A DNA stretch of 64,000 bases from Aminobacter aganoensis (GTDB lineage: Bacteria > Pseudomonadota > Alphaproteobacteria > Rhizobiales > Rhizobiaceae): assembly GCF_014206975.1 (NCBI RefSeq), contig NZ_JACHOU010000012.1, positions 1 to 64,000 of the forward strand, given 5' to 3'. A program made the translations under genes and the position numbers. Numbering within the stretch: the stretch's first letter is position 1; every line of letters begins with the position of its first letter. This document shows, in pieces, positions 1 through 64,000 of this stretch. Under the pieces are notes generated by a model. It made no database searches. It saw nothing but the letters and a program-made list of their open reading frames with translations, and had not been told where the DNA came from.

Positions 1-575
1 ATCGTCTGGGCGATGATCGGATAGGCGATCATCGCCAGCGTCGACAGCACCGTCACCGACAGCACGGTGAAGATCAGGTTGCGCTCGGAAAATTCGTTCT
101 TGGGCAGCACGGCGGCAATGGCCATCGCCGCCGACGCCCCGCAGATGGCGACAGAACCGCTGGTGATGAGGGCAAGGCGCCAGCCGCGGCCGAGCAGCCT
201 GGCAGCGATCAGGCCAAAGACGATGGTCGCGGCGATGGCGGCGACCAGCAGCAAGATGGTGCCGGCGCCGAGGCCGACGAGCAGGTCGACGCTGATGCGC
301 ATGCCGAGCAGGGCGACGCCGATCCTGAGCACCTTCTTGGCGCAGACGTCGATGCCGGCGACGCAACGGCCCTCCTCCGACAGGAAGTGGAAGGCGATGC
401 CGAGCAGCAGCGCCATCAGCATGGCCGGGGCACCATAGTGGTCGGACAGGAACTGCGCGGCGATCGCCACGGCACCGGTGACCGCGAGGCCGGGCCACCA
501 GGTCTGGACCACCGAAGGCAGGCCGTTGAAGCGTTGGGTTGCGGCGGCGGTGTTCATCAGTTCATTCCCGGTCAT
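1..575 (-). CDS. YeiH/UPF0324-type membrane protein, putative sulfate/sulfite exporter (3' end off window)
   Basis: The minus frame opens with MTGNELMNTAAATQRF and runs as hydrophobic helices off the left edge. About 191 residues are visible of a family usually near 340. The stretch after TWWPGLAVTG, with its GLGAG and GRGWRLALITSGSVAICGASAA segments, resembles the conserved hypothetical 698 / YeiH family. It lies 55 bp downstream of xsc on the same strand. In alphaproteobacterial taurine clusters a protein of this kind follows xsc and is thought to export the sulfite or sulfate released from sulfonates. Family and context are strong; the transported ion is inference. The start was taken as the first in-frame ATG after the xsc stop. 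Confidence 0.8.
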   Translation of the reverse strand, partial: MTGNELMNTAAATQRFNGLPSVVQTWWPGLAVTGAVAIAAQFLSDHYGAPAMLMALLLGIAFHFLSEEGRCVAGIDVCAKKVLRIGVALLGMRISVDLLVGLGAGTILLLVAAIAATIVFGLIAARLLGRGWRLALITSGSVAICGASAAMAIAAVLPKNEFSERNLIFTVLSVTVLSTLAMIAYPIIAQT

Positions 576-630
576 GATGCTAAGGTCCTCGCCCGCCCGG
601 CGAGCCGGGCAGGCGAGGGTCGTCGGCAAG

Positions 631-2406
631 TCAGGCGAGCTGCTGCGGCCGCATGTCGGACCGCTCGATGCCGGCAACCGGCACCGGCTTCTTCATCGCA
701 TCGCGGCGGAACGGCTCGCCGAGCTCCTGGTTGAGGATGACCTCGACGAAGGTGGTCACGCCCTTTCCCTGGTCCTCGATCGCCTTGTGAAGGGCCGCCG
801 TCAGCGCCGCCGGCGTGTCGGCAACGACACCCTTCAACCCGCAGCCATCCGCGATCTTGGCGTAGCTGAGGTTGGGGTTGAGCTCGGTGCCGACGAAGTT
901 GTTGTCGTACCAGAGCGTGGTGTTGCGCTTTTCGGCACCCCACTGGTAGTTGCGGAAGATCACCATGGTGATCGCTGGCCAGCCCTCGCGGCCGATGGCA
1001 CCCATCTCGTTCATCGAGATGCCGAAGGCACCATCGCCGGCGAAGCCGACCACCGGCACGTCGGGACGGCCGATCTTGGCGCCGACGATCGACGGGAAGC
1101 CGTAGCCGCAGGGGCCGAACATGCCAGGCGCCAGGTACTTGCGGCCCTGTTCGAAGCTCGGATAGGCGTTGCCGATGGCGCAGTTGTTGCCGATATCGGT
1201 GGAGATGATGGCTTCCTTCGGCAGGGCTGCCTGGATCGCGCGCCAGGCCTGGCGCGGCGACATGCGGTCGGCTTCGCGCAGGCGCGCGGTCGCGTTCCAC
1301 TCGGTGCCGACGTCATCGTCCTCATGGTCCATCGACGACAGCTGCTGCAGCCAGGCCGAGCGGGTCTGGTGGATCGCCGCCTTGCGCTCGTCGCGGCCGG
1401 CATTGCCGGCGGACGGGCTCAGCTGCTGGAGGATCTGGCGGGCGACCTGTTTGGCGTCGCCGCAGATGCCGACGGAGACCTTCTTGGTCAGGCCGATGCG
1501 GTCGGCATTGATGTCGACCTGGATGATCGCGGCATTCTTCGGCCAGTAGTCAATGCCGTAACCCGGCAAGGTCGAGAACGGGTTGAGGCGGGTGCCGAGC
1601 GCCAGCACGACGTCGGCCTTGGCGATCAGCTCCATTGCAGCCTTCGAGCCGTTGTAGCCGAGCGGGCCGGCGGCGAGGCGATGGCTGCCGGGGAATGCGT
1701 CGTTGTGTTGGTAGCCGCAGCAGACCGGCGCGTCGAGCCGTTCGGCCAGCGCCATCGAATCCGCGATGGCTTCGCCGATGACGACGCCGGCGCCATTGAG
1801 GATGACCGGGAACTTCGCCTCGGACAGAAGCCTGGCCGCCTCTGAGATCGCCTGCTGTCCGCCCGACGGCCGCTCGAGCCGGACGATGCTCGGCAGGTCG
1901 ACATCGATGACATGGGTCCAGTAGTCGCGCGGGATGTTGATCTGCGCCGGGGCGCAGCCGCGCCAGGCCTTTTCGATGACCCGGTTGAGCACCTCGGGAA
2001 TGCGCGAGGGATCGCGCACCTCTTCCTGGTAGCAGACCATTTCCTCGAACATCGCCATCTGGTCGACTTCCTGGAAGCCGCCCTGGCCGATGGTCTTGTT
2101 CGATGCCTGCGGCGTCACCATCAGCATCGGCGTGTGGTTCCAGTAGGCGGTCTTCATCGCGGTGATGAAGCCGGTCACGCCGGGGCCGTTCTGGCCGATG
2201 GCCATCGCCATGGTGCCGGTGGCGCGGCTGAAACCGTCGCACATCATGCCGGCATTGGTCTCATGGGCACAGTCCCAGAACTTGATGCCGGCCTTCGGGA
2301 ACAGGTCCGACACCGGCATCATGGCCGAGCCGATGATGCCGAACGCATGCTCGATGCCATGCATCTGGAGAACTTTGACGAATGCTTCTTCGGTGGTCAT
2401 CTTCAT
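631..2406 (-). CDS. xsc: Sulfoacetaldehyde acetyltransferase
   Basis: ThDP-dependent enzyme of 591 aa, the usual Xsc length. It converts sulfoacetaldehyde and phosphate to acetyl phosphate and sulfite, the desulfonation step of taurine catabolism. The N-terminal pyrimidine-binding domain carries the probable catalytic Glu (CAHET, E49). The C-terminal domain has the ThDP motif GDGAF starting at G457 and ending near N486 (FRNYQWG). The open frame continues far upstream inside tauY, but the real start is the ATG at 2406 (MKMTTEEA), which has AAAGGA just upstream. It is the sixth gene of the tauABC-XY-xsc set. No phosphotransacetylase is in the window, so acetyl phosphate must be processed elsewhere. 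Confidence 0.95.
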   Translation of the reverse strand: MKMTTEEAFVKVLQMHGIEHAFGIIGSAMMPVSDLFPKAGIKFWDCAHETNAGMMCDGFSRATGTMAMAIGQNGPGVTGFITAMKTAYWNHTPMLMVTPQASNKTIGQGGFQEVDQMAMFEEMVCYQEEVRDPSRIPEVLNRVIEKAWRGCAPAQINIPRDYWTHVIDVDLPSIVRLERPSGGQQAISEAARLLSEAKFPVILNGAGVVIGEAIADSMALAERLDAPVCCGYQHNDAFPGSHRLAAGPLGYNGSKAAMELIAKADVVLALGTRLNPFSTLPGYGIDYWPKNAAIIQVDINADRIGLTKKVSVGICGDAKQVARQILQQLSPSAGNAGRDERKAAIHQTRSAWLQQLSSMDHEDDDVGTEWNATARLREADRMSPRQAWRAIQAALPKEAIISTDIGNNCAIGNAYPSFEQGRKYLAPGMFGPCGYGFPSIVGAKIGRPDVPVVGFAGDGAFGISMNEMGAIGREGWPAITMVIFRNYQWGAEKRNTTLWYDNNFVGTELNPNLSYAKIADGCGLKGVVADTPAALTAALHKAIEDQGKGVTTFVEVILNQELGEPFRRDAMKKPVPVAGIERSDMRPQQLA

Positions 2407-2450
2407 TGTTTTGTTCCTTTCAAGTGCGGGTCGGGGGCGGCCTGGGAGGG

Positions 2451-3851
2451 CTAGAGGATTTCGTCCTTGAGGTAATACCAGCGGTACATTCCCCACTGGC
2501 CGAGACGCCTGAACGGCGTCAGCAGGCCGTGGCTCGGCAGCGGCGAGGTGAAGATCGGCAGATCGAGTTCGCCGCCCTTGCCGGCAACCATCTGGGCCAT
2601 GCGGCGGCCGGCCTGAGCCGAATACATGACGCCGTTGCCGCCATAGCCCATGGCGTAGAACAGCTGCTGCTTGGGGTCGGGACGGAAGATGCGCGGCATC
2701 ATGTCGTGGCTGACATCGACCCAGCCCCACCAGGAGTAGTCGACCTCGATGCCGCGCAGGACCGGAAATTTGCGGTAAAGCCCTTCGAGCAGGCGGTCGA
2801 GGTGCCTTGGGTTGACCGCGTCGCGACCGGTGATGGCGCTGCGGCTGCCGATCTGCACGCGGCCGTCGGGCAGCATGCGGTAGTAGTGGCGCAGCGTGCG
2901 GGTGTCGGTCAGCGGGATGCGGGTCTGGAAATTCAGCGTTTCGCGCTCGCTGTCGCTCAGCGGCCGGGTGACGATCGAATTGGACAGGATCGGCATCAGC
3001 CTGTGCCGGGTCAGGTCGTGCAGGCCGGGCGACGTGTAGCCTGCCGTGGCGATGCACACAGTGCGGGCGCGGACGATGCCGCCAGGCGTGCGCAGGTGAT
3101 GGACCCCGTTCTTGAGTTCGCTGCCAAGCACCGGGCTCGACGTGTGCACCTTGGCACCGAGCTTGCGGGCCAGCCTGAGATAGCCGAAGGCGAGCTTTGC
3201 GGCGTGGATGCCCATGCCGTCGGGTTCGTACATCGCGCCCTTGGCCTCGGCGTCGCGGACGAAATCGCTGTGGACCTCGTCGCGCCCGATCATGCGGGTC
3301 GGATAGCCGAACACCTCGTTCAGCAGACGCGATTCCTTCTCCAGCGACGGCAACACCTTGTCGCGATGGGCGATATAGAGATGGCCGCCATCCTGGGGGT
3401 CGCAGTCGATCTCGGGCGAGCGGATCAGGTCGCGAAACAGGTCGAAGGCTTCGGCAATCTCGACATGCATCTTCTTGGCGACATCGACGCCCCAGCGCTC
3501 GATCCACTGCGAGCGCTTGAGGCGCCCGGCGGAGATCTGCGCCTGGCCGCCATTGCGGGTCGAACAGCCCCAGGCGACGCCGTTGGCTTCCAGCACCGTC
3601 GCCTTGATGCCGTGCTCCCTGGCAAGATGGATGGCGCAAGACAGGCCGGTGTAGCCCGAGCCGATGATCGCGACATCGACGTCCATGTCCTGTGTGACGG
3701 GACCGTCGTCTTCCGGCAGCGGGCCGGCGGTCGCGATCCAGTAAGTCGGCGCGTAGTCCTTGCCGTCGCCGGGATTGGCGGCGCGTACAGGATCATAGGC
3801 CGGATCGAAGGGCTTCCTTTGAGCCACCGGCCGGGCAAGCTGTTGTTCCAT
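2451..3851 (-). CDS. tauY: Taurine dehydrogenase, FAD-dependent large subunit
   Basis: 466 aa, D-amino-acid-oxidase-like FAD oxidoreductase. The Rossmann dinucleotide motif is IIGSGYTGL (G64-G69), followed by EANGVAWGCSTRNGGQ around 88-103, typical of DAO/DadA-like enzymes. With TauX it forms taurine dehydrogenase, which oxidises taurine to sulfoacetaldehyde with release of ammonia. The assignment rests on position between tauX and xsc, as in Rhodobacter and Paracoccus; by sequence alone it would only be a DAO-family oxidase. The start at 3851 has GAGGACGAGGAG directly upstream, while the open frame extends 54 codons further without a better start. Confidence 0.88.
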   Translation of the reverse strand: MEQQLARPVAQRKPFDPAYDPVRAANPGDGKDYAPTYWIATAGPLPEDDGPVTQDMDVDVAIIGSGYTGLSCAIHLAREHGIKATVLEANGVAWGCSTRNGGQAQISAGRLKRSQWIERWGVDVAKKMHVEIAEAFDLFRDLIRSPEIDCDPQDGGHLYIAHRDKVLPSLEKESRLLNEVFGYPTRMIGRDEVHSDFVRDAEAKGAMYEPDGMGIHAAKLAFGYLRLARKLGAKVHTSSPVLGSELKNGVHHLRTPGGIVRARTVCIATAGYTSPGLHDLTRHRLMPILSNSIVTRPLSDSERETLNFQTRIPLTDTRTLRHYYRMLPDGRVQIGSRSAITGRDAVNPRHLDRLLEGLYRKFPVLRGIEVDYSWWGWVDVSHDMMPRIFRPDPKQQLFYAMGYGGNGVMYSAQAGRRMAQMVAGKGGELDLPIFTSPLPSHGLLTPFRRLGQWGMYRWYYLKDEIL

Positions 3852-3874
3852 CTCCTCGTCCTCCCTGGCCGTCT

Positions 3875-4261
3875 TCAGCGCTGTGCCGGAAGCAACGGCC
3901 GGTTCTTGCGGAAGGCCTGCTTGCGCACGATCTTGCCGCCGTCGAGCGTGAACAGGTCGCAGCCTTCGGCCTCGACGCGGCTGCCATCGCCGTTGGTGCC
4001 CGAGAACGTCCATTCGGAGACGGCACGGTCGCCGTGGACGAAGTGGCCGTGATGGGCCCAGTGCGCGTCGGACATCGCCTTCCAGACACCGCTGAAGGCA
4101 GAGGCGATCGCCTCGGTGCCGACGAAGCGGGTGCCATGGACGTCCGGGCCGGCGACGCCGTTGAAGACGCAGTCCTCGGCGAAGAAGCGCATGACGCCAT
4201 CGATGTCGTGCCGGTTGAAGGCGTCGAACAGGCTGGCAAGGTCGTCGGCGGTGATCGACAT
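3875..4261 (-). CDS. tauX: Taurine dehydrogenase small subunit, SnoaL/NTF2-like fold
   Basis: 128 aa single-domain protein. The N-terminus (LASLFDAFNRHDIDGVMRFFAEDCVF) is the classic SnoaL/NTF2-like opening helix and strand. TauX partners TauY in taurine dehydrogenase; its own catalytic role is not clear from sequence. It lies 23 bp upstream of tauY on the same strand. A 151-bp gap with a short hairpin separates it from tauC. The fold is seen directly, and the subunit role follows from conserved gene order. Confidence 0.85.
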   Translation of the reverse strand: MSITADDLASLFDAFNRHDIDGVMRFFAEDCVFNGVAGPDVHGTRFVGTEAIASAFSGVWKAMSDAHWAHHGHFVHGDRAVSEWTFSGTNGDGSRVEAEGCDLFTLDGGKIVRKQAFRKNRPLLPAQR

Positions 4262-4312
4262 GTCGTAGTCCTCTTATCTATACGGCAGCAGCCCTTGGGC
4301 ATGGCTTCGCCG

Positions 4313-4331
4313 TTGCCGGACAAGCCGGCAA
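4313..4331 (-). other. Intercistronic hairpin between tauC and tauX
   Basis: TTGCCGG and CCGGCAA form a perfect 7-bp stem around a 5-nt loop. It lies in the 151-bp gap inside the tau operon and has no T-tract on the minus strand. It could be an RNA-processing or partial attenuation point; the function is inference. Confidence 0.35.
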
Positions 4332-4412
4332 AACTGGTTTTCGTCTGGTGGTCGTCGTTACTGGGCCGGGATCAGCCGGGCGGCGAAATCGCCGGATGCA
4401 CGGGCTTTGCCA

Positions 4413-5240
4413 TCAGATCTTGCCCTTCCAGGGGATCAACGCCTTTTCCAGGTAGCGCAGCATGAGGTCGAAGGCAAAGGCGAAGATGCCGATCACGATG
4501 ATGCCCATGATGACCGTGTCGCTGGCGAGGTACTCGGCGGCATTGAGCACCATGAAGCCAAGTCCGCGGTGGGCGGCGACCATTTCGGCCGCGACAAGCG
4601 TCGTCCAGCCGACACCGATGCCGATCCGCATGCCGGTGAAGATCTCGGGCAGGGCAGCCTTGAGGATGACCTGGCTGATGACCTGAGCGCGGGTGGCGCC
4701 CATGGCATAGGCGGCATGGATTTGTTCCGTCGACACCGAGCGCACGCCGGCACGGGCGGCGATTGCCATCGGCGCGAAGATCGCGAGGTAGATCAGGAAC
4801 ACCTTGGGAAATTCGCCGATGCCGAGCCAGATGATGATCAGCGGCAGGTAGGCGAGCGGCGGCAGCGGCCGGTAGAATTCGATGATCGGGTCGAACAGGC
4901 CGCGCACGGTGCGGTTGACGCCCATCAGGATGCCGACCGGAACGGCCGTCACCAGCGCCAGGAAGAAGGCGCCAAGCACGCGGCCGAGGCTCGCCAGCGT
5001 GTGCTGGATAAGCGTCGAATTGGAGACCCCTTCAGTCATGGCGACGACGAACTTGTCCCAGACGGCGAGCGGCGAGGGCAGGAACAGCGGCTTGACCCAG
5101 CCCATCTCCGTGACCAGCAGCCAGGCACCGAACAGCACCAGCGCCGTGATCAGGCTGATATGGCCGCTCATGCCGTCGCCGGGCGCGCCGTAGATCTTGC
5201 CGGGGCGCACCGACTTAGCTCGGGACAGACGCTCAAGCAT
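4413..5240 (-). CDS. tauC: Taurine ABC transporter permease
   Basis: 275 aa inner-membrane permease of the SsuC/TauC class with about six hydrophobic helices. The cytoplasmic EAA-like loop is [33 protein letters not shown]. It forms the channel for TauB (ATPase) and TauA (binding protein). The chosen start ([10 protein letters not shown]) gives an 8-bp overlap with the tauB stop, consistent with translational coupling. No strong Shine-Dalgarno is seen. An upstream in-frame start at 5339 would add residues without membrane character and was rejected. Confidence 0.9.
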
Positions 5241-6045
5241 GGAGGAGTTCCGGGTTACCGGACTGGCGCTCGTCGCCATAGATGATGCCGAGGATTTGCT
5301 CGCGCATGTCGATGAAATCGCGGCTGGATTTGATTGCACGTGCGTTGCCCTCCTCGAGGAAGCGCCGATTGAAATCGAGCTCGTAGGTGTGAGTGATCCG
5401 GCCCGGACGCGGCGACATGACGATCAGTCGGGAGCCGAGGAACAGCGCCTCTTCGACGCTGTGGGTGATGAAAAAGAACATCTTGTTGGTGAGCTGCCAG
5501 ACCTTGAGCAGCAGCTCCTGGATGGTTTCGCGGGTCAGCGCGTCGAGCGCCGCCATCGGCTCGTCCATCAGAAGCATTGCCGGGTCGCAGGTCAGTGCAC
5601 GGGCGATGCCGACGCGCTGCTGCATGCCGCCCGAGAGGTGGTAGATCATGTGGCGGTGAAAATCCTGCAGTCCGACCAGAGCAAGGTTCTTGGTCGCGAG
5701 CTCGCGCCGGGTCGCCTTGTCGACGCCGCGCAGCTTGAGCCCGAATTCGGTGTTGTCGATGACGTTGAGCCAGGGCAGCAAAGCGTGCTTCTGGAAGACG
5801 ACGCCGCGGTCGGCGCCGGGGCCGACGACCTGCCGCCCGCCGAGCGTGATGTCGCCGTCGGTCGGCGTCATGAAGCCTGCCATCAGGTTGAGCAGGGTGG
5901 TCTTGCCGCAGCCCGAGGCACCGAGCGCGACGACGAAATCGCCGCTCTTGACCTCGAGGTTCACGCCCTTGAGCGCAATCACCGCCTGGTCGGTGTAGAG
6001 ACCTGGATAGGTCAGACTGACATTGCTGACGTTGAGGGTTTCCAT
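5233..6045 (-). CDS. tauB: Taurine ABC transporter ATP-binding protein
   Basis: 270 aa nitrate/sulfonate-class ABC ATPase. Walker A is GASGCGKT (42-49), the signature is LSGGMQQRV, Walker B is MLLMDEP, and the H-loop is [10 protein letters not shown]. It drives taurine uptake with TauC and TauA. The start at 6045 ([10 protein letters not shown]) has GAAAGG upstream; a longer frame to 6126 is available but lacks homologous content. It sits between tauA and tauC in the same operon. Confidence 0.93.
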
Positions 6046-6128
6046 CGCGTCGAGCCTTTCGAAGAAAATGCAATCGAGTGGTGGAGAGGGTGCCGCCGGC
6101 CAGCATTCGGCCGGCGGCATGTCCAATG

Positions 6129-7148
6129 CTACTTGGACGCGTCCTTGGCGTAGCTGCTGTTGACGAAGGGCGCGTAATCGTCGAGCGCCTTATCGATCTG
6201 CTTCTGTGCGACGAGGAACTTGGCGCTTTCGTTGAGCGCGCGCACCGCACCGCCACCGAGCCAGGTGTCCGAGGCCTGCTCGTCGGCATTCGGGAACGAC
6301 AGCAGGTTGAGCGCTTCGACCGCACCGGCACCGTCGCCGCCGATCAGCTTGACGATACCCTGGACCTGCGGCGAGTCAGCCGTCCAGGCTGCCTTGTTCT
6401 TGTTGTAGTCGGCATAGGCTTCGGCCAGCACCTTGGTGAAGGCAGCCATGAACTTCGGATTTTCCGCAGCCCACTTCTTGTCGGCGACAAGGCCGTCGAA
6501 GGTCGGCACCGATGCGGCACCGATGACTTCGGAGTCCGAGATCACCTTGCCGTTCTTGAGCAATTCGGACAAGGCCGGCGGCCAGACATAGGCGGCGTCG
6601 ATGTCTCCGCGCTGCCAGGCAGCGATGATCTGCGGCGGCTTCATGTTGAGGATGTTGACTTCGCGCGGGTCGACTTTCCAGACCTGCTCGAGGCCGACCA
6701 GCAGGTGGAAGTGCGAGGTCGACACGAACGGCACGCCGACATTCTTGCCCTTGAGGTCTTCCGGCTTCTCGATACCCGAACCGGTGCGCACGACGAGCGC
6801 TTCCGACTTGCCGATGTTGTCGAGGATCCAGAACAGTTCGAGCTCGACGCCACGAGTGGCGGCGGCGGTGGTGCCGGTGGAGCCGATGACGCCGATCGGA
6901 ACGTTGCCCGAGGCAAGCGCGGTCGAGATGTCGCCGCCAGAACTGAACTGACGCCAGTCGATCGTGTAGCCGGCCTCCTTGGCGGCGGCGTCGAAACGGC
7001 CGTCGGCGATCGCGGTTACGAACGGACCGACGATCTGCTGGTAGCCGACCACGACGGTCGTCTGGGCGTAGGCAAGGCAAGATGTGAAGACACCGGCCGC
7101 TACTGTCACGGCGCCGGCCAATTGCTTGAAATGCTTAAAATGTATCAT
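6129..7148 (-). CDS. tauA: Taurine ABC transporter periplasmic binding protein
   Basis: 339 aa with an N-terminal Sec signal (hydrophobic [15 protein letters not shown], probable cleavage near residue 28). Mature features typical of TauA/SsuA proteins include [10 protein letters not shown], a [26 protein letters not shown] region and [14 protein letters not shown]. It captures taurine in the periplasm. It is the first gene of the taurine operon, and its upstream region is shared with divergent tauR and carries two probable TauR sites. Confidence 0.94.
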
Positions 7149-7248
7149 CGTTACCCTCTTTGTTTTGCTACCGGTTGTCCGGGAACTTGCCGGCTTTGGT
7201 GCCGGTCTTGGTTCTGGCTATAGGGTTAAATGGAACACTTGATTTGCC

Positions 7249-7284
7249 TTATATCCAGATTGGAAGTTGAATGACTCCAGATTG
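7249..7284 (-). promoter_or_regulatory. Probable TauR binding direct repeats in the tauA-tauR intergenic region
   Basis: Read on the minus strand, CTGGATATAA (7258-7249) and CTGGAGTCAT (7280-7271) stand 22 bp apart, about two helical turns. On the plus strand the repeat is CCAGATTG at 7255 and again at 7277. From memory, TauR of Rhodobacter capsulatus binds direct repeats of CTGGACYTAA; the first copy here matches 8 of 10. The position upstream of both tauA and tauR fits activation and autoregulation. Confidence 0.65.
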
Positions 7285-7300
7285 AACGTGCGTTGGAACC

Positions 7301-8779
7301 ATGGCGCAAGCGACAATTTCGGAGACGATCTTCTTTCTCGATCGCACCAGTCGGATCGGGCTGCAGGCGCAGATCCGCGAGACCGTGGTCTCGGCGGTGC
7401 TGTCAGGCCGGTTGCATCCCGGCGCGCAGCTGCCCTCGACGCGCAAGCTGGCCGACTATCTCAACATCTCGCGCATCACCGTGACGCTGGCCTACCAGGA
7501 GCTGGCCTCGCAGGGCTACGTCGAGACGTCGAACCGCAGCGGTTATCGCGTCGCCGGAAATCCGCCGACGAGCGGGCTCGAGGCGGCGGCAGCCGACGTT
7601 GGCGCCGACGAGATCGACTGGTCGGCCAAGCTGCGCTCCAGTTTCATCGTCGCCAAGCAGATGCGCAAGCCGTTGGACTGGCGGCGCTATCCCTATCCGT
7701 TCCTGTACGGCCAGATGGACCCGTCGCTGTTCGACCTGACGGCCTGGCGCGACTGTGCCCGCCGGGCCCTGGCCAGGGAAGATTTCGAACTCATGGCCGG
7801 CGATTTCGCCGCCGCCGACGACGTGCAGTTGGTCAACTACATCTGCTCGCGGACTCTGCCGAGCCGGGGCATCCGCGCCCATCCCGACGAAATCCTTGTG
7901 ACGGTGGGAGCGCAGAACGCACTCTGGATCGTCACCCAGCTCTTGTTGCGCCAGGGCGCGCACGCCGTCTGCGAAAACCCCTGCCATCCCGACATGAGCG
8001 CATCGCTGCGGCTGAGCGGGGCCGAGGTGTCGGCCATCGACGTCGACAAGGAGGGCCTGCCGCCAGCGGCGCTGCCATCACATGTCGACGCCGTCTTCGT
8101 CACGCCCAGCCACCATTCGCCGACCGGCGCCACCATGCCCGTCGAGCGCCGCGCCGCATTGCTGGCCGCTGCCGCTTCCGAGGACTTCATCATTGTCGAG
8201 GACGACTACGAGTTCGAGATGAGCTTCCTGGCGCCGCCATCGCCGGCGCTGAAGTCGTTCGACCGCAGCGGCCGGGTCTTCTACATCGGCAGCTTTTCCA
8301 AGTCGCTGTTTCCCGGGCTGCGGCTGGGCTACCTCGTCGCCCCGGCGCCGGTCATCCGCGAGGCACGAGCGCTGAGGGCGCTGATGCTGCGCCATCCGCC
8401 GGGACACCTGCAACGTACGGCCGCCTACTTCCTGGCGCTCGGCCATCATGACGCCGTGCTGCACCGCATGCGTGCCGAATACCACAAGCGCCACATCGTC
8501 ATGGCCGAAGCGTTGCAGCGCGAGGGCTTCATCATCGCCGGCTCATCCGCCTTCGGCGGAACGTCGTTCTGGATAGAGGGACCCGAGGGACTGGACGCCG
8601 ACCTTTTGATGAAGGAACTCAGGCAGGATGGCGTGCTGATCGAATCAGGCTCGCCGTTCTTCCCGGCCGACGACGGGCCCTGCCGTTTCTTCCGCATGGG
8701 CTATTCGTCGATCCCGCGCAGCCGCATCATCGAGGGCGTGGCCCGAACCGCCGCCCGCGTGAAGCGCATGCTGGCATGA
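7301..8779 (+). CDS. tauR: MocR/GntR-family transcriptional activator of taurine genes
   Basis: 492 aa MocR-type regulator. An N-terminal GntR winged helix (about 18-85; QLPSTRKLADYLNISRITVTLAYQEL) is followed by a class-I aminotransferase-like domain. The PLP-lysine motif IGSFSKSLFPGLRLGY places the Schiff-base lysine at K334, so the effector domain looks PLP-competent. Divergent orientation to tauA and the intergenic repeats identify it as TauR, which activates the tau operon when taurine is present. The ATG at 7301 follows TTGGAACC. Confidence 0.9.
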   Translation: MAQATISETIFFLDRTSRIGLQAQIRETVVSAVLSGRLHPGAQLPSTRKLADYLNISRITVTLAYQELASQGYVETSNRSGYRVAGNPPTSGLEAAAADVGADEIDWSAKLRSSFIVAKQMRKPLDWRRYPYPFLYGQMDPSLFDLTAWRDCARRALAREDFELMAGDFAAADDVQLVNYICSRTLPSRGIRAHPDEILVTVGAQNALWIVTQLLLRQGAHAVCENPCHPDMSASLRLSGAEVSAIDVDKEGLPPAALPSHVDAVFVTPSHHSPTGATMPVERRAALLAAAASEDFIIVEDDYEFEMSFLAPPSPALKSFDRSGRVFYIGSFSKSLFPGLRLGYLVAPAPVIREARALRALMLRHPPGHLQRTAAYFLALGHHDAVLHRMRAEYHKRHIVMAEALQREGFIIAGSSAFGGTSFWIEGPEGLDADLLMKELRQDGVLIESGSPFFPADDGPCRFFRMGYSSIPRSRIIEGVARTAARVKRMLA

Positions 8780-8785
8780 ACGGGC

Positions 8786-9700
8786 TCAGCCCTTGCGCCG
8801 GCTGTTGCGCCGTTCGAGATAGGCTGTCGTCTGCAATGCAGCGAGGACGACAGCTGCACCAATGACGATCCGGATATCGGGTACTTCGCCAAAGAAGATG
8901 TAACCGGCGGCAGTCGTGACGATGATCGACAGGTAGCCGATCGGCGCGAGTACGCTGGCGTCGGCGAGGCGATAGGCGCGCAGGAAGCAATATTGCCCGG
9001 CCTGCGCCAAGAGCCCGATGCCGAGCAGCGGAATCCAGTCGAATGCCTTGACCGGCTGCCAGACGAAGATCGCCGGTCCAGCGGTGATGACGGCGAGGCC
9101 GACTGTATAGAACACCATCATCACGGTGGTGTTTTCGTCACGCAATGCGCGCGTCTGAATGATCGCAAGCGAGCCAAACACTACGGTGCCGAAGACAGCG
9201 AGCAGGCCGAAATTCCATTCAACGCCGCCAGGCGCCATCATCACCAGGACCCCGGCAAAGGCGAAGACCGCACCGACCCAGCGCAGCCGTGACACCGTCT
9301 CGCCGAGAAAGGCGACCGCCATCGCCATGGTGATCAGCGGCCGCGAAAAGCTCAGCGCGTTGACCACCGCCAGAGGCAGCAGCGTGTAGGCCATGAACTG
9401 GGTCGTCAACGCGATCGCGTTGCAGCTGACCCGCGAGACGTTCTGCCAGGGATGCTTGGTGTGGCGGATGTGGTGACGGTGCCGCCAGATCAGGGGCAGG
9501 ATGAAAACCAGGCCGATCATCGCCCGGATGAAGACGAGCTGGAATGCCGGATAGACAAGCCCCTGCGCCTTGACGAGCGCCGTCATGCCGCCGGCAACCA
9601 GCAGCATGTCGGCGAGCACCCAGGCCACGCCCTCGCGGTTGGCCTTGTGCCGCTCCTCCCCCGCCTGGGGCGGCACGTCGGCGTCAGGCTGGCTGGACAA
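8786..9700 (-). CDS. DMT-superfamily (EamA) permease
   Basis: 304 aa with about ten hydrophobic helices in two EamA repeats (about 25-155 and 165-297). It is a drug/metabolite transporter-type permease and the substrate is unknown. The start overlaps the end of the PIG-L gene by 17 bp on the same strand, so it is probably the last gene of a ROK/PIG-L/DMT operon. It could export or import a product of the deacetylase; that is inference. It converges with tauR with a 6-bp gap. Confidence 0.85.
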   Translation of the reverse strand: MSSQPDADVPPQAGEERHKANREGVAWVLADMLLVAGGMTALVKAQGLVYPAFQLVFIRAMIGLVFILPLIWRHRHHIRHTKHPWQNVSRVSCNAIALTTQFMAYTLLPLAVVNALSFSRPLITMAMAVAFLGETVSRLRWVGAVFAFAGVLVMMAPGGVEWNFGLLAVFGTVVFGSLAIIQTRALRDENTTVMMVFYTVGLAVITAGPAIFVWQPVKAFDWIPLLGIGLLAQAGQYCFLRAYRLADASVLAPIGYLSIIVTTAAGYIFFGEVPDIRIVIGAAVVLAALQTTAYLERRNSRRKG

Positions 9701-12083
9701 GATTTGCCATCAGGCGGAACGCTCCAGGTACAAGCTTGTCGAGTTGGTGGTGCAGGACGAGGCTGGTGTGGGTGTGACGTCCCTTGCCGATCTGCGCCGA
9801 GACAAGCGCACCCATCAGCGGCTGCTCGTTGACGTCGTGCATGGACAGCAGCGGCTGATAGGCCTCGTCCCAGCGGGCCACGAAATAGAGGCCGCGCTCC
9901 TTGTTCCAGCCGGACCAGTCCTGCGGGCCGATGAGATTCGGTCCGTTGAGCAGGACGTGGTCCGGCACCAGCACCGTAACCTCGGCATTCGGATCCGTTA
10001 CGCGCCAGCGTAAAGACGGCGAGCCGACCTCGAGTTTCCTCGGCGGCGTCGCTAGTGGATCCCAACCGTCGGTCGGGCGGTGGTAGAGGGTGACAAGGTG
10101 GCCGCCGGCGTCGACGAAGCGGTGCAGCTTCTCGGTTGCGGCGGCCAAATCCTTGCGGAAGCCGAAGGCAAAAATGCCAACGACGATGGTTGTGTATTGC
10201 GAGAGGTCGCCGGCAAGCGCCTTGGCATCGAGTTCAGTGACATCGAGCCCGATGCGCGCAAGCCACAGGGCAACGCGGTCGGCGCCGGCGCCGACATAGC
10301 CCACTCGGGCGCCTTGCGGCAGCCTGAGGTCGAGGGCCAAGATACGCAGCGCCTCCGGCTGGCGGTGGGTGACGCGGCCGATATGCGGATAGGCGATCGG
10401 GGTCAGCCTCAGGGCCGGCCTGCCGCCGACGAGCGGGGTGATGGTGCTGAGCCCGGGCACCAACTGGTCCGGCGCGCGGATGGCCTGGCCGCCCTGTGCC
10501 AGCGACCAGCCGCCATCCATGGTGAACGACACGGGCGTGCCCTTGCCGACAACGGTCGGAGAGATCGGCCATTCGGACCTGCTCCCGTCGAGCGGCGCGA
10601 TGATGGCTTCGGGTTCCATGATGACGGAACTCGCCGGCATCACGGCAAACGGCTCTTCGAGGTCGAACGTGGCACGAGCGACGTAGCCGTCGAAGCTGGC
10701 CGAAATGACGACATGCGCCTCGCCATTGCCACCGAGCGCCGACCATGCCGGCGGATAGAGCTTGGAGTAGGCTGCCTCGGCAGCAGCCGAAACCTCGAAG
10801 CTGCGGCGGCTTCCCGTGCCGGCGGCGGGCCTGGCGCTGACAGAGCCAGGCAATGCCGGATCGATGGCGACGGAACGGGCGTCGCTGCCCGGCGCGAGAT
10901 CGACGGTCAGCGTTGCGGTTTCAGCCGGAGACAGGACCGAGGGCACAAGCACGGCCCGATCGAAGATGCCGGCCGCCTCTATCAGAGCTGTATCGATTTC
11001 TCGCGACTTGCGGTCGAGGCGGTGACGGTGAAGCTCGAGGAAAGCCGGCGAAGCACTGGCGCGGGCAGCCGCTAGCTGCCGGGCGGCCTCGGTGAGGGCC
11101 TCGATGATCGCATCCGCATCGGGGAAGGCAGAGATCACCTTTTCGATGGCCGAACCCGCCGCCTTCAATGCCTGTGCGGCCTCATAGGAAAGATCCCTCG
11201 ACGCTGCGAGATCGGCGAAGGTCACCGGCAGACCGTCGAGTACCGACGTTTCGGCCTGTGCTCCATTCGCGGCGATCAGCAGGTGCAGCGGCCAGCGCGT
11301 GTCGGCACGCTCGGGCCAATGGCCCATGCCCTGGGACGCGTGATAGTAGCGCGACCATTCGCCGATACGGTCGTATTCGGCACCGGTGGCCGGTTCGCGG
11401 CCAGATGCGTCGACGGTGACGGTCGCATCGGGCGGTGGCACTTCGTCGTCATAGGTGTCGCCACCGCCGGACCACGCCGGCAAGTAATATTTCGCCACCT
11501 GCCAAGGGCTCATGCCTTCGGCAAGATGCTCCGGAAACGCCTTCGGATCGGCTGCGAGCCTGATCGCTGCCTCGGCGGCGCGCGTCATAGCGCGGTGATG
11601 ACCATGCTGGCCGGGGACGTCGAGGAAGGTCGGGATGACAATGTCGGGCCGCTCGCTGCGGTAGGCCCGCACCAGCCGCTCGACCGTCCGCGTCTCGCCC
11701 CAGCGGGCAAAGGTCTGGTCGCCGTCCTTGGAGAACCCGAAGTCGTGGACGGCATCGTCCGGCCCGTGGCCGAGCCAATGGACATCCGCGTCGAGCGCGC
11801 GGGCAGCCTCCTCCATCTCGCGCGTGCGCATCATGCCGAGCACGCCGAGCCGCTCCGGCCCGAGCGAATTCTGGCCGCCTTCGCCGCGAGTCGAGCAGGC
11901 GACGATGACGCGCATGCCGAGGCCGAGGCGGAACCAGGCGAGCAGCCCACTCTGCTCGTCGTCCGGATGCGCGCCGGTGTTCATCATCGTAACGGTGGAA
12001 TTCAGCCGGCTGAGCGCGCGGTGAAGCCTGAGCAGCGACGGGCTGGATTTCTGTCTTTCGATACGTTCGCGGGCGCTCAGCAT
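9684..12083 (-). CDS. Large PIG-L (LmbE-like) deacetylase with C-terminal glutamine-amidotransferase-like domain
   Basis: 799 aa. The N-terminal LmbE/PIG-L zinc hydrolase domain shows AHPDDE (38-43) and a later PGQHGHHRAMTRAAE histidine cluster (about 155-172), the metal ligands of N-acyl-sugar deacetylases. The middle is beta-rich. A segment near 600-710 (RVGYVGAGADRVALWLARIGLDVTELDAKAL, then GGHLVTLYH) resembles a class-I amidotransferase-like fold. The predicted reaction is hydrolysis of an N-acyl group from a sugar or similar compound. The ATG at 12083 has CGGAGGACC upstream. It lies 30 bp behind the ROK regulator and divergent from a sugar ABC importer, which suggests one pathway. The exact substrate is unknown. 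Confidence 0.85.
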   Translation of the reverse strand: MLSARERIERQKSSPSLLRLHRALSRLNSTVTMMNTGAHPDDEQSGLLAWFRLGLGMRVIVACSTRGEGGQNSLGPERLGVLGMMRTREMEEAARALDADVHWLGHGPDDAVHDFGFSKDGDQTFARWGETRTVERLVRAYRSERPDIVIPTFLDVPGQHGHHRAMTRAAEAAIRLAADPKAFPEHLAEGMSPWQVAKYYLPAWSGGGDTYDDEVPPPDATVTVDASGREPATGAEYDRIGEWSRYYHASQGMGHWPERADTRWPLHLLIAANGAQAETSVLDGLPVTFADLAASRDLSYEAAQALKAAGSAIEKVISAFPDADAIIEALTEAARQLAAARASASPAFLELHRHRLDRKSREIDTALIEAAGIFDRAVLVPSVLSPAETATLTVDLAPGSDARSVAIDPALPGSVSARPAAGTGSRRSFEVSAAAEAAYSKLYPPAWSALGGNGEAHVVISASFDGYVARATFDLEEPFAVMPASSVIMEPEAIIAPLDGSRSEWPISPTVVGKGTPVSFTMDGGWSLAQGGQAIRAPDQLVPGLSTITPLVGGRPALRLTPIAYPHIGRVTHRQPEALRILALDLRLPQGARVGYVGAGADRVALWLARIGLDVTELDAKALAGDLSQYTTIVVGIFAFGFRKDLAAATEKLHRFVDAGGHLVTLYHRPTDGWDPLATPPRKLEVGSPSLRWRVTDPNAEVTVLVPDHVLLNGPNLIGPQDWSGWNKERGLYFVARWDEAYQPLLSMHDVNEQPLMGALVSAQIGKGRHTHTSLVLHHQLDKLVPGAFRLMANLVQPA

Positions 12084-12113
12084 TCAGGTCCTCCGGTATT
12101 TCAGCAGGTCGGG

Positions 12114-13337
12114 CTATTCGACGGGTCGCGTGGCGGCTGTTTCCAGCTTCGGCGTGACCACCTCGAACAGCGGCAGGGCAGCGGCCCCCAGCGCCGCCGT
12201 GTATTGCCCGGTCTGGCCACGCAAGACGCGGGGCAGGGCCCGCCTGCTGCGGCTCGCCACCGAGATCGGCAGCTGCCCCATCCGCGCGATCAGCTCGTCG
12301 ATGATCGCGTCGGGCAGCATGCCGCCGAGGATCACCGTTTCGGGGTCGAGGATGTTCTCGATCATGGCGATCATCGGCGCGAGATAGGTCGCCGCCTCGT
12401 CCAGCCATTCCAGCAGCACCGGATGGCGTTCGGCATGGAGCCGGGCGAGATCGGCGAAGTCGCAATCGGGGACGGCAGCATCGCAAAGCAGCTCGCGCAG
12501 CGCATGGACCGAGGCATAGCGTTCGAGGCAGCCATGCTGGCCGCAGGGGCAGGCCCTGCCGCGGGGTGCGACCACGACATGGCCGATTTCGCCGGCATTG
12601 CCGAAGGCGCCCCGGAACGGCGCGCCGTCATGAACCATGCCCAGGCCGAGGCCAGCACCGAAATAGATCATGCCGAAGCTGGAAATCGAGTGCCCGGCGC
12701 CGAACAGCCGCTCGCCGACTGCTGCGGCGTTGGCGTCGTTTTCAACCGTCACCGGTTCGCCGCAGGCTTCGGTGAGCAGGTTCGCGGCGTCGATGTTCGC
12801 CCAGCCCGGCAAGGTCGTCGGGCCCACAGAGGTCATGCCCTCGATCTCGAATGGCCCGGGCATCACGACGCCAATGCCGAGCAGCGGCGACTTGAACGCG
12901 GCACGCACCGTCTCGAGCTCGGCACGGATATGCGCGATGACCTGCTGCGGGCTGGTGTCGCGGACGGGCATGATGCGCTTGGACCGCGGCTGGCCCGAGA
13001 GATCGAGCACGGTCGACACCATGTGGTCCGAGGCCATCTCGATGCCCATGGTCATGGCGCCGTCGGGATTGACGGCGAACTGGATCGGCGGCTGGCCGCG
13101 GCCGGAGCGCAGGCGGCCGGTCTCCATCAACAGGTTTTCGCCGACCAGTTCGTCGACGATGTTGGCGATCGCCTGCGCCGTCAGATGCGTCAGCCTGGCG
13201 ATGTGCATGCGTCCCAGCGAACCATGACGGCGGACGACGTCCAGCACGACGCGGCGATTGTGATCGCGGCTCCGCTCGGGATTCTTGCCCAATGTGACCT
13301 GATGTGTGCTGCCTGGCTGAAACGCCATTTCGCTCAT
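12114..13337 (-). CDS. ROK-family transcriptional regulator (NagC/XylR-like)
   Basis: 407 aa. The N-terminal winged helix (about 25-85: RRVVLDVVRRHGSLGRMHIARLTHLTAQAIANIVDEL) is followed by a ROK sugar-binding/kinase-like domain. That domain contains the zinc motif CPCGQHGCLE, the GNAGEIGH segment and VENDANAAA. It probably represses the divergent ABC operon and its own PIG-L/DMT operon until a sugar-like inducer binds. An AT-rich inverted repeat lies in the shared intergenic region. ROK kinases lack the N-terminal helix-turn-helix, so regulator is the better call. Confidence 0.9.
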   Translation of the reverse strand: MSEMAFQPGSTHQVTLGKNPERSRDHNRRVVLDVVRRHGSLGRMHIARLTHLTAQAIANIVDELVGENLLMETGRLRSGRGQPPIQFAVNPDGAMTMGIEMASDHMVSTVLDLSGQPRSKRIMPVRDTSPQQVIAHIRAELETVRAAFKSPLLGIGVVMPGPFEIEGMTSVGPTTLPGWANIDAANLLTEACGEPVTVENDANAAAVGERLFGAGHSISSFGMIYFGAGLGLGMVHDGAPFRGAFGNAGEIGHVVVAPRGRACPCGQHGCLERYASVHALRELLCDAAVPDCDFADLARLHAERHPVLLEWLDEAATYLAPMIAMIENILDPETVILGGMLPDAIIDELIARMGQLPISVASRSRRALPRVLRGQTGQYTAALGAAALPLFEVVTPKLETAATRPVE

Positions 13338-13391
13338 CCTGACCTGTTTCGCAAAATTGATAACGTGGAAGCGTGGGCCCGGGCAACAGAT

Positions 13392-13407
13392 TAATTCAAG
13401 TAAATTA
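13392..13407. promoter_or_regulatory. AT-rich inverted repeat, candidate ROK operator
   Basis: TAATT-N6-AATTA lies in the 289-bp divergent region between the ROK gene and the ABC binding-protein gene. A TTGACA hexamer (13413-13418) follows immediately, but no convincing -10 is found at 17 bp. ROK operators are often AT-rich palindromes; the assignment is inference. Confidence 0.4.
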
Positions 13408-13626
13408 TCTTATTGACAAAAGGGCGGGGGCAGAAGAGCGTATAGGGTGGCGGGCGGCGTGAAACCGCAGCTCATGGCACTGGCTTGCAGGACGTCGCCC
13501 GTCCCTGGACAGGCGCCATGGATCAGGAGAATGGTCCGGACTTCGGTTGCGTGCGAGGTTACGGTCCCAGGGGATAATCACGACCCTCAGTCCGGAGCTC
13601 ACCGGCGGGTCCAGATGGAGGTTTAC

Positions 13627-14883
13627 ATGCGCAAAGCAACTTTGTTCGCCGGGCTTATTGCCGGGTTCAGCACGCTGGCTCTCAACGCGGCCCAGGCTGT
13701 CGAGATCGAGTACTGGCAGTATGTGTTCGACACCCGCGTCAAGGCGATGGACCAACTGATCGAGAATTTCGAGAAGGCCAATCCCGACATCACCGTCAAG
13801 CAGACGACCTTCCCCTACGCCGACTACCAGACGCGCGTGATCGCAGCGAAGATGGGCGGCCAAGGCCCCGACGTGATGCAGCTGTTCTACGGCTGGCTCG
13901 ACAAGTTCGTTGCCGGCGGCCTGCTGCAGCCGCTGCCGACCGACGCTTTCCCGCACGACAAGATCGAGGCCGACTTCTTCCCGATCGTCAGCGCCATGAA
14001 GCGCGGCGACGATTATTACGGCCTGCCGACGGCGGTTCGCTCGCTGGCGCTGTTCTACAACAAGAAGCTGTTCACCGAGGCGGGTCTCGACCCGGCAAAC
14101 CCGCCCAAGACGCTGGACGAGTTCGTCGCGGCAGCCGAGAAGACGACCAAGCGCGACGCCAGCGGCAACCTGATCGTCGCCGGCTCGACCCTCGACATGG
14201 GCGGCCAGGACCACCAGTGGTGGCGTGAAGTGCTGGTTCGCCAGTTCGGCGGCGAGCCCTACACCGACAACGACCGCAAGGTGGCCTACAACACCGAGGC
14301 CGGCGAAAAGGCGCTGAAGTTCTACACCGATCTGCAGCTCGAAAAGAAGATCGGCCAGGCCGGCTTCATGGACGAGGGCCAGGCGGCGTTCCGCGCCGGC
14401 ATGGCGGCGATGACCATCGACGGCACCTTCCGCCTCGGCGCATTCAAGTCGATCGAAGGCTTCGAGTGGGGCGTCACCGAGCTGCCGGCGAATGCCGATG
14501 GCGTGCGCTCGAACTACGCCAGCTACTTCGCCAACGGCATCAGCGCGACCACCAGCGGCGAGAAGCTCGAGGCCTCGAAGAAGTTCCTGACCTACATCTC
14601 CTCGCCCGAAGCCATGGACGTCTGGCTGAAGACGGTCGGCGAACTGCCGGCGCGCCGCGCCGCCGCAATGACCGACGCGAACCTTGCGGACCCGATCTAT
14701 GGTCCGTTCCTCAAGGGCCTCGAATATGCCCGCACCACGATGTTCGTGGACGAGGCTGCGCAGCGCCAGAACACCATCGACATGGCCAACCGCATTCTGC
14801 TCGAAGGCCAGTCGGTGAAGGATTCGCTGGCGCAGGGCGCGGCTGCCGAGCAGGCGATCATCGACGCTGCGGCTCCCAAGTAA
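13627..14883 (+). CDS. Carbohydrate ABC transporter (CUT1-type) substrate-binding protein
   Basis: 418 aa extracellular solute-binding protein family 1. The signal peptide MRKATLFAGLIAGFSTLALNA ends near AQA (residue 24). The mature protein has VKAMDQLIENFEKANPDITVKQ, GPDVMQLFYGW and a FYNKKLFTEAGLDP motif typical of maltose/glycerol-3-phosphate class binders. The ATG at 13627 is preceded by GGAGG; the open frame extends back to 13447 but has no ribosome site there. It is the first gene of a five-gene importer operon. The bound ligand is unknown. Confidence 0.92.
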   Translation: MRKATLFAGLIAGFSTLALNAAQAVEIEYWQYVFDTRVKAMDQLIENFEKANPDITVKQTTFPYADYQTRVIAAKMGGQGPDVMQLFYGWLDKFVAGGLLQPLPTDAFPHDKIEADFFPIVSAMKRGDDYYGLPTAVRSLALFYNKKLFTEAGLDPANPPKTLDEFVAAAEKTTKRDASGNLIVAGSTLDMGGQDHQWWREVLVRQFGGEPYTDNDRKVAYNTEAGEKALKFYTDLQLEKKIGQAGFMDEGQAAFRAGMAAMTIDGTFRLGAFKSIEGFEWGVTELPANADGVRSNYASYFANGISATTSGEKLEASKKFLTYISSPEAMDVWLKTVGELPARRAAAMTDANLADPIYGPFLKGLEYARTTMFVDEAAQRQNTIDMANRILLEGQSVKDSLAQGAAAEQAIIDAAAPK

Positions 14884-14895
14884 GGCAAAGGCTTG

Positions 14896-15840
14896 ATGTC
14901 TGTGACAGCGGATCGACAGGGGGCGGCGGCAAGCCGCCCCGACGGGACCTTCTGGAACCGTCGTTCCATGCGGACGAAGCGGCTGGTCTGGGTGTGGAGC
15001 TTCCTCGCCCTGCCCATCCTGTTCTATTCGGTGATCCGCTTCTACCCGACAATCGAGGCCTTCTGGCTCTCATTGACGAACTGGGACCTGCTCAAGCCGC
15101 CACAGTTCATCGGCTTTGCCAACTACGAGAAACTGTTCGCCGATCCGCAGTTCTGGAAGGTGTTCAAGAACACCTTCGCCTACCTGCTCGTCGGCACGCC
15201 GATCAGCCTGCTTTTGTCGTTCGTGATTGCCTATCACCTCGACCGCGTGCGCTTCATGCACGGGCTGATCCGCGGGCTCTATTTCCTGCCCTACCTGACC
15301 ACGGCGGCCGCCATGGCCTGGGTGTGGCGCTGGTTCTACCAGCCGGCACCTATCGGCGTGATCAACAACGCGCTCGGCACAATCGGCATTCCGCAGCAGC
15401 CCTTCATTCGCTCGGTCGACCAGGCCCTGCCGTCGATCATGGTGACCGCGATCTGGGCCGGCCTCGGCTTCCAGATCATCATCTTCATGGCCGGCCTGCG
15501 CTCGATCCCCAACACCTTCTATGAAGCCGCACGCATCGATGGGCTCGGCGAATGGGCAATCCTGCGCAAGATCACGCTGCCGCTGCTCAAGCCGACCACC
15601 GTGTTCCTCGTCGTGTTCTCGTCGATCGGCTTCCTGCGCATCTTCGACCAGGTCTACAACATGACGACCAACGACCCGGGCGGCCCGCTTGGTTCGACCA
15701 AGCCGCTGGTACTGATGATCTACCAGACGGCATTTTCTTCCTACGCGATGGGATATGCGGCGGCGCAGACGGTGGTCCTGTTCACCATCCTGCTGTGTGT
15801 ATCGCTGCTGCAGCTGTGGATCCTGAGGGAAAAGAAATGA
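14896..15840 (+). CDS. Carbohydrate ABC transporter permease (MalF/UgpA-like)
   Basis: 314 aa with six predicted helices. The EAA loop is YEAARIDGLGEWAILRKITLPLLKPT, characteristic of the first CUT1 permease. It starts 12 bp after the binding-protein gene. ATG 14896 was preferred over the adjacent TTG at 14893. It pairs with the next gene, whose ATG overlaps its stop. Confidence 0.92.
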   Translation: MSVTADRQGAAASRPDGTFWNRRSMRTKRLVWVWSFLALPILFYSVIRFYPTIEAFWLSLTNWDLLKPPQFIGFANYEKLFADPQFWKVFKNTFAYLLVGTPISLLLSFVIAYHLDRVRFMHGLIRGLYFLPYLTTAAAMAWVWRWFYQPAPIGVINNALGTIGIPQQPFIRSVDQALPSIMVTAIWAGLGFQIIIFMAGLRSIPNTFYEAARIDGLGEWAILRKITLPLLKPTTVFLVVFSSIGFLRIFDQVYNMTTNDPGGPLGSTKPLVLMIYQTAFSSYAMGYAAAQTVVLFTILLCVSLLQLWILREKK

Positions 15841-16688
15841 GCGCCGTTACCCAGTCCCCGGCGCTGTCCCACGCCAATCTCCGCCCCGGCCGCATCGTCG
15901 CGTGGACGCTTCTGTTCATCGGCGGCCTGATCATGGTCACTCCGCTGGCCTTCATGTTCTCGACGTCGCTGAAGACGGCGGGGCAGGTCTATGACCTCAA
16001 GCTCATCCCCTCGGCGCCGACGCTGCAGAATTACATCGCCATCCTGGCCGATGGGCGCTTCATGCGCTGGTTCATGAACTCGATGGTCGTCGCGGTCGCG
16101 GTGACCGTCTCCAACGTCTTCTTCGACAGCCTCGTCGGCTACACGCTGGCCAAGTTCGAATTCCGCGGCCGCTACTTCATATTCCTCGCCATCCTGTCGA
16201 CGCTGATGATCCCGACCGAGATGCTGGTCATCCCGTGGTACCTGATGTCGAGCAAGCTCGGCTGGCTCGACAGCTATTGGGGCATCATGTTCCCCGGCAT
16301 GATGACCGCCTTCGGCACATTCTTGATGAAGCAGTTCTTCGAGGGCGTGCCCAACGACTTCCTCGAAGCCGCGCGCGTCGACGGGCTGAACGAGTTCCAG
16401 ATCTGGTGGAAGGTGGCGATGCCGCTGGTGACGCCGGCGCTATCTGCGCTCGCCATCTTCACCTTCCTCGGCAACTGGACGGCCTTCTTCTGGCCGCTGA
16501 TCGTGACCACCAGCCGCGAGCTCTACACGCTGCCGGTCGGGCTATCGAGCTTCGCCGTCGAACAATCCATCCAGTGGGAAATGATCATGACGGGTGCTGC
16601 CATCGCCACCCTGCCGACACTGATCGTCTTCATCGTGCTCCAGCGCTATATCGTCCGCGGCGTCATGCTCGCCGGGCTCAAGGGATAA
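15837..16688 (+). CDS. Carbohydrate ABC transporter permease (MalG/UgpE-like)
   Basis: 283 aa. The EAA loop is LEAARVDGLNEFQIWWKVAMPLVTPAL, and the C-terminus RGVMLAGLKG is the usual MalG-type ending. An ATGA overlap with the upstream permease stop indicates translational coupling. It is the second membrane subunit of the sugar-type importer. Confidence 0.93.
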   Translation: MSAVTQSPALSHANLRPGRIVAWTLLFIGGLIMVTPLAFMFSTSLKTAGQVYDLKLIPSAPTLQNYIAILADGRFMRWFMNSMVVAVAVTVSNVFFDSLVGYTLAKFEFRGRYFIFLAILSTLMIPTEMLVIPWYLMSSKLGWLDSYWGIMFPGMMTAFGTFLMKQFFEGVPNDFLEAARVDGLNEFQIWWKVAMPLVTPALSALAIFTFLGNWTAFFWPLIVTTSRELYTLPVGLSSFAVEQSIQWEMIMTGAAIATLPTLIVFIVLQRYIVRGVMLAGLKG

Positions 16689-16691
16689 GAC

Positions 16692-18206
16692 ATGCCTGAA
16701 CTGAACCCCAAGCTCGCCGACAAGAGCGTTTTCCCCGACCCCGTCTACAAGGAAACGGTGCTGCGGCCGCTCTTCGATGGCGCCAAGACCCACCATGTCG
16801 AGGGTTTTCGCGCCATCGACCGTGCCCATCTGGTAATGCTGACCGAAACCGGCATCCTCGACACCAGGCAGGCATCGGCCATCGCCGGCGCGCTTGAGGC
16901 GATCGACCGCGAGGTCGACCCGACGACGCTCGAATACACCGGCGAGGTCGAGGACTTCTTCTTCCTGATCGAAAAGGAGCTGAAGGCGCGTCTCGGCCCT
17001 GATGTCGCGGGGCGCCTGCACACGTCGCGCTCGCGCAACGACATCGACCACACCTTGTTCAAGCTCGGGCTGAAGCAACGCATCGACGCGCTGACGGCCA
17101 AGGCGCGGGCCTTGCTGGCGGCGATGATCGAGACCGCCGAGCGCGAGAAGGCGACCCTTGTCGTCGCCTACACCCACGGCCAGCCGGCGCAGCCATCGAC
17201 CTTCGGACACTATCTGTCGGCTGCCATCGAGGTGCTGATCCGCGATATCGAGCGTTTCGAAGAAGCGCGGAAGATCGTCGACCTGTCGCCGATGGGCGCC
17301 GCCGCCATCACCACCTCGGGCTTCCCGATCGACCGCCAGCGCGTCGCCGAACTTCTCGGCTTCGCCGCTCCCTTGCGAAACTCCTACAGCTGCATCGCTG
17401 CGTCCGATTACATCACCTCGACCTATTCGGCGATCGAGCTGATGTTCCTGCATCTCGGCCGGCTGATTCAAGATTTCCAGTTCTGGACCGCCTTCGAAGT
17501 CGGGCAGATCTACGTGCCCAACGCCTTCGTCCAGATTTCCTCGATCATGCCGCAGAAGCGCAACCCGGTGCCGATCGAGCACATGCGCCTGCTGGCCAGC
17601 CAGACCATGGGCCGGGCGCGGACGGTGCTCAACGTCATCCACAACACGCCGTTCACCGACATGAACGACAGCGAAGGCGAGACGCAGTCGATGGGCTACG
17701 AGGCGTTCACCGCGGCTTCGCGCGTGCTCGACCTGCTCGCCGCCTTCGTCGCTGCGATCGAGATCGATCCGGAGCGGGTCGCCGACAACATCCGCCGCTC
17801 CTGCATCACCATCACCGAGTTGGCGGATTCGCTGGTCCGCATCGAAGGCCTGTCGTTCCGCGAGGCGCACGAGATCGCTGCGACCGTGGCCAAGTCGGTC
17901 GTGGCTGTCGGCGGCGGGCTTGCAAAGGACGGCTACGCGCCGTTCCTCGACGCGTTCAAGCACTCGACCGGGCGCGAACCGTCCTTCGGCCGCGACAAGT
18001 TCGAGGAAATCGTCTCGCCGGAACATTTCGTCGCCGTTCGCGACCGCTTCGGCGGTCCGGCACCGGCGCCGATGGCCGAGGCGCTTACAGTCTACAGGAA
18101 CAAGGCAGCGGCCTTCGAAGCCGTTGCAAAAGAGCATGCCGGGCACGAGGCGAAAGCCGCGAAGGAACTCGGCGAGAAATTCAAGGCACTGGCAGGGGCG
18201 CGCTGA
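16692..18206 (+). CDS. Argininosuccinate lyase-family C-N lyase (not housekeeping ArgH)
   Basis: 504 aa, longer than the usual ArgH (about 460). The fumarase/aspartase-superfamily motifs are present: HTSRSRND (110-117), THGQPAQPST (161-170, catalytic His region) and the mobile Ser loop SSIMPQKRNP (283-292). The loop continues RNPVPIEH where ArgH usually has KNPDALEL, and the His region reads THGQPAQP instead of THLQRAQP. It lies inside a sugar-type ABC operon, 3 bp after a permease and overlapping the ATPase start by one base. It probably eliminates an amine from a succinyl- or similar N-substituted compound taken up by this importer. The substrate is unknown. Confidence 0.85.
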   Translation: MPELNPKLADKSVFPDPVYKETVLRPLFDGAKTHHVEGFRAIDRAHLVMLTETGILDTRQASAIAGALEAIDREVDPTTLEYTGEVEDFFFLIEKELKARLGPDVAGRLHTSRSRNDIDHTLFKLGLKQRIDALTAKARALLAAMIETAEREKATLVVAYTHGQPAQPSTFGHYLSAAIEVLIRDIERFEEARKIVDLSPMGAAAITTSGFPIDRQRVAELLGFAAPLRNSYSCIAASDYITSTYSAIELMFLHLGRLIQDFQFWTAFEVGQIYVPNAFVQISSIMPQKRNPVPIEHMRLLASQTMGRARTVLNVIHNTPFTDMNDSEGETQSMGYEAFTAASRVLDLLAAFVAAIEIDPERVADNIRRSCITITELADSLVRIEGLSFREAHEIAATVAKSVVAVGGGLAKDGYAPFLDAFKHSTGREPSFGRDKFEEIVSPEHFVAVRDRFGGPAPAPMAEALTVYRNKAAAFEAVAKEHAGHEAKAAKELGEKFKALAGAR

Positions 18207-19243
18207 TGGCGACGATCGAACTCGAAAAGCTGGTCAAGCGCTACGGCAAGGCGGAAGTCGTCCGCGGCATCGACCTCGATATTGCTGACGGCGAATTCGT
18301 CGTTTTCGTCGGCCCGTCGGGCTGCGGCAAGTCGACGACGTTGCGCATGATCGCCGGCCTGGAGGACATCTCCGGAGGCACGCTGAAGATCGGCGGCGAA
18401 GTGGTCAACGAGCGCGAGCCCAAGCAGCGCAACATTGCCATGGTGTTCCAGAACTACGCCATCTATCCGCACCTCACCGTGCGCCAGAATATCGGCTTCG
18501 GGCTCTACACCTCGAAGCTGTCCAAGGCGGAGAAGGACCAGCGGATCGAAGAAGCCGGCCGCATCCTCGGCCTGGAAAAATACCTCGACCGCCGCCCGGC
18601 GGCACTCTCCGGGGGCCAGCGCCAGCGCGTCGCCATCGGCCGCGCCATGGTGCGCAACCCCTCGGCCTTCCTGTTCGACGAACCGCTGTCCAACCTCGAC
18701 GCCCAGTTGCGCGCCCAGATGCGCATCGAGATCAAGCGGCTGCACCAGAAGCTCAAGACGACGACCGTCTATGTCACCCACGACCAGGTCGAGGCGATGA
18801 CCATGGCCGACCGCATCGTCGTCATGCGCGACGGGCACATCCTGCAGGTCGGCACCCCGACCGACCTTTACGAAAACCCGGTCGACGTGTTCACCGCCAG
18901 GTTCATCGGCAGCCCGTCGATGAACCTGGTGCCGGGCCGCAAGAACGGCAAGGGCGTAGACCCCTCCGCCGGCGGCGACGTTCTGATCGGCGTGCGCCCG
19001 CATGAGCTGACCGCAGCCGTCGAAAAGGCCGATGGCGGACTGGAGCTCACCGGAACTGTAACGGCCGTCGAGCCGCTCGGACCGGAAACGCTGGTGCATC
19101 TCGATGTCGACGGCAACGCCGTCATCGCCACCGCCCCCGGCAAATTCATCCCCGTGGCCGGCAGCAAGCTGACCTGCCGCGCCGCGCCCGGCAGCCTCTA
19201 TCTCTTCGACGCCAAGACCGAAAAGAGCCTGGGCCGCCAGTAG
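18206..19243 (+). CDS. Carbohydrate ABC transporter ATP-binding protein (UgpC/MalK-like)
   Basis: 345 aa. Walker A is GPSGCGKST, the signature is LSGGQRQRVAIGRAMVRNP, Walker B is AFLFDEPLSNLD, followed by the switch His (YVTHDQVEA) and a C-terminal TOBE/OB-fold region after about 235. It energises the importer made of the two upstream permeases and binding protein. Its ATG shares a base with the lyase stop (TGATG). It is the last gene of the operon. Confidence 0.94.
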   Translation: MATIELEKLVKRYGKAEVVRGIDLDIADGEFVVFVGPSGCGKSTTLRMIAGLEDISGGTLKIGGEVVNEREPKQRNIAMVFQNYAIYPHLTVRQNIGFGLYTSKLSKAEKDQRIEEAGRILGLEKYLDRRPAALSGGQRQRVAIGRAMVRNPSAFLFDEPLSNLDAQLRAQMRIEIKRLHQKLKTTTVYVTHDQVEAMTMADRIVVMRDGHILQVGTPTDLYENPVDVFTARFIGSPSMNLVPGRKNGKGVDPSAGGDVLIGVRPHELTAAVEKADGGLELTGTVTAVEPLGPETLVHLDVDGNAVIATAPGKFIPVAGSKLTCRAAPGSLYLFDAKTEKSLGRQ

Positions 19244-19686
19244 TCAGGAAAATTCCTTCTCCTTAACCCACGATACGTTGGAGGGCGCAGCCGGCGAACC
19301 GCGCCTGCGGTAGCGGTGATTCGCCCTGCGTGCTGCGCGTTCGGCGCGCACGAGCCTTTTGTGCGGCCAGAAACACCTATTTCCTGTGAGTTGCACGAGA
19401 TTGTCGGGCACCGAAGGCGGCGGCAAGGGACAGCAGCGCCTGCCGTGGATCGACTGTAGCGCCTCTTGGCCTCTACTTCGAGGTCTTCATGACCGCTCTG
19501 GTTGTACATCACGGGACATTCTACTTCTTTTGCCAAGACGACGCCACAACACGCAGAAACCAGTGTTGCACAATGATAACAATGACTTGTGAAATGCCGC
19601 TTTGATCGCCAGCCGGGATTGGCGGCCGCAACCGGTTCTGATTCTCTGTGCGTGGGGGCAGAAGATTTCCACTTATAGGAGCGATC
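19244..19686. other. 443-bp intergenic region without a supported gene
   Basis: It lies between the ABC ATPase and the outer-membrane protein gene. Short open frames on both strands lack ribosome sites and protein-like composition. The last 120 bp is less GC-rich than the surroundings and should hold the promoter of the barrel protein. No clear promoter, repeat or IS remnant could be assigned. Confidence 0.5.
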
Positions 19687-20334
19687 ATGATCCGATCCAT
19701 CGTCCTTGCAAGTGCAGTGCTTTTCACCCTGTCTTCTGCTGCTTCAGCAGCCGACGCCGTTGCGGCAGGTGTCCCGTCAGCCGAATACTGGAACGGCCTT
19801 TATGCCGGCGTTCACGCTGGCTATGGCTGGGGCAGGGCACGGAACGTCGATGCCTCGGGTCCCGATTCCTACCGGGACATCGATGGCTGGCTCGGCGGCG
19901 TGCAGATCGGCGCCAACACCAGGATGAACGGTATCGTTCTCGGCGTTGAAGGCGACATCGCCGTATCAGGTATTGGCTTCTCGAATGCAGGCCAGGGGTT
20001 CAGCCTCGACGGGAATGTCGACTGGCTCTCCACCATACGCGGCCGTGTCGGCTTCACGCCGACCGAACGTGTGCTCGTTTACGGAACCGCGGGTGTCGCA
20101 TTTGCCGGCTTCGACCTCGATCTCAATGGCGGCGGGCAGCTTTTCGGCGGCAACGGTTTCCATACCGGTTGGGCTGTCGGCGCTGGCGTCGAAACCATGG
20201 TCACCGACAGCGTCTCGCTGAAGGCAGAGTATGTCTACAGCGACTTCGGCAGCGACAGCTACAGTCTGCCTGACCCGGTGAACATAGCCCTGCGTGTCCA
20301 CACCGTCAGGATCGGCGCCAACTTCCATTTCTAG
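19687..20334 (+). CDS. Small outer-membrane beta-barrel protein (Omp25/OmpA-like porin family)
   Basis: 215 aa. The signal peptide MIRSIVLASAVLFTLSSAASA is followed by alternating strands: YWNGLYAGVHAGYGWG near the start, GWLGGVQIGAN, VLGVEGDIA, TIRGRVGFTP, and the C-terminal ALRVHTVRIGANFHF ending in Phe, the usual assembly signal for barrel proteins. This matches rhizobial/Brucella Omp25-Omp31-like 8-strand proteins. The start was chosen for TAGGAGCG just upstream. It is a stand-alone gene and its function beyond envelope structure is unknown. Confidence 0.88.
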   Translation: MIRSIVLASAVLFTLSSAASAADAVAAGVPSAEYWNGLYAGVHAGYGWGRARNVDASGPDSYRDIDGWLGGVQIGANTRMNGIVLGVEGDIAVSGIGFSNAGQGFSLDGNVDWLSTIRGRVGFTPTERVLVYGTAGVAFAGFDLDLNGGGQLFGGNGFHTGWAVGAGVETMVTDSVSLKAEYVYSDFGSDSYSLPDPVNIALRVHTVRIGANFHF

Positions 20335-20369
20335 GCAGGCGACGCAAGTCCCGGCAGCGACAGTAACGC

Positions 20370-22343
20370 TCAGGACGTCGTGTCAAGGTCGGCGGCAAAC
20401 ATCGGGCCGCCCTTGTGGGCGGGGAAGCCGTAGCCGTTGATCATCACCAGATCGATGTCGCCGGGGCGTCCCGCGATGCCTTCGGCGAGCAGCGCCGCAC
20501 CCTCGTCGGCCATCGCCTTGAGCAACCGCGTGACGATCTCGTCCGCCGAGAAGTGGCGCGGTTCGATGCCCTTGGCCCCACGAGCCGCCTCGATCAGCGT
20601 CTTGACTGCCGGATCGACAGCGCGTTCGCCGCCCGAATAATCGTACCAGCCGCGGCCGGTCTTGCGGCCGAAACGCCCCGCCTCGCACAGCTTGTCGGCA
20701 ATCTCGACGTAGCGCGCATTCGGATCTCGCGTCGCCGCTTGCCGCTTGCGCCGCGCCCAGGCGATTTCCAGCCCCGCCATGTCGTAGACGGCGAAGATGC
20801 CCATCGGGAAGCCGTAGGCTTCGAGCGCGGCATCGATCTCGTGCGGGGCAGCGCCGTCCTCGACCATGAATTCGGCTTCGCGGCGGTAGGCCGAGAAGAT
20901 GCGATTGCCGATGAAGCCTTCGGTCACGCCGCAGACGACCGGCAGCTTGCCCATCTTCCTGGCCAAGGCCAGCGCGCTGGCCAGCACATCTGGCACGGTC
21001 GCCTTGCAATCGACGACTTCGACCAGCCGCATGATGTTGGCCGGCGAAAAGAAATGCAGGCCGACGACACGCTCGGGATGCGCGGTCGCGGCCGCGATCT
21101 CGTCAGGGTTCAGGTAGCTGGTGTTGGTGGCGAGGATGGCATCCGGCCTGACGATGCCATCGAGGCGCTGGAACAGCTCGGTCTTGACGGTGAGATCGTC
21201 GAACACGGCTTCGATGACGAAGTCGGCGGAGGCCAGTTCGCCGGCGTCCGCGGTGACGGTCAGCCGGGCCCGGCATCCGTCACGCGCCGCAGCCGCGAGG
21301 CGGCCCGACTGGACCGACTTTTCAAGGGTGGCTGATATGCGTTCGCGCCCCTTGTCGGCCGCCTCCTGCGTCTGCTCGACACCGACGACGCGATAGCCTG
21401 ACGTGAGTGCCGCAACGGTGATGCCCGCGCCCATCAGGCCAGTGCCGACGATGCCCACCGTCTCGATATTACGGGCCACGATGCCCTCGAGCTTTTCGAC
21501 CTTGCCTGCCTGCCGTTCGGCGAAGAACACATGGCGAAGCGCCGCCGCTTCCGTGGAATCACGGAGCCGCAGGAAGGTCGAGCGCTCGTCGGCGAGGCCC
21601 TGCCTCAACTCGACATCGGTCGCAGCCTTGACGAGGCGAACGGCTTCGGCGGGGGCCGTCTGGCCGCGTGCCCTGGACAGCACCTTTTTCGTCGCTGCTT
21701 CGACGGCAGCCGGTTCGGCTGGGGGCACGCCGAGCAGGCCGGTGCGCCGCAGCGGCTCGCCGGCGAGGTCGTGGACGAGGCTGAGCGCGGCGTCGAGATG
21801 ATCGACGGCAACGCCGTCGACGAGACCGAGCGAGAGCGCTTCAGCTGCCTTGATTGCACGGCCGCTGCCGATCAGGTCGATGGCGGCGACTGTGCCGATC
21901 AGGCGCGGCAGGCGCTGGGTGCCGCCGGCGCCGGGTACGATGCCGAGCTTGACCTCGGGCATGCCGAAGCTCGCCTTGTCGTTCGCGACGCGGCCGTGGC
22001 AGGCAAGCGCGATCTCGCAGCCACCGCCAAGCACCGCACCGTTGACCGCCGCGACGATGGGCTTGCCGCAGCTCTCGATGCGCTCGATGACCTCGGGCAG
22101 CGTCGGCTCGACCGGAGGCTGGCCGAATTCCTTGATGTCGGCGCCACCGACGAAGGTTCGGCCGGCGCCCGTGACGACGATGCCGACCACGAGACCCAAC
22201 GATGCGCCATGGTCGAGTGCCTCGACCAGTCCCTGGCGGACATGCGCCGAGATGGCGTTGACCGGCGGGTTGTCGATGGTGACGACGAGCACGCCGTCCT
22301 GGATAATGCCCGTGACGCTTTCGGAAAACCGCATCGCGCTCAT
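20370..22343 (-). CDS. Bifunctional enoyl-CoA hydratase / 3-hydroxyacyl-CoA dehydrogenase (FadB/FadJ-like)
   Basis: 657 aa fusion. The N-terminal crotonase domain has GGADIKEF (67-74), an oxyanion-hole segment NGAVLGGGCE (E110) and MPEVKLGIVPGAGGTQRL (E130). The NAD-binding domain starts VGIVGTGLMGAGI (G300 region). The C-terminal 3HCDH domains carry GLHFFSPA and GNRIFSAYRREAEFMVEDG. It hydrates and oxidises a CoA-bound intermediate. As the last gene of the seven-gene anthraniloyl-CoA operon (6 bp after the RidA gene) it probably acts late in ring-derived beta-oxidation rather than in bulk fatty-acid degradation. Confidence 0.9.
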   Translation of the reverse strand: MSAMRFSESVTGIIQDGVLVVTIDNPPVNAISAHVRQGLVEALDHGASLGLVVGIVVTGAGRTFVGGADIKEFGQPPVEPTLPEVIERIESCGKPIVAAVNGAVLGGGCEIALACHGRVANDKASFGMPEVKLGIVPGAGGTQRLPRLIGTVAAIDLIGSGRAIKAAEALSLGLVDGVAVDHLDAALSLVHDLAGEPLRRTGLLGVPPAEPAAVEAATKKVLSRARGQTAPAEAVRLVKAATDVELRQGLADERSTFLRLRDSTEAAALRHVFFAERQAGKVEKLEGIVARNIETVGIVGTGLMGAGITVAALTSGYRVVGVEQTQEAADKGRERISATLEKSVQSGRLAAAARDGCRARLTVTADAGELASADFVIEAVFDDLTVKTELFQRLDGIVRPDAILATNTSYLNPDEIAAATAHPERVVGLHFFSPANIMRLVEVVDCKATVPDVLASALALARKMGKLPVVCGVTEGFIGNRIFSAYRREAEFMVEDGAAPHEIDAALEAYGFPMGIFAVYDMAGLEIAWARRKRQAATRDPNARYVEIADKLCEAGRFGRKTGRGWYDYSGGERAVDPAVKTLIEAARGAKGIEPRHFSADEIVTRLLKAMADEGAALLAEGIAGRPGDIDLVMINGYGFPAHKGGPMFAADLDTTS

Positions 22344-22349
22344 CGGGCC

Positions 22350-22745
22350 TTACTCGGGAATGACGGCGGTTGCCTGGATCTCGATCTTGGCCCGATCCTC
22401 GACCAGCGCCACCACCTGCATGGCGGCCATGGCCGGGAAGTGGCGGCCAATCACGTCGCGATAGGCCTGGCCGAGGCCGCGCAGGTTCTCGGTGTATTCC
22501 TTCTTGTCGGTGAAGTACCAGGTCATCGTGGTGATGTGGCGCGGCTCGGCGCCGCCGGCCTTTAGCACCGCGACGACGTTTTCCAGCGTCTGGCGCACCT
22601 GGCCGACAAAATCGTCGGTCTCGAATTCGCAATTGCCGTTCCAGCCGATCTGGCCGCCAACGAAGATGGTGCGGCCACTGGCGGCGACGCCATTGGAGTA
22701 GCCGACCGGTTTTGCCCATCCCTCAGGCTGCAGGATTTCATGCAT
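22350..22745 (-). CDS. RidA/YjgF/Rid-family protein, candidate enamine/imine hydrolase
   Basis: 131 aa, the usual Rid length. RTIFVGGQIGWN near 29-40, VRQTLENVVAVLKAGGAEPRHITTMTWYFTD in the middle and a KIEIQATAVI end are Rid signatures. The conserved Arg of the RidA subgroup near residue 105 is not evident, so deaminase activity is uncertain. Its start overlaps the thioesterase stop by 8 bp. Its place among anthraniloyl-CoA genes suggests it deals with the amino/imino group of a ring-reduced CoA intermediate (inference). Confidence 0.85.
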   Translation of the reverse strand: MHEILQPEGWAKPVGYSNGVAASGRTIFVGGQIGWNGNCEFETDDFVGQVRQTLENVVAVLKAGGAEPRHITTMTWYFTDKKEYTENLRGLGQAYRDVIGRHFPAMAAMQVVALVEDRAKIEIQATAVIPE

Positions 22746-23154
22746 CTGACGTCTCCAGATATTTTTCGATGCCGGCACGGAGATCGTCCGGCCAGGCAAG
22801 TGATTTGTGGGTGTCGAGCGAGGTCGCGACCACGCTGTGGCGGGCGCTCCAAAGCAGCGTGCCGCCAGCCGAGACCCGGTGTTTGAGGTCGAGCGACGAA
22901 CGGCCGATGCGGCGAACGAAAAGCGCGAAGTCGAGCGTGTCGCCATGGAAGCCGGGATGGACGAAGGTCAGGTCGAGCCTGACCGTCGGCGTGCCGATGC
23001 GGCGCTCGCCGACGAGTTCTTTCCACGGCGCGCCGACCGAGCCGAAGAATTCCTCGAGAACACCGACGAGAATGTTCAGATAGGACGGGAAATAGGCGAT
23101 GCCCGAGGGGTCGCAGTCCCCGAAACGCAGCGGCCTGGTGGTACGGAAGGGCAT
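22738..23154 (-). CDS. Acyl-CoA thioesterase, 4-hydroxybenzoyl-CoA thioesterase type
   Basis: 138 aa hotdog-fold protein. LRFGDCDPSGIAYFPSYL at 9-26 carries the catalytic Asp of the 4HBT family. Position 11 bp after the acyl-CoA dehydrogenase and overlapping the RidA gene places it in the anthraniloyl-CoA operon. It may hydrolyse the aromatic CoA ester to recycle CoA when flux stalls, or release an end product. The exact acyl-CoA is unknown. Confidence 0.87.
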   Translation of the reverse strand: MPFRTTRPLRFGDCDPSGIAYFPSYLNILVGVLEEFFGSVGAPWKELVGERRIGTPTVRLDLTFVHPGFHGDTLDFALFVRRIGRSSLDLKHRVSAGGTLLWSARHSVVATSLDTHKSLAWPDDLRAGIEKYLETSDA

Positions 23155-23165
23155 GGTTGCGCTCC

Positions 23166-24359
23166 CTATCTCGCGGCCTTCATCAGCTCGCGGCCGATGA
23201 TCAGCTTCTGCACTTCGGTTGCGCCTTCATAGATGCGCAGCGCGCGAATTTCGCGGTAGAGCCGCTCGGTGATCTCGCCGACACGGACGCCGCGGCCGCC
23301 GAACATCTGCAGCGCCTGGTCGATGACCCACTGTGCGTTCTCGGTCGCCGTCAGCTTGGCCATGGCGGCCTCGCGCGTGATCGGCAGCTTCTGCACGTCT
23401 CGGCGCCAGGCCGTGCGCACGGTCAGCAGCGAGGCGGCGTCGATGGCGGTGGCCATCTCGCCCAGCGTGCTCTGCGCCGTCGGCAGGTCGGACAGAGTTG
23501 CCCCGAACATCTTGCGAGACTTAGCGTGGGCCACGGCCTCGTCGAGCGCACGGCGGGCGAAGCCGAGTGCTGCTGCTGCAACCGAAGGACGGAAGATGTC
23601 GAGCGTGCGCATGGCGATCTTGAAGCCTTCGCCCGACGTGCCCAGAAGCTGCGAGGCAGGGATAGGGCAATTGTCGAAGCGCACGCGCGCGAGCGGGTGC
23701 GGGGCGACGGTCTCGATGCGCTCGGCAATCGAGAAGCCGGGCGTGTCGGCATAGACGACGAAAGCCGAAATGCCGCGCGTGCCAGGAGCTTCGCCGGTGC
23801 GGGCAAAGACGGTGTAGACGTCGGCGATGCCACCGTTGGAGATGAAGATCTTCTCGCCGTCGAGAACATAGTAGTCGCCGTCGCGGCGGGCAGTTGTCGA
23901 CATCGCGGCGACGTCGGAGCCGGCTTCCGGCTCGGTCAGCGCGAAGGCGGAGATCAGCTCGCCCCGGGCAACCTTGGGCAGGATTGCCTGCTTGAGTTCG
24001 TCCGAACCGGACAGGCTGATCGCGCCAGTGCCCAGGCCCTGCATGGCAAAGGCAAAGTCGGCGAGGCCGTCGGTATAGGCCAGCGTCTCCCGGATCAGGC
24101 ACAGCGAACGGCTGTCGATCTCTTCGGACATGCCGCCGAAGGCAGCCGGCACGCAGTTGCGCAGGATGCCCGCCTTGCCCAAAGCGCGCACGAGCTTCTT
24201 GCAGGCGCCGTCGGCGTCGGCATGATCGATGTCGCCGAGCCCACCGCCAGAGATGAAGCCGTCGAGTTCGGCCGCCAACGCCCGGTGGCTGTCGGCGAAG
24301 AACGGCCAGTCGAGATGGTCGCGGGCCGGCGCGCCGGCCGGCATCAGATGCGCAGCCAT
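23166..24359 (-). CDS. Acyl-CoA dehydrogenase
   Basis: 397 aa FAD enzyme with the three-domain ACAD layout: [19 protein letters not shown] (substrate/FAD binding), [20 protein letters not shown], and the C-terminal [16 protein letters not shown] where E378 is the likely catalytic base. It oxidises an acyl-CoA to the enoyl-CoA. In this operon a cyclohexane- or ring-cleavage-derived CoA ester is the likely substrate. It lies 3 bp after the enoyl-CoA hydratase gene. Confidence 0.92.
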
Positions 24360-24362
24360 GGC

Positions 24363-25205
24363 TCAGTTTCCCTTGAATTCAGGTCTGGACTTGGCGGCAA
24401 ATGCCTCGAAAGCCCTGCGGAAATCGCCGGTCGCCATGCAGATCGCCTGCGTCTGCGCTTCGGATTCGATCAACTGGTCGATGCCCATCGCCCATTCCTG
24501 GTCGAGCATCTTCTTGGTCATGGTATGAGCGAACCATGGCCCGTCGGCGATGTCGCGGGCGAACTTCTGCGCTGCGCCCAAAAGCGCAGGGCGCTCGTGC
24601 AGCGCATTGTAGAAGCCCCAGGCATGGCCTTCGGCAGCAGACATGACGCGGCCGGTGAACAGCAGTTCGGCGGCGCGGCCCTGGCCGATGATGCGCGGAA
24701 GGATGCCGCAGGCTCCCATGTCGGCGCCGGCAAGGCCGACGCGATTGAACAGGAAGGCGGTCTTCGCCTCGGGCGTGGCGAGACGATAGTCGGACGACAT
24801 GGCAAGGATCGCGCCGGCGCCGGCACAGATGCCGTCGACTGCGGCGACGATCGGCTGCGGGCAGGCACGGATCTGGCGCACCAGATCGCCGGTCATGCGG
24901 GTGAAGTCGATGAGATCGGGCATCGACATCTTGGTCAGCGGCTCGATGATGTCGAAGACGTCGCCACCGGAGGAGAAGTTGTTCTCGGCACCGGTCAACA
25001 CCACGGCGCGGACGTCGCTGGCGCGGCCGAGCGCACGAAACAGATCCGTCAGTTCCTCGTAGCTTTCAAAGGTCAGCGGGTTCTTCTTCTCGGGACGGTT
25101 GAGCGTGATCGTGGCGACGCGGCCATCGGCATCGGTTTCGAACCGGAAGTGTTTCGCCTGATGGCCCTGGAAGGGACGCTTCTTGTCCTGCATCGGGTTG
25201 GTCAT
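24363..25205 (-). CDS. Enoyl-CoA hydratase/isomerase family protein
   Basis: 280 aa crotonase. [10 protein letters not shown] supplies part of the CoA/oxyanion pocket, [42 protein letters not shown] the second half. The usual catalytic Glu pair is altered: Ala and Gly occupy the GAGGG/GxxE region, so it may be a ring hydrolase or isomerase rather than a standard hydratase. Two ATGs lie 6 bp apart. The second (25205) is preferred because GGGAGG stands 6 nt before it, whereas it abuts the first ATG (25211). It follows the SDR gene by 2 bp. Confidence 0.88.
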
Positions 25206-25207
25206 CG

Positions 25208-25999
25208 TCATCCTCCCAAAACTTCGCCGCCGGCGACCGGAATCGCCTGGCCTGTGATTGCCGTTGCCTTTTCCGAGGCGAGCCAGAGCACGGTGTCGGC
25301 CACTTCCTCAGGCGTCACCAGGCGACCCTGCGGATTGGCCCGGGCCAGGCTGGCTCGTGCTTCATCCGCCGTGCGCCCGGTCTTGCCAGTGATCGTTTCA
25401 ACCGCCCCGTCGAGCAGCGGCGTGTCGGTGAACCCCGGGCACACCGCATTGACGGTGACATCGGTGCGCGCCAGCTCCAGCGCCAGCGCGCGGGTCAGAC
25501 CGACCACACCGTGCTTGGAAGCGCAGTAGGCCGAGACATAGGCATAGCCGGTAAGGCCGGCAGTGCTGGCCACATTGACGATGCGCCCGTTGCCGGCGCG
25601 CTTGACCGAGGCGAGGGCTGCCTGGGTAACCAGATAGGTACCGGTGAGATTGATGCCGATCACCCGGCTCCACATGCCAAGATCGGTCTTGTCGAATGGC
25701 GCCGATGGCGCCTCGCCGGCGGAGTTGACCAATACGGCGATGTGGCCGCCCCAAGCGCTGGCCTTGCCGATGCCACTGTCGATCGACTGCCCGTCGGTGA
25801 CGTCGAAGCCATCGATCACGAAGGCCTCGCCGCCGGCAGCGGCGATCTCGGCGCGTACGGCCTCAAGCGGCGCTGCACGCCGGCCGCAGAGGCTGACGCG
25901 ATGACCGTTTGCCGCGAGGGCCAGGGCGATGGCGCGACCGATGCCGCTGCCCGCACCGGTGACCAGGGCGTGGCGCCCGCTCTTGCCCTGATCGCTCAT
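25208..25999 (-). CDS. SDR-family NAD(P)-dependent oxidoreductase
   Basis: 263 aa classical short-chain dehydrogenase. The cofactor motif [13 protein letters not shown] lies at 15-27, the active-site Ser in [10 protein letters not shown], and the YxxxK motif in [12 protein letters not shown]. It reduces or oxidises a hydroxyl/keto group on a CoA-linked intermediate of the anthraniloyl-CoA route. The start overlaps the monooxygenase stop (ATGA), so the two are tightly coupled. Which intermediate it uses is inference. Confidence 0.9.
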
Positions 26000-28323
26000 G
26001 CCTTGCCCGTGGGTGCTGCGGCCGCAGCGCGTGCGAGGTTGTTTACATATTGCGCCCGGGCCGAATGATACTGCTTCGGCCAGGCCTGCTCCGCATAGCC
26101 GATCTTTGCCGCTTCATGCATAACGAAGGACGGGTCGGCGAGATGCGGACGGGCAACGGCACAAAGGTCGGCGCGACCGGCGGCGATGATCGAGTTGGCG
26201 TGGTCGGCTTCCGAGATCGCGCCGACGGCGATGGTCGGCACCTGGATCTCGTTGCGGATCTTGTCGGAGAACGGCGTCTGGAACAGGCGGCCATAGACCG
26301 GCTGCTCTTCCTTCACCACCTGGCCCGACGAGCAGTCGATCATGTCGGCGCCGGCGTCCTTGAACATGCGGGCAAAGATCGCCGCATCTTCCGGCGTGTT
26401 GCCACCCTCGTACCAGTCGTGGGTGGAGAGGCGCACCGAGATCGGCTTGTCCTGTGGCCAGACCGCACGGATCGCGTTGAACACCTCAAGCGGATAGCGA
26501 GCGCGGTTCTCGTGGCTGCCGCCATATTCGTCATCGCGCAGGTTGGTCAGAGGCGACAGGAAGGACGACAGCAGGTAGCCGTGGGCGGCATGCAGTTCGA
26601 GGATGTCGAAGCCGAGGTCGCGGGCACGCTCGGTGGCGCTGACGAAGTCGGCGGTCACCCGGTCCATGTCTTCGCGGGTCATCTCGCGCGGCATGTCGGA
26701 GTGTTTGAGATAAGGCAGGGCGGAAGCCGAGATCAGAGGCCAGCCGCCTTCCGTCACCGGCTGGTCGATGCCTTCCCAGGCAACCTTGGTCGCGCCCTTG
26801 CGGCCGGCATGGCCGAGCTGGATGCCGATCCTGGCGGGCGTCTGGTGGTGAACGAAATCGACCATGCGCTTGAAGGCACGCGCCTGCTCGTCGTTCCACA
26901 GGCCAAGGCAGCCGGGCGTGATGCGAGCGTCGGGCGAGACGCAGGTCATCTCGGGGAAGACCAGCGCTGCGCCGCCCATGGCGCGCGAGCCGATATGGAC
27001 GAGGTGGAAATCGTCGGGCAGGCCGTCGGTCGCCGAATACATCGCCATCGGCGACATGACGATGCGGTTCTTCAACGTCATGCCGCGAATGCTGAAGGGC
27101 GTGAACATCGGCGGCGGCACCGAACCGTTGGGCGCCGGGGTGACGCCGGCGCGCTCGGCGAACCAGCGCTCATAGCCTTCGAGCCATTCCTTGTCGCGCA
27201 GGCGCAGGTTCTCGTGGCTGATGCGCTGTGAGCGGGTCAGCATCGAATACATGAACTGCTCGGGCTCCAGCGTGTCGGCATAACGCGTGCCCACGACCTC
27301 GAACCACTCCATGGCATTGCGCGCCGCGTTCTGGATGCGGGCGACATCGACGCGACGCACCTCCTCATAGGCATCCAGCACGGCCGGGATGCTGGCCTTG
27401 TCGTGGCCGATGAGGTCGAACTGCCGGGTCAGTTCGATGGCATCGTCGATGGCAAGCTTGGTGCCCGAGCCTATGGCGAAATGGGCTGTGTGGGCGCTGT
27501 CGCCCATCAAGACGACATGGCTTTGGCCGTTGAAGTGGCTCCACTTGTCACAGATCAGGCGGCCGAAATTCAGCCAGGCCGAGCCGCGCAGGTGGCGCGC
27601 ATTGGTCATCAGCTTGTGGCCCTCGAGCGTGCCGGCGAACAGCTTCTCGCAGAACGCGATCGACTGGTCCTGGTCCATCTCGCCAATGCCATGCGCCTGG
27701 AACACGTCATCGGTGGTCTCGACGATGAAGGTCGAGGTGTTGTCGTCGAAGCGGTAGATATGGGCCTGAAACCAGCCGTGCTCGGTGCGCTGAAAATCGA
27801 AAGTGAAGGCGTCGAAGCGCTTGTCGGTGCCGAGCCAGATGTAGCGGTTGGGCCGCATCACCATGTCGGGCTTGAAGATGTCGGCATATTTGTGCCGGAT
27901 GCGGGAATTGACGCCGTCGGAAGATATGATCAGGTCGGCGTCCGGGAAATCCTGGTCGCCCTGGACGTCGGTTTCGAACACCAGCTCGACGCCGAGCTCG
28001 ATGCAGCGCTCCTGCAGGATGTTGAGCATCTTCTTGCGGCCGATGCCGACGAAGCCGTGACCGGTAGTGCGGATCTTGCGGTCCTTGAACACCAGCTCGA
28101 TATCGTCCCAGTGATTGAAGGCATCCTCGATCGTCGCGGCGGTTGCCGGGTCCCACTGGCGCATCGACTGCATGGTGGCATCGGAGAACACCACGCCCCA
28201 GCCAAAGGTGTCGAAGGGACGGTTGCGCTCGACGACGGTGACATGGTGCGCAGGGTTCTGCTTCTTCATCAGCAGTGCGAAATAGAGACCGGCCGGCCCG
28301 CCACCGATACAGACAATGCGCAT
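25996..28323 (-). CDS. 2-aminobenzoyl-CoA monooxygenase/reductase-type flavoprotein (bifunctional salicylyl-CoA 5-hydroxylase/oxidoreductase family)
   Basis: 775 aa two-domain fusion. Residues 1-390 form an aromatic FAD monooxygenase: [16 protein letters not shown] (GxGxxG at 7-12) and GDSAHTAHF (274-282). Residues about 405-765 form an Old-Yellow-Enzyme FMN domain: HAGRKG (505-510), [14 protein letters not shown] (578-591) and ARPHLADP. This architecture is that of the Azoarcus evansii 2-aminobenzoyl-CoA monooxygenase/reductase, which hydroxylates and hydrogenates anthraniloyl-CoA. Salicylyl-CoA 5-hydroxylase fusions look alike, so substrate depends on context. The nearby kynureninase and 2-aminobenzoate-CoA ligase favour anthraniloyl-CoA. 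It is the first gene of the operon, with a MarR-type palindrome 87 bp upstream. Confidence 0.9.
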
Positions 28324-28409
28324 GCCGTTCTCCTCCGAAGGTGATGCAGCCGCCAGGACAGGGCTCGCCCGACCTTGACCGTGCCTGCACCATGGACTCG
28401 TTTCAGAGA

Positions 28410-28427
28410 AACTTCAAGCTTAAAGTT
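28410..28427. promoter_or_regulatory. Palindrome upstream of the aminobenzoyl-CoA operon, candidate MarR operator
   Basis: AACTTCAAGCTTAAAGTT is an 18-bp near-perfect palindrome with one mismatched pair. It stands between the MarR gene and the monooxygenase/reductase start at 28323. A 15/18 match occurs at 42562-42579 before the ligase operon. MarR proteins bind such palindromes; the link is inference. Confidence 0.6.
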
Positions 28428-28499
28428 ATTTTCGACACTGCCGCTCGCGCATCAAAGCGACTCGCGGAAGCCTGTTCGGACAGGTTGCGGCCGGCGAGA

Positions 28500-29024
28500 T
28501 CAGTTGCCCTTGCCGAGCGAAGCGACGACCGAACGCTTGAGCTTGGCGAGTTCGTCGAGCAGGACCGCGCCGTCTTTCGGGGCAAGGCCGCCGAACAGGT
28601 CGGCGATCCAGTCGCCATGCGCCGAGGCCATCTTTTCGAACTCGGCGCGGCCGAAAGGCGTCAGCGCGATGATCTGGACGCGCCGGTCGGTGGGTGAGGT
28701 CGTGCGGCTGATATGGCCGCTTTCGGCCAGCCGCTCGACCAGCACGGTGATGTTGCCGGGCGAGACCATCATGCGCTTGGACACCTCGCCGAGCACCATG
28801 CCGTCCCTGGCGCGTTCGAGCTGCGCCATCAGGTCGAAGCGAGGCAGGGTGGAGTCGAACTCCTCACGCAGCCGACGCCGCACCTCGGTCTCGATCAAGG
28901 TCGAACAGGTGAGCAGCCTGAGCCACAGCCGCAACTCGGCGCCATGGTCGCCGGGGGCCTCGAGCACCTTGGTCTCGCCGTCGACCCATCCGGTGGCGTT
29001 CGTCGTTTCTTTGCGCTCGTCCAT
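28500..29024 (-). CDS. MarR-family transcriptional regulator
   Basis: 174 aa. The winged helix spans about 65-135: LMAQLERARDGMVLGEVSKRMMVSPGNITVLVERLAESGHISRTTSPTDRRVQIIALTPFG, with the DRR wing motif. MarR proteins near aromatic-CoA genes usually repress the pathway until an aryl-CoA binds. It lies upstream of the monooxygenase/reductase gene on the same strand, 176 bp away. Start ATG 29024 (MDERKE) was chosen; an ATG at 29066 would add 14 residues. Confidence 0.88.
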   Translation of the reverse strand: MDERKETTNATGWVDGETKVLEAPGDHGAELRLWLRLLTCSTLIETEVRRRLREEFDSTLPRFDLMAQLERARDGMVLGEVSKRMMVSPGNITVLVERLAESGHISRTTSPTDRRVQIIALTPFGRAEFEKMASAHGDWIADLFGGLAPKDGAVLLDELAKLKRSVVASLGKGN

Positions 29025-29110
29025 CTTCTGCCTGGTCTTTCCCAACCTTGCGGACCGGGGAAGCAAGCCAGTCCGAACAGGCTTTGTAGTGCCGTTTCGC
29101 CGGTTCGTAC

Positions 29111-29119
29111 AAGCTTGAA
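29111..29119. promoter_or_regulatory. Core AAGCTTGAA half of the MarR-type site upstream of the marR gene
   Basis: AAGCTTGAA (reverse TTCAAGCTT) equals the core of the palindrome at 28410-28427 and lies 87 bp before the MarR start, where autoregulation would be expected. The flanks do not match, so this is a weak site. Confidence 0.3.
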
Positions 29120-29123
29120 AGAT

Positions 29124-30092
29124 TTAGGGCGCCGGAATGCCGCCACCGAGCACCGTGGCGTAGGCCGCGGCATCGATGTTGCCACCCGAGACGACGCAGA
29201 CGACCTTGCCCTTGGCGTGCTCGCTCGTCATCGCAGCCGCCACGGAAGCCGCACCTGCGCCCTCGGCGACGACCTTGGCCTTGGCGAACAAGAGGCGCAT
29301 CGCCTCCGTCACCTGCTCCAGGCTGACCGTGATTGCGCCGTCTATAAGCTCGCGCGCCACCGGCCAGAGTTGCGGTACCAGCGAAGGCCCGCCGATGCTC
29401 TTGATGAAAGAACGGCGCGTCTCGATCTCGACGATGCAGCCGGCGGCAAGGGCTGCCGTCACCGGCGCTGCGTTCTCGTCCTCGACGGCGAAGATTCTTG
29501 CCTGCGGCCGCAGCGCCTTCACGGCACTGGCAACGCCCGACGTCATGCTGCCCCCGCCATAGGGCGTCAGAACGCAATCGACGTCAGGCAGGTCTTCCAG
29601 GATTTCCATGCCGATCGAGCCATTGCCGGCAAGCACGGCCTGGTCGGTCACCGGATTGATCAGCAATTCGGGAAAGTCGGGCCGTTCGGCGCCGATGATG
29701 TATTGCCACCAGGTCTCCATCGAAATGAAGCGGACCTCGCCGCCCAACCGGCGTACGCCGTCGATCTTGGTCTGTGGCGCGCCCCGGTACATGTAGGCGG
29801 CCATTGGCACGCCAAGCCTGTTGGCTGCCCAGGCCATGCCGTAGGCCATGTTACCCGAACTTGGCGTGGCAACGCCCTTGCGCAAGGCGTCGGCGTCGCG
29901 AGACAACAGCGCATTCAGCGCCGGGCGAAGCTTGAATGCCCCGATCGGCGACAAGGTCTCGAGCTTCAGGAATATCTGCCGGTCAGCCAGGCCGAGATCG
30001 AGGCGCAGCAGCGGCGTGCGTGCCATATGGGGCGCCAGCCGGGCACGCGCTGCGGCGATCTCGTCCAGCGTCGGGCGATGCGGCGCGTTCAT
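29124..30092 (-). CDS. PLP-dependent threonine/serine dehydratase-like enzyme (fold type II)
   Basis: 322 aa, matching serine/threonine ammonia-lyase size. The PLP lysine is K54 in SPIGAFKLRPALN, the substrate loop is PSSGNMAYG, the phosphate-binding loop is PYGGGSMTSG and the end has SGGNIDAAAYATVL. The family removes water and ammonia from hydroxy-amino acids. The lysine motif deviates from the common SFKxRGA and the glycine loop ends in Ser. It is coupled to the GntR gene (4-bp overlap) and flanked by tryptophan genes. No direct role in the kynurenine route is known, so the substrate is open. Confidence 0.82.
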   Translation of the reverse strand: MNAPHRPTLDEIAAARARLAPHMARTPLLRLDLGLADRQIFLKLETLSPIGAFKLRPALNALLSRDADALRKGVATPSSGNMAYGMAWAANRLGVPMAAYMYRGAPQTKIDGVRRLGGEVRFISMETWWQYIIGAERPDFPELLINPVTDQAVLAGNGSIGMEILEDLPDVDCVLTPYGGGSMTSGVASAVKALRPQARIFAVEDENAAPVTAALAAGCIVEIETRRSFIKSIGGPSLVPQLWPVARELIDGAITVSLEQVTEAMRLLFAKAKVVAEGAGAASVAAAMTSEHAKGKVVCVVSGGNIDAAAYATVLGGGIPAP

Positions 30093-30868
30093 TGCGCCGC
30101 CGTCTGCTTTTTCAGGCTGCCGGCGCGCGCGACATGCCTGTTGCCGCTCTTGTCTTCAGTGTGGACGTAGACATGCAGCGTGTAACCGATGTGGTCGCTC
30201 ATCAGTGCCTTCGCCTTGTCGAAGTCACGGTCGAGCGCCGCTTCCATCAGGGCCGTATGAGGTTCGATGGACTGCGCTTCCTGCAGAGCCGCCATGGCCT
30301 CCTCGTAGCCGTTCTTCTGGCCGGCAGCGGCGCGCAGCGTCGGCGCCAGGCCGAGAAAACGGTGATGGCGGCGCAATTGGTCGGCGATCGTCGAGCGAAA
30401 GCGCTGCAGCCAGCTGGAATCGGCCGCCCCCAGCAGTGCCGCATGGAAGGCTTCATGCTTTTCGTCCCAGTCGTCGACTGCTTCGTCAGACGAATCCTCG
30501 ACCGCCGTCTTGCAGCGCGACAAACGATAATGGGCGGTGACGACCATGGCTTCCCAGTCGGCGTCGCCCTTGTCCATGGATTCCAGCAACAGCGGGATTT
30601 CGACCACCATGCGGGCGCGGGCCAGGTCTTCGAGTTCGCCGCGCGAAACGGGCGCGACGGCAAAACCGCGATTGGAAATCGCCGTCACCAGGCGCTCGGC
30701 CTCGAGCCGCGACAGCGCCTCGCGCAGCGGCGTCCAGCCGACACCATAGGTGTTGCGCAGCACGCTCAGCTTGAGCGGCGCACCCGGCATCAGGCGCGTG
30801 GTCAGGATGTCGCGGCGCAGCAGCCGGTAGGCCGCTTCCGTCTTGGTGGAGTGCTCGTCATCCTGCAT
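30089..30868 (-). CDS. GntR-family (FCD-type) transcriptional regulator
   Basis: 259 aa. The N-terminal GntR winged helix (about 9-75: AYRLLRRDILTTRLMPGAPLKLSVLRNTYGVGWTPLREALSRLEAERLV) precedes an all-helical FCD-type ligand domain. It diverges from the TrpXYZ-like/kynU operon. The gap carries a perfect 14-bp AT palindrome next to a sigma-70-like promoter, a good candidate operator. Its stop overlaps the PLP-enzyme start. The ligand may be tryptophan, kynurenine or an amino acid (inference). Confidence 0.9.
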   Translation of the reverse strand: MQDDEHSTKTEAAYRLLRRDILTTRLMPGAPLKLSVLRNTYGVGWTPLREALSRLEAERLVTAISNRGFAVAPVSRGELEDLARARMVVEIPLLLESMDKGDADWEAMVVTAHYRLSRCKTAVEDSSDEAVDDWDEKHEAFHAALLGAADSSWLQRFRSTIADQLRRHHRFLGLAPTLRAAAGQKNGYEEAMAALQEAQSIEPHTALMEAALDRDFDKAKALMSDHIGYTLHVYVHTEDKSGNRHVARAGSLKKQTAAQ

Positions 30869-30901
30869 CGCTATCCATCCGCGAGACCGCCTGACTCGAA
30901 A

Positions 30902-30944
30902 AATTATATATCATGGGAGCAACTGGCAAGAATTATATATAATT
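30902..30944. promoter_or_regulatory. Repeated AATTATATAT sites, candidate GntR operator
   Basis: AATTATATAT occurs at 30902-30911 and again at 30931-30940, where it is part of the perfect palindrome AATTATATATAATT (30931-30944). These sites stand out in GC-rich surroundings. They lie between the GntR gene (start 30868) and the -35 box of the divergent ABC/kynU operon. FCD-type GntR proteins bind AT-rich palindromes of this kind. Confidence 0.55.
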
Positions 30945-30946
30945 GT

Positions 30947-30975
30947 TTGACAGGGGCCCCGCCACTGCGCATGAT
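30947..30975 (+). promoter_or_regulatory. Sigma-70-like promoter of the TrpXYZ-like/kynU operon
   Basis: TTGACA (30947-30952) and CATGAT (30970-30975) are separated by 17 bp. The AT palindrome ends 3 bp before the -35 box, well placed for regulation by the divergent GntR protein. The first gene follows at 31029 with GGGAGGAATAG before its ATG. Confidence 0.5.
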
Positions 30976-31028
30976 CTGGTCCATGCCGCCGTTCAGTGAG
31001 CGGCGCCTTGTCAATCTGGGAGGAATAG

Positions 31029-32015
31029 ATGAGAAACCTGAAGACCGGCCTGCTGTCGGGCCTGTTCGTGGCCGGCGCGCTTGCTGCCAGCCTCGGTGCT
31101 GCCATTGCCGATCCGATCAAGATCGGTATCGCCAATTTCGGCGAGCATCCGCAGCTCAACGCTTCGATCGCCGGCTTCAAGCAGGCGCTGTCGGAAAACG
31201 GCTTTGTTGAAGGCAAAGACGTCGTCTACACCGAGAGCCACACCAATTTCGACGCCTCGCTGGTGCCGCAGATGATCGCCAAGCTGCAGGCCGAACAGCC
31301 GAAGCTCATCTACACCGTCACCACGCCTGTTTCGCAGATCGCCAAGAAGGCGCTCGCCGGCTCCGGCATTTCGGTTGTCTTCTCGGCTGTCACCGATCCG
31401 GTCGCTGCCAAGCTCGTTCCGTCGTGGGATGCAGGCGACGAAGGCATGACCGGCGCCACCGACCTGCAGGACATGGCAGCCGTCATGGAATTCACCAAGA
31501 AGCTGCTGCCCAACGCAAAGCGCTTCGGCGTGCCCTACAATCCGGGTGAGGCGAACGACGTCGCCCTGCTCGAAAAGATCAAGGAAGTGGCCCCCTCGGC
31601 CGGCTTCGAGGTCGTTGCGGTCGGCGTCGACAACGTCAACGACATCCAGCAACGCATCGCTTCCTTCGCCGGCAAGACGGACGTGATCTACACGCCTGCC
31701 TCGAACCTGCTCCAGCCCGCGGTCGCCGCCGTGTCGGCCGCAGCCCGCCAGGCCGGCATCCCGATCGTCAACTCCGACGACGGTGCGGTCCGCAATGGCG
31801 TCGTGCCGGCCAGCTTTGCCGTCAACTACACCCAGGTCGGCATGAACGCCGGCAAGATCGCGGCCGAAATCCTCAAGGGCGCTGACCCCAAGACCATCGC
31901 GCCGTCGCGCCCGGCCTATGCCGACCACGCACCGACGATCTCCAAGAAGGCGATGGCAGCGTTCGGCATCGAGATCCCCGAGTCGCTGGCCGATTGCGGC
32001 TGCATCGTCGACTGA
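31029..32015 (+). CDS. ABC transporter substrate-binding protein, TrpX-like (ABC_sub_bind family)
   Basis: 328 aa. The signal sequence is LLSGLFVAGALAASLGAAIA (about 7-26). The mature protein opens PIKIGIANFGEHPQLNASIAGFKQAL and has the ABC_sub_bind pattern VTTPVSQIAKKALAGSGISVVFSAVTDPVAAKLV. Family members are tied to tryptophan uptake (TrpXYZ) in other bacteria. Joining to kynU through one operon supports tryptophan or kynurenine as ligand. It has a strong ribosome site GGGAGG. Confidence 0.85.
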   Translation: MRNLKTGLLSGLFVAGALAASLGAAIADPIKIGIANFGEHPQLNASIAGFKQALSENGFVEGKDVVYTESHTNFDASLVPQMIAKLQAEQPKLIYTVTTPVSQIAKKALAGSGISVVFSAVTDPVAAKLVPSWDAGDEGMTGATDLQDMAAVMEFTKKLLPNAKRFGVPYNPGEANDVALLEKIKEVAPSAGFEVVAVGVDNVNDIQQRIASFAGKTDVIYTPASNLLQPAVAAVSAAARQAGIPIVNSDDGAVRNGVVPASFAVNYTQVGMNAGKIAAEILKGADPKTIAPSRPAYADHAPTISKKAMAAFGIEIPESLADCGCIVD

Positions 32016-32035
32016 TCTTCGACTTCGTCAAAAAC

Positions 32036-32068
32036 AGGCAACGGCGTCATGCGCGCCGTTGCCTTTTT
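32036..32068 (+). terminator. Intra-operon rho-independent-type hairpin after the binding-protein gene
   Basis: AGGCAACGGCG (32036-32046) and CGCCGTTGCCT (32054-32064) form a perfect 11-bp stem with a 7-nt loop, followed by TTTTT. It sits between the binding-protein and ATPase genes on the same strand. It probably attenuates read-through or protects upstream mRNA so that the binding protein is made in excess. Confidence 0.75.
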
Positions 32069-32080
32069 CGGGAGGGACGG

Positions 32081-32860
32081 ATGCTCGAAATCCGATCTGC
32101 ACGCAAGGTATTCTACAAGGGACAACCCGACGAGAAGGTTGCCCTGGACGGCCTCGACCTGAAGCTCAACACCGGTGAGTTCGGCGTCGTCATCGGCTCC
32201 AACGGCGCCGGCAAGAGCAGCATGCTCAATGCCATTTCGGGCGCGCTGGTGCTCGATTCAGGCCAGATCGTCATCAATGGCGACGATGTCACCGAGATGC
32301 CGGTGCACAAGCGCGCCATGCGGCTCGCCCGCGTGTTCCAGGATCCGATGAAGGGCACCGCCGCATCGATGACGGTGGCCGAGAACATGCTTCTCGCCGA
32401 ACTGCGCAGCAAGAAGCGCAGCCTGCGCCAGGGCCTCAACGCCAGGCGTCTCGCCGATTACAGGGAGCGGCTGGCGTTGCTCGGCCTCGGCCTCGAAAAC
32501 CGCCTCGACACCCGCGTCGAGCTGCTTTCCGGCGGCCAGCGCCAGTCGCTGTCGCTGATCATGGCCGTTGGCGGCGAGCCCGAGCTGCTGCTGCTCGACG
32601 AGCATACCGCAGCGCTCGACCCGCGCACCGCCGACATCGTCATGCAGGCGACCGTGCGCGCCGTCGACGCGCTCAAGCTCACCACCTTGATGGTGACCCA
32701 CAACATGCAGCACGCCGTCGACTTCGGTCACAGCGTCATCATGCTCGACGCCGGCAAGCTGCGGCTCGAGATAACGGGCGACGAGAAGGCAAAGGTCACG
32801 GTTCCCGACCTGATCGGCCATTTCGCCGTCAAGACCGACCGCATGCTGCTGGCGAGCTGA
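32081..32860 (+). CDS. ABC transporter ATP-binding protein, TrpZ-like
   Basis: 259 aa. Walker A is GSNGAGKSS, the signature LLSGGQRQSLSLIMA (SLSL instead of the usual RVAI), Walker B ELLLLDEHTAALDP (His after Glu), and the H-loop MVTHNMQHA. These variants are typical of the ABC_sub_bind-associated ATPases. GGAGGG precedes the ATG at 32081. It energises the adjacent permease. Confidence 0.9.
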   Translation: MLEIRSARKVFYKGQPDEKVALDGLDLKLNTGEFGVVIGSNGAGKSSMLNAISGALVLDSGQIVINGDDVTEMPVHKRAMRLARVFQDPMKGTAASMTVAENMLLAELRSKKRSLRQGLNARRLADYRERLALLGLGLENRLDTRVELLSGGQRQSLSLIMAVGGEPELLLLDEHTAALDPRTADIVMQATVRAVDALKLTTLMVTHNMQHAVDFGHSVIMLDAGKLRLEITGDEKAKVTVPDLIGHFAVKTDRMLLAS

Positions 32861-32865
32861 TCATC

Positions 32866-33789
32866 ATGGACCTTATCCAGACCATCTTTTGGAGCTTCGT
32901 CGCGCTGATTCCGGTCACGCTGGCGCAGAGTCTCATCCTCGCCTTCGTCGTGCTGGGCATCATGATCCCGTTCCGCACGCTGAATTTCCCCGACCTCACC
33001 AGCGAGGGCGCCTTCCCGCTCGGCGGCTGCGTCTGCGGCGTGCTGCTGGCAGCCGGCGCTTCGCCGCTGACGGCGATCGCGATCGCCATCATCGCCGGCT
33101 TCCTGGCTGGCTGCTGCACCGCCTTCATCCATCTGCGCTTCCGCATCCACACGCTGCTCGCCGGCATCCTCATGATGACGATGCTCTACAGCATCAACCT
33201 GCGCATCATGGGCAAATCCAACCTGTCGGTATTTGGCGCGCCGACCGTGTTCGACTGGGCACCCTTCGTCCAGCCGGGTTTCCCGGCCAGCAAGATCATC
33301 ATCGCCGGCGTCATCGGCGCCGTGGTCTTCATCCTGCTCAACATGTTCTTCAAGACGGAGAAGGGCACCGCCATCCGCGCCGTCGGCGCCAATCCCGACA
33401 TGGCAGAAGCCCAGGGCATCAACGTCTGGGTCGCCACCATCGGCGGCGTCGGCCTCGCCAGCGCATTCTCGGCCACCGGCGGTGCGCTGATGGTGCAGTC
33501 GCAGGGCTTTGCCGACGTCAATATGGGCCTCGGCATCCTGATCAACGGCCTCGCGGCCCTGATGATCGGCGAAGCCATAGTCGGCAAGCAGACGGTCCTG
33601 CGCCAGCTCGCCGCCCCGTTTGTCGGTGCGGTGGTCTATTACCAACTGGTATCGTTCTGCCTGGCGGCCGGCATGCCACCCCCCGACCTCAAGCTCGCCA
33701 CCGGCCTGTTCGTGCTCGCCATGCTGGCACTGCCGAGCCTCAAGCGCAGCCGCGGGCCGGCGCCCGCACGCGAAACCGTTCGCGAATAG
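32866..33789 (+). CDS. ABC transporter permease, TrpY-like (BPD_transp_2 family)
   Basis: 307 aa with about eight to nine hydrophobic helices. The motif FRTLNFPDLTSEGAFPLGG near 37-55 and GTAIRAVGANPDMAEAQGIN are typical of the LivM/TrpY permease group. It starts 5 bp after the ATPase gene and precedes kynU by 18 bp. It forms the membrane part of the proposed tryptophan/kynurenine importer. Confidence 0.9.
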   Translation: MDLIQTIFWSFVALIPVTLAQSLILAFVVLGIMIPFRTLNFPDLTSEGAFPLGGCVCGVLLAAGASPLTAIAIAIIAGFLAGCCTAFIHLRFRIHTLLAGILMMTMLYSINLRIMGKSNLSVFGAPTVFDWAPFVQPGFPASKIIIAGVIGAVVFILLNMFFKTEKGTAIRAVGANPDMAEAQGINVWVATIGGVGLASAFSATGGALMVQSQGFADVNMGLGILINGLAALMIGEAIVGKQTVLRQLAAPFVGAVVYYQLVSFCLAAGMPPPDLKLATGLFVLAMLALPSLKRSRGPAPARETVRE

Positions 33790-33807
33790 TCAAGGATTGG
33801 TCGCATC

Positions 33808-35055
33808 ATGAGTGGAATACCCGATCTCGTCGCGATCGAGGCGATGGATGCAGCCGACGTGCTGCGCCCCATGCGCGAACGCTTCGTGCTGCCCGAAGGG
33901 CTTGTCTATCTCGACGGCAATTCGCTGGGGGCGGCGTCGCCCGCCGCCTTCGCCGAACTCACGGAAGCCGCAAGGCAGGAATGGGGCCAGGACCTCATCC
34001 GCAGCTGGAACAAGGCCGGCTGGTTCGAAATGCCTGTCGAACTGGGCGACCAGCTCGGCCGCCTCGTCGGCGCCGCACCGGGCCAGACTGTCGTCTGCGA
34101 CACCACCTCGATCAACGTCTACAAGGCGCTGCATGCGGCGATGGGGCTCCGGCCCGACCGTTCGGTGATCGTCGCCGAGGCCGGCAGCTTTCCGACTGAC
34201 CTCTACATGGCCGAGGGCGTGGCCTCGACGCGGGCAGGCACGGTCCTGCGGCTGGAAGGAGTCGACGCGCCATCGATCGAAGAGTTGATCGACGACAGCG
34301 TCGCCGTTGTTCTGGTCAACCACGTCAACTACAAGTCGGGCGAACTGCGCGACATGGCGGCGCTGACGAAGAAGGCGCATGAAGCCGGCGCGCTGATCGT
34401 CTGGGATCTCTGCCACACCGCCGGTGCGCTGCCGGTCGATCTCGACGGTTCGAACGCCGACTTCGCCGTCGGCTGCACCTACAAATACCTCAATGGCGGT
34501 CCCGGCGCGCCGGCCTTCATCTATGTCGCAAACCGTCATCTGGCGGAAGCGCGCCAGCCGCTCAGCGGCTGGTGGGGCCATGCCCGGCCGTTTGCCTTCG
34601 AGCAGAGCTACGCTGCGGATGCCGGCATTCGCCGCTTCCAGTGCGGCACCCAGCCGATCCTGTCGCTGCGGGCGCTGAAAGGCGCGCTCGACATCTGGAA
34701 TGACGTCGACATGAAGGCGCTGCGGGCAAAGAGCATCGCGCTCACCGACCTGTTCATCCAGCTGGTCGAAGCGAAATGCGGCGCATACGGCCTGACGCTC
34801 GAAAGCCCGCGCGACGGCACCAGGCGCGGGAGCCAGGTCTCCTTTGCGCATGACAACGCCTACCAGATCATGCAGGCGCTGATCGAGCGCGGCGTGATCG
34901 GCGACTTCCGTGCGCCCGCTACGCTTCGCTTTGGCTTCACGCCGTTATATGTCGGATTCAAGGATGTCTGGCACGCCGTCGAGGTGCTGGAAGACATCCT
35001 GCGTACCGGTGCCTGGAAGGAAGCGCGTTTCGCCGTCAAGTCGGCGGTGACCTGA
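33808..35055 (+). CDS. kynU: Kynureninase
   Basis: 415 aa PLP enzyme of the class-V aminotransferase fold. It hydrolyses kynurenine to anthranilate and alanine. Features: VYLDGNSLGAASPA near 33-45, D200 in VWDLCHTAGALPVDL (PLP nitrogen contact), and the Schiff-base lysine K226 in GCTYKYLNGGPGAPAF. It is the last gene of the TrpXYZ-like operon and ends before a bidirectional hairpin terminator. It feeds anthranilate to the ligase at 40719-42344. Confidence 0.94.
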   Translation: MSGIPDLVAIEAMDAADVLRPMRERFVLPEGLVYLDGNSLGAASPAAFAELTEAARQEWGQDLIRSWNKAGWFEMPVELGDQLGRLVGAAPGQTVVCDTTSINVYKALHAAMGLRPDRSVIVAEAGSFPTDLYMAEGVASTRAGTVLRLEGVDAPSIEELIDDSVAVVLVNHVNYKSGELRDMAALTKKAHEAGALIVWDLCHTAGALPVDLDGSNADFAVGCTYKYLNGGPGAPAFIYVANRHLAEARQPLSGWWGHARPFAFEQSYAADAGIRRFQCGTQPILSLRALKGALDIWNDVDMKALRAKSIALTDLFIQLVEAKCGAYGLTLESPRDGTRRGSQVSFAHDNAYQIMQALIERGVIGDFRAPATLRFGFTPLYVGFKDVWHAVEVLEDILRTGAWKEARFAVKSAVT

Positions 35056-35080
35056 GCGGCCATCGCCGCAGAGACAAGGA

Positions 35081-35104
35081 AAAGGGCGGCTTGGCCGCCC
35101 TTTT

Positions 35105-35105
<1 letters not shown>
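35081..35105. terminator. Bidirectional rho-independent terminator between kynU and the Liv operon
   Basis: GGGCGGC (35084-35090), loop TTG, GCCGCCC (35094-35100), with AAA before and TTTTT after the stem. It therefore works in both orientations for the convergent kynU and LivF-like genes, whose stops lie on either side. Confidence 0.85.
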
Positions 35106-35787
<682 letters not shown>

Positions 35788-35791
<4 letters not shown>

Positions 35792-36537
35792 GCGGCTTCT
35801 CCGAGATAGGCCCGGCGGACTTCGGGATCGTTGCGGATCTCATCCACCGTACCGGTGGCGATGACGCGACCGTAAACGAGAACGGAGATACGGTCGGCCA
35901 GCGCGAACACCGCATCCATGTCGTGTTCGACCAGAAGGATCGGCGCCTCAAGGCGCAGGCCGTCGAGGAACTTCGTCAGGCTTTTCGACCCTTCCGGCCC
36001 CATGCCAGCCATCGGCTCGTCGAACAGGAAGGCTTTCGAGCCGAGCGCCAGCGCAATGGCGATTTCGAGCTGGCGGCGTTCGCCGTGCGACAGTTCGGCG
36101 GCGGGCATCTGCGCGCGGCCGGCTAGGCCGACCCTTTCCAGCATAGCCATGGCCGGTTCGGTCAGCGTCGGGTCGTCCATGACGGGACGGAAGAAGCGGA
36201 AGCTCGAGCCTTGCCGCGCCTGCACCGCCAGCATGACGTTGCGCAGCGCCGAAAACTCCTGCGCCAGCGACGATATCTGGAAGCTGCGCCCGAGCCCCAG
36301 TCGGGCGCGGGCGGCCATGTCCAGCCCGGCCATGTCCTGGCCGAGGAAACGGACCGAGCCGCTGTCGGGCCGGATCGAGCCTGATATCTGGTGGATCAGC
36401 GTGCTCTTGCCCGCACCGTTGGGGCCGATCAGGGCGTGGATTTCGCCCGGCCTCAGATCCAGGCTGACGCCGTCGGTGGCCTTCAGGGCGCCAAAGGTCT
36501 TGCGCAACTCCAGGATTTCGAGGACCGGCTCAGCCAT
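35788..36537 (-). CDS. Branched-chain-amino-acid-type ABC transporter ATPase, LivG-like
   Basis: 249 aa. Walker A GPNGAGKST, a LivG-type insertion before the signature (NVMLAVQARQGSSFRFFRP), signature ELSHGERRQLEIAIALAL and Walker B AFLFDEPMAGMGP. The start at 36537 (MAEPVLEILELRKTFG) overlaps the LivM stop by 8 bp. It pairs with the LivF-like protein as an asymmetric ATPase dimer. Confidence 0.92.
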
Positions 36538-37519
36538 GACGCGCCTTTCCGGCCAGGAGACCAAGCAGCCCACCGCGAGCAAACAGCACCACGCCGAGCA
36601 GGATCAGGCCGAGGAAGAACTGCCAGCGTTCGGTGATGCCGCCGAGGGCGAACTCGAACAGGACATAAAGCATGGCCCCGGCGACGGGTCCGAACAGCCG
36701 GCCCTTGCCGCCGAGGATGATCAGCACAATGAGCTCGCCCGACATGTGCCACGACATCATCGACGGGCTGACGAACTTGTTGAGGTCGGCAAACAGCGCC
36801 CCGGCCACGCCGGTGACCATCGCCGAAATGATGAAGGCGACCAGCCTGATGTTGAACGGCGCGATGCCGACGGCCGACAGTCGTGTCGCGTTCTGCCGAG
36901 CGGCCTGCAGCGCTGCGCCGAAACGCGAGCCGCGCAGCAGCCAGAACAGGCCCAATGCGGCCATCAGCACGGCATAGCAGATCAGGAAGAAGGGCAGGGG
37001 CTGGGTCGTGTTGACGCCCGGAAACTCGTTGCGGACGTAGATCGAGAGCCCGTCCTCGCCGCCATAGGCCGGCCAGGAGATGGCGAAATAGTAGATCATC
37101 TGCGCGAAGGCGAGCGTGATCATGATGAAATAGACGCCGGCGGTGCGGAGGCTGATCGCACCGATGGGCAAGGCAACGAGGCCGCAGGCAACCATGGTGA
37201 CGAGCCAGATGACGGGCATCGATACCGTGCCCGGGATGCCGGCAAAGAGCGGCACCCCGTCGAAGGCATGGGTCGCCAGGATGCCTGCCGCGTATCCGCC
37301 AAGGCCGAAGAACGCGGCGTGGCCGAACGACACCAGCCCGCCAAGGCCGAGCGCGATGTTGAGGCCGACGGCGGCCAGGGCCAGCACCGCGATGCGCGTC
37401 GCAAGCGTGATGTAGAACGGCTCGCCCATGGCGAAGGCCAAGAGCGGGAGACCCAGCAGAAGCAGCGCCAGCAGCGCATTGACGATGGTTTCGCGTGACG
37501 TCGGGGATGCGTTCGTCAT
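36530..37519 (-). CDS. Branched-chain-amino-acid-type ABC transporter permease, LivM-like
   Basis: 329 aa membrane protein with about nine helices. LNIALGLGGLVSFGHAAFFGLGGYAAGIL (about 53-81) and LIVLIILGGKGRLFGPVAGA are LivM hallmarks. The start at 37519 (MTNASPTSRET) lies 7 bp after the LivH stop. It forms the permease heterodimer with LivH. Confidence 0.92.
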   Translation of the reverse strand: MTNASPTSRETIVNALLALLLLGLPLLAFAMGEPFYITLATRIAVLALAAVGLNIALGLGGLVSFGHAAFFGLGGYAAGILATHAFDGVPLFAGIPGTVSMPVIWLVTMVACGLVALPIGAISLRTAGVYFIMITLAFAQMIYYFAISWPAYGGEDGLSIYVRNEFPGVNTTQPLPFFLICYAVLMAALGLFWLLRGSRFGAALQAARQNATRLSAVGIAPFNIRLVAFIISAMVTGVAGALFADLNKFVSPSMMSWHMSGELIVLIILGGKGRLFGPVAGAMLYVLFEFALGGITERWQFFLGLILLGVVLFARGGLLGLLAGKARHG

Positions 37520-37526
37520 GCCCGCC

Positions 37527-38447
37527 TCACGACTGCGCCGCAAACAGGCCGCTCGGCCTGAAGGCGAGGATGAGCGCCATGACGACATAGATCAGCATCG
37601 AGGCAAGGGCGGCACCGATCGGGCCGGCTTGCGCGGCAGGTATCATCAGGGCGAGCGCCTTGGGCAGCAGGAAGCGGCCCATGGTGTCGACGACGCCGAC
37701 GAGGATGGCGCCGAACAGCGCCCCCTTGATCGAGCCGATGCCGCCGATGACGATGACGACGAAAGCAAGGATCAGCGCCGGCTCGCCCATGCCGACCTGC
37801 ACCGACTGCAACGCGCCGACCAGTGCTCCGGCAAGCCCGGCCAGTGCGGCACCCAGCGCAAAGACCACGGTGTAGAGCGTCCTGATGTCGACGCCCAGGG
37901 CCGCGATCATCTCGCGGTCGGCTTCGCCGGCGCGGATGCGCATGCCGAGTCGGGTTCGCGAGATCAGGAAATAGAGCCCGATTGCGACCACGATGCCGAC
38001 GCCGATGATGGCGAGGCGATAGAGCTGGTACTGGCCGCCGCCGGGTAGGGGCACTGCACCCTGCAGCAACGGCGGGATATCGAGATAGAGCGGGAACGAT
38101 CCGAACAGCCAGCGTGTACCTTCCGAGAAGATCAGGATCAGCGCGAATGTCGCCAGCACCTGGTCGAGGTGATCGCGCTCGTAGAGCCGGCGAATGACGG
38201 TCACTTCCATGATCGCACCGGCCGCAGCTGCCGCTATCAGGCTGGCGACGAGGCCGATCCAGAACGAGCCGGTTGCGGCTGCAACCGCCGCGCAAGCGAA
38301 GGCACCGACCATGTAGAGCGAACCATGCGCAAGATTGATCAGGCCCATAACACCGAAGATCAGCGTCAGGCCCGCTGCCATCAGGAACAGCATCACCCCG
38401 AGTTGCAGGCCGTTGAGAAGTTGCTCGATGAGCAGTGCGATGGACAA
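37527..38447 (-). CDS. Branched-chain-amino-acid-type ABC transporter permease, LivH-like
   Basis: 306 aa with about eight helices. NGLQLGVMLFLMAAGLTLIFGVMGLINLAHGSLYMVGAF near the N-terminus and AFVVIVIGGIGSIKGALFGAILVGVVDTMG are LivH signatures. It is separated from its binding protein by 257 bp holding a 139-bp repeat element. Confidence 0.92.
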   Translation of the reverse strand: MSIALLIEQLLNGLQLGVMLFLMAAGLTLIFGVMGLINLAHGSLYMVGAFACAAVAAATGSFWIGLVASLIAAAAAGAIMEVTVIRRLYERDHLDQVLATFALILIFSEGTRWLFGSFPLYLDIPPLLQGAVPLPGGGQYQLYRLAIIGVGIVVAIGLYFLISRTRLGMRIRAGEADREMIAALGVDIRTLYTVVFALGAALAGLAGALVGALQSVQVGMGEPALILAFVVIVIGGIGSIKGALFGAILVGVVDTMGRFLLPKALALMIPAAQAGPIGAALASMLIYVVMALILAFRPSGLFAAQS

Positions 38448-38519
38448 GGGATACTTTCGCTTGCTGGAGTGTCGGTTCAGTGCTGCGGGAGGGCCTGCAA
38501 CGCTTCATGCCGAAGCAAG

Positions 38520-38658
38520 TCGACCCCCACTCCGGTTTGCTTCGCAAACCACCTCCCCCCGTTCGACGGGGGAGAGTAAAGTCGCCAGCGACTTGGTCCT
38601 TCCTCTCCCCTTTTGAGAGGGAGAGGTGCCGAGCGCGGCGAAGCGGAGTGGGGGTCGA
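38520..38658. repeat. 139-bp element with perfect 15-bp terminal inverted repeats and four internal hairpins
   Basis: TCGACCCCCACTCCG (38520-38534) is exactly inverted at 38644-38658. Inside lie four hairpins: GGTTTGC/GCAAACC (38534-38550), CTCCCCC/GGGGGAG (38553-38574), AAGTCGC/GCGACTT (38579-38594) and CCTCTCCC/GGGAGAGG (38602-38626). It sits between the Liv binding-protein and LivH genes. The form fits a miniature dispersed palindromic element; it has no coding capacity. Confidence 0.8.
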
Positions 38659-38704
38659 GTGCTCCGTTCAAGGCTGGCCCGCCAATAAACGGGCCTTGCC
38701 AAGG

Positions 38705-39841
38705 CTACATCTTGCACTGCTCGGCGTAAGCGTCGCCGTGCTTTTCGAAGGCGGTGCCGACGATCTTGTTGGTCAGCACGTCGCCTTCCTTGATCACTTC
38801 GCGCACATAGATGTTCTGAACCGGGTGGTTGTTGGTGTTGAAGGTAAACTCGCCGCGAACCGACTTGAAGTCGGCTGCCTTGAGGGCGGCGCGGAAAGCG
38901 TCCTTGTCCTTGACGCTGGCCTTGCCGAGCGCCGACAGGATCAGGTTGGCGGTGTCCCAGCTCTGGGCGGCATAGACCGAGGGCAGGCGCTTGTACTCGG
39001 CCTGGAAGGCTTCGACGAACGCCTTGTTGGCCTCGTTGTCGAGGTCCTTGGACCAGCTTGCCGAGTTCTTGACGCCGAGGGCCGCATCGCCGACCGCAGG
39101 CAAGATGTCCTGGTCGAAGGAGAAGCCGGGGCCCATCACCGGGATGTTGACGCCCGACTGGGCGTACTGCTTCATGAAGGAGATGCCCATGCCGCCAGGC
39201 AGGAAGAAGAACACCGAGTCGGCACCGGAATCGCGAATCTGGGCGATCTCGGCGGCATAGTCGGTCTGGCCGACCTGGGTGTAGGTCTCACCCGCCAGCT
39301 CGCCCTTGTAGTAGCGCTTGAAGCCGGTCAGCGAATCCTTGCCGGCCGGATAGTTCGGCGCGAGGATGAAGGTCTTCTTGTAGTCCTTGTTGGCGTACTG
39401 CCCCATCGCCTCATGGAAGTTGTCGTTCTGGTAGGCGACGTTGAAATAGTTCTGGTTGCACTTGGCGCCGGCCAGTGCCGACGGGCCGGCATTCGGCGAC
39501 AGGTAGATGATGTCCTGCGCCACCGCATTCGGCACCACGGCCATTGCGAGGTTCGACCAGATGATGCCGGTGAGCAGGTCGACCTTGTCGCTCTGGATCA
39601 TCTTTTCAGCCAGCTGCACGGCGATCTCGGGCTTCTGGGCATCGTCCTCGATGACGAGCTCGACGTCCTTGTTGCCCGACTGCTTCATGGCCAGCGCAAA
39701 CGCGTCGCGCATGTCAACGCCAAGGCCTGCGCCGCCGCCCGAAAGCGTGGTGATGACGCCGATCTTGACCGGCTCGGCATAGGCCAGGCCGGACGTCGCC
39801 AGCGACAAGCCGAAGATGCCGGCTGCAATAATCTTCTTCAT
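38705..39841 (-). CDS. Liv-type ABC transporter substrate-binding protein
   Basis: 378 aa, Peripla_BP_6 family. The signal peptide MKKIIAAGIFGLSLATSGLAYA ends near residue 22. The mature start EPVKIGVITTLSGGGAGLG and the APNYPAGKDSLTGFKRYYKG motif are typical. GGAGGGAGA precedes ATG 39841. It follows the tryptophan dioxygenase gene by 44 bp in the same operon, so the ligand is probably an aromatic amino acid or aminobenzoate. It is clearly paralogous to the orphan protein at 62064-63236. Confidence 0.92.
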   Translation of the reverse strand: MKKIIAAGIFGLSLATSGLAYAEPVKIGVITTLSGGGAGLGVDMRDAFALAMKQSGNKDVELVIEDDAQKPEIAVQLAEKMIQSDKVDLLTGIIWSNLAMAVVPNAVAQDIIYLSPNAGPSALAGAKCNQNYFNVAYQNDNFHEAMGQYANKDYKKTFILAPNYPAGKDSLTGFKRYYKGELAGETYTQVGQTDYAAEIAQIRDSGADSVFFFLPGGMGISFMKQYAQSGVNIPVMGPGFSFDQDILPAVGDAALGVKNSASWSKDLDNEANKAFVEAFQAEYKRLPSVYAAQSWDTANLILSALGKASVKDKDAFRAALKAADFKSVRGEFTFNTNNHPVQNIYVREVIKEGDVLTNKIVGTAFEKHGDAYAEQCKM

Positions 39842-39885
39842 TAGGTTCTCCCTCCGCGTGTTCTCGTTGTAACGCAAAAAATGAT

Positions 39886-40722
39886 CTAGAGCCGGGTGCG
39901 AACTTTCCAGAGTTCAGGGAACAGTTCAACCTCCAGCATCTTCTTGAGATACGAGGCGCCCGACGTTCCGCCGGTGCCGCGTTTCATGCCGATGATGCGC
40001 TCGACCGTGGTGACGTGGTTGAAGCGCCAGCGGCGGAAATAATCCTCGAAGTCGACCAGCTTCTCGGCCAGTTCGTAGAACATCCAGTAGCGCTGCGGAT
40101 CGCGGTAAATCGCCTGCCAGGCAGCCAGCACTTCCTCGCTCTCGCTGCGCGTCTCGCGCCAGTCGATCTTGTTCGCCTCGGCGCCGACGTCGAAGCCGTT
40201 GCGGGCGAGCAGGAGGATCGCCTCGTCGTAGAGCGAGGGCTGCGCGAGCACGGCTTCCAGCTTCTCGGTGAGTTCCGGCTGGTGCGCATGCGGGCGCAGC
40301 ATGGCCACGTTGCGGTTGCCGGCCATGAACTCGATCGCCCGATACTGCCACGACTGGAAGCCCGAGGACTGGCCGAGCGAGTCGCGGAACTCGGTGTATT
40401 CGCTGGGCGTCATCGTCCTGAGCACGTCCCAGGCACTGTTCAGCTGCTCGAAGATGCGCGACACGCGCGTCAGCATCTTGAAGGACGGCTCGAGGCGATC
40501 GGCGCGGATGGAACGGATGGCCGAGCTGATCTCGTGCAGCGCCAGCTTCATCCACAGCTCCGAGGTCTGATGCTGGATGATGAACAGCATCTCGTCATGG
40601 GCAGTCGACAGCGGCTCCTGCGCATCCAGCACCTTTTCCAGGTGCAGGTAGTCGCTGTAGGACATGCGATCCTTGAACGACATCTGCGCGCCCTCGGCCG
40701 AGGGATCGTATGGTTTGCTCAA
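39886..40722 (-). CDS. kynA: Tryptophan 2,3-dioxygenase
   Basis: 278 aa heme enzyme, normal bacterial length. It converts L-tryptophan to N-formylkynurenine. Hallmarks: [70 protein letters not shown] (His in RFNHVTT is the likely heme ligand). The start is inferred as TTG at 40722 with GGAG 11 nt before it. The TGA of the ligase gene overlaps it, indicating coupling. The first ATG (40683) would remove 13 residues of the usual N-terminus. Confidence 0.94.
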
Positions 40723-42344
40723 TTCATCTTCTCCGCGCGGAGCCGGAAGCGCTGGATCTTGCCGGTCTGGGTCTTGGGCAGGGCGTCGATGAACTTCACC
40801 GAGCGTGGGTATTTGTAGGGCGCGATCGTTGCCTTCACATGGTCCTGCAGGCGCTTGACGGTTGCGGCATCTGCCGCCACGCCTTGCGCCAGCACGACAT
40901 AGGCTTCGACGATCTGGCCGCGTTCGCCGTCCTCGGCACCGATGACGGCGCATTCGGCGACTTCGGGGTGCGCAAACAACGCCGCCTCGACCTCGGGGCC
41001 GGCAATGTTGTAGCCGGCGCTGACGATCATGTCGTCGGAGCGGGCTGCGAAGTGGAAGAAACCGTCCTCGTCCTGCAGGAAGGCATCGCCGGTCAGGTTC
41101 CAGCCATCGCGGACATATTCGAGCTGGCGGTCATCCGACATGTAGCGACAGCCGGTCGGGCCGCGCACGGCAAGCTTGCCCACCGTGCCGCGCGGCACCT
41201 CGTTCATGTCGGCGTCGACGACACGCGCTTCGTAGCCGCCTACCGGCTTGCCGGTGGAGGCAGGCTTCATGTCCTCGAAGCGGTTGGAAATGAAGATGTG
41301 CAGCATCTCGGTGGCGCCGATGCCATCGAGGATCGGCTTGCCGGTCTTCTCGGTCCATTCGTCGAACACCGGCCCCGGCAGCGTTTCGCCGGCCGAAACC
41401 GCGACGCGCAGCGACGACAGATCGGCACCCTCGTCCATCGCCTTCAGCATCGCGCGGTAGGCGGTAGGGGCGGTGAACGAGATCGTCGCCTTGTAGGTCT
41501 CGATGATGTGGACCATGTTGGGCGGCGTGGCCTGCTCGAGCAGCGTCGCGGCCGCACCGAAGCGCAGCGGGAAGATGGCGAGACCGCCGAGGCCGAAGGT
41601 GAAGGCAAGAGGCGGAGAACCGACGAAGACGTCGTCCGGCGTCACCGACAGCACTTCCCTCGCATAGGCGTCGGCGATGATCAGCAGGTCGCGATGGAAA
41701 TGCATCGTCGCCTTGGGAACACCCGTCGTGCCGGAGGTGAAGCCGAGCAGGGCGACATCGTCGCGGCCGGTCTTCACCGCCTCGAAGACCACCGGCTTGT
41801 CGAGGGCGATACGGTCGAGCTCGGCATCGTGGTTGGCAGTGCCGTCGAAGCCGATGACCTTCTTGAGGAAGGGGCTGTCCTTGGCACAGGCGACCATCTC
41901 GTCCATCAGGCGGGTGTCGCACAGAGCTATGGTGATCTCGGCCTTGTCGACGATCTTGGCCAGTTCGCCGGCGCGCAGCATCGGCATGGTGTTGACGACG
42001 ACGGCACCGGCCTTGGTGGCAGCAAGCCAGCAGGCGACCATTGCCGGGTTGTTGGCCGAGCGGATCAGCACCCGGTTGCCCGGCTTGACGCCGTAGTTTT
42101 CGACCAGCGCATGCGCCAGCCGGTTGGTCCAGTCGGAGAGTTCCTTGTAGGTACGGCGGCGACCGTTGCCGATCAGCGCGGTGTGATCGCCCAGGCCCTT
42201 TTCGACCAGCCGGTCGGTCAGCTCAACGCCGGCATTGAGATGTTCGGGATAGTCGAAACCGTCGAGCAGGAACGTCGGCCATTGGTCCTCCGGCGGGAGG
42301 TTGTCGCGCGTGAAGGTGTCGATATGCGCTGACGGTCCAAGCAT
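40719..42344 (-). CDS. 2-aminobenzoate-CoA ligase (benzoate-CoA ligase family)
   Basis: 541 aa AMP-forming ligase. The P-loop is [18 protein letters not shown], a later motif [15 protein letters not shown], then [33 protein letters not shown] and the C-terminal lysine region [14 protein letters not shown]. It activates an aromatic acid to its CoA ester. Coupling with tryptophan dioxygenase and the nearby kynureninase and monooxygenase/reductase favours anthranilate. It is the first gene of the ligase/kynA/Liv operon. Start ATG 42344 ([11 protein letters not shown]). A candidate MarR site lies about 220 bp upstream. Confidence 0.9.
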
Positions 42345-42561
42345 TCTGCGGCTGTTCCCTATCTGCTTCCTCACCGTGGCGCGACTGTGCCCGGCTTTGC
42401 TGTCTATCTGCATTCTCTGGGGGAGGGGTCGCATCGGCGGCCGCTGCGCAGTGCCTTCAAGGAAGGCGGGCGTGGAAGAAACTTCGGCACGTCTTGCGGG
42501 CGGCGCAGCGAGACCTCCCATTCTCGACTGGACGGCCCGCAGAATGGCATCAGTCCCAATT

Positions 42562-42579
42562 TATTTCAAGCCTAAAGTT
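42562..42579. promoter_or_regulatory. Second copy of the MarR-type palindrome, between the ligase and formamidase genes
   Basis: TATTTCAAGCCTAAAGTT matches the site at 28410-28427 at 15 of 18 positions, including TTCAAGC and TAAAGTT. It lies in the 316-bp region (42345-42660) separating the ligase operon and the formamidase gene, nearer the latter. Nothing else was recognised in that region. Confidence 0.55.
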
Positions 42580-42660
42580 TTTGACGAGGGAAGCATTGAC
42601 GACGCCGCCGACGCTGGCCATTGCTAGCAGCCTGAAACGATGCCGCCAGGGAGTGTGCCG

Positions 42661-43491
42661 GTGCTCGAACATCACATCGACGATTGGGACAATGCTTATA
42701 CCAATGGCGCCAACATCGCCGGCGGCGACCGCTGGCCGGCGGCCTGGGTGGAACCGGCCCGGGCGTTTCGCGATGCGCTGGCTTCGGCCGGGCGGGCAAA
42801 ACTCGACATCGCCTATGGCGACAAGCCGCGCAACCGGCTCGATCTGTTCTTGCCCGAGGGCATGCCCAGGGGGCTCGTGGTCTTCGTGCATGGCGGCTAC
42901 TGGATGGCGCTCGACAAGAGCTTCTGGTCGCATCTGTCGGCAGGCCCGATTGCCAACGGCTACGCGGTGGCGATGCCGTCCTACACGCTGTGCCCCGAAA
43001 TCCGCATCGCCGGCATCGTCGCGGAGATAGGCGCTGCGATCGGCAAGGCGGCCGAAATGGTGGATGGCTCCCTGATGCTGACCGGGCATTCGGCCGGCGG
43101 CCACCTGGTTTCCCGCATGGTCGCGGCAGGCTCGCCGCTCGCGCCGCAGGTTCAGGCCCGCGTCCGTCATGTCGTGTCGATCTCGGGCCTGCACGACCTG
43201 CGCCCGCTGATCAGTACCGGCATGAACGGGACACTCGGGATCGACGAAGCCGAGGCACTGGCCGAGAGCCCGGCCTTGCTGCGTCCGATGGACGACACCC
43301 GCATCACCTGCTGGGTCGGCGGCGGCGAGCGCGCCGAATTCGTCCGCCAGAACGCGCTTCTCGCCAACATCTGGACTGGCCTAGGCGCCACGACGTTGAC
43401 CGTAGTGGAGCCCGACCGTCACCATTTCAACATTATCGACGGCCTTGCCGATGCGAACCATCAGCTGACCCGCACGCTGCTTTCGGATTGA
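42661..43491 (+). CDS. Alpha/beta hydrolase, probable kynurenine formamidase
   Basis: 276 aa. The oxyanion motif HGGYW (77-81) and nucleophile GHSAGGHL (Ser144) are the pair seen in BNA7/AFMID-type kynurenine formamidases. It would hydrolyse N-formylkynurenine to kynurenine and formate. It is not the metal-dependent KynB type. Start: GTG 42661 is favoured by AGGGAG 7 nt before it; the ATG at 42640 has no ribosome site but would add seven residues. It stands divergent from the ligase/kynA operon with a shared MarR-type site, completing the tryptophan-to-anthranilate route. Confidence 0.82.
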   Translation: MLEHHIDDWDNAYTNGANIAGGDRWPAAWVEPARAFRDALASAGRAKLDIAYGDKPRNRLDLFLPEGMPRGLVVFVHGGYWMALDKSFWSHLSAGPIANGYAVAMPSYTLCPEIRIAGIVAEIGAAIGKAAEMVDGSLMLTGHSAGGHLVSRMVAAGSPLAPQVQARVRHVVSISGLHDLRPLISTGMNGTLGIDEAEALAESPALLRPMDDTRITCWVGGGERAEFVRQNALLANIWTGLGATTLTVVEPDRHHFNIIDGLADANHQLTRTLLSD

Positions 43492-43552
43492 CCGCGCCGC
43501 GGGGCGGAGAAGGTTGATGTCGCAGCCTTGGCAAGGAGGCCAATCCAAAGCT

Positions 43553-43578
43553 CCGGCATCCCGCCACGGCGATGCCGG
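43553..43578. terminator. Hairpin between convergent formamidase and LysR genes
   Basis: CCGGCATC and GATGCCGG form a perfect 8-bp stem around a 10-nt loop in the 102-bp convergent gap. No T-tract follows on either side, so it is only terminator-like. Confidence 0.45.
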
Positions 43579-43593
43579 CAGCGCTGCTGCTGA

Positions 43594-44508
43594 CTAGCCG
43601 ATCGGCTTCGTCATCGTGCCGTCGCCGACCAGCCGTTCCCTGAGCGTGTCGATGAAGTTGAGTACCGGCCGCGACAGCTGGGTGTCGCGCAGGGTGGCGA
43701 TGCCGTAATCGTTCCACAGTGGCGGCGAGAAGGGCCTCATCACCACCCGGTCGGACTTGAGCAGGTTGCCGATCAGTGCCGGGATGATCGAGACGCCGAT
43801 GCCTTCGGCGACCATCGCCACACTGGATTCGACCGAATGCGTCTCGACGCGGCAGCGCACCGTGCCCTGGGCATGCCGCAGCCGCTCCTCGATGTCCTCG
43901 CGGCTCGACCGCAAGCGGCCGAGCAGCACAAGGTCGGTGCGCGACAGGTCGTCGGCGCTGACTGTCTCGCGTTCGGCGAGCGGATGGCCGACGGGCAGTG
44001 CGCAGAGTTGGCCGCTGGACACAAGCGGCATGGTCTGCAGCCCACGATCCTCGGTCGGCAGTCGGACGAAGCCGAAATCGACCGTACGGCCCATGACCGC
44101 GCGCTCGATGGCGTCGTAGGGTCCGGCCACCAGCTCGATACTGACTTCGCTCTGCGCGGCCAGGAAGTCGCGCACCAGTCCCGGCAGCAGCGTGGTCGTC
44201 AGCGAATGCGGAAAACCCATCTTGATCAGCGTCTTGCCCGACCAGCCGGCACTGAGCTCGTCGGTGCGACGCTTGAGGCGGGCAAGCACATCGGACAATT
44301 CGCCGACTTCCTGAAGCAGGGCGGTGGCCTCGGGCTTGGGGACCAGACGGCCCTTCTCGCGCCGGAACAGCTCCAGCCCTATTTCCTGCTCGAGGCTGGT
44401 CAGCTGCCTGCTGATGGCCGACTGCGACAGGCTGAGTACGCCGGAGGCGCCGATGGTCGAGCCGGTCTGCATGACGGCCCGGAACACTTCGAGCTGGCGC
44501 AGGTTCAT
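43594..44508 (-). CDS. LysR-family transcriptional regulator
   Basis: 304 aa. The N-terminal winged helix (MNLRQLEVFRAVMQTGSTIGASGVLSLSQSAISRQLTSLEQEIGLELFRREKGRL, about 1-58) is followed by a LysR substrate-binding domain. The start at 44508 was chosen because it opens the canonical helix-turn-helix. It diverges from the dipeptide-type ABC operon with a 212-bp gap, so it probably controls that operon and the CocE-like hydrolase. The co-inducer is unknown. Confidence 0.92.
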   Translation of the reverse strand: MNLRQLEVFRAVMQTGSTIGASGVLSLSQSAISRQLTSLEQEIGLELFRREKGRLVPKPEATALLQEVGELSDVLARLKRRTDELSAGWSGKTLIKMGFPHSLTTTLLPGLVRDFLAAQSEVSIELVAGPYDAIERAVMGRTVDFGFVRLPTEDRGLQTMPLVSSGQLCALPVGHPLAERETVSADDLSRTDLVLLGRLRSSREDIEERLRHAQGTVRCRVETHSVESSVAMVAEGIGVSIIPALIGNLLKSDRVVMRPFSPPLWNDYGIATLRDTQLSRPVLNFIDTLRERLVGDGTMTKPIG

Positions 44509-44720
44509 GCGCGCGCGCCTGACGTGGGCAAGCCGGTCACCGCCGAAACACCGTGGGCGCATCAGGCAATGCACAAAACTCATAAGATTGCGCCTCTGTC
44601 GACGTCACTGCTAACTCGATCCTCAAATGGCAGCCGGTCGAACCGGCGCAGCGAGGAGAACACTCTTTTGCCACCCAAGCCAAGCCCTTGCGGGCGAGCC
44701 AGGCCACACGGTCGCGCACT

Positions 44721-45695
44721 ATGACCGTCTTCATCATCCGCCGCGTCGTACAAAGCCTGCTCGTGCTGTTTGCGACGTCGGTCCTCGTCTTCATCGGCAT
44801 CTATGCCATCGGCAACCCGATCGACATCATGATCCCCGCCGACGCCAGCGCTGTCGAGCGCGAGGCGGCCATCCAGGCGCTCGGCCTCGACCGTCCGCTG
44901 ATCGCGCAATACTGGTCGTTCCTGGTCGATGCGCTGCAAGGCGATCTCGGCCGTTCCTTCGTCTTCAACCAGCCCGCCGTCGGCCTGATCTTCCAGCGCC
45001 TGCCCGCCACGCTGGAACTGGCCTTCGTGGCTCTGGCCATCGCGCTGATCCTCGGCATTCCGCTCGGCCTCATCGCCGGCCTCAGGCCGAAGTCGGTCGC
45101 CGATGAAACCATCATGACCGGCTCGATCCTCGGCTTCTCCCTGCCCAATTTCTGGCAGGGCATGATGCTGATCATGATCTTCTCGATCTGGCTCGGCTGG
45201 CTGCCGTCTTCGGGCCGCGGCGAGACCGGCGAGATCTTCGGCGTCACCACCAGCCTGGCCAGCCTCGACGGGCTCAAGCACCTGATCCTGCCGGCAACCA
45301 ACCTCGCGCTGTTCAAGCTGTCGTTGGTGATCCGGCTGACACGCACAGGCGTGCGCGAGACGATGCCGCTCGACTTCATCAAGTTCGCCCGCGCCAAGGG
45401 CCTGTCGGAGCGCCGTATCGTCTCGGTGCACGTGATGAAGAACATCATGATCCCGATCGTGACGGTCGTCGGCATGGAATTCGGCTCGGTCATCGCCTTT
45501 GCCGTCGTCACCGAAACCATCTTCGCCTGGCCCGGCATCGGCAAACTGCTGATCGATTCCATCACCGTGCTCGACCGGCCCGTTGTCGTCGCCTACCTGC
45601 TCGTGGTCGTGACGATGTTCATCGTCATCAACCTTCTCGTCGACATCGTCTACTCGATGCTCGATCCCCGCATACGGCTGGGAGACGGCCAATGA
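44721..45695 (+). CDS. Dipeptide/oligopeptide-type ABC transporter permease (DppB-like)
   Basis: 324 aa, six helices. The N-terminus MTVFIIRRVVQSLLVLFATSVLVFIGI and the loop DFIKFARAKGLSERRIVSVHVMKN are DppB/OppB features. ATG 44721 opens the usual DppB N-terminus; no clear Shine-Dalgarno is present, and a TTG at 44688 in frame is less likely. It is the first gene of a six-gene operon. Confidence 0.9.
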   Translation: MTVFIIRRVVQSLLVLFATSVLVFIGIYAIGNPIDIMIPADASAVEREAAIQALGLDRPLIAQYWSFLVDALQGDLGRSFVFNQPAVGLIFQRLPATLELAFVALAIALILGIPLGLIAGLRPKSVADETIMTGSILGFSLPNFWQGMMLIMIFSIWLGWLPSSGRGETGEIFGVTTSLASLDGLKHLILPATNLALFKLSLVIRLTRTGVRETMPLDFIKFARAKGLSERRIVSVHVMKNIMIPIVTVVGMEFGSVIAFAVVTETIFAWPGIGKLLIDSITVLDRPVVVAYLLVVVTMFIVINLLVDIVYSMLDPRIRLGDGQ

Positions 45696-46597
45696 TCGCG
45701 GCTGTGCTCAAGCTCAACGACAACCAGGCCTTCTGGGCGCGCTCCCTGCGCGGCATCCTGGAAAGCCCCAAGGCCACCATCGGCCTGGTCGCCTGCCTGT
45801 TCCTCATCCTCGCCGCAGCCTTCGGCCCGTATCTCGTGCCGCAGAACCCTTATGACCTGGCGGCCATCGACTTCTTCGATGCCCGGCTGCCGCCGATGTC
45901 GGAAAGCATGAACGGCACGCTCTACCTGCTCGGCACCGACGGACAAGGGCGCGACATGCTGTCGGCCATGGTCTACGGCCTGCGCACCTCGATGGGCGTC
46001 GGCCTGTTTGCCGGCGTGGTCGCGCTCGGCGTCGGCACGGCGCTCGGCCTTGCCGCCGCCTATTTCGGCGGCCGCATAGACACGCTGATCATGCGCCTCG
46101 TCGACCTGATGCTGGGCTTTCCCACCATTCTCGTCGCGCTGATGCTTCTGGCGCTGCTCGGTCAGGGCGTGTGGAAGGTGGTGCTTGCGCTGGTCATCGT
46201 GCAGTGGGCGCAATTCGCCCGCGCGGTGCGCGCCGCGGCCCTCGTCGAACGCGGCAAGGAATATGTCGAGGCCGCTGCCTCGCTCGGCCTGTCCAAGCCG
46301 CGCATCCTGTTTGGCCACATGCTGCCCAACTGCCTGCCGCCAATCATCGTCATCGGCACGCTGCAGATCGCCAACGCCATTTCGGCGGAAGCGACGCTGT
46401 CCTTCCTCGGCATCGGCCTGCCCATCACCGAGCCGTCGCTCGGCCTTTTGATCGCCAATGGCTATCAGACGCTGCTGTCGGGCCAGTACTGGATCTCGGT
46501 CTATCCAGGCCTGCTGCTTCTGGCGCTCGTCTTCAGCATCAACATCGTCGGCGACCGGCTGCGCGAAGTGCTCAACCCCCGTCTGGCGGAGCGCTGA
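45692..46597 (+). CDS. Dipeptide/oligopeptide-type ABC transporter permease (DppC-like)
   Basis: 301 aa. After a short cytoplasmic N-terminus there is a long first helix, GTDGQGRDMLSAMVYGLRTSMGVGL and the loop YVEAAASLGLSKPRILFGHMLPN, characteristic of DppC/OppC. Its ATG overlaps the DppB-like stop by 4 bp. It completes the channel. Confidence 0.92.
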   Translation: MIAAVLKLNDNQAFWARSLRGILESPKATIGLVACLFLILAAAFGPYLVPQNPYDLAAIDFFDARLPPMSESMNGTLYLLGTDGQGRDMLSAMVYGLRTSMGVGLFAGVVALGVGTALGLAAAYFGGRIDTLIMRLVDLMLGFPTILVALMLLALLGQGVWKVVLALVIVQWAQFARAVRAAALVERGKEYVEAAASLGLSKPRILFGHMLPNCLPPIIVIGTLQIANAISAEATLSFLGIGLPITEPSLGLLIANGYQTLLSGQYWISVYPGLLLLALVFSINIVGDRLREVLNPRLAER

Positions 46598-46598
46598 G

Positions 46599-47564
46599 AT
46601 GACGCTCAAGGTCGAAAACCTCTCCACACATTTCTTCACCCGCGAGGGTGTCGCCAAGGCGGTCGACGGCGTGTCCTTCGAGGTCGGCCGTGGCGAAATC
46701 CTCGGGCTTGTCGGCGAATCCGGCTCGGGCAAGTCGATCACCGGCTTTTCCATCCTCGGACTTGTCGACCCGCCCGGGCGCGTGACCGGCGGCAAGATCC
46801 TGTTCCAGGGGCAGGACCTGGTCGGGCGCTCGCCACATGAGATGCGCGCCATCCGGGGCAAGCGGATCGCCATGATCTTCCAGGACCCGATGATGACGCT
46901 CAACCCGGTGCTGTCGATCGAGACCCAGATGGTCGAGACAGTGCGCGCCCATGACAAGGTGTCGAAGGCCGAAGCGCGCGCCCGTGCCGTCGAGGCGCTC
47001 GGCCTCGTAGGCATTCCTTCGCCGGACGAGCGGCTGGCCGCCTATCCGCACCAGTTCTCGGGCGGCATGCGCCAGCGCGTGGCGATTGCCATCGCATTGC
47101 TGCACCGGCCGGAACTGATCATCGCCGACGAGCCCACCACCGCGCTCGACGTTACCATCCAGTCGCAAATCCTGGCAGTGATCCAGCGACTGAGCACGGA
47201 GTTCGGCATGTCGCTGGTCTGGATCAGCCACGACCTCGGCGTCGTCGCTGGCCTCGCCCAAAAGGTTGCGGTCATGTATGCCGGCCGCATCGTCGAGACC
47301 GGCACGGTCGACGACGTGCTCGACCGTCCCATTCATCCCTACACCATTGGCCTGATGCGTTCCGTGCCGGCCAATCTCGACCGTGGCGAGACGCTGACGC
47401 CGATCCCCGGCATGGCGCCGTCGCCGCTCAAGCGCCCGTCGGGCTGCCCGTTCCGGCTGCGCTGCTTTGCGGCAACCGCCGCCTGCGAGGCAGAGCCTGA
47501 AGCCGCGGCCATCGACGGTCATCTCTATCGCTGCTTCAACCCGCAATTCGAGAGGGCAGCATGA
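46599..47564 (+). CDS. Dipeptide/oligopeptide-type ABC transporter ATPase (DppD-like)
   Basis: 321 aa. Walker A GESGSGKS, signature [19 protein letters not shown], Walker [14 protein letters not shown]-loop [11 protein letters not shown]. The C-terminal oligo_HPY-type tail is SGCPFRLRC. The ATG at 46599 follows the DppC stop by one base. It is the first of two ATPases. Confidence 0.93.
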
Positions 47565-48592
47565 CTCCGCTGATCGAAGGCACCGGCGTGTCCAGGCGCT
47601 TCTCGCGCGGACTGGACTATGCCGAAAAGCTCGCACGCATGTTCGGCGCCAAGCTTGAGGAGCGCGTCGTCCACGCCGTCGACGACATCTCACTCGCGAT
47701 CAATCCCGGCGAGGTCGTCGGCCTGGTCGGCGAAAGCGGCTGCGGCAAGTCCACGCTCGGGCGCATCATGGCGGGCATCCTACCCCAGTCCGCGGGCACG
47801 CTGCACTGGGAAGGCAAGGACATCTCGGCGCTGCCGCGGCAGGAGGCCAAGGCCGTCCGGCTGACCTCGCAGATGATCTTCCAGGACCCGATGTCGTCGC
47901 TCAACCCGCGCAAGACGATCCTCGACATCGTCGGCGAGGCACCCGTGGCGCATGGCATGGTGCCCAAGCGGCAGGCCCCCGACATGGTGGCGGCACTGAT
48001 GGAGCGTGTCGGCCTCGATCCGTCCTATCTCAAGCGCTACCCGCACCAGTTCTCCGGCGGCCAGCGCCAGCGCATCGGCATCGCCCGGGCCCTGGCGGTC
48101 AAGCCCCGCTTCATCATCTGCGACGAGTCCGTCTCGGCGCTCGACGTGTCGATCCAGGCGCAGATCCTCAACCTGTTCATGGAGCTGAAGCAGGAACTGG
48201 GGCTGACCTATCTGTTCATCAGCCACGATCTCGGCGTGGTGAAGCACATCTCCGACCGCGTCGCGATCATGTATCTCGGCCGCATCGTCGAGAGCGCACC
48301 GGCCGACGCGTTCTTCGCCGCGCCCAACCATCCCTACACGGTGGCGCTGTTGTCGGAAGTGCCGACGATCAAGCAACGGCGACGCCAGTTCAACCCGGTA
48401 AAGGGCGAGATCCCGTCGCCGCTGCACCCGCCGAGCGGCTGTCACTTTCATCCTCGGTGCCCGCATGCCTTCGACCGCTGCCGCATGGAGCGGCCGCTGC
48501 TGCGCGAGATCGCTCCGGGTCATATCAGTGCCTGCCATCTCAACGAAACGCCGGTGCTTGCAATCGCTCGCCCGGCCGAGATCACGACCTAA
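47561..48592 (+). CDS. Dipeptide/oligopeptide-type ABC transporter ATPase (DppF-like)
   Basis: 343 aa. Walker A GESGCGKST, signature FSGGQRQRIGIARALAVKP, Walker B FIICDESVSALD, and the tail SGCHFHPRCPHAFDRC (oligo_HPY). It overlaps the DppD-like stop by 4 bp. Together with DppD it powers uptake of a peptide-like ligand. Confidence 0.93.
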   Translation: MTPLIEGTGVSRRFSRGLDYAEKLARMFGAKLEERVVHAVDDISLAINPGEVVGLVGESGCGKSTLGRIMAGILPQSAGTLHWEGKDISALPRQEAKAVRLTSQMIFQDPMSSLNPRKTILDIVGEAPVAHGMVPKRQAPDMVAALMERVGLDPSYLKRYPHQFSGGQRQRIGIARALAVKPRFIICDESVSALDVSIQAQILNLFMELKQELGLTYLFISHDLGVVKHISDRVAIMYLGRIVESAPADAFFAAPNHPYTVALLSEVPTIKQRRRQFNPVKGEIPSPLHPPSGCHFHPRCPHAFDRCRMERPLLREIAPGHISACHLNETPVLAIARPAEITT

Positions 48593-48615
48593 CCAACACA
48601 AGGGGAGCCTAAAAA

Positions 48616-50190
48616 ATGAAACTGATCCGATCCACAATCGCCGGCCTGCTTCTGGCCACCAGTCTTTCGAGCGCTGCACTTGCCGCCGACCTCACCGTCG
48701 GCATGTCGACCGAGCCTTCCTCGGTCGATCCGCAGTTCTCGCGCACCGGCAACAACCAGAACCTGGCGCAGCAGGTCTTCGGCCGCCTGGTCGAGCCCGA
48801 CGCCAACCTGCAGATCCATCCGAACCTCGCCGAGAGCTGGAAGAATACCGATCCGCTGACCTGGGAAGTCAAGCTTCGCCAGGGCGTGAAGTTCCATGAC
48901 GGCTCGCCGCTGACCGCCGAGGATGTCATCTATTCGCTCGAACGCGTCTCCAAGATCGAGAACAGCCCGGCGCCGTTCACCGCCAATGTCGGCCCAATCG
49001 ACAAGATGGAGATCGTCGACCCGCAGACCATCCGCTTCACCACCAAGAAGCCGACGCCGCAGTTCATGGAACTGGCCGGCATGGTCTACATCGTTTCCAA
49101 GAAGGCGACCGAGGGCAAGACCAGCCAGGACTTCATCGGCGGCGCGGCGGCCATCGGCACCGGTCCCTACAAGTTCGTCGAATGGGTGCCGGGCGACCGC
49201 CTCGTGCTCCAGCGCAACGACGAGTTCTGGGGTGAAAAGCCGGAGTTCGAGAAAGTCACCTTCCGCGCCATCTCCAATGCCGCCGCGCGCGTGGCCGCCC
49301 TGCGCTCCGGCGCAGTCGACCTGATCGACGGAGTGCCGCCGGCCGACGTTGCCACGCTCAAGGGCGTCGAGAACATCGCGCTCCATTCGACCCCGTCGTC
49401 GCGCATCATCTACCTGGCGCTGGACTCCGCCCGGGACGAAAGCCCCTTCGTCACCGATAGCGCCGGCAAGAAGCTTGTTCCGAACCCGCTCAAGGACACC
49501 AAGGTGCGCCAGGCGATCTCCAAGATGGTCGACCGCCAGCTGCTCATCGACCGCATCCTCTCGGGCGCAGGCGTGCCTGCCGGCCAACTGGTGCCGGCAG
49601 GCATCGGCGGCCATTCCGACAAGCTCGAGCCTGGCGCGATCGACCTCGAAGGCGCCAAGAAGCTGCTCGCCGAGGCAGGCGTGCCCGACGGCTTCGGCAT
49701 CACCGTCCATTCGTCCAACGACCGTTTCGCCGGCGATGGCGACGTGGCGCAGGCGCTGGGCCAGCTCTTCGCGCGCGGCGGCCTCAAGGTGAACGGCGTC
49801 GTCACCCAGCCCTACAACGTCTATGCGGGTGCTGCCGGCAAGCAGGAATTCAGCGCCTTCATCTTCTCCTTCGGCACCACCACGCCGTCGTCCGCTTCGG
49901 GCATGAACAACGTGCTGATGACCTACGACAAGGAGGCCGGCACCGGCTCGTTCAACCGCGCCCGCTACTCCAACCCGGCCTATGACGAAAAGATGCGGGC
50001 AGCACTCGCCGAGTTCGATGCCCACAAGCGCAATGCGCTTCTGGCCGAGGCAGCAGAGATCGCCTTCAACGACGTCGCCATCGTGCCGCTCTACTGGCCG
50101 GTGGTGACCTGGGCCAGCCGCGCCGACATCGCCTACACCGCCAACAAGGCCGAGGACACGCTGGCCGCCTACGCACGGACGGTCAAGTAA
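48616..50190 (+). CDS. ABC transporter substrate-binding protein, family 5 (DppA-like)
   Basis: 524 aa. The signal peptide MKLIRSTIAGLLLATSLSSA ends near AALAA (residue 24). SBP family 5 features: TVGMSTEPSSVDPQF, LAESWKNTDPLTWEVKLRQGVKFHDGSPLTAEDVIYSLERV, GTGPYKFVEWVPGDRLVLQRN. GGGGAGCC precedes the ATG. It lies after the two ATPases and 2 bp before a hydrolase gene, so the ligand may be the hydrolase substrate. Peptide, opine and glycoside binders share this family. Confidence 0.93.
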   Translation: MKLIRSTIAGLLLATSLSSAALAADLTVGMSTEPSSVDPQFSRTGNNQNLAQQVFGRLVEPDANLQIHPNLAESWKNTDPLTWEVKLRQGVKFHDGSPLTAEDVIYSLERVSKIENSPAPFTANVGPIDKMEIVDPQTIRFTTKKPTPQFMELAGMVYIVSKKATEGKTSQDFIGGAAAIGTGPYKFVEWVPGDRLVLQRNDEFWGEKPEFEKVTFRAISNAAARVAALRSGAVDLIDGVPPADVATLKGVENIALHSTPSSRIIYLALDSARDESPFVTDSAGKKLVPNPLKDTKVRQAISKMVDRQLLIDRILSGAGVPAGQLVPAGIGGHSDKLEPGAIDLEGAKKLLAEAGVPDGFGITVHSSNDRFAGDGDVAQALGQLFARGGLKVNGVVTQPYNVYAGAAGKQEFSAFIFSFGTTTPSSASGMNNVLMTYDKEAGTGSFNRARYSNPAYDEKMRAALAEFDAHKRNALLAEAAEIAFNDVAIVPLYWPVVTWASRADIAYTANKAEDTLAAYARTVK

Positions 50191-50192
50191 GC

Positions 50193-52130
50193 ATGAACGC
50201 GACTGCCGAGACGATGGGTGTTTTCGAACTGCCGGCCCCCGAGCCGGTTGCCGAGGGCGTAGTGGTTCACCGCGACGTCATGGTGGCGATGCGCGACGGG
50301 GTCCGTCTGGCGACAGACATCTATCGTCCGGCGCAAAATGGAGAGCCGGTGGGGGAAGCCCTGCCGGTCCTTCTCGAACGCACGGCCTATGGCAAGGCCG
50401 AGCGTTCACGCTCCGAGATCGAGGTAGGCATGGAGCGGCCGATGACGCGGGCCGAGGTGGCGACCCACTTCGTCCGCCACGGCTATGTCGTCGCCTACCA
50501 GGATTGCCGAGGGCGCAACGGCTCGGAGGGCGAATTCGTCAAATATCTCGCCGAGGGGCCCGACGGCTACGACACGGTCGCCTGGCTCGCCGGGCAGCCC
50601 TGGACGAACGGCAGGATCGGCACCATGGGCCTGTCCTATGCGGCGCATACGCAGATGGCGCTCGCCTGCCTCAACCCGCCCGGTCTTGCGGCGATGGTGC
50701 TCGATTCCGGCGGCTTCTCCAATGCATACACCTGCGGCATCCGCCAGGGCGGCGCCTTCGAGCTGAAGCAGGCGACCTGGGCCTATAACCACGCAAGCGA
50801 GAGCGGGGCGGCCAAGGACAATCCCGACCTGCTGCGTGCCCTTGAGGCAGAAGACGTCAGGAAGTGGTTCACCGCCATGCCCTGGTCGGAGGGCCGCTCG
50901 CCGGTACGCTGGGTTCCCGAATACGAGAACTATCTGCTGGAGCAATGGCGCCACGGCACCTTCGACGACTACTGGAAGCAGCCGGGCATCTATGCGCTCG
51001 ACAGCTACGACACCTTTCCCAAGGTTGCGGTGGCGCTGGTGTCGAGCTGGTACGACGCATATGTGCGCACGACCTTCGAGAACTATGAGGGTCTTGCGCG
51101 CGACGCAAAGCGACACCTGCAGGTGGTCATGGGGCCGAACCTGCACGGCAACCGCAATGCCACCTTCGCCGGCGATGTCGAGTTCGGCCCGGCGGCGGCG
51201 CTAGGCGGCAATGTCGCCGCGAGCTGGCTTGAGTTCCGCCGCCGCTGGTTCGACCGCTGGCTGAAAGACACCGACAACACCGTCGAGGCGGATCCGCGCG
51301 TCCGACTGTTCCTGATGGGAGGCGGCACGGGCCGCCGCACGGGAGACGGGCGCATCGACCATGGCGGGCGCTGGATCGCTGCCCCCGATTGGCCGCTGCC
51401 GGCGAGTGCCGTATGTACGTTGAACCTCCACCACGACGGCAGCCTGTCGGACGCTCTGCCTGAAGCTGATGCCGCACCCTTCGTGTATGATTTCGACCCG
51501 AGGAAGCCGGTGCCCACCATCGGCGGCGCGCTGACCAGCGGCCAGCCTGTGTTCGAGGGCGGTGGCTTCGATCAACGCGAAAACAGCCGCTTCTTCGGCT
51601 GCGACGACACCAACCTACCGCTGTCTGCAAGGCTCGACGTGCTGTCCTTCGAGACCGAGCCGCTGGCCGAGGACATGGCCGTCGTCGGGCCGCTGACCGT
51701 GGAGCTGTTCGTCTCCACCGATGGTCCCGACACCGATTTCACCGCCAAGCTGGTCGACGTCTATCCGCCGAGCGAGGAGTTCCCGACTGGCTTTGCCATG
51801 ATCCTGACCGACGGTATCTTCCGCTGCCGCTATCGCAACGGATTCGACAGACCCGAGCCTTGCGTGCCCGGCGAAACGATGAAGATCACCATCGAGCCCT
51901 TCGCCACCGCCAACCTGTTCCGGAAAGGCCACCGGCTGCGACTCGACATCTCGTCGTCCAACTTCCCGAAATACGACGTCAATCCCAACACCGGCGCACC
52001 CGAAGGGCGCGGTCGTACCAGCCGCGTCGCACGAAACACCGTCTTCTGCGACCCCACGAGGCCATCGCGCATCCACCTGCAAGTCGTGGCAGCCAACAAG
52101 CTCGAGGCGATGAAGGAACTCGGACGGTAG
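50193..52130 (+). CDS. CocE/NonD-family serine hydrolase (X-Pro dipeptidyl-peptidase S15 type)
   Basis: 645 aa. The alpha/beta-hydrolase core has the oxyanion Tyr in LERTAYGK (Y66) and nucleophile S148 in MGLSYAAHTQ; the last Gly of the usual GxSxxG is Ala. The C-terminal jelly-roll (about 440-640) is the PepX C-terminal domain. The family hydrolyses acyl esters, amides or dipeptides. No signal peptide is seen, so it acts in the cytoplasm, 2 bp after the binding-protein gene, probably on the imported compound. Cocaine-esterase or glutaryl-acylase activity cannot be distinguished. Confidence 0.9.
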   Translation: MNATAETMGVFELPAPEPVAEGVVVHRDVMVAMRDGVRLATDIYRPAQNGEPVGEALPVLLERTAYGKAERSRSEIEVGMERPMTRAEVATHFVRHGYVVAYQDCRGRNGSEGEFVKYLAEGPDGYDTVAWLAGQPWTNGRIGTMGLSYAAHTQMALACLNPPGLAAMVLDSGGFSNAYTCGIRQGGAFELKQATWAYNHASESGAAKDNPDLLRALEAEDVRKWFTAMPWSEGRSPVRWVPEYENYLLEQWRHGTFDDYWKQPGIYALDSYDTFPKVAVALVSSWYDAYVRTTFENYEGLARDAKRHLQVVMGPNLHGNRNATFAGDVEFGPAAALGGNVAASWLEFRRRWFDRWLKDTDNTVEADPRVRLFLMGGGTGRRTGDGRIDHGGRWIAAPDWPLPASAVCTLNLHHDGSLSDALPEADAAPFVYDFDPRKPVPTIGGALTSGQPVFEGGGFDQRENSRFFGCDDTNLPLSARLDVLSFETEPLAEDMAVVGPLTVELFVSTDGPDTDFTAKLVDVYPPSEEFPTGFAMILTDGIFRCRYRNGFDRPEPCVPGETMKITIEPFATANLFRKGHRLRLDISSSNFPKYDVNPNTGAPEGRGRTSRVARNTVFCDPTRPSRIHLQVVAANKLEAMKELGR

Positions 52131-52176
52131 AAGCAGGGCCGTTCGCCGGCCGACGCTTCCCGAAAAGCAAAAAAGA

Positions 52177-52223
52177 CCGACAACGCCTGCGAAACTATGG
52201 GGTAATCGCGCACGCGTTGTCGG
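52177..52223. other. Inverted repeat between CocE-like and APC permease genes
   Basis: CCGACAACGC and GCGTTGTCGG form a perfect 10-bp inverted repeat with a 27-nt spacer in the 194-bp convergent gap. It could terminate one or both transcripts; no T-tract is present. Confidence 0.35.
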
Positions 52224-52324
52224 CAGGGACGGACCAGGTTGAGGAGGTTTGGTCCACGGGAAATTTCAGTTGGGAGTTCCGCCAGCGACGGCCTATCGCT
52301 GGCGCAACGAATGCGATCCGTCCG

Positions 52325-53992
52325 TCAGAGCACGAAGATCCAGTTCGCGAGAAGAACGATCCCCAGCCCGCCGAACAGGGCGACATAGGGCAGCACGCCG
52401 GCGCGCCTTTCACCCTGGCTCTCGGCATCGGCCGAAGGGAAGCGGCCGCCGTCCTGGATGTAGTGCCTGTACCAGAAGACCGGGATGATCAGGAGCGCGG
52501 TCCCCAGGCCGGCCCAGAGTGCCGCCGGGTGCCAGATCTTGGCGCCGGCGCCCATGAACACCGCGTTGACGTAGGACAACACCGTGCCGGCTGCCAGGAT
52601 GAGGGTAGGGGCTCGGTAGGGCCTGCGCCGATCCGGCGAATCGATGCGATGGATCCATCCCGCATTGAGGTTCAGGAAGTTGAAGATCATGTAGCAGACG
52701 TTGGAGACGGCGAGCAGGAAGAAGAAGCTCGTCGCATCCGAAACGGCAACTGCCAGGACGAACAGGTTGAACACCAGGTCGGTCCACATCGCGTTGGTGG
52801 GCGCGCCATGGTGGTTGAGATGTCCGAGATAGCGCGGCAGCCAACCGTCGACGGAACCCTGGTAAAGGGTGCGCGACGAGCCTGCCATCGACGTCATGAT
52901 CGACAAAAGCACGGCCAGCACCATCATCAGGATGAGCGCGTAGAGGATGACGGGACCACCGCCGACCATGATGGCCAAGGCGCGCGCAACCCCTGATCCG
53001 TCGACGATTGAAGGGTCGGTGACGCCCTGGAGGCCGAGAACGCCCTGGAAGGTGAACGGCACGATGATGAAGAGTGCCAGGCACAGAAGGCCCGCGGACA
53101 GGATCGCCTTGTAGGTGTCGTTGGCGGGGTCCTTGAACTCGCGCGTGTAGCAGATGGCCGTCTCGAAGCCGTAGGTCGACCACCCCGCAAGGAAGAGGCC
53201 GGACAGGATGACCGTCCAGCTGGTCAGGTCCCAATCGCCGCTGGTCGGCGCCATGGGCAGGAAGTTGCCGACATCCACCTTGCCGAGCAGGATGGGAACG
53301 ATGCCGACGATCGCCAGCGGGATGATGACGGCAAGCCCGAGATACTTCTGGACGCTGGCGGTCCCATGGATGCCGCGGTGCTGGATTGCAAAGACCAGCA
53401 GCATGAAGGCCGCGCCGATCCAGAACGCGGCATTCAGGGAGAAGGAAACGGGCCCGATCTGGCCGTGGAACAGGGTCCATTCCCTGATGGAGGGGGTGAG
53501 CGCAGCGATCGCCTTGGCCACCTGCTCGTCATAGGCAAGGCCCGTCAGCGACGCGCTGTTCGCAGTGATCCAGTTGATCACCTCGGCCGAATGCGACGAG
53601 GGGACGGACGCGAAGGTGTTTAGCACATAGGCTGCCGCGATCGACGAGCCAAGCGACAGCACCGAGGTCCATGCCACCCAGTTGCACCACACCGAAAGCG
53701 GCGCGATAAACTTCCCGTAACGGAGCCAGGCCGAGGCGCCGTAGATCGAGGCGCCGCCTGATTTGTTGGGAAAGAGCCCGGCGATTTCGGCATAGGTGAA
53801 CGACTGGATAAATCCCATGACCATCGAGATGGCCCAGATGACGATGGCCAGCTTGCCGACCGTTCCCGCCAGGCCGCCGATCGAAAAGAGCACGAAGGCA
53901 GGGGCGCCGCTTGCGATCCAGAATGCTCCTTTCCAGGTAAGGGCTCGTCGCATCTCTTCCTTGGGTATGTCGGTGTCGGTTATCGCTACCAT
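52325..53992 (-). CDS. APC-superfamily amino acid/amine permease
   Basis: 555 aa with about 12 to 14 hydrophobic helices. The first helix region has FWIASGAPAFVLFSIGGLAGTVG and PNKSGGASIYGASAWLRYG, the second GWSTYGFETAICYTREFKDPANDTYKA, as in APC transporters of amino acids, choline and polyamines. The upstream gap carries an inverted repeat shared with the Rieske oxygenase gene, which suggests co-regulation. The substrate could be an N-methylated amine or the demethylated product (inference). Confidence 0.88.
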   Translation of the reverse strand: MVAITDTDIPKEEMRRALTWKGAFWIASGAPAFVLFSIGGLAGTVGKLAIVIWAISMVMGFIQSFTYAEIAGLFPNKSGGASIYGASAWLRYGKFIAPLSVWCNWVAWTSVLSLGSSIAAAYVLNTFASVPSSHSAEVINWITANSASLTGLAYDEQVAKAIAALTPSIREWTLFHGQIGPVSFSLNAAFWIGAAFMLLVFAIQHRGIHGTASVQKYLGLAVIIPLAIVGIVPILLGKVDVGNFLPMAPTSGDWDLTSWTVILSGLFLAGWSTYGFETAICYTREFKDPANDTYKAILSAGLLCLALFIIVPFTFQGVLGLQGVTDPSIVDGSGVARALAIMVGGGPVILYALILMMVLAVLLSIMTSMAGSSRTLYQGSVDGWLPRYLGHLNHHGAPTNAMWTDLVFNLFVLAVAVSDATSFFFLLAVSNVCYMIFNFLNLNAGWIHRIDSPDRRRPYRAPTLILAAGTVLSYVNAVFMGAGAKIWHPAALWAGLGTALLIIPVFWYRHYIQDGGRFPSADAESQGERRAGVLPYVALFGGLGIVLLANWIFVL

Positions 53993-54195
53993 CGGTTTCC
54001 TCCCGGGTTGGCTAAAGTGCTGATGTCGCTGGCCACGGCTCCGCCTGCGGCGTGGAGCGCGCGCTCCATCCGGAGGGTCTCGATCTGCAGGATGCGGCTG
54101 CCTCGAACGGGCTTTTGCCGGATCCCGGTTCCACCTGGTGTCTTGCCGGTTCAGCGTCGGCTAATGAAGGATACAGAGGCGGTAACGACCTACAA

Positions 54196-54213
54196 TGATG
54201 CCGCTTGGCACTA
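54196..54213. promoter_or_regulatory. Copy 1 of the TGGTGCC-type palindrome, upstream of the APC permease gene
   Basis: TGATGCCGCTTGGCACTA matches the copy at 58427-58444 at 16 of 18 positions. It lies about 200 bp before the APC permease start, in a 288-bp region with no gene. Confidence 0.55.
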
Positions 54214-54280
54214 GTTGGCCTTGCGCCTCTGGTGCGGTCTGGCGAGCCCACCTGTGCGGTGGACTCTGTTGGCCCTGGTG

Positions 54281-54844
54281 CTACTTGAGCACACCATTCT
54301 TCCTGGCGGTCCAGGTGGCGATGTAGTCCATCAGCGCCGGCGACAGGCAGTCATAGGGGGCGAGGCCGAGATCGCCGAGCCTTTTGCGGATGCCATCCAT
54401 TTCCGCAGGGTCGACGCCGGCCTCGATGACCGAGGAGACGAAGGCGGCGAAGCCCGGTGCCATCCAGCCGGCTTCCTCGAACCGCTCCGGATGGATGAAG
54501 TCGAGGCCCTGGAACGGATGGTCGCGCTCGACCGGTCCGTACATGTGGACGCCGCACTCGGTGCAGGCGTGGCGCTGGATCAGCGCGCTCGGATCGACCA
54601 CCGCCAGCTTGTCACCGTTTTCGATCACCTCCACATTGTCGCGGCCGGTCACCGCGACGATCGAAAACGCTGCGCCGTCGGGCTTCCAGCATTTCGTGCA
54701 GCCGCAAGCGTGGTTGTGGGCGACGTCGCCCGTGATCTTCACCTTCACCGGCCGATCGGCGCAGGCGCAGACCAGGGTTCCGCCGGCAAAGCTGCCGGTT
54801 CCTGGCTTGACGCCATGGTCCAGGGCGGGATGCAACGACACCAT
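54281..54844 (-). CDS. gfa: S-(hydroxymethyl)glutathione synthase / GFA-family protein
   Basis: 187 aa. Zinc ligands lie in the pattern [13 protein letters not shown] (about 44-56) and [12 protein letters not shown] (about 93-104). Gfa catalyses formation of S-hydroxymethylglutathione from formaldehyde and glutathione. ATG 54844 ([11 protein letters not shown]) has GGAGGAGAA at good spacing; an ATG at 54859 is in frame. It sits 85 bp after the dehydrogenase gene. Confidence 0.9.
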
Positions 54845-54929
54845 GTTCTTCTCCTCCATGCCGGGAATGCGCTGGGGCTGGCGGGTCCGGCTGGCCGCCG
54901 CCGCGGGGTTGTGGGGCGTCTGGGCGCAC

Positions 54930-56042
54930 TCAGAACTGGATGACCGAGCGAATGGACGTGCCCGCATGCATCAGCTCGAAGGCGGTGTTGATCTCTTCGA
55001 GCGGCATGGTGTGGGTGATGAGGTCGTCGATGTTGATCTTGCCCTCCATGTACCAGTCGACGATCCGTGGTACGTCGGTGCGGCCGCGCGCACCGCCAAA
55101 GGCGGTGCCCTTCCAGACTCGGCCGGTGACCAGCTGGAACGGGCGGGTAGCAATTTCCTTGCCCGCCTCGGCGACGCCGATGATGATCGATTCACCCCAG
55201 CCGCGATGGCAGCACTCGAGCGCCTGGCGCATCACCTCGGTGTTGCCGGTGGCATCGAACGAATAGTCGGCGCCGCCGTCGGTCAGGTCCTGGATAGCCT
55301 GCACCACCTTGTCGTTGCCGATCTCGCGCGGATTGACGAAGTCGGTCATGCCGAAGCGGCGCGCCATCTCGGCCTTGGCCGGGTTGATGTCGACGCCGAT
55401 GATCCGGTCGGCACCGACCATGCGGGCGCCCTGGATAACGTTGAGGCCGATACCGCCGAGGCCGAAGACCACGACGTTGGAACCCGGTCGGACCTTGGCC
55501 GTGTAGAGGACGGCACCTATGCCGGTGGTGACGCCGCAGCCGATGTAGCAGATCTTGTCGAAGGGGGCGTCCTCACGCACCCTGGCGAGCGCGATCTCGG
55601 GCAGCACGGTGAAGTTGGAGAAGGTCGAGCAGCCCATATAGTGGAATATCTCGCCGCCGTCGCAGGAGAAGCGCGTCGTCCTGTCAGGCATCAGCCCCTG
55701 GCCCTGGGTGGCGCGGATCGAGGTGCACAAATTGGAGCGCTGCGACAGGCAGGTTTTGCACTGCCGGCACTCGGGCGTGTAGAGCGGGATGACATGATCG
55801 CCCGGCCGCAGGCTGGTGACGCCGGCGCCGACCTCGCGGACGATGCCCGCGCCCTCATGACCGAGGATCGCCGGAAACTTTCCTTCGGAATCGAGCCCCG
55901 AAAGCGTGTAGGCGTCGGTGTGGCAGACCCCCGTCGCCATGACCTCGACAAGAACCTCGCCGGCCTTCGGCCCACCGATCTCGATCGTCTCGACCGTCAG
56001 AGGCCTGTTCGCCTCCCAGGCAACCGCTGCACGTGATTTCAA
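54930..56042 (-). CDS. frmA: S-(hydroxymethyl)glutathione dehydrogenase / class III alcohol dehydrogenase
   Basis: 370 aa zinc MDR enzyme. Catalytic zinc C40-type motif [24 protein letters not shown], the structural zinc four-Cys cluster [15 protein letters not shown], and the NAD motif [15 protein letters not shown]. It oxidises S-hydroxymethylglutathione to S-formylglutathione. With Gfa it detoxifies formaldehyde, the expected by-product of the oxygenase encoded upstream. It lies 63 bp after the reductase gene on the same strand. No S-formylglutathione hydrolase is in the window. Confidence 0.94.
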
Positions 56043-56105
56043 TTGAGGACTCCTGGGCTATGACGTGAAATGAAGCCGGGTTTTCGGCCGGATGCGCGTC
56101 GGCTG

Positions 56106-57122
56106 TCAGGCCGAATTCAGCAACTGCTGCGGTTCCTGGCTGACGAAGGGGTCAGCGTGGCAGTCTTCCGGCCGCGTCCCCTGGGCGCACACGAATTCCT
56201 GGCAGGCGCGGACGAGCGGGGGAGGGCCGCAGGTATAGATTTTCGCGGCGCTGAAATCCGCGATGTGCTCGGCCATCACCGCAAAGATATCGCGCGGGTA
56301 GCGCGTGTCCGGCTCGTCCGTCACGACAGGATGGAAGCGGAAATTGCGATGGCTGGCCGCCAGGTCGCGGAACTGGTCGTCGAAATAGAGGTCGCGCTGC
56401 CACCGCACCGAGAAGAACAGGTCCACCGGGCGGGTCGCCGGCATTGCCAGCGCCTCGTTGAGAATGGACTTGGCCGGGGCCAAGCCGGTCCCGCCGGCCA
56501 CGAGCGCGATCGGCCCGGGATGCTCCTTGCGCAGATAGGCGCTGCCGAACGGTCCGCTGAGGGAAAAGCGGTCGCCCCGGCGCGTCCGTTCGTAGAAATG
56601 GGTGCTGACGTGGCCACCGACACGCGCCCTGACGTGGAATTCCAGCTCCAGCGCGCCCGGGCGATTGGCGAAGGAATACTCGCGCACCGGAAAACCCGGC
56701 AGCCCGAGGACGGCGAACTGGCCAGCCAGAAACTGGACCGGCAGCCCGCCGTCGGGCAGAGCCCTGACCACCACGACGTCATGCGTCACGCGCTCGATCC
56801 CCGTGATCGTGCAGTCGGCCTTCGACAGCGGAGGAAGTGCCGGATCCTCGTCGGCCAGTTGCACCTCGCAATCAGATTTCGGATAGGCCTTGCAGGCGAG
56901 CACGAGGCCTGCCGCGCGCTCGGCGTCGCTCAGGGCCGAGACGTCGTAGGCGCGTTGCTCGACGTCGCCCGACAGGACCTGCGTCTTGCATGCCGAGCAG
57001 GTGCCCTGGCGACAGGCGTAGGGATAGTCGAGGCCGGCCTTCAGGGCCGCGTCGAGGATCGATTGGCCTTGGCGGACATCGATGGCGCAGTCGAGCGGGC
57101 GGATCGACACCTTGTGGTTCAT
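56106..57122 (-). CDS. Ferredoxin-NAD(P)H reductase component of a Rieske oxygenase
   Basis: 338 aa. The N-terminal plant-type [2Fe-2S] domain has C37, C42, C45 and C77. The FAD domain shows REYSFANRP and the GGxxxxFHVR-like ELEFHVRARVGG. The NAD domain has VAGGTGLAPAKSIL and the C-terminal YTCGPPPLV. This BenC-like order (ferredoxin first) differs from GbcB/CntB reductases, which carry it last. It passes electrons from NADH to the Rieske component encoded 70 bp upstream. Confidence 0.9.
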   Translation of the reverse strand: MNHKVSIRPLDCAIDVRQGQSILDAALKAGLDYPYACRQGTCSACKTQVLSGDVEQRAYDVSALSDAERAAGLVLACKAYPKSDCEVQLADEDPALPPLSKADCTITGIERVTHDVVVVRALPDGGLPVQFLAGQFAVLGLPGFPVREYSFANRPGALELEFHVRARVGGHVSTHFYERTRRGDRFSLSGPFGSAYLRKEHPGPIALVAGGTGLAPAKSILNEALAMPATRPVDLFFSVRWQRDLYFDDQFRDLAASHRNFRFHPVVTDEPDTRYPRDIFAVMAEHIADFSAAKIYTCGPPPLVRACQEFVCAQGTRPEDCHADPFVSQEPQQLLNSA

Positions 57123-57192
57123 GAGCGTGTCCCGGCTTCTAGGAGAAGGTGCCGCCCGGCGCCGTGTGCCGCCGGGCGAACTCGAAGGCGTG

Positions 57193-58335
57193 CTATCCGC
57201 GGTTGGCGGTCATGGCGCGGTAGTACATCGACTGGAAGTGATGGATGCCGTGCTCGCTGTTGGACGTCATGTCCTTGTCGATGACGAGGCGGCCTTGGCT
57301 GTAGGCCTGGGAATGGAGGCCGCGCTGGACGCTTTCGACCAGGCCGATGTCTTCCGGCTGGAGGATGCCCTTGATGTAGTCCATGGCCGCGACCTCTTCC
57401 TCGTTGGGAGTCGCCTCGTCGAGGAAGAAGTCCCAATGCTCGAAGGTCGTCTCCGGTCCGGTCGGCATGATGTGCATGAACGACAGGTTGCGGCGGCCGG
57501 GGAAGACATTAAAGGTCACGTTCGGCCACAGATACCAGGCCGCGTACATCAACTGGTTGCCTTGCTTGCTCGCATCGAACTTGTAGGCCGAGTTGTCTTC
57601 GCGGGCCGGCGCGATGTGGCTCGAGCAGATGCCGTAGTTTCTGGTCCGGTAGATGCCGTGGTCGAACAGTTCCACCAGCGCCGGATGGGCCGGCGGGCAA
57701 TGGTAGCATTCCTGGAAATTCTCGACGACGTTCTTCCAGTTGGCCTTGATCTCGAAGGTCAGCCGACCGGCGAACTTCAGCGTTTCCGGTGTATCGACAT
57801 ATTTGCGGACGTCGTCGCCGAATGTACCGGACTGCTCGGCGAGCGCGACCGCGTTCAGGTCGAGGTTGATCCAGACGAAGCCGAGGAAGATCTCGACCTT
57901 GACCGGCTTGAGGCAGAACTCCTCGGACGCGAAGCCATCGACGGAATCGAGGATCGAATTCGACCGAAGCTTGCCATCGAGCCCGTAGGTCCAGGCATGG
58001 TAGGGGCAGACGATCATGCGCGTCTTGCCCTCGCCGGTGAGCAACTGGTGGGCACGGTGCGAGCAGACATTGTGGAAGGCGCGGATCTCGCCGTCGCGGC
58101 CGCGGACGATGGCGATGTTCTGGTCGCCGACCTTGACGGTGGTGTAGGAGCCCGGCGCTTCCAACTGGCTGGAATGGCAGACGAAATTCCAGGACTTGTA
58201 GAATACAGATTCCTTTTCGGCCTCGAAGACATCAGCATCGTAGTATAGCTCGGAAGGAAGCGTATAGGAACGCGCCGGATCATTCGGTTTGAAACGGTCC
58301 AATCCAAAAAACTCATTGTCATTCTTCTTAAGCAT
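57193..58335 (-). CDS. Rieske [2Fe-2S] oxygenase alpha subunit, probable quaternary-ammonium N-demethylase
   Basis: 380 aa. The Rieske cluster ligands are C91, H93, C110 and H113 (CSHRAHQL, CPYHAW). The mononuclear iron pattern is E209-x2-H212-x4-H217 (ECYHCPPAHP). The bridging position holds Glu instead of the usual Asp, which is known for carnitine oxygenase CntA and related quaternary-amine enzymes. N-demethylation would release formaldehyde, matching the gfa/frmA genes behind it. The exact amine is not shown. ATG 58335 follows GTGGAGGAAC. A perfect palindrome lies 92 bp upstream. Confidence 0.88.
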   Translation of the reverse strand: MLKKNDNEFFGLDRFKPNDPARSYTLPSELYYDADVFEAEKESVFYKSWNFVCHSSQLEAPGSYTTVKVGDQNIAIVRGRDGEIRAFHNVCSHRAHQLLTGEGKTRMIVCPYHAWTYGLDGKLRSNSILDSVDGFASEEFCLKPVKVEIFLGFVWINLDLNAVALAEQSGTFGDDVRKYVDTPETLKFAGRLTFEIKANWKNVVENFQECYHCPPAHPALVELFDHGIYRTRNYGICSSHIAPAREDNSAYKFDASKQGNQLMYAAWYLWPNVTFNVFPGRRNLSFMHIMPTGPETTFEHWDFFLDEATPNEEEVAAMDYIKGILQPEDIGLVESVQRGLHSQAYSQGRLVIDKDMTSNSEHGIHHFQSMYYRAMTANRG

Positions 58336-58426
58336 TGGGTTCCTCCACATTCATATTGCCGTCAAAGGCGGGCAACGCACCTCTGCGCTGGGATGAATTC
58401 TCGCTGCAACGGGAGGGAAGTCGCAA

Positions 58427-58444
58427 TGGTGCCGCTTGGCACCA
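58427..58444. promoter_or_regulatory. Copy 2 of the palindrome, upstream of the Rieske oxygenase gene
   Basis: TGGTGCCGCTTGGCACCA has perfect 7-bp arms around GCTT. It lies in the 218-bp gap between the LuxR-type gene and the oxygenase, 92 bp before the oxygenase start. The near-identical copy at 54196-54213 precedes the APC permease. It is a likely binding site for the adjacent LuxR-type regulator. Confidence 0.6.
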
Positions 58445-58553
58445 TCCTGAGGCGCGGCGATGGTCGAAGTATCGCCGACACGGCGCAAACCATGCCATCA
58501 GGGTGAGGCCGGGCGTGGAGTTGAAGCAGGTGAAAGGAGCGGACGAAGCCGGG

Positions 58554-59606
58554 TTAGCGGGCGCTGCGCTCGTCTTCCAGCCGCGCCCTGAGCTGCCTGG
58601 TAAACGGCATCATCGCCGAGATCATCGCCCGTTCGGACGACACGCCGAGCTTGCGGTACATGCGCAGCCGGCAGTTCTTGATCGATCCCTTGGCGATGTT
58701 CAGCTGCTGCGCGATTGCACCGGTGCTGAGGCCGTCGAGCGTGAGCAGCATGATGTCGCGCTCCCGCGGGGTCAACTGGTCGGCCACATCGCGCGCCGCG
58801 CGAACGCTGCTTCCGTCGGCCTCGTCGCTTGCACCGGCGACGTACAACACGACCCCGCCCGGTGCGACGGGGTTTGCTTCATCCAGCGCAAGAGAGCGCA
58901 GGAACGACGGCGCCTGCAGGACCATTTCCGAGATGTCGGCGCGGGACGAGGCCTGGGCCAGCTTGCCCACCCAGCGGTCCCGTTCGCCCAGCTTCTTCCA
59001 GCCGGGCGTCGTGAACACCGACCTGCCTGCGCGGTCCAGCACCACCACGGCGGAGTCCTCGATCGAATGGCAATCAGCGATCGCCATCGAAAGCCTACCA
59101 AACAGCGACCTGATATGCGCGTGGTGGAAGTCCAACATCGCCGGAAAGACACGACGCAGGCGGTCGAGTTCGTCGCTTGCGAACATGCGTTCCCGGCGCT
59201 CGAGAAACAAGGAGATGCAGGCGGTTCCGGGGACCGGCAGGAAAAGCGCCAGTTCATCGGTGAATTCGGCGCGCTTCTTGAAATCGAAGGCGTAGAAGTT
59301 CCTGTCTATCGCCTGGGGCAGGGCCGCATCCAGCGTCTCCACCCGTGGCAGCGAGTTGCCGCGCCACGAGCAGAGATATGGGTCGCCCGCAGCCGGCTTG
59401 GTCTGCAGGTAGTACTCGACCAGCGCGGCATCGATCGCCTTGGTGTGCAGCACGTCAGGATCGCAGCCGGGACGGTAGCGGACGATCCAGCCCATTTCGT
59501 GCGGAAGCAGGTTGCCCACGAGCTCGAGCAGCCGATGGTGAAAGCAAGGCTCGCCGATCTCGCGCGCAAGGCCACCCAAGGCGATTGTCAGGGCATCCTG
59601 GTCCAA
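58554..59606 (-). CDS. LuxR-family helix-turn-helix transcriptional regulator
   Basis: 350 aa. The C-terminal GerE/LuxR domain (about 280-335: LTPRERDIMLLTLDGLSTGAIAQQLNIAKGSIKNCRLRMYRKLGV) has the usual helices. The N-terminal 270 residues match neither an acyl-homoserine-lactone domain nor a receiver by eye, so a small-molecule sensor is possible. It stands immediately upstream of the oxygenase gene on the same strand, and faces the Amt-like gene divergently. Inference: it senses the amine or a product and controls oxygenase, permease and transporter. Confidence 0.87.
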   Translation of the reverse strand: MDQDALTIALGGLAREIGEPCFHHRLLELVGNLLPHEMGWIVRYRPGCDPDVLHTKAIDAALVEYYLQTKPAAGDPYLCSWRGNSLPRVETLDAALPQAIDRNFYAFDFKKRAEFTDELALFLPVPGTACISLFLERRERMFASDELDRLRRVFPAMLDFHHAHIRSLFGRLSMAIADCHSIEDSAVVVLDRAGRSVFTTPGWKKLGERDRWVGKLAQASSRADISEMVLQAPSFLRSLALDEANPVAPGGVVLYVAGASDEADGSSVRAARDVADQLTPRERDIMLLTLDGLSTGAIAQQLNIAKGSIKNCRLRMYRKLGVSSERAMISAMMPFTRQLRARLEDERSAR

Positions 59607-59927
59607 ATGCGACAGCCTCCCAATAGGTACCGAACGCGGTGCATGACCGCGCGCTGCTGCAAACTGGCATCCGGCAGGATCGTTCCGGCCGGTCGGGCGA
59701 CCGGAGAGCCAGTGCCGTGCAGGTCGGAGCAGCCATGCCGATCGCCGGCGCTTTCATTCGTGAGCTTTGCAGCTGGCCGCAAGCTGTCAAGCCAATTCCT
59801 TGCTCCCGGGCCTGCTTGCGGACAAGCCGCCAGGTGCGTCCCGTCATGTCGTTGCGTCGGCTCGGATTGCAGCAGCGCCACCCGGACGGCCCGGCTCCAA
59901 TCCGGCGACACGCAACTTCATGCGATC

Positions 59928-59950
59928 ATTATTCCTGACGGAGAAATAAT
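59928..59950. promoter_or_regulatory. Imperfect AT-rich palindrome, copy A
   Basis: ATTATTCC...AATAAT around CTGACGG, followed by TTTCACCC. It resembles copy B at 60226-60245, which is also followed by TTTCAC. Located between the LuxR-type and Amt-like genes. Confidence 0.35.
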
Positions 59951-60225
59951 TTCACCCATAGTGCAAGCGAACGTAATGCCGGTCAATGGTGCCATTGGTC
60001 ATGCATCTTTCCTACCGAAACAGAGGCCGCGGGCACGGCTTCGAGACGCGGAAGCGGTCATCTGCGCGCCCCAAAAGACTTCCGCATGTACTGGGGCTAA
60101 CGATCGAAATACGCGCCGAAGTCGCCGTTCGTCGGCTTGAGAGTTGGCGGTGCGAAATGGCCGGGTCCGCGATCCGATTTTCCACACCTCTCCGTTGGAT
60201 TCCTGGGGTTTTTCATCGCCAGGCC

Positions 60226-60245
60226 ATTTTCCCTGTCAGGAAAAT
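60226..60245. promoter_or_regulatory. AT-rich palindrome, copy B
   Basis: ATTTTCC-N6-GGAAAAT is a perfect 7-bp inverted repeat, 153 bp before the Amt-like start. It resembles copy A 298 bp upstream and probably marks a regulator site. Confidence 0.4.
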
Positions 60246-60398
60246 AGTTTCACTCCCTTGATTTAATCTTCGCCCCAAAACAAAGTAGTTCGACCCATTT
60301 GCCCTTGGGTAACGTCCAGGCCTCCGCCTAGTCGGGGCAAGGAAAGCCACAAAGAAAAGCCGGGGACAGGGGCAGCCGGCATCAGAGGGGATAAATAT

Positions 60399-61748
60399 AT
60401 GGAAGGAACGACGACAGCATTTTTTGCTGGACAGGTGACGCTCACCCAACTTGTCCAGAACCTGGTCTATGCCTCAGGTACGGTGGGCGCGCTGACGGTG
60501 GTTGCCGGTCTTCTGATGATCGATGCGGGCACCACGCGAAGCGCCAATCTCTACAATTCCACGATCGAGAAGATGGTGGGCTTCTTCATCGGTTTCGCAA
60601 CCTATTTCATTATCGGCTTCGGCTTCTGGGCGGGGCAGTACTACATCATGTCCGGCGGAACCATGATGGATTCGCTGAAGGACTGGTGGTTCTTCGGCGC
60701 GCTGTCGAACGCGCATGCACAAAAGGTCGATCCGGCGGTCTGGCCCGGGCTCAATACGTTCCAGATCTTCATCTTCTTCCTTGCCTGCTTTGCAGGCATC
60801 GTGAACGTCCTGCTCCATTTCGCGGTGTCGGAGCGCATGAAGGCCTCCGCCTTCTACGTCACCTGCGTCGTGGCCACCGTGGTCTCCTCGGTCCTGAGCT
60901 GGGCGGTCTGGGGGTCGGTTGGCCCGCTGACCAACGCCGGCTTCCATGACTTCTTCGGTATCGGGTTCGTCTATATCTTCCCGACCGGCATCGCGATGGT
61001 CCTGGTTCCGCAACTGGGCAAGCGCCCGGGCATGTTCGCGCCTCATCCGAAGGTGGCGTCCTACAAGGCACCTTCGATCGGGCTTGCTGCAACCGGCCTG
61101 ATCACCATCTTCGCAGGTCTGCCGATGGTCATCCTGTCCTGCCTGTTCTTCTTCGATCCCGAGACCTATGCTGTTTCGGTGACAATGGCCGACACCAGCG
61201 TGGGCATCGCCTTCAACAACTACGGCATCTCCTGGGCTGGTGGCGCCATCACCGGTGCGATCATCTCCTACCGTACGAAGAACTACATCTATCTGCTGCT
61301 CGGCCCGCTTGCCGGGTACGTTTCGGGCGCGCCAGGGTTCGACGTCTACCTGCCCTGGCAGATGTTCCTTGTCTCGCTCGGCGCGCCGATTGCGGCCTGG
61401 GTCGTCTACAACTTCACATCCAAGCGTGAGATCGACGAGCACAAGCTCTTCCCGCTGTTCATCGGCGCGGGTTTCTATGCGCTCATCATGGTCGGGCTGG
61501 TCAAGTCGGGCACGCCGAGGGGCGGCTACTTCGGCATCACCGAAGGCGCATATGCGTTCCAGCACGGTCAAATCAGCGTGTTGATGCAACTTGCCGGCTT
61601 CGCGCTCTGCCTTGGCGCTGGCATCCTGACCGGACTGGTCCTGTCGGTGGTGCTCAAGGTCACAACCGGGCTGCGGGTGCCGGAGGACGCTCAGGCGGAA
61701 GGCCTGGACAAGCTGATCTGGGGCCTCGACAACGAAAGCAAGAGCTGA
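60399..61748 (+). CDS. Amt/Mep/Rh-superfamily membrane protein lacking the twin-histidine pore motif
   Basis: 449 aa with about 11 hydrophobic helices and an Amt-like C-terminus (VTTGLRVPEDAQAEGLD, close to the AmtB tail GLRVPEEQEREGLD). In alignment by eye to E. coli AmtB, D160 is kept (HDFFG, D184), but H168 becomes Tyr (GFVYIFPTG, Y192) and H318 becomes Phe (LFPLFIGAG, F354). Both pore histidines are therefore absent. It is unlikely to be an ordinary ammonium channel. Context (oxygenase, formaldehyde detoxification) suggests transport of a methylated amine or quaternary ammonium ion (inference). Confidence 0.85.
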   Translation: MEGTTTAFFAGQVTLTQLVQNLVYASGTVGALTVVAGLLMIDAGTTRSANLYNSTIEKMVGFFIGFATYFIIGFGFWAGQYYIMSGGTMMDSLKDWWFFGALSNAHAQKVDPAVWPGLNTFQIFIFFLACFAGIVNVLLHFAVSERMKASAFYVTCVVATVVSSVLSWAVWGSVGPLTNAGFHDFFGIGFVYIFPTGIAMVLVPQLGKRPGMFAPHPKVASYKAPSIGLAATGLITIFAGLPMVILSCLFFFDPETYAVSVTMADTSVGIAFNNYGISWAGGAITGAIISYRTKNYIYLLLGPLAGYVSGAPGFDVYLPWQMFLVSLGAPIAAWVVYNFTSKREIDEHKLFPLFIGAGFYALIMVGLVKSGTPRGGYFGITEGAYAFQHGQISVLMQLAGFALCLGAGILTGLVLSVVLKVTTGLRVPEDAQAEGLDKLIWGLDNESKS

Positions 61749-61755
61749 GCAAAGC

Positions 61756-61787
61756 GCCGGTGCCGCAATTCAACTCGCGGCACCGGC
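61756..61787 (+). terminator. Hairpin after the Amt-like gene
   Basis: GCCGGTGCCGC and GCGGCACCGGC form a perfect 11-bp stem with a 10-nt loop, 8 bp after the stop. There is no T-tract, so it is terminator-like rather than a classic intrinsic terminator. The rest of the 315-bp gap to 62063 holds one further hairpin. Confidence 0.55.
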
Positions 61788-61952
61788 ATACAACTGGGGC
61801 TGAGGAAAGCCCTTGTTCCCGGACATGTCCGAGGTATGGGCCTGTTCTGCAGCAGAGTTACGTCAACTTGGCTGAGGAATGAAGTTCCTCAATTTCAGCC
61901 GGTGATCGGCAAGGGAGCATTCGCAGCCCGCCGGCTTCCTGCCCTGCGAACC

Positions 61953-61978
61953 GACCCATAGCGCAAGCGCTATGGGTC
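61953..61978. terminator. Perfect palindrome in the convergent Amt/binding-protein gap
   Basis: GACCCATAGCGC, AA, GCGCTATGGGTC: a 12-bp perfect inverted repeat with a 2-nt centre. It lies between two convergent genes and may stop transcription from the minus-strand gene. No T-tract. Confidence 0.45.
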
Positions 61979-62063
61979 CCAGCGTGCCCTTAATCCCCGT
62001 CTACTGTTCGACGGGAAATTGCCGATCCAAAAACTGTTGGCCAAGGGTATGCGTATTGCCCAA

Positions 62064-63236
62064 TCACTCCGCCGGCATCTTGCACTCGGCGGCATAGCTG
62101 TCGCTGTGTGCGGTCAACACTTTGTTCTCGGTCTTCAGCACCATCTTGCCGTCCGGGCCTTTCTCGGCCTTGAGCGCGTACCAGTCCTGGGTTGGATGCT
62201 GGTTCGGGCCGAACTTGAACGAGCCACGCACGGTCGGGATTTCGGAAGACAGCAGCGTCTTGCGGAAGGCCGGAAGATCATCGACTCCAGCCTTCTCGAG
62301 ACCGGTTCCGATCAGCAGTGCTGCATCATAGCCCTGGGCGGCGTAGTAGGTGATCGGACGGTCGCCGAACTTTGCCTTCCAGGCGGCGACGAAGCCCTTG
62401 TTGACCGGATTGTCGAAGTCATCGTTCCAGTGGCTGGTGACCTTGACGCCGAGAGCTGCATCGCCCACCGCGCCGACGATGACATGGTCGAGCGACGCCG
62501 GATGGACCACCATCGGAATATCCTTGAGCAGGCCTGCCTGCTGGTACTGACGCATGAAGGCGATGCCGAGACCACCGGGCTCGAATTCGTAGACGACGTC
62601 GGGCTTGGCGGCACGGATCTGCGCCATCTCGGCGGCGAAGTCGGTCTGGTCGAGGCCGGTATAGATCTCGCCGACCACCTCGCCCTTGTAGAAGCGCTTG
62701 AAGGCGCCCATGGTTTCCTTGCCAGCCTGGTAGTTCGGCGCGATCAGGAAGGCCTTCTTGTAGCCGAGCGACTGAGCGAGCGCGCCGGCGCTTTCGCCCT
62801 GGCTGTCGTCCTGCCACGAGCTGACGAAATAGTTGGGGTGGCAGTCCTTGCCAGCGAAAGTGGCCGACGCGGTGTTGGCGCTGACGTAGATCGCGTCGTT
62901 GTCGAGGATGTCGGGCACTGCCGCGTAGGCGACATTGGCGAAGACCATGCCGGTGAACAGCTTGATGTCCTGGTCGGACAGCATCTTCTCGGCGATCTGC
63001 TTGGCGTTACCGGGCTTCAGGCCATCATCCTCGACGACCAGTTCGACATCCTTGCCGCCGAGCTTGCCCTTGGTCTGGTCGATGGCCAGTTGGAAACCAT
63101 CGCGGATGTCCTGGCCAAGATAGCCGGCCGGCCCCGACAGCGTCGTGATCATGCCGATCTTGACCGGATCCTCGGCGTAAGCCGCACTCACCGATAGCGC
63201 CAAGGCGGCAGCTGATAGAATTCCCTTCAACTTCAT
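62064..63236 (-). CDS. Orphan Liv-type ABC transporter substrate-binding protein
   Basis: 390 aa, Peripla_BP_6 family. Signal peptide MKLKGILSAAALALSVSAAYA (residues 1-21), then EDPVKIGMITTLSGPAGYLGQDIRDGFQLA. It parallels the Liv binding protein at 38705-39841 throughout: the APNY.AGK motif, FKR.YKGE, GDAALGVK and an ECKM C-terminus. No permease or ATPase lies beside it, so it may feed the Liv transporter encoded 25 kb away or one outside the window. GGGAGAGC lies upstream of the ATG. Confidence 0.9.
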   Translation of the reverse strand: MKLKGILSAAALALSVSAAYAEDPVKIGMITTLSGPAGYLGQDIRDGFQLAIDQTKGKLGGKDVELVVEDDGLKPGNAKQIAEKMLSDQDIKLFTGMVFANVAYAAVPDILDNDAIYVSANTASATFAGKDCHPNYFVSSWQDDSQGESAGALAQSLGYKKAFLIAPNYQAGKETMGAFKRFYKGEVVGEIYTGLDQTDFAAEMAQIRAAKPDVVYEFEPGGLGIAFMRQYQQAGLLKDIPMVVHPASLDHVIVGAVGDAALGVKVTSHWNDDFDNPVNKGFVAAWKAKFGDRPITYYAAQGYDAALLIGTGLEKAGVDDLPAFRKTLLSSEIPTVRGSFKFGPNQHPTQDWYALKAEKGPDGKMVLKTENKVLTAHSDSYAAECKMPAE

Positions 63237-63551
63237 TTCCGTTGCTCTCCCAAAAAGTTCCCCACCACTCCGGCACCGCTGCAGCGATCTGAGCCTCGCG
63301 GTTGCGGCACCGTTGCGGACAAGCCTGATCGAACGGGAGTTGCAGCGTCAGGCGACCGTGCATCCGCGACTGAAGCGCCCGGCCTTCTTTTCAGACGGAC
63401 GGGTTCGGATGAGAGGCGCAGGCAACACGCTGCTCCTCCGCAGTGTTGTCCGACCCGGCAAACTTGTCGCATCGGGCAATGGGGTAAATGGAAAACTCAT
63501 CCTCCAGACATGACAAAGGGGAATAGCTGGGAAAAGACGATTACCGATGCC
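63237..63551. other. 315-bp intergenic region before the orphan binding protein
   Basis: It should carry the binding-protein promoter and any site for the LysR protein encoded on the far side. No convincing promoter, palindrome or open frame was found. Confidence 0.4.
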
Positions 63552-64000
63552 TCATTGCGCCAAATCCTGTGCCGTCCGTCGAAGCGTCTCGACCAGGACC
63601 TCCGCGGCCGGAGACAACCGGGCATTGGTGCGGGTGGTGATGCCGATCGGAATAGCGGTAGCCTGCAACGTCACCGGCAGGATGACGATAGCGCCAAGCG
63701 CAGCTTCGCGGCGAGCGACCTGGGCCGGGACGACCCCGAGATAGTCGGCGTCGATGAGCAGCGCCCGGTTGGTCAGGAGCGACACGGAATCCACCGCATG
63801 CGGCGGTGGCTCCAGCCCTTCTTCGCGAAAGGCAATGTCAATCTGGCGCCGCAGACTGGTTTCCTGCGGCGGGAGGATCCATTCCCAGCCGATGAGGTCG
63901 GCGAGGCTGAGATCCGTGCGCTCGGCCAAGGGATGGCCACGGCGGGCGACGACGCAGGCGATGTCATCCATCAGCACCTCCTGAACGACGTTGAGCCGGT
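63552..64000 (-). CDS. LysR-family transcriptional regulator, C-terminal part (5' end off window)
   Basis: The visible 148 or so residues form the second half of a LysR effector-binding domain: VARRGHPLAERTDLSLADLIGWEWILPP, then SLLTNRALLIDADYLGVVPAQVARREAALGAI and the end RRTAQDLAQ. The frame is open to the window edge (RLNVVQEVLMDD). It lies upstream of the orphan binding-protein gene in the same direction and may regulate it. The DNA-binding domain is outside the window. Confidence 0.85.
   Translation of the reverse strand, partial: RLNVVQEVLMDDIACVVARRGHPLAERTDLSLADLIGWEWILPPQETSLRRQIDIAFREEGLEPPPHAVDSVSLLTNRALLIDADYLGVVPAQVARREAALGAIVILPVTLQATAIPIGITTRTNARLSPAAEVLVETLRRTAQDLAQ

Follow-up and report, generated by a model that had tools for sequence, protein, structure and literature searches.

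An Amt-fold protein with tyrosine and phenylalanine at the two pore-histidine positions, and its genomic link to di- and trimethylamine catabolism

Amt proteins are textbook selective ammonium conductors, and PMC9040831 presents a pair of pore histidines (twin-His) as the motif that characterises them. The 64,000-nucleotide stretch of Aminobacter aganoensis DNA analysed here (the window; contig C12 of 52 in a 5.76-Mb assembly) encodes an Amt-fold membrane protein, AMT-YF, for which loss of both histidines had been proposed. What would such a pore carry, and in the service of which pathway? A natural subfamily with tyrosine and phenylalanine fixed at these positions directly tests the role of the twin-His.

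Gene, fold and relatives of AMT-YF

The AMT-YF gene is intact, with GAGGGG 8 bases 5' of its ATG, and its features and neighbours are collected in Table 1. AMT-YF scores about 93-94 bits against PF00909 (Amt/Mep/Rh), for which the gathering score is 23.2. Its AlphaFold2 model (mean pLDDT 83.8, pTM 0.88) has eleven long helices; the best structural matches are Amt/AmtB structures (2b2f, E 1.1e-13; 2ns1; 2nuu), with a TM-score of 0.82 (by target length) and an rmsd of 5.1 against 2ns1. As judged from this predicted model, AMT-YF has the Amt fold. Together with the profile match and a GLD motif, this agrees with the original prediction of an Amt fold and an Amt C-terminal tail. Against TIGR00836, the ammonium transporter subfamily, AMT-YF reached 107.1 bits where the cut-off is 343.3. 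Assignment to the marine subtype TIGR03644 was ruled out (63 bits versus 514).

Table 1. Coordinates of AMT-YF, its pore codons and neighbouring features in the window
Feature	Position	Strand	Basis and remarks
AMT-YF, Amt-fold membrane protein	60399-61748	+	ORF, PF00909 profile, predicted model; intact, 449 aa, ATG start
D42 codon, at AmtB Y32 position	60522-60524	+	Row counts in the alignment and hhalign pairing
D184 codon, equivalent to AmtB D160	60948-60950	+	MAFFT and hhalign
Y192 codon, replaces pore histidine H168	60972-60974	+	MAFFT and hhalign
F354 codon, replaces pore histidine H318	61458-61460	+	MAFFT and hhalign
Region upstream of AMT-YF, common to A. niigataensis (L023)	60043-60398	+	Sequence comparison
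Inverted repeat, 7-base arms ATTTTCC / GGAAAAT, 6-base spacer	60226-60245		Also in L023 at 7829-7848
LuxR-type (GerE HTH) regulator	58554-59606	-	ORF and profile; divergent from AMT-YF, 792 bp between
Rieske oxygenase	57193-58350	-	Profile; nearest solved relative carnitine monooxygenase CntA
2Fe-2S/FAD/NAD reductase, presumed Rieske partner	56106-57122	-	Profiles
S-(hydroxymethyl)glutathione dehydrogenase (AdhC)	54930-56042	-	TIGR02818, 621.7 bits, cut-off 543.95
S-(hydroxymethyl)glutathione synthase (GFA)	54281-54967	-	TIGR02820, 317.3, cut-off 234.55
APC permease, TMAO-permease (TmoP) equivalog	52325-53992	-	NF053774, 786.5 bits, cut-off 690; end of the Rieske series

One scan of 84,980 species genomes with six peptide patterns taken from AMT-YF, which relatives lacking all six escape, returned 65 loci that are 65-98% identical: 55 in Rhodobacterales, 4 in Thiotrichales, one each in Hyphomicrobiales, Nitrosomonadales and Chromatiales, and 3 without an order. 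The nearest named relative is that of A. niigataensis (98% amino-acid identity). Beyond AMT-YF itself, the next matches in genome searches (22-31% identity) belong to a second amine-linked group, which we call A2, and in a search of plasmids 12 of 15 records matched AMT-YF at less than 60% (24.7-27.8%), some of which were classified. A quick tree with 71 rows placed the 20 AMT-YF rows, drawn from alpha-, beta- and gammaproteobacteria, on one side of a branch with SH-aLRT 98; this tree includes one wrong-ORF row (L122_c, branch length 10) that was excluded from later residue counts and from hhalign. The gene is under purifying selection: codons that differ between the window and locus L031 number 158 for synonymous and 105 for nonsynonymous changes, and the differences by codon position are 86, 47 and 229.

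A 1.75-kb segment (60043-61787), comprising the gene with 356 bases upstream and 39 downstream, is 91.9% identical in A. niigataensis, where a tRNA-Met gene is some 200 bases away; the flanks differ. The AMT-YF gene and its upstream region may thus travel as a unit. The inverted repeat upstream is an imperfect dyad, and its calculated expectation of 0 indicates uniqueness rather than significance, the pattern having been copied from the site itself. As the sequence around both copies is itself 92% identical, their conservation says little, and the repeat is at most a weak candidate for an operator.

Residues of the pore

We aligned 72 AMT-YF pieces from 69 loci with 21 A2 rows (20 genes) and two canonical Amts, including E. 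coli AmtB, by MAFFT; L081, L083 and L086 are counted twice among the 72, as their matches are split into two pieces in different frames. The position of H168 held tyrosine in 68 of 72 pieces and that of H318 phenylalanine in 69, the remaining 4 and 3 being gaps. At the D160 position aspartate was present in 68 pieces, again with 4 gaps. A second method, global hhalign of the AMT-YF profile against a canonical profile, paired H168 with Y192, H318 with F354, Y32 with D42, F103 with F127, F107 with F131, W148 with W171 and D160 with D184, so that AMT-YF keeps the outer aromatics (F103, F107, W148) and the aspartate (D160), and Y192 and F354 stand where the twin-His would be. The placement of both substitutions and of the recruiting aspartate D184, first made by eye, therefore holds by two methods and across the subfamily. 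Mean column identity in the aligned set was 72% (36 rows, 2 of them A2). Chance, a frameshift or a sequencing artefact as the source of the two substitutions was ruled out, given their fixation over 69 loci. The frame split in L081, L083 and L086 may reflect either assembly error or decay of the gene. On the evidence of these alignments, AMT-YF is a real, conserved pore variant with tyrosine and phenylalanine for both pore histidines.

Both histidines were kept in all 29 canonical Amts sampled, a set made of the best-scoring matches in 60 genomes and biased to typical Amts, and in all 21 A2 sequences; there may be further histidine-less Amts beyond these 29 and 21. The position of AmtB Y32, one of five residues that simulations identified as important for conducting the substrate (PMC3647058), was aspartate in 20/20 AMT-YF rows, glutamate in 19/21 A2 rows (2 gaps) and tyrosine in 29/29 canonical rows. 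The two amine-linked groups are thus both acidic at this position; the histidines are missing from AMT-YF alone.

Elsewhere in the pore, the equivalents of W212, F215 and S263 differed by method (L249, F252 and A305 by hhalign; L241, V244 and L301 by MAFFT), and we therefore leave the second gate phenylalanine out of our conclusions. Both methods placed S219 on S260, where an ungapped reading of the helix would give C248. Histidines are fixed at other sites of AMT-YF in 20/20 rows (H140, H183, H216, H348 and H389). Only H140 is on a pore helix, two residues past pore position 114, and from helical spacing it probably faces away from the pore.

A2 Amts have alanine at the F103 position and form a separate clade, and unlike AMT-YF they retain the twin-His; they resemble it in the acidic residue described above and in being its nearest matches. 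Some lie beside gmaS, mgsA or Tmm, and they are possibly monomethylammonium transporters. Examples are found at L090 (25882-27255), at L077 (9553-10812) and, as L002, in the window's own genome. The latter encodes two PF00909 proteins besides AMT-YF, a canonical Amt (398.5 bits) and an A2 Amt (185 bits), each with both histidines.

These comparisons bear on whether AMT-YF is an ammonium exporter, or an ordinary ammonium/monomethylammonium channel, that vents ammonia from amine catabolism. Such a role would suit the report that methylamine-degrading Rhodobacteraceae feed diatoms ammonium, with amt recurring in their clusters (accessible text of PMC7574528). Against it stand the histidines kept in every canonical Amt sampled, the two histidine-bearing Amts already available to the window strain, and L077 and L090, where an A2 Amt beside mgsA shares a locus with AMT-YF. 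We consider venting of ammonium very unlikely.

Genes that accompany AMT-YF

In the window, a minus-strand series (52325-59606) runs from the LuxR-type regulator through the Rieske oxygenase, reductase, AdhC and GFA genes to the TmoP equivalog, and AMT-YF diverges from it. ORFs and profiles thus recover the Rieske oxygenase, formaldehyde detoxification genes and LuxR-type regulator that had been named as neighbours. The Rieske oxygenase matched CntA (6y8j) with 289.1 bits over residues 25-375, and ECYHC is common to both; the glutamate of this motif presumably lies at the inter-subunit bridge in CntA-type enzymes. It is not an equivalog of the glycine betaine monooxygenase GbcA (NF058607, 179.8 versus 670). 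The enzyme may be an N-demethylase: demethylation is suggested by the glutathione-dependent formaldehyde genes AdhC and GFA, both above their cut-offs. The true start of GFA is probably further in, since the profile match begins at residue 45. Elsewhere the strain has Tmm, Tdm and two TmoP-like genes on C13 (L109), DmmDABC on C39 and GmaS/Mgs/Mgd on C19, so that a trimethylamine route is present in trans.

The window also holds two branched-chain-amino-acid-type substrate-binding proteins (38705-39877 and 62064-63236) that are 46% identical, with an ABC permease set recognised by eye at 35.8-38.4 kb; two more matches to these binding proteins (61-66%) occur in L108.

We surveyed genes within 8 kb of AMT-YF at 68 other loci (65 genomic, 3 plasmid). 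None of the 68 had a Rieske, AdhC or GFA gene of the window type (E 1e-15, 35% identity, 40% coverage). The question whether homologues without the twin-His always lie beside Rieske and GFA genes is accordingly answered in the negative, and these genes were ruled out as general partners. What recurred was Tmm (trimethylamine monooxygenase, 34 loci), Dmm (dimethylamine monooxygenase, 23), N-methylglutamate genes (21), Tdm (TMAO demethylase, 15), DmmD (14) and TmoP (4). At least one of Tmm, Tdm, Dmm and DmmD was present at 43/68 loci, or 44/68 with TmoP added. The original prediction of a role with methylated ammonium compounds thus keeps its amine link and loses its link to a quaternary-amine Rieske oxygenase and GFA. 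Annotated plasmid records near AMT-YF name dimethylamine monooxygenase subunits and type III glutamate-ammonia ligase, and the Tdm of L088 scores above its equivalog cut-off. A substrate-binding protein beside tmm ("TmoX-like") was matched by no TmoX model.

This survey also weighs on the idea that AMT-YF transports TMAO or a quaternary amine, as substrate of the Rieske oxygenase. In the window the TmoP equivalog and the CntA-like enzyme are indeed neighbours of AMT-YF, but the absence of such a Rieske gene from the other 68 loci speaks against it, and quaternary ions exceed in size any Amt substrate known to us. TmoXWV and TmoP, moreover, already serve TMAO (PMC5520151, as far as its text was available). 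We regard this substrate as highly improbable; the partners Tmm, Tdm, Dmm and the N-methylglutamate genes point to di- or trimethylamine rather than to quaternary amines.

Core amine genes were absent within 8 kb at 24/68 loci, 16 with full 8-kb flanks and 8 on short contigs. Leisingera accounts for 11 of these 24, with 0/11 linked; in these genomes (L048 and ten others) Tmm and DmmC are present away from AMT-YF. In L048 a transposase-like ORF was seen by eye near the gene. A whole-genome search covering 29 of the 65 loci, chiefly ones without Tmm or Dmm in the neighbourhood, found DmmC in 21/29 and Tmm in 24/29. Nearby or elsewhere, Tmm or DmmC is encoded in 61/65 AMT-YF genomes; neither was found in L044, L057 and L078, and L080 was not called. 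In L057 and L078 the ORFs were read by eye and no methylamine gene was recognised.

In the third, a Methylophilaceae MAG, two trimethylamine dehydrogenase homologues (1426 and 1120.5 bits against 1djn) flank AMT-YF and a TmoP equivalog (3003-12255 of L044). Trimethylamine dehydrogenase is a route unrelated to Tmm with the same substrate, and AMT-YF therefore seems to follow the substrate and not one enzyme.

Tmm was present in 46/55 Rhodobacterales carriers (9 not called, 0 shown absent) compared with 67/295 genomes in the family to which the L048 Leisingera belongs. The corresponding p of 8.8e-18, with uncalled genomes taken as absent, is inflated, as the genomes are related, the carriers phylogenetically clustered (55/65 Rhodobacterales) and the background holds at least one carrier. 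In the window's own family AMT-YF occurs in 2/199 genomes and DmmC in 36/199, both carriers included. The other 34 of these 36, two from the same genus among them, lack AMT-YF, which marks it as dispensable for the amine pathway; it is not essential to the pathway in all kin of carriers. These results establish a strong genomic link of AMT-YF to di- and trimethylamine catabolism.

Proposed function and comparison with known transporters

Taking pore and context together, we propose that AMT-YF, with its Amt fold, transports di- and/or trimethylamine, most likely in the form of the ammonium cations, and assign this reading, drawn from sequence and gene context, a probability of roughly 0.57. 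More tentatively, and at somewhat less than even odds, it would be the first di-/trimethylammonium transporter of the Amt superfamily, passing the intact cation through an aromatic, acid-balanced pore with no deprotonation relay, and the missing importer in many organisms that degrade methylated amines in the sea and in soil. The methylated ammonium cation would be recruited at the retained outer aromatic site. Cation-pi contacts with Tyr192 and Phe354, which would line the pore, would then let it pass, and Asp42 would balance its charge. With no histidine relay left, it would not be split into amine and proton as has been proposed for AmtB. In the window strain the neighbouring Rieske oxygenase could either use or produce the amine, and formaldehyde, if that enzyme demethylates, would be cleared by GFA and AdhC. 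A special importer is not needed in every setting, given that E. coli expressing dmmABC consumed 1 mM DMA (PMC5520151).

Engineered AmtB offers a counterpart. Among 14 variants of the pore histidines, only H168E was effective for methylamine; the other single variants were dead for methylamine in yeast assays, and with alanine at both positions neither methylamine nor ammonia was transported in yeast growth and uptake assays (accessible text of PMC3647058). Elsewhere, replacing the histidines with alanine or acids gave channel-like or less selective conduction (PMC9040831, PMC10433425). None of these variants predicts the behaviour of AMT-YF, which differs at other pore positions too.

Loss of transport in AmtB lacking both histidines would also suit a non-conducting receptor that, like the sensor Amts, detects a methylated amine (or ammonium) and passes the signal on to a partner. 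Two sensor/receptor Amts, 6eu6 and 8qj3, are among the best structural matches of the model, and a relative of the TmoR-type regulator (FCD) lies within 8 kb at 27/68 loci, the label TmoR resting on its position beside tmm. AMT-YF, however, ends 12 residues after the GLD motif with no fused signalling domain, the sensor KsAmt5 keeps the twin-His (PMC10433425), and TmoR is a DNA-binding repressor of tmm whose effectors are given as DMA or TMAO (PMC13390433, in the text available for both). A receptor is therefore unlikely. In a Ruegeria pomeroyi strain other than DSS-3 (locus L070), AMT-YF adjoins an FCD regulator placed like tmoR; with tmoR of DSS-3 being SPO1553 (PMC13390433, which counts 31 induced TMA-cluster genes), gene order suggests that AMT-YF of DSS-3 is probably SPO1554, a tag for which our literature search found no paper.

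Among the titles and passages listed, that search, mostly without subscription papers, figures and supplements, showed neither histidine-less bacterial Amts nor Amt-type DMA or TMA transport, and the pore variant is apparently undescribed so far. The claim of novelty would concern the missing histidines and not the gene's presence in such clusters: the legend to the pathway/dmm-region figure of PMC5520151 gives amtB as "ammonia transporter", and PMC7574528 describes amt, named ammonium transporter, as repeatedly co-occurring in methylamine clusters, the accessible text of neither separating AMT-YF from A2. If our reading is right, AMT-YF would be an importer for amines important in marine nitrogen and aerosol chemistry, database records that call it "ammonium transporter", such as those of plasmids, would be corrected, and nature would have supplied an answer to the purpose of the twin-His.

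AMT-YF shares with AmtB the fold, the eleven long helices, the F103, F107, W148 and D160 positions and GLD in the C-terminal tail, and differs in Y192 and F354 for the pore histidines and D42 for Y32, at about 20% identity. Human RhD and RhCE are superfamily members that probably also lack the pore histidines, for which our literature search gave no confirmation; unlike AMT-YF, they are animal blood-group proteins. The fungal ammonium transporters Mep1 and Mep3 provide another natural loss of a pore histidine. In these, unlike in AMT-YF, only the first histidine is replaced, by glutamate (PMC9040831). In the text available from a 2024 paper, only MttP and TmaT are named as implicated in microbial TMA transport (PMC11708041). 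TmaT, a Na+/TMA symporter, belongs to the unrelated BCCT family and is Na+-coupled, whereas AMT-YF has the Amt fold; the likeness lies in the substrate proposed here and in aromatic residues as the site for TMA, which TmaT holds in aromatic boxes (PMC11708041).
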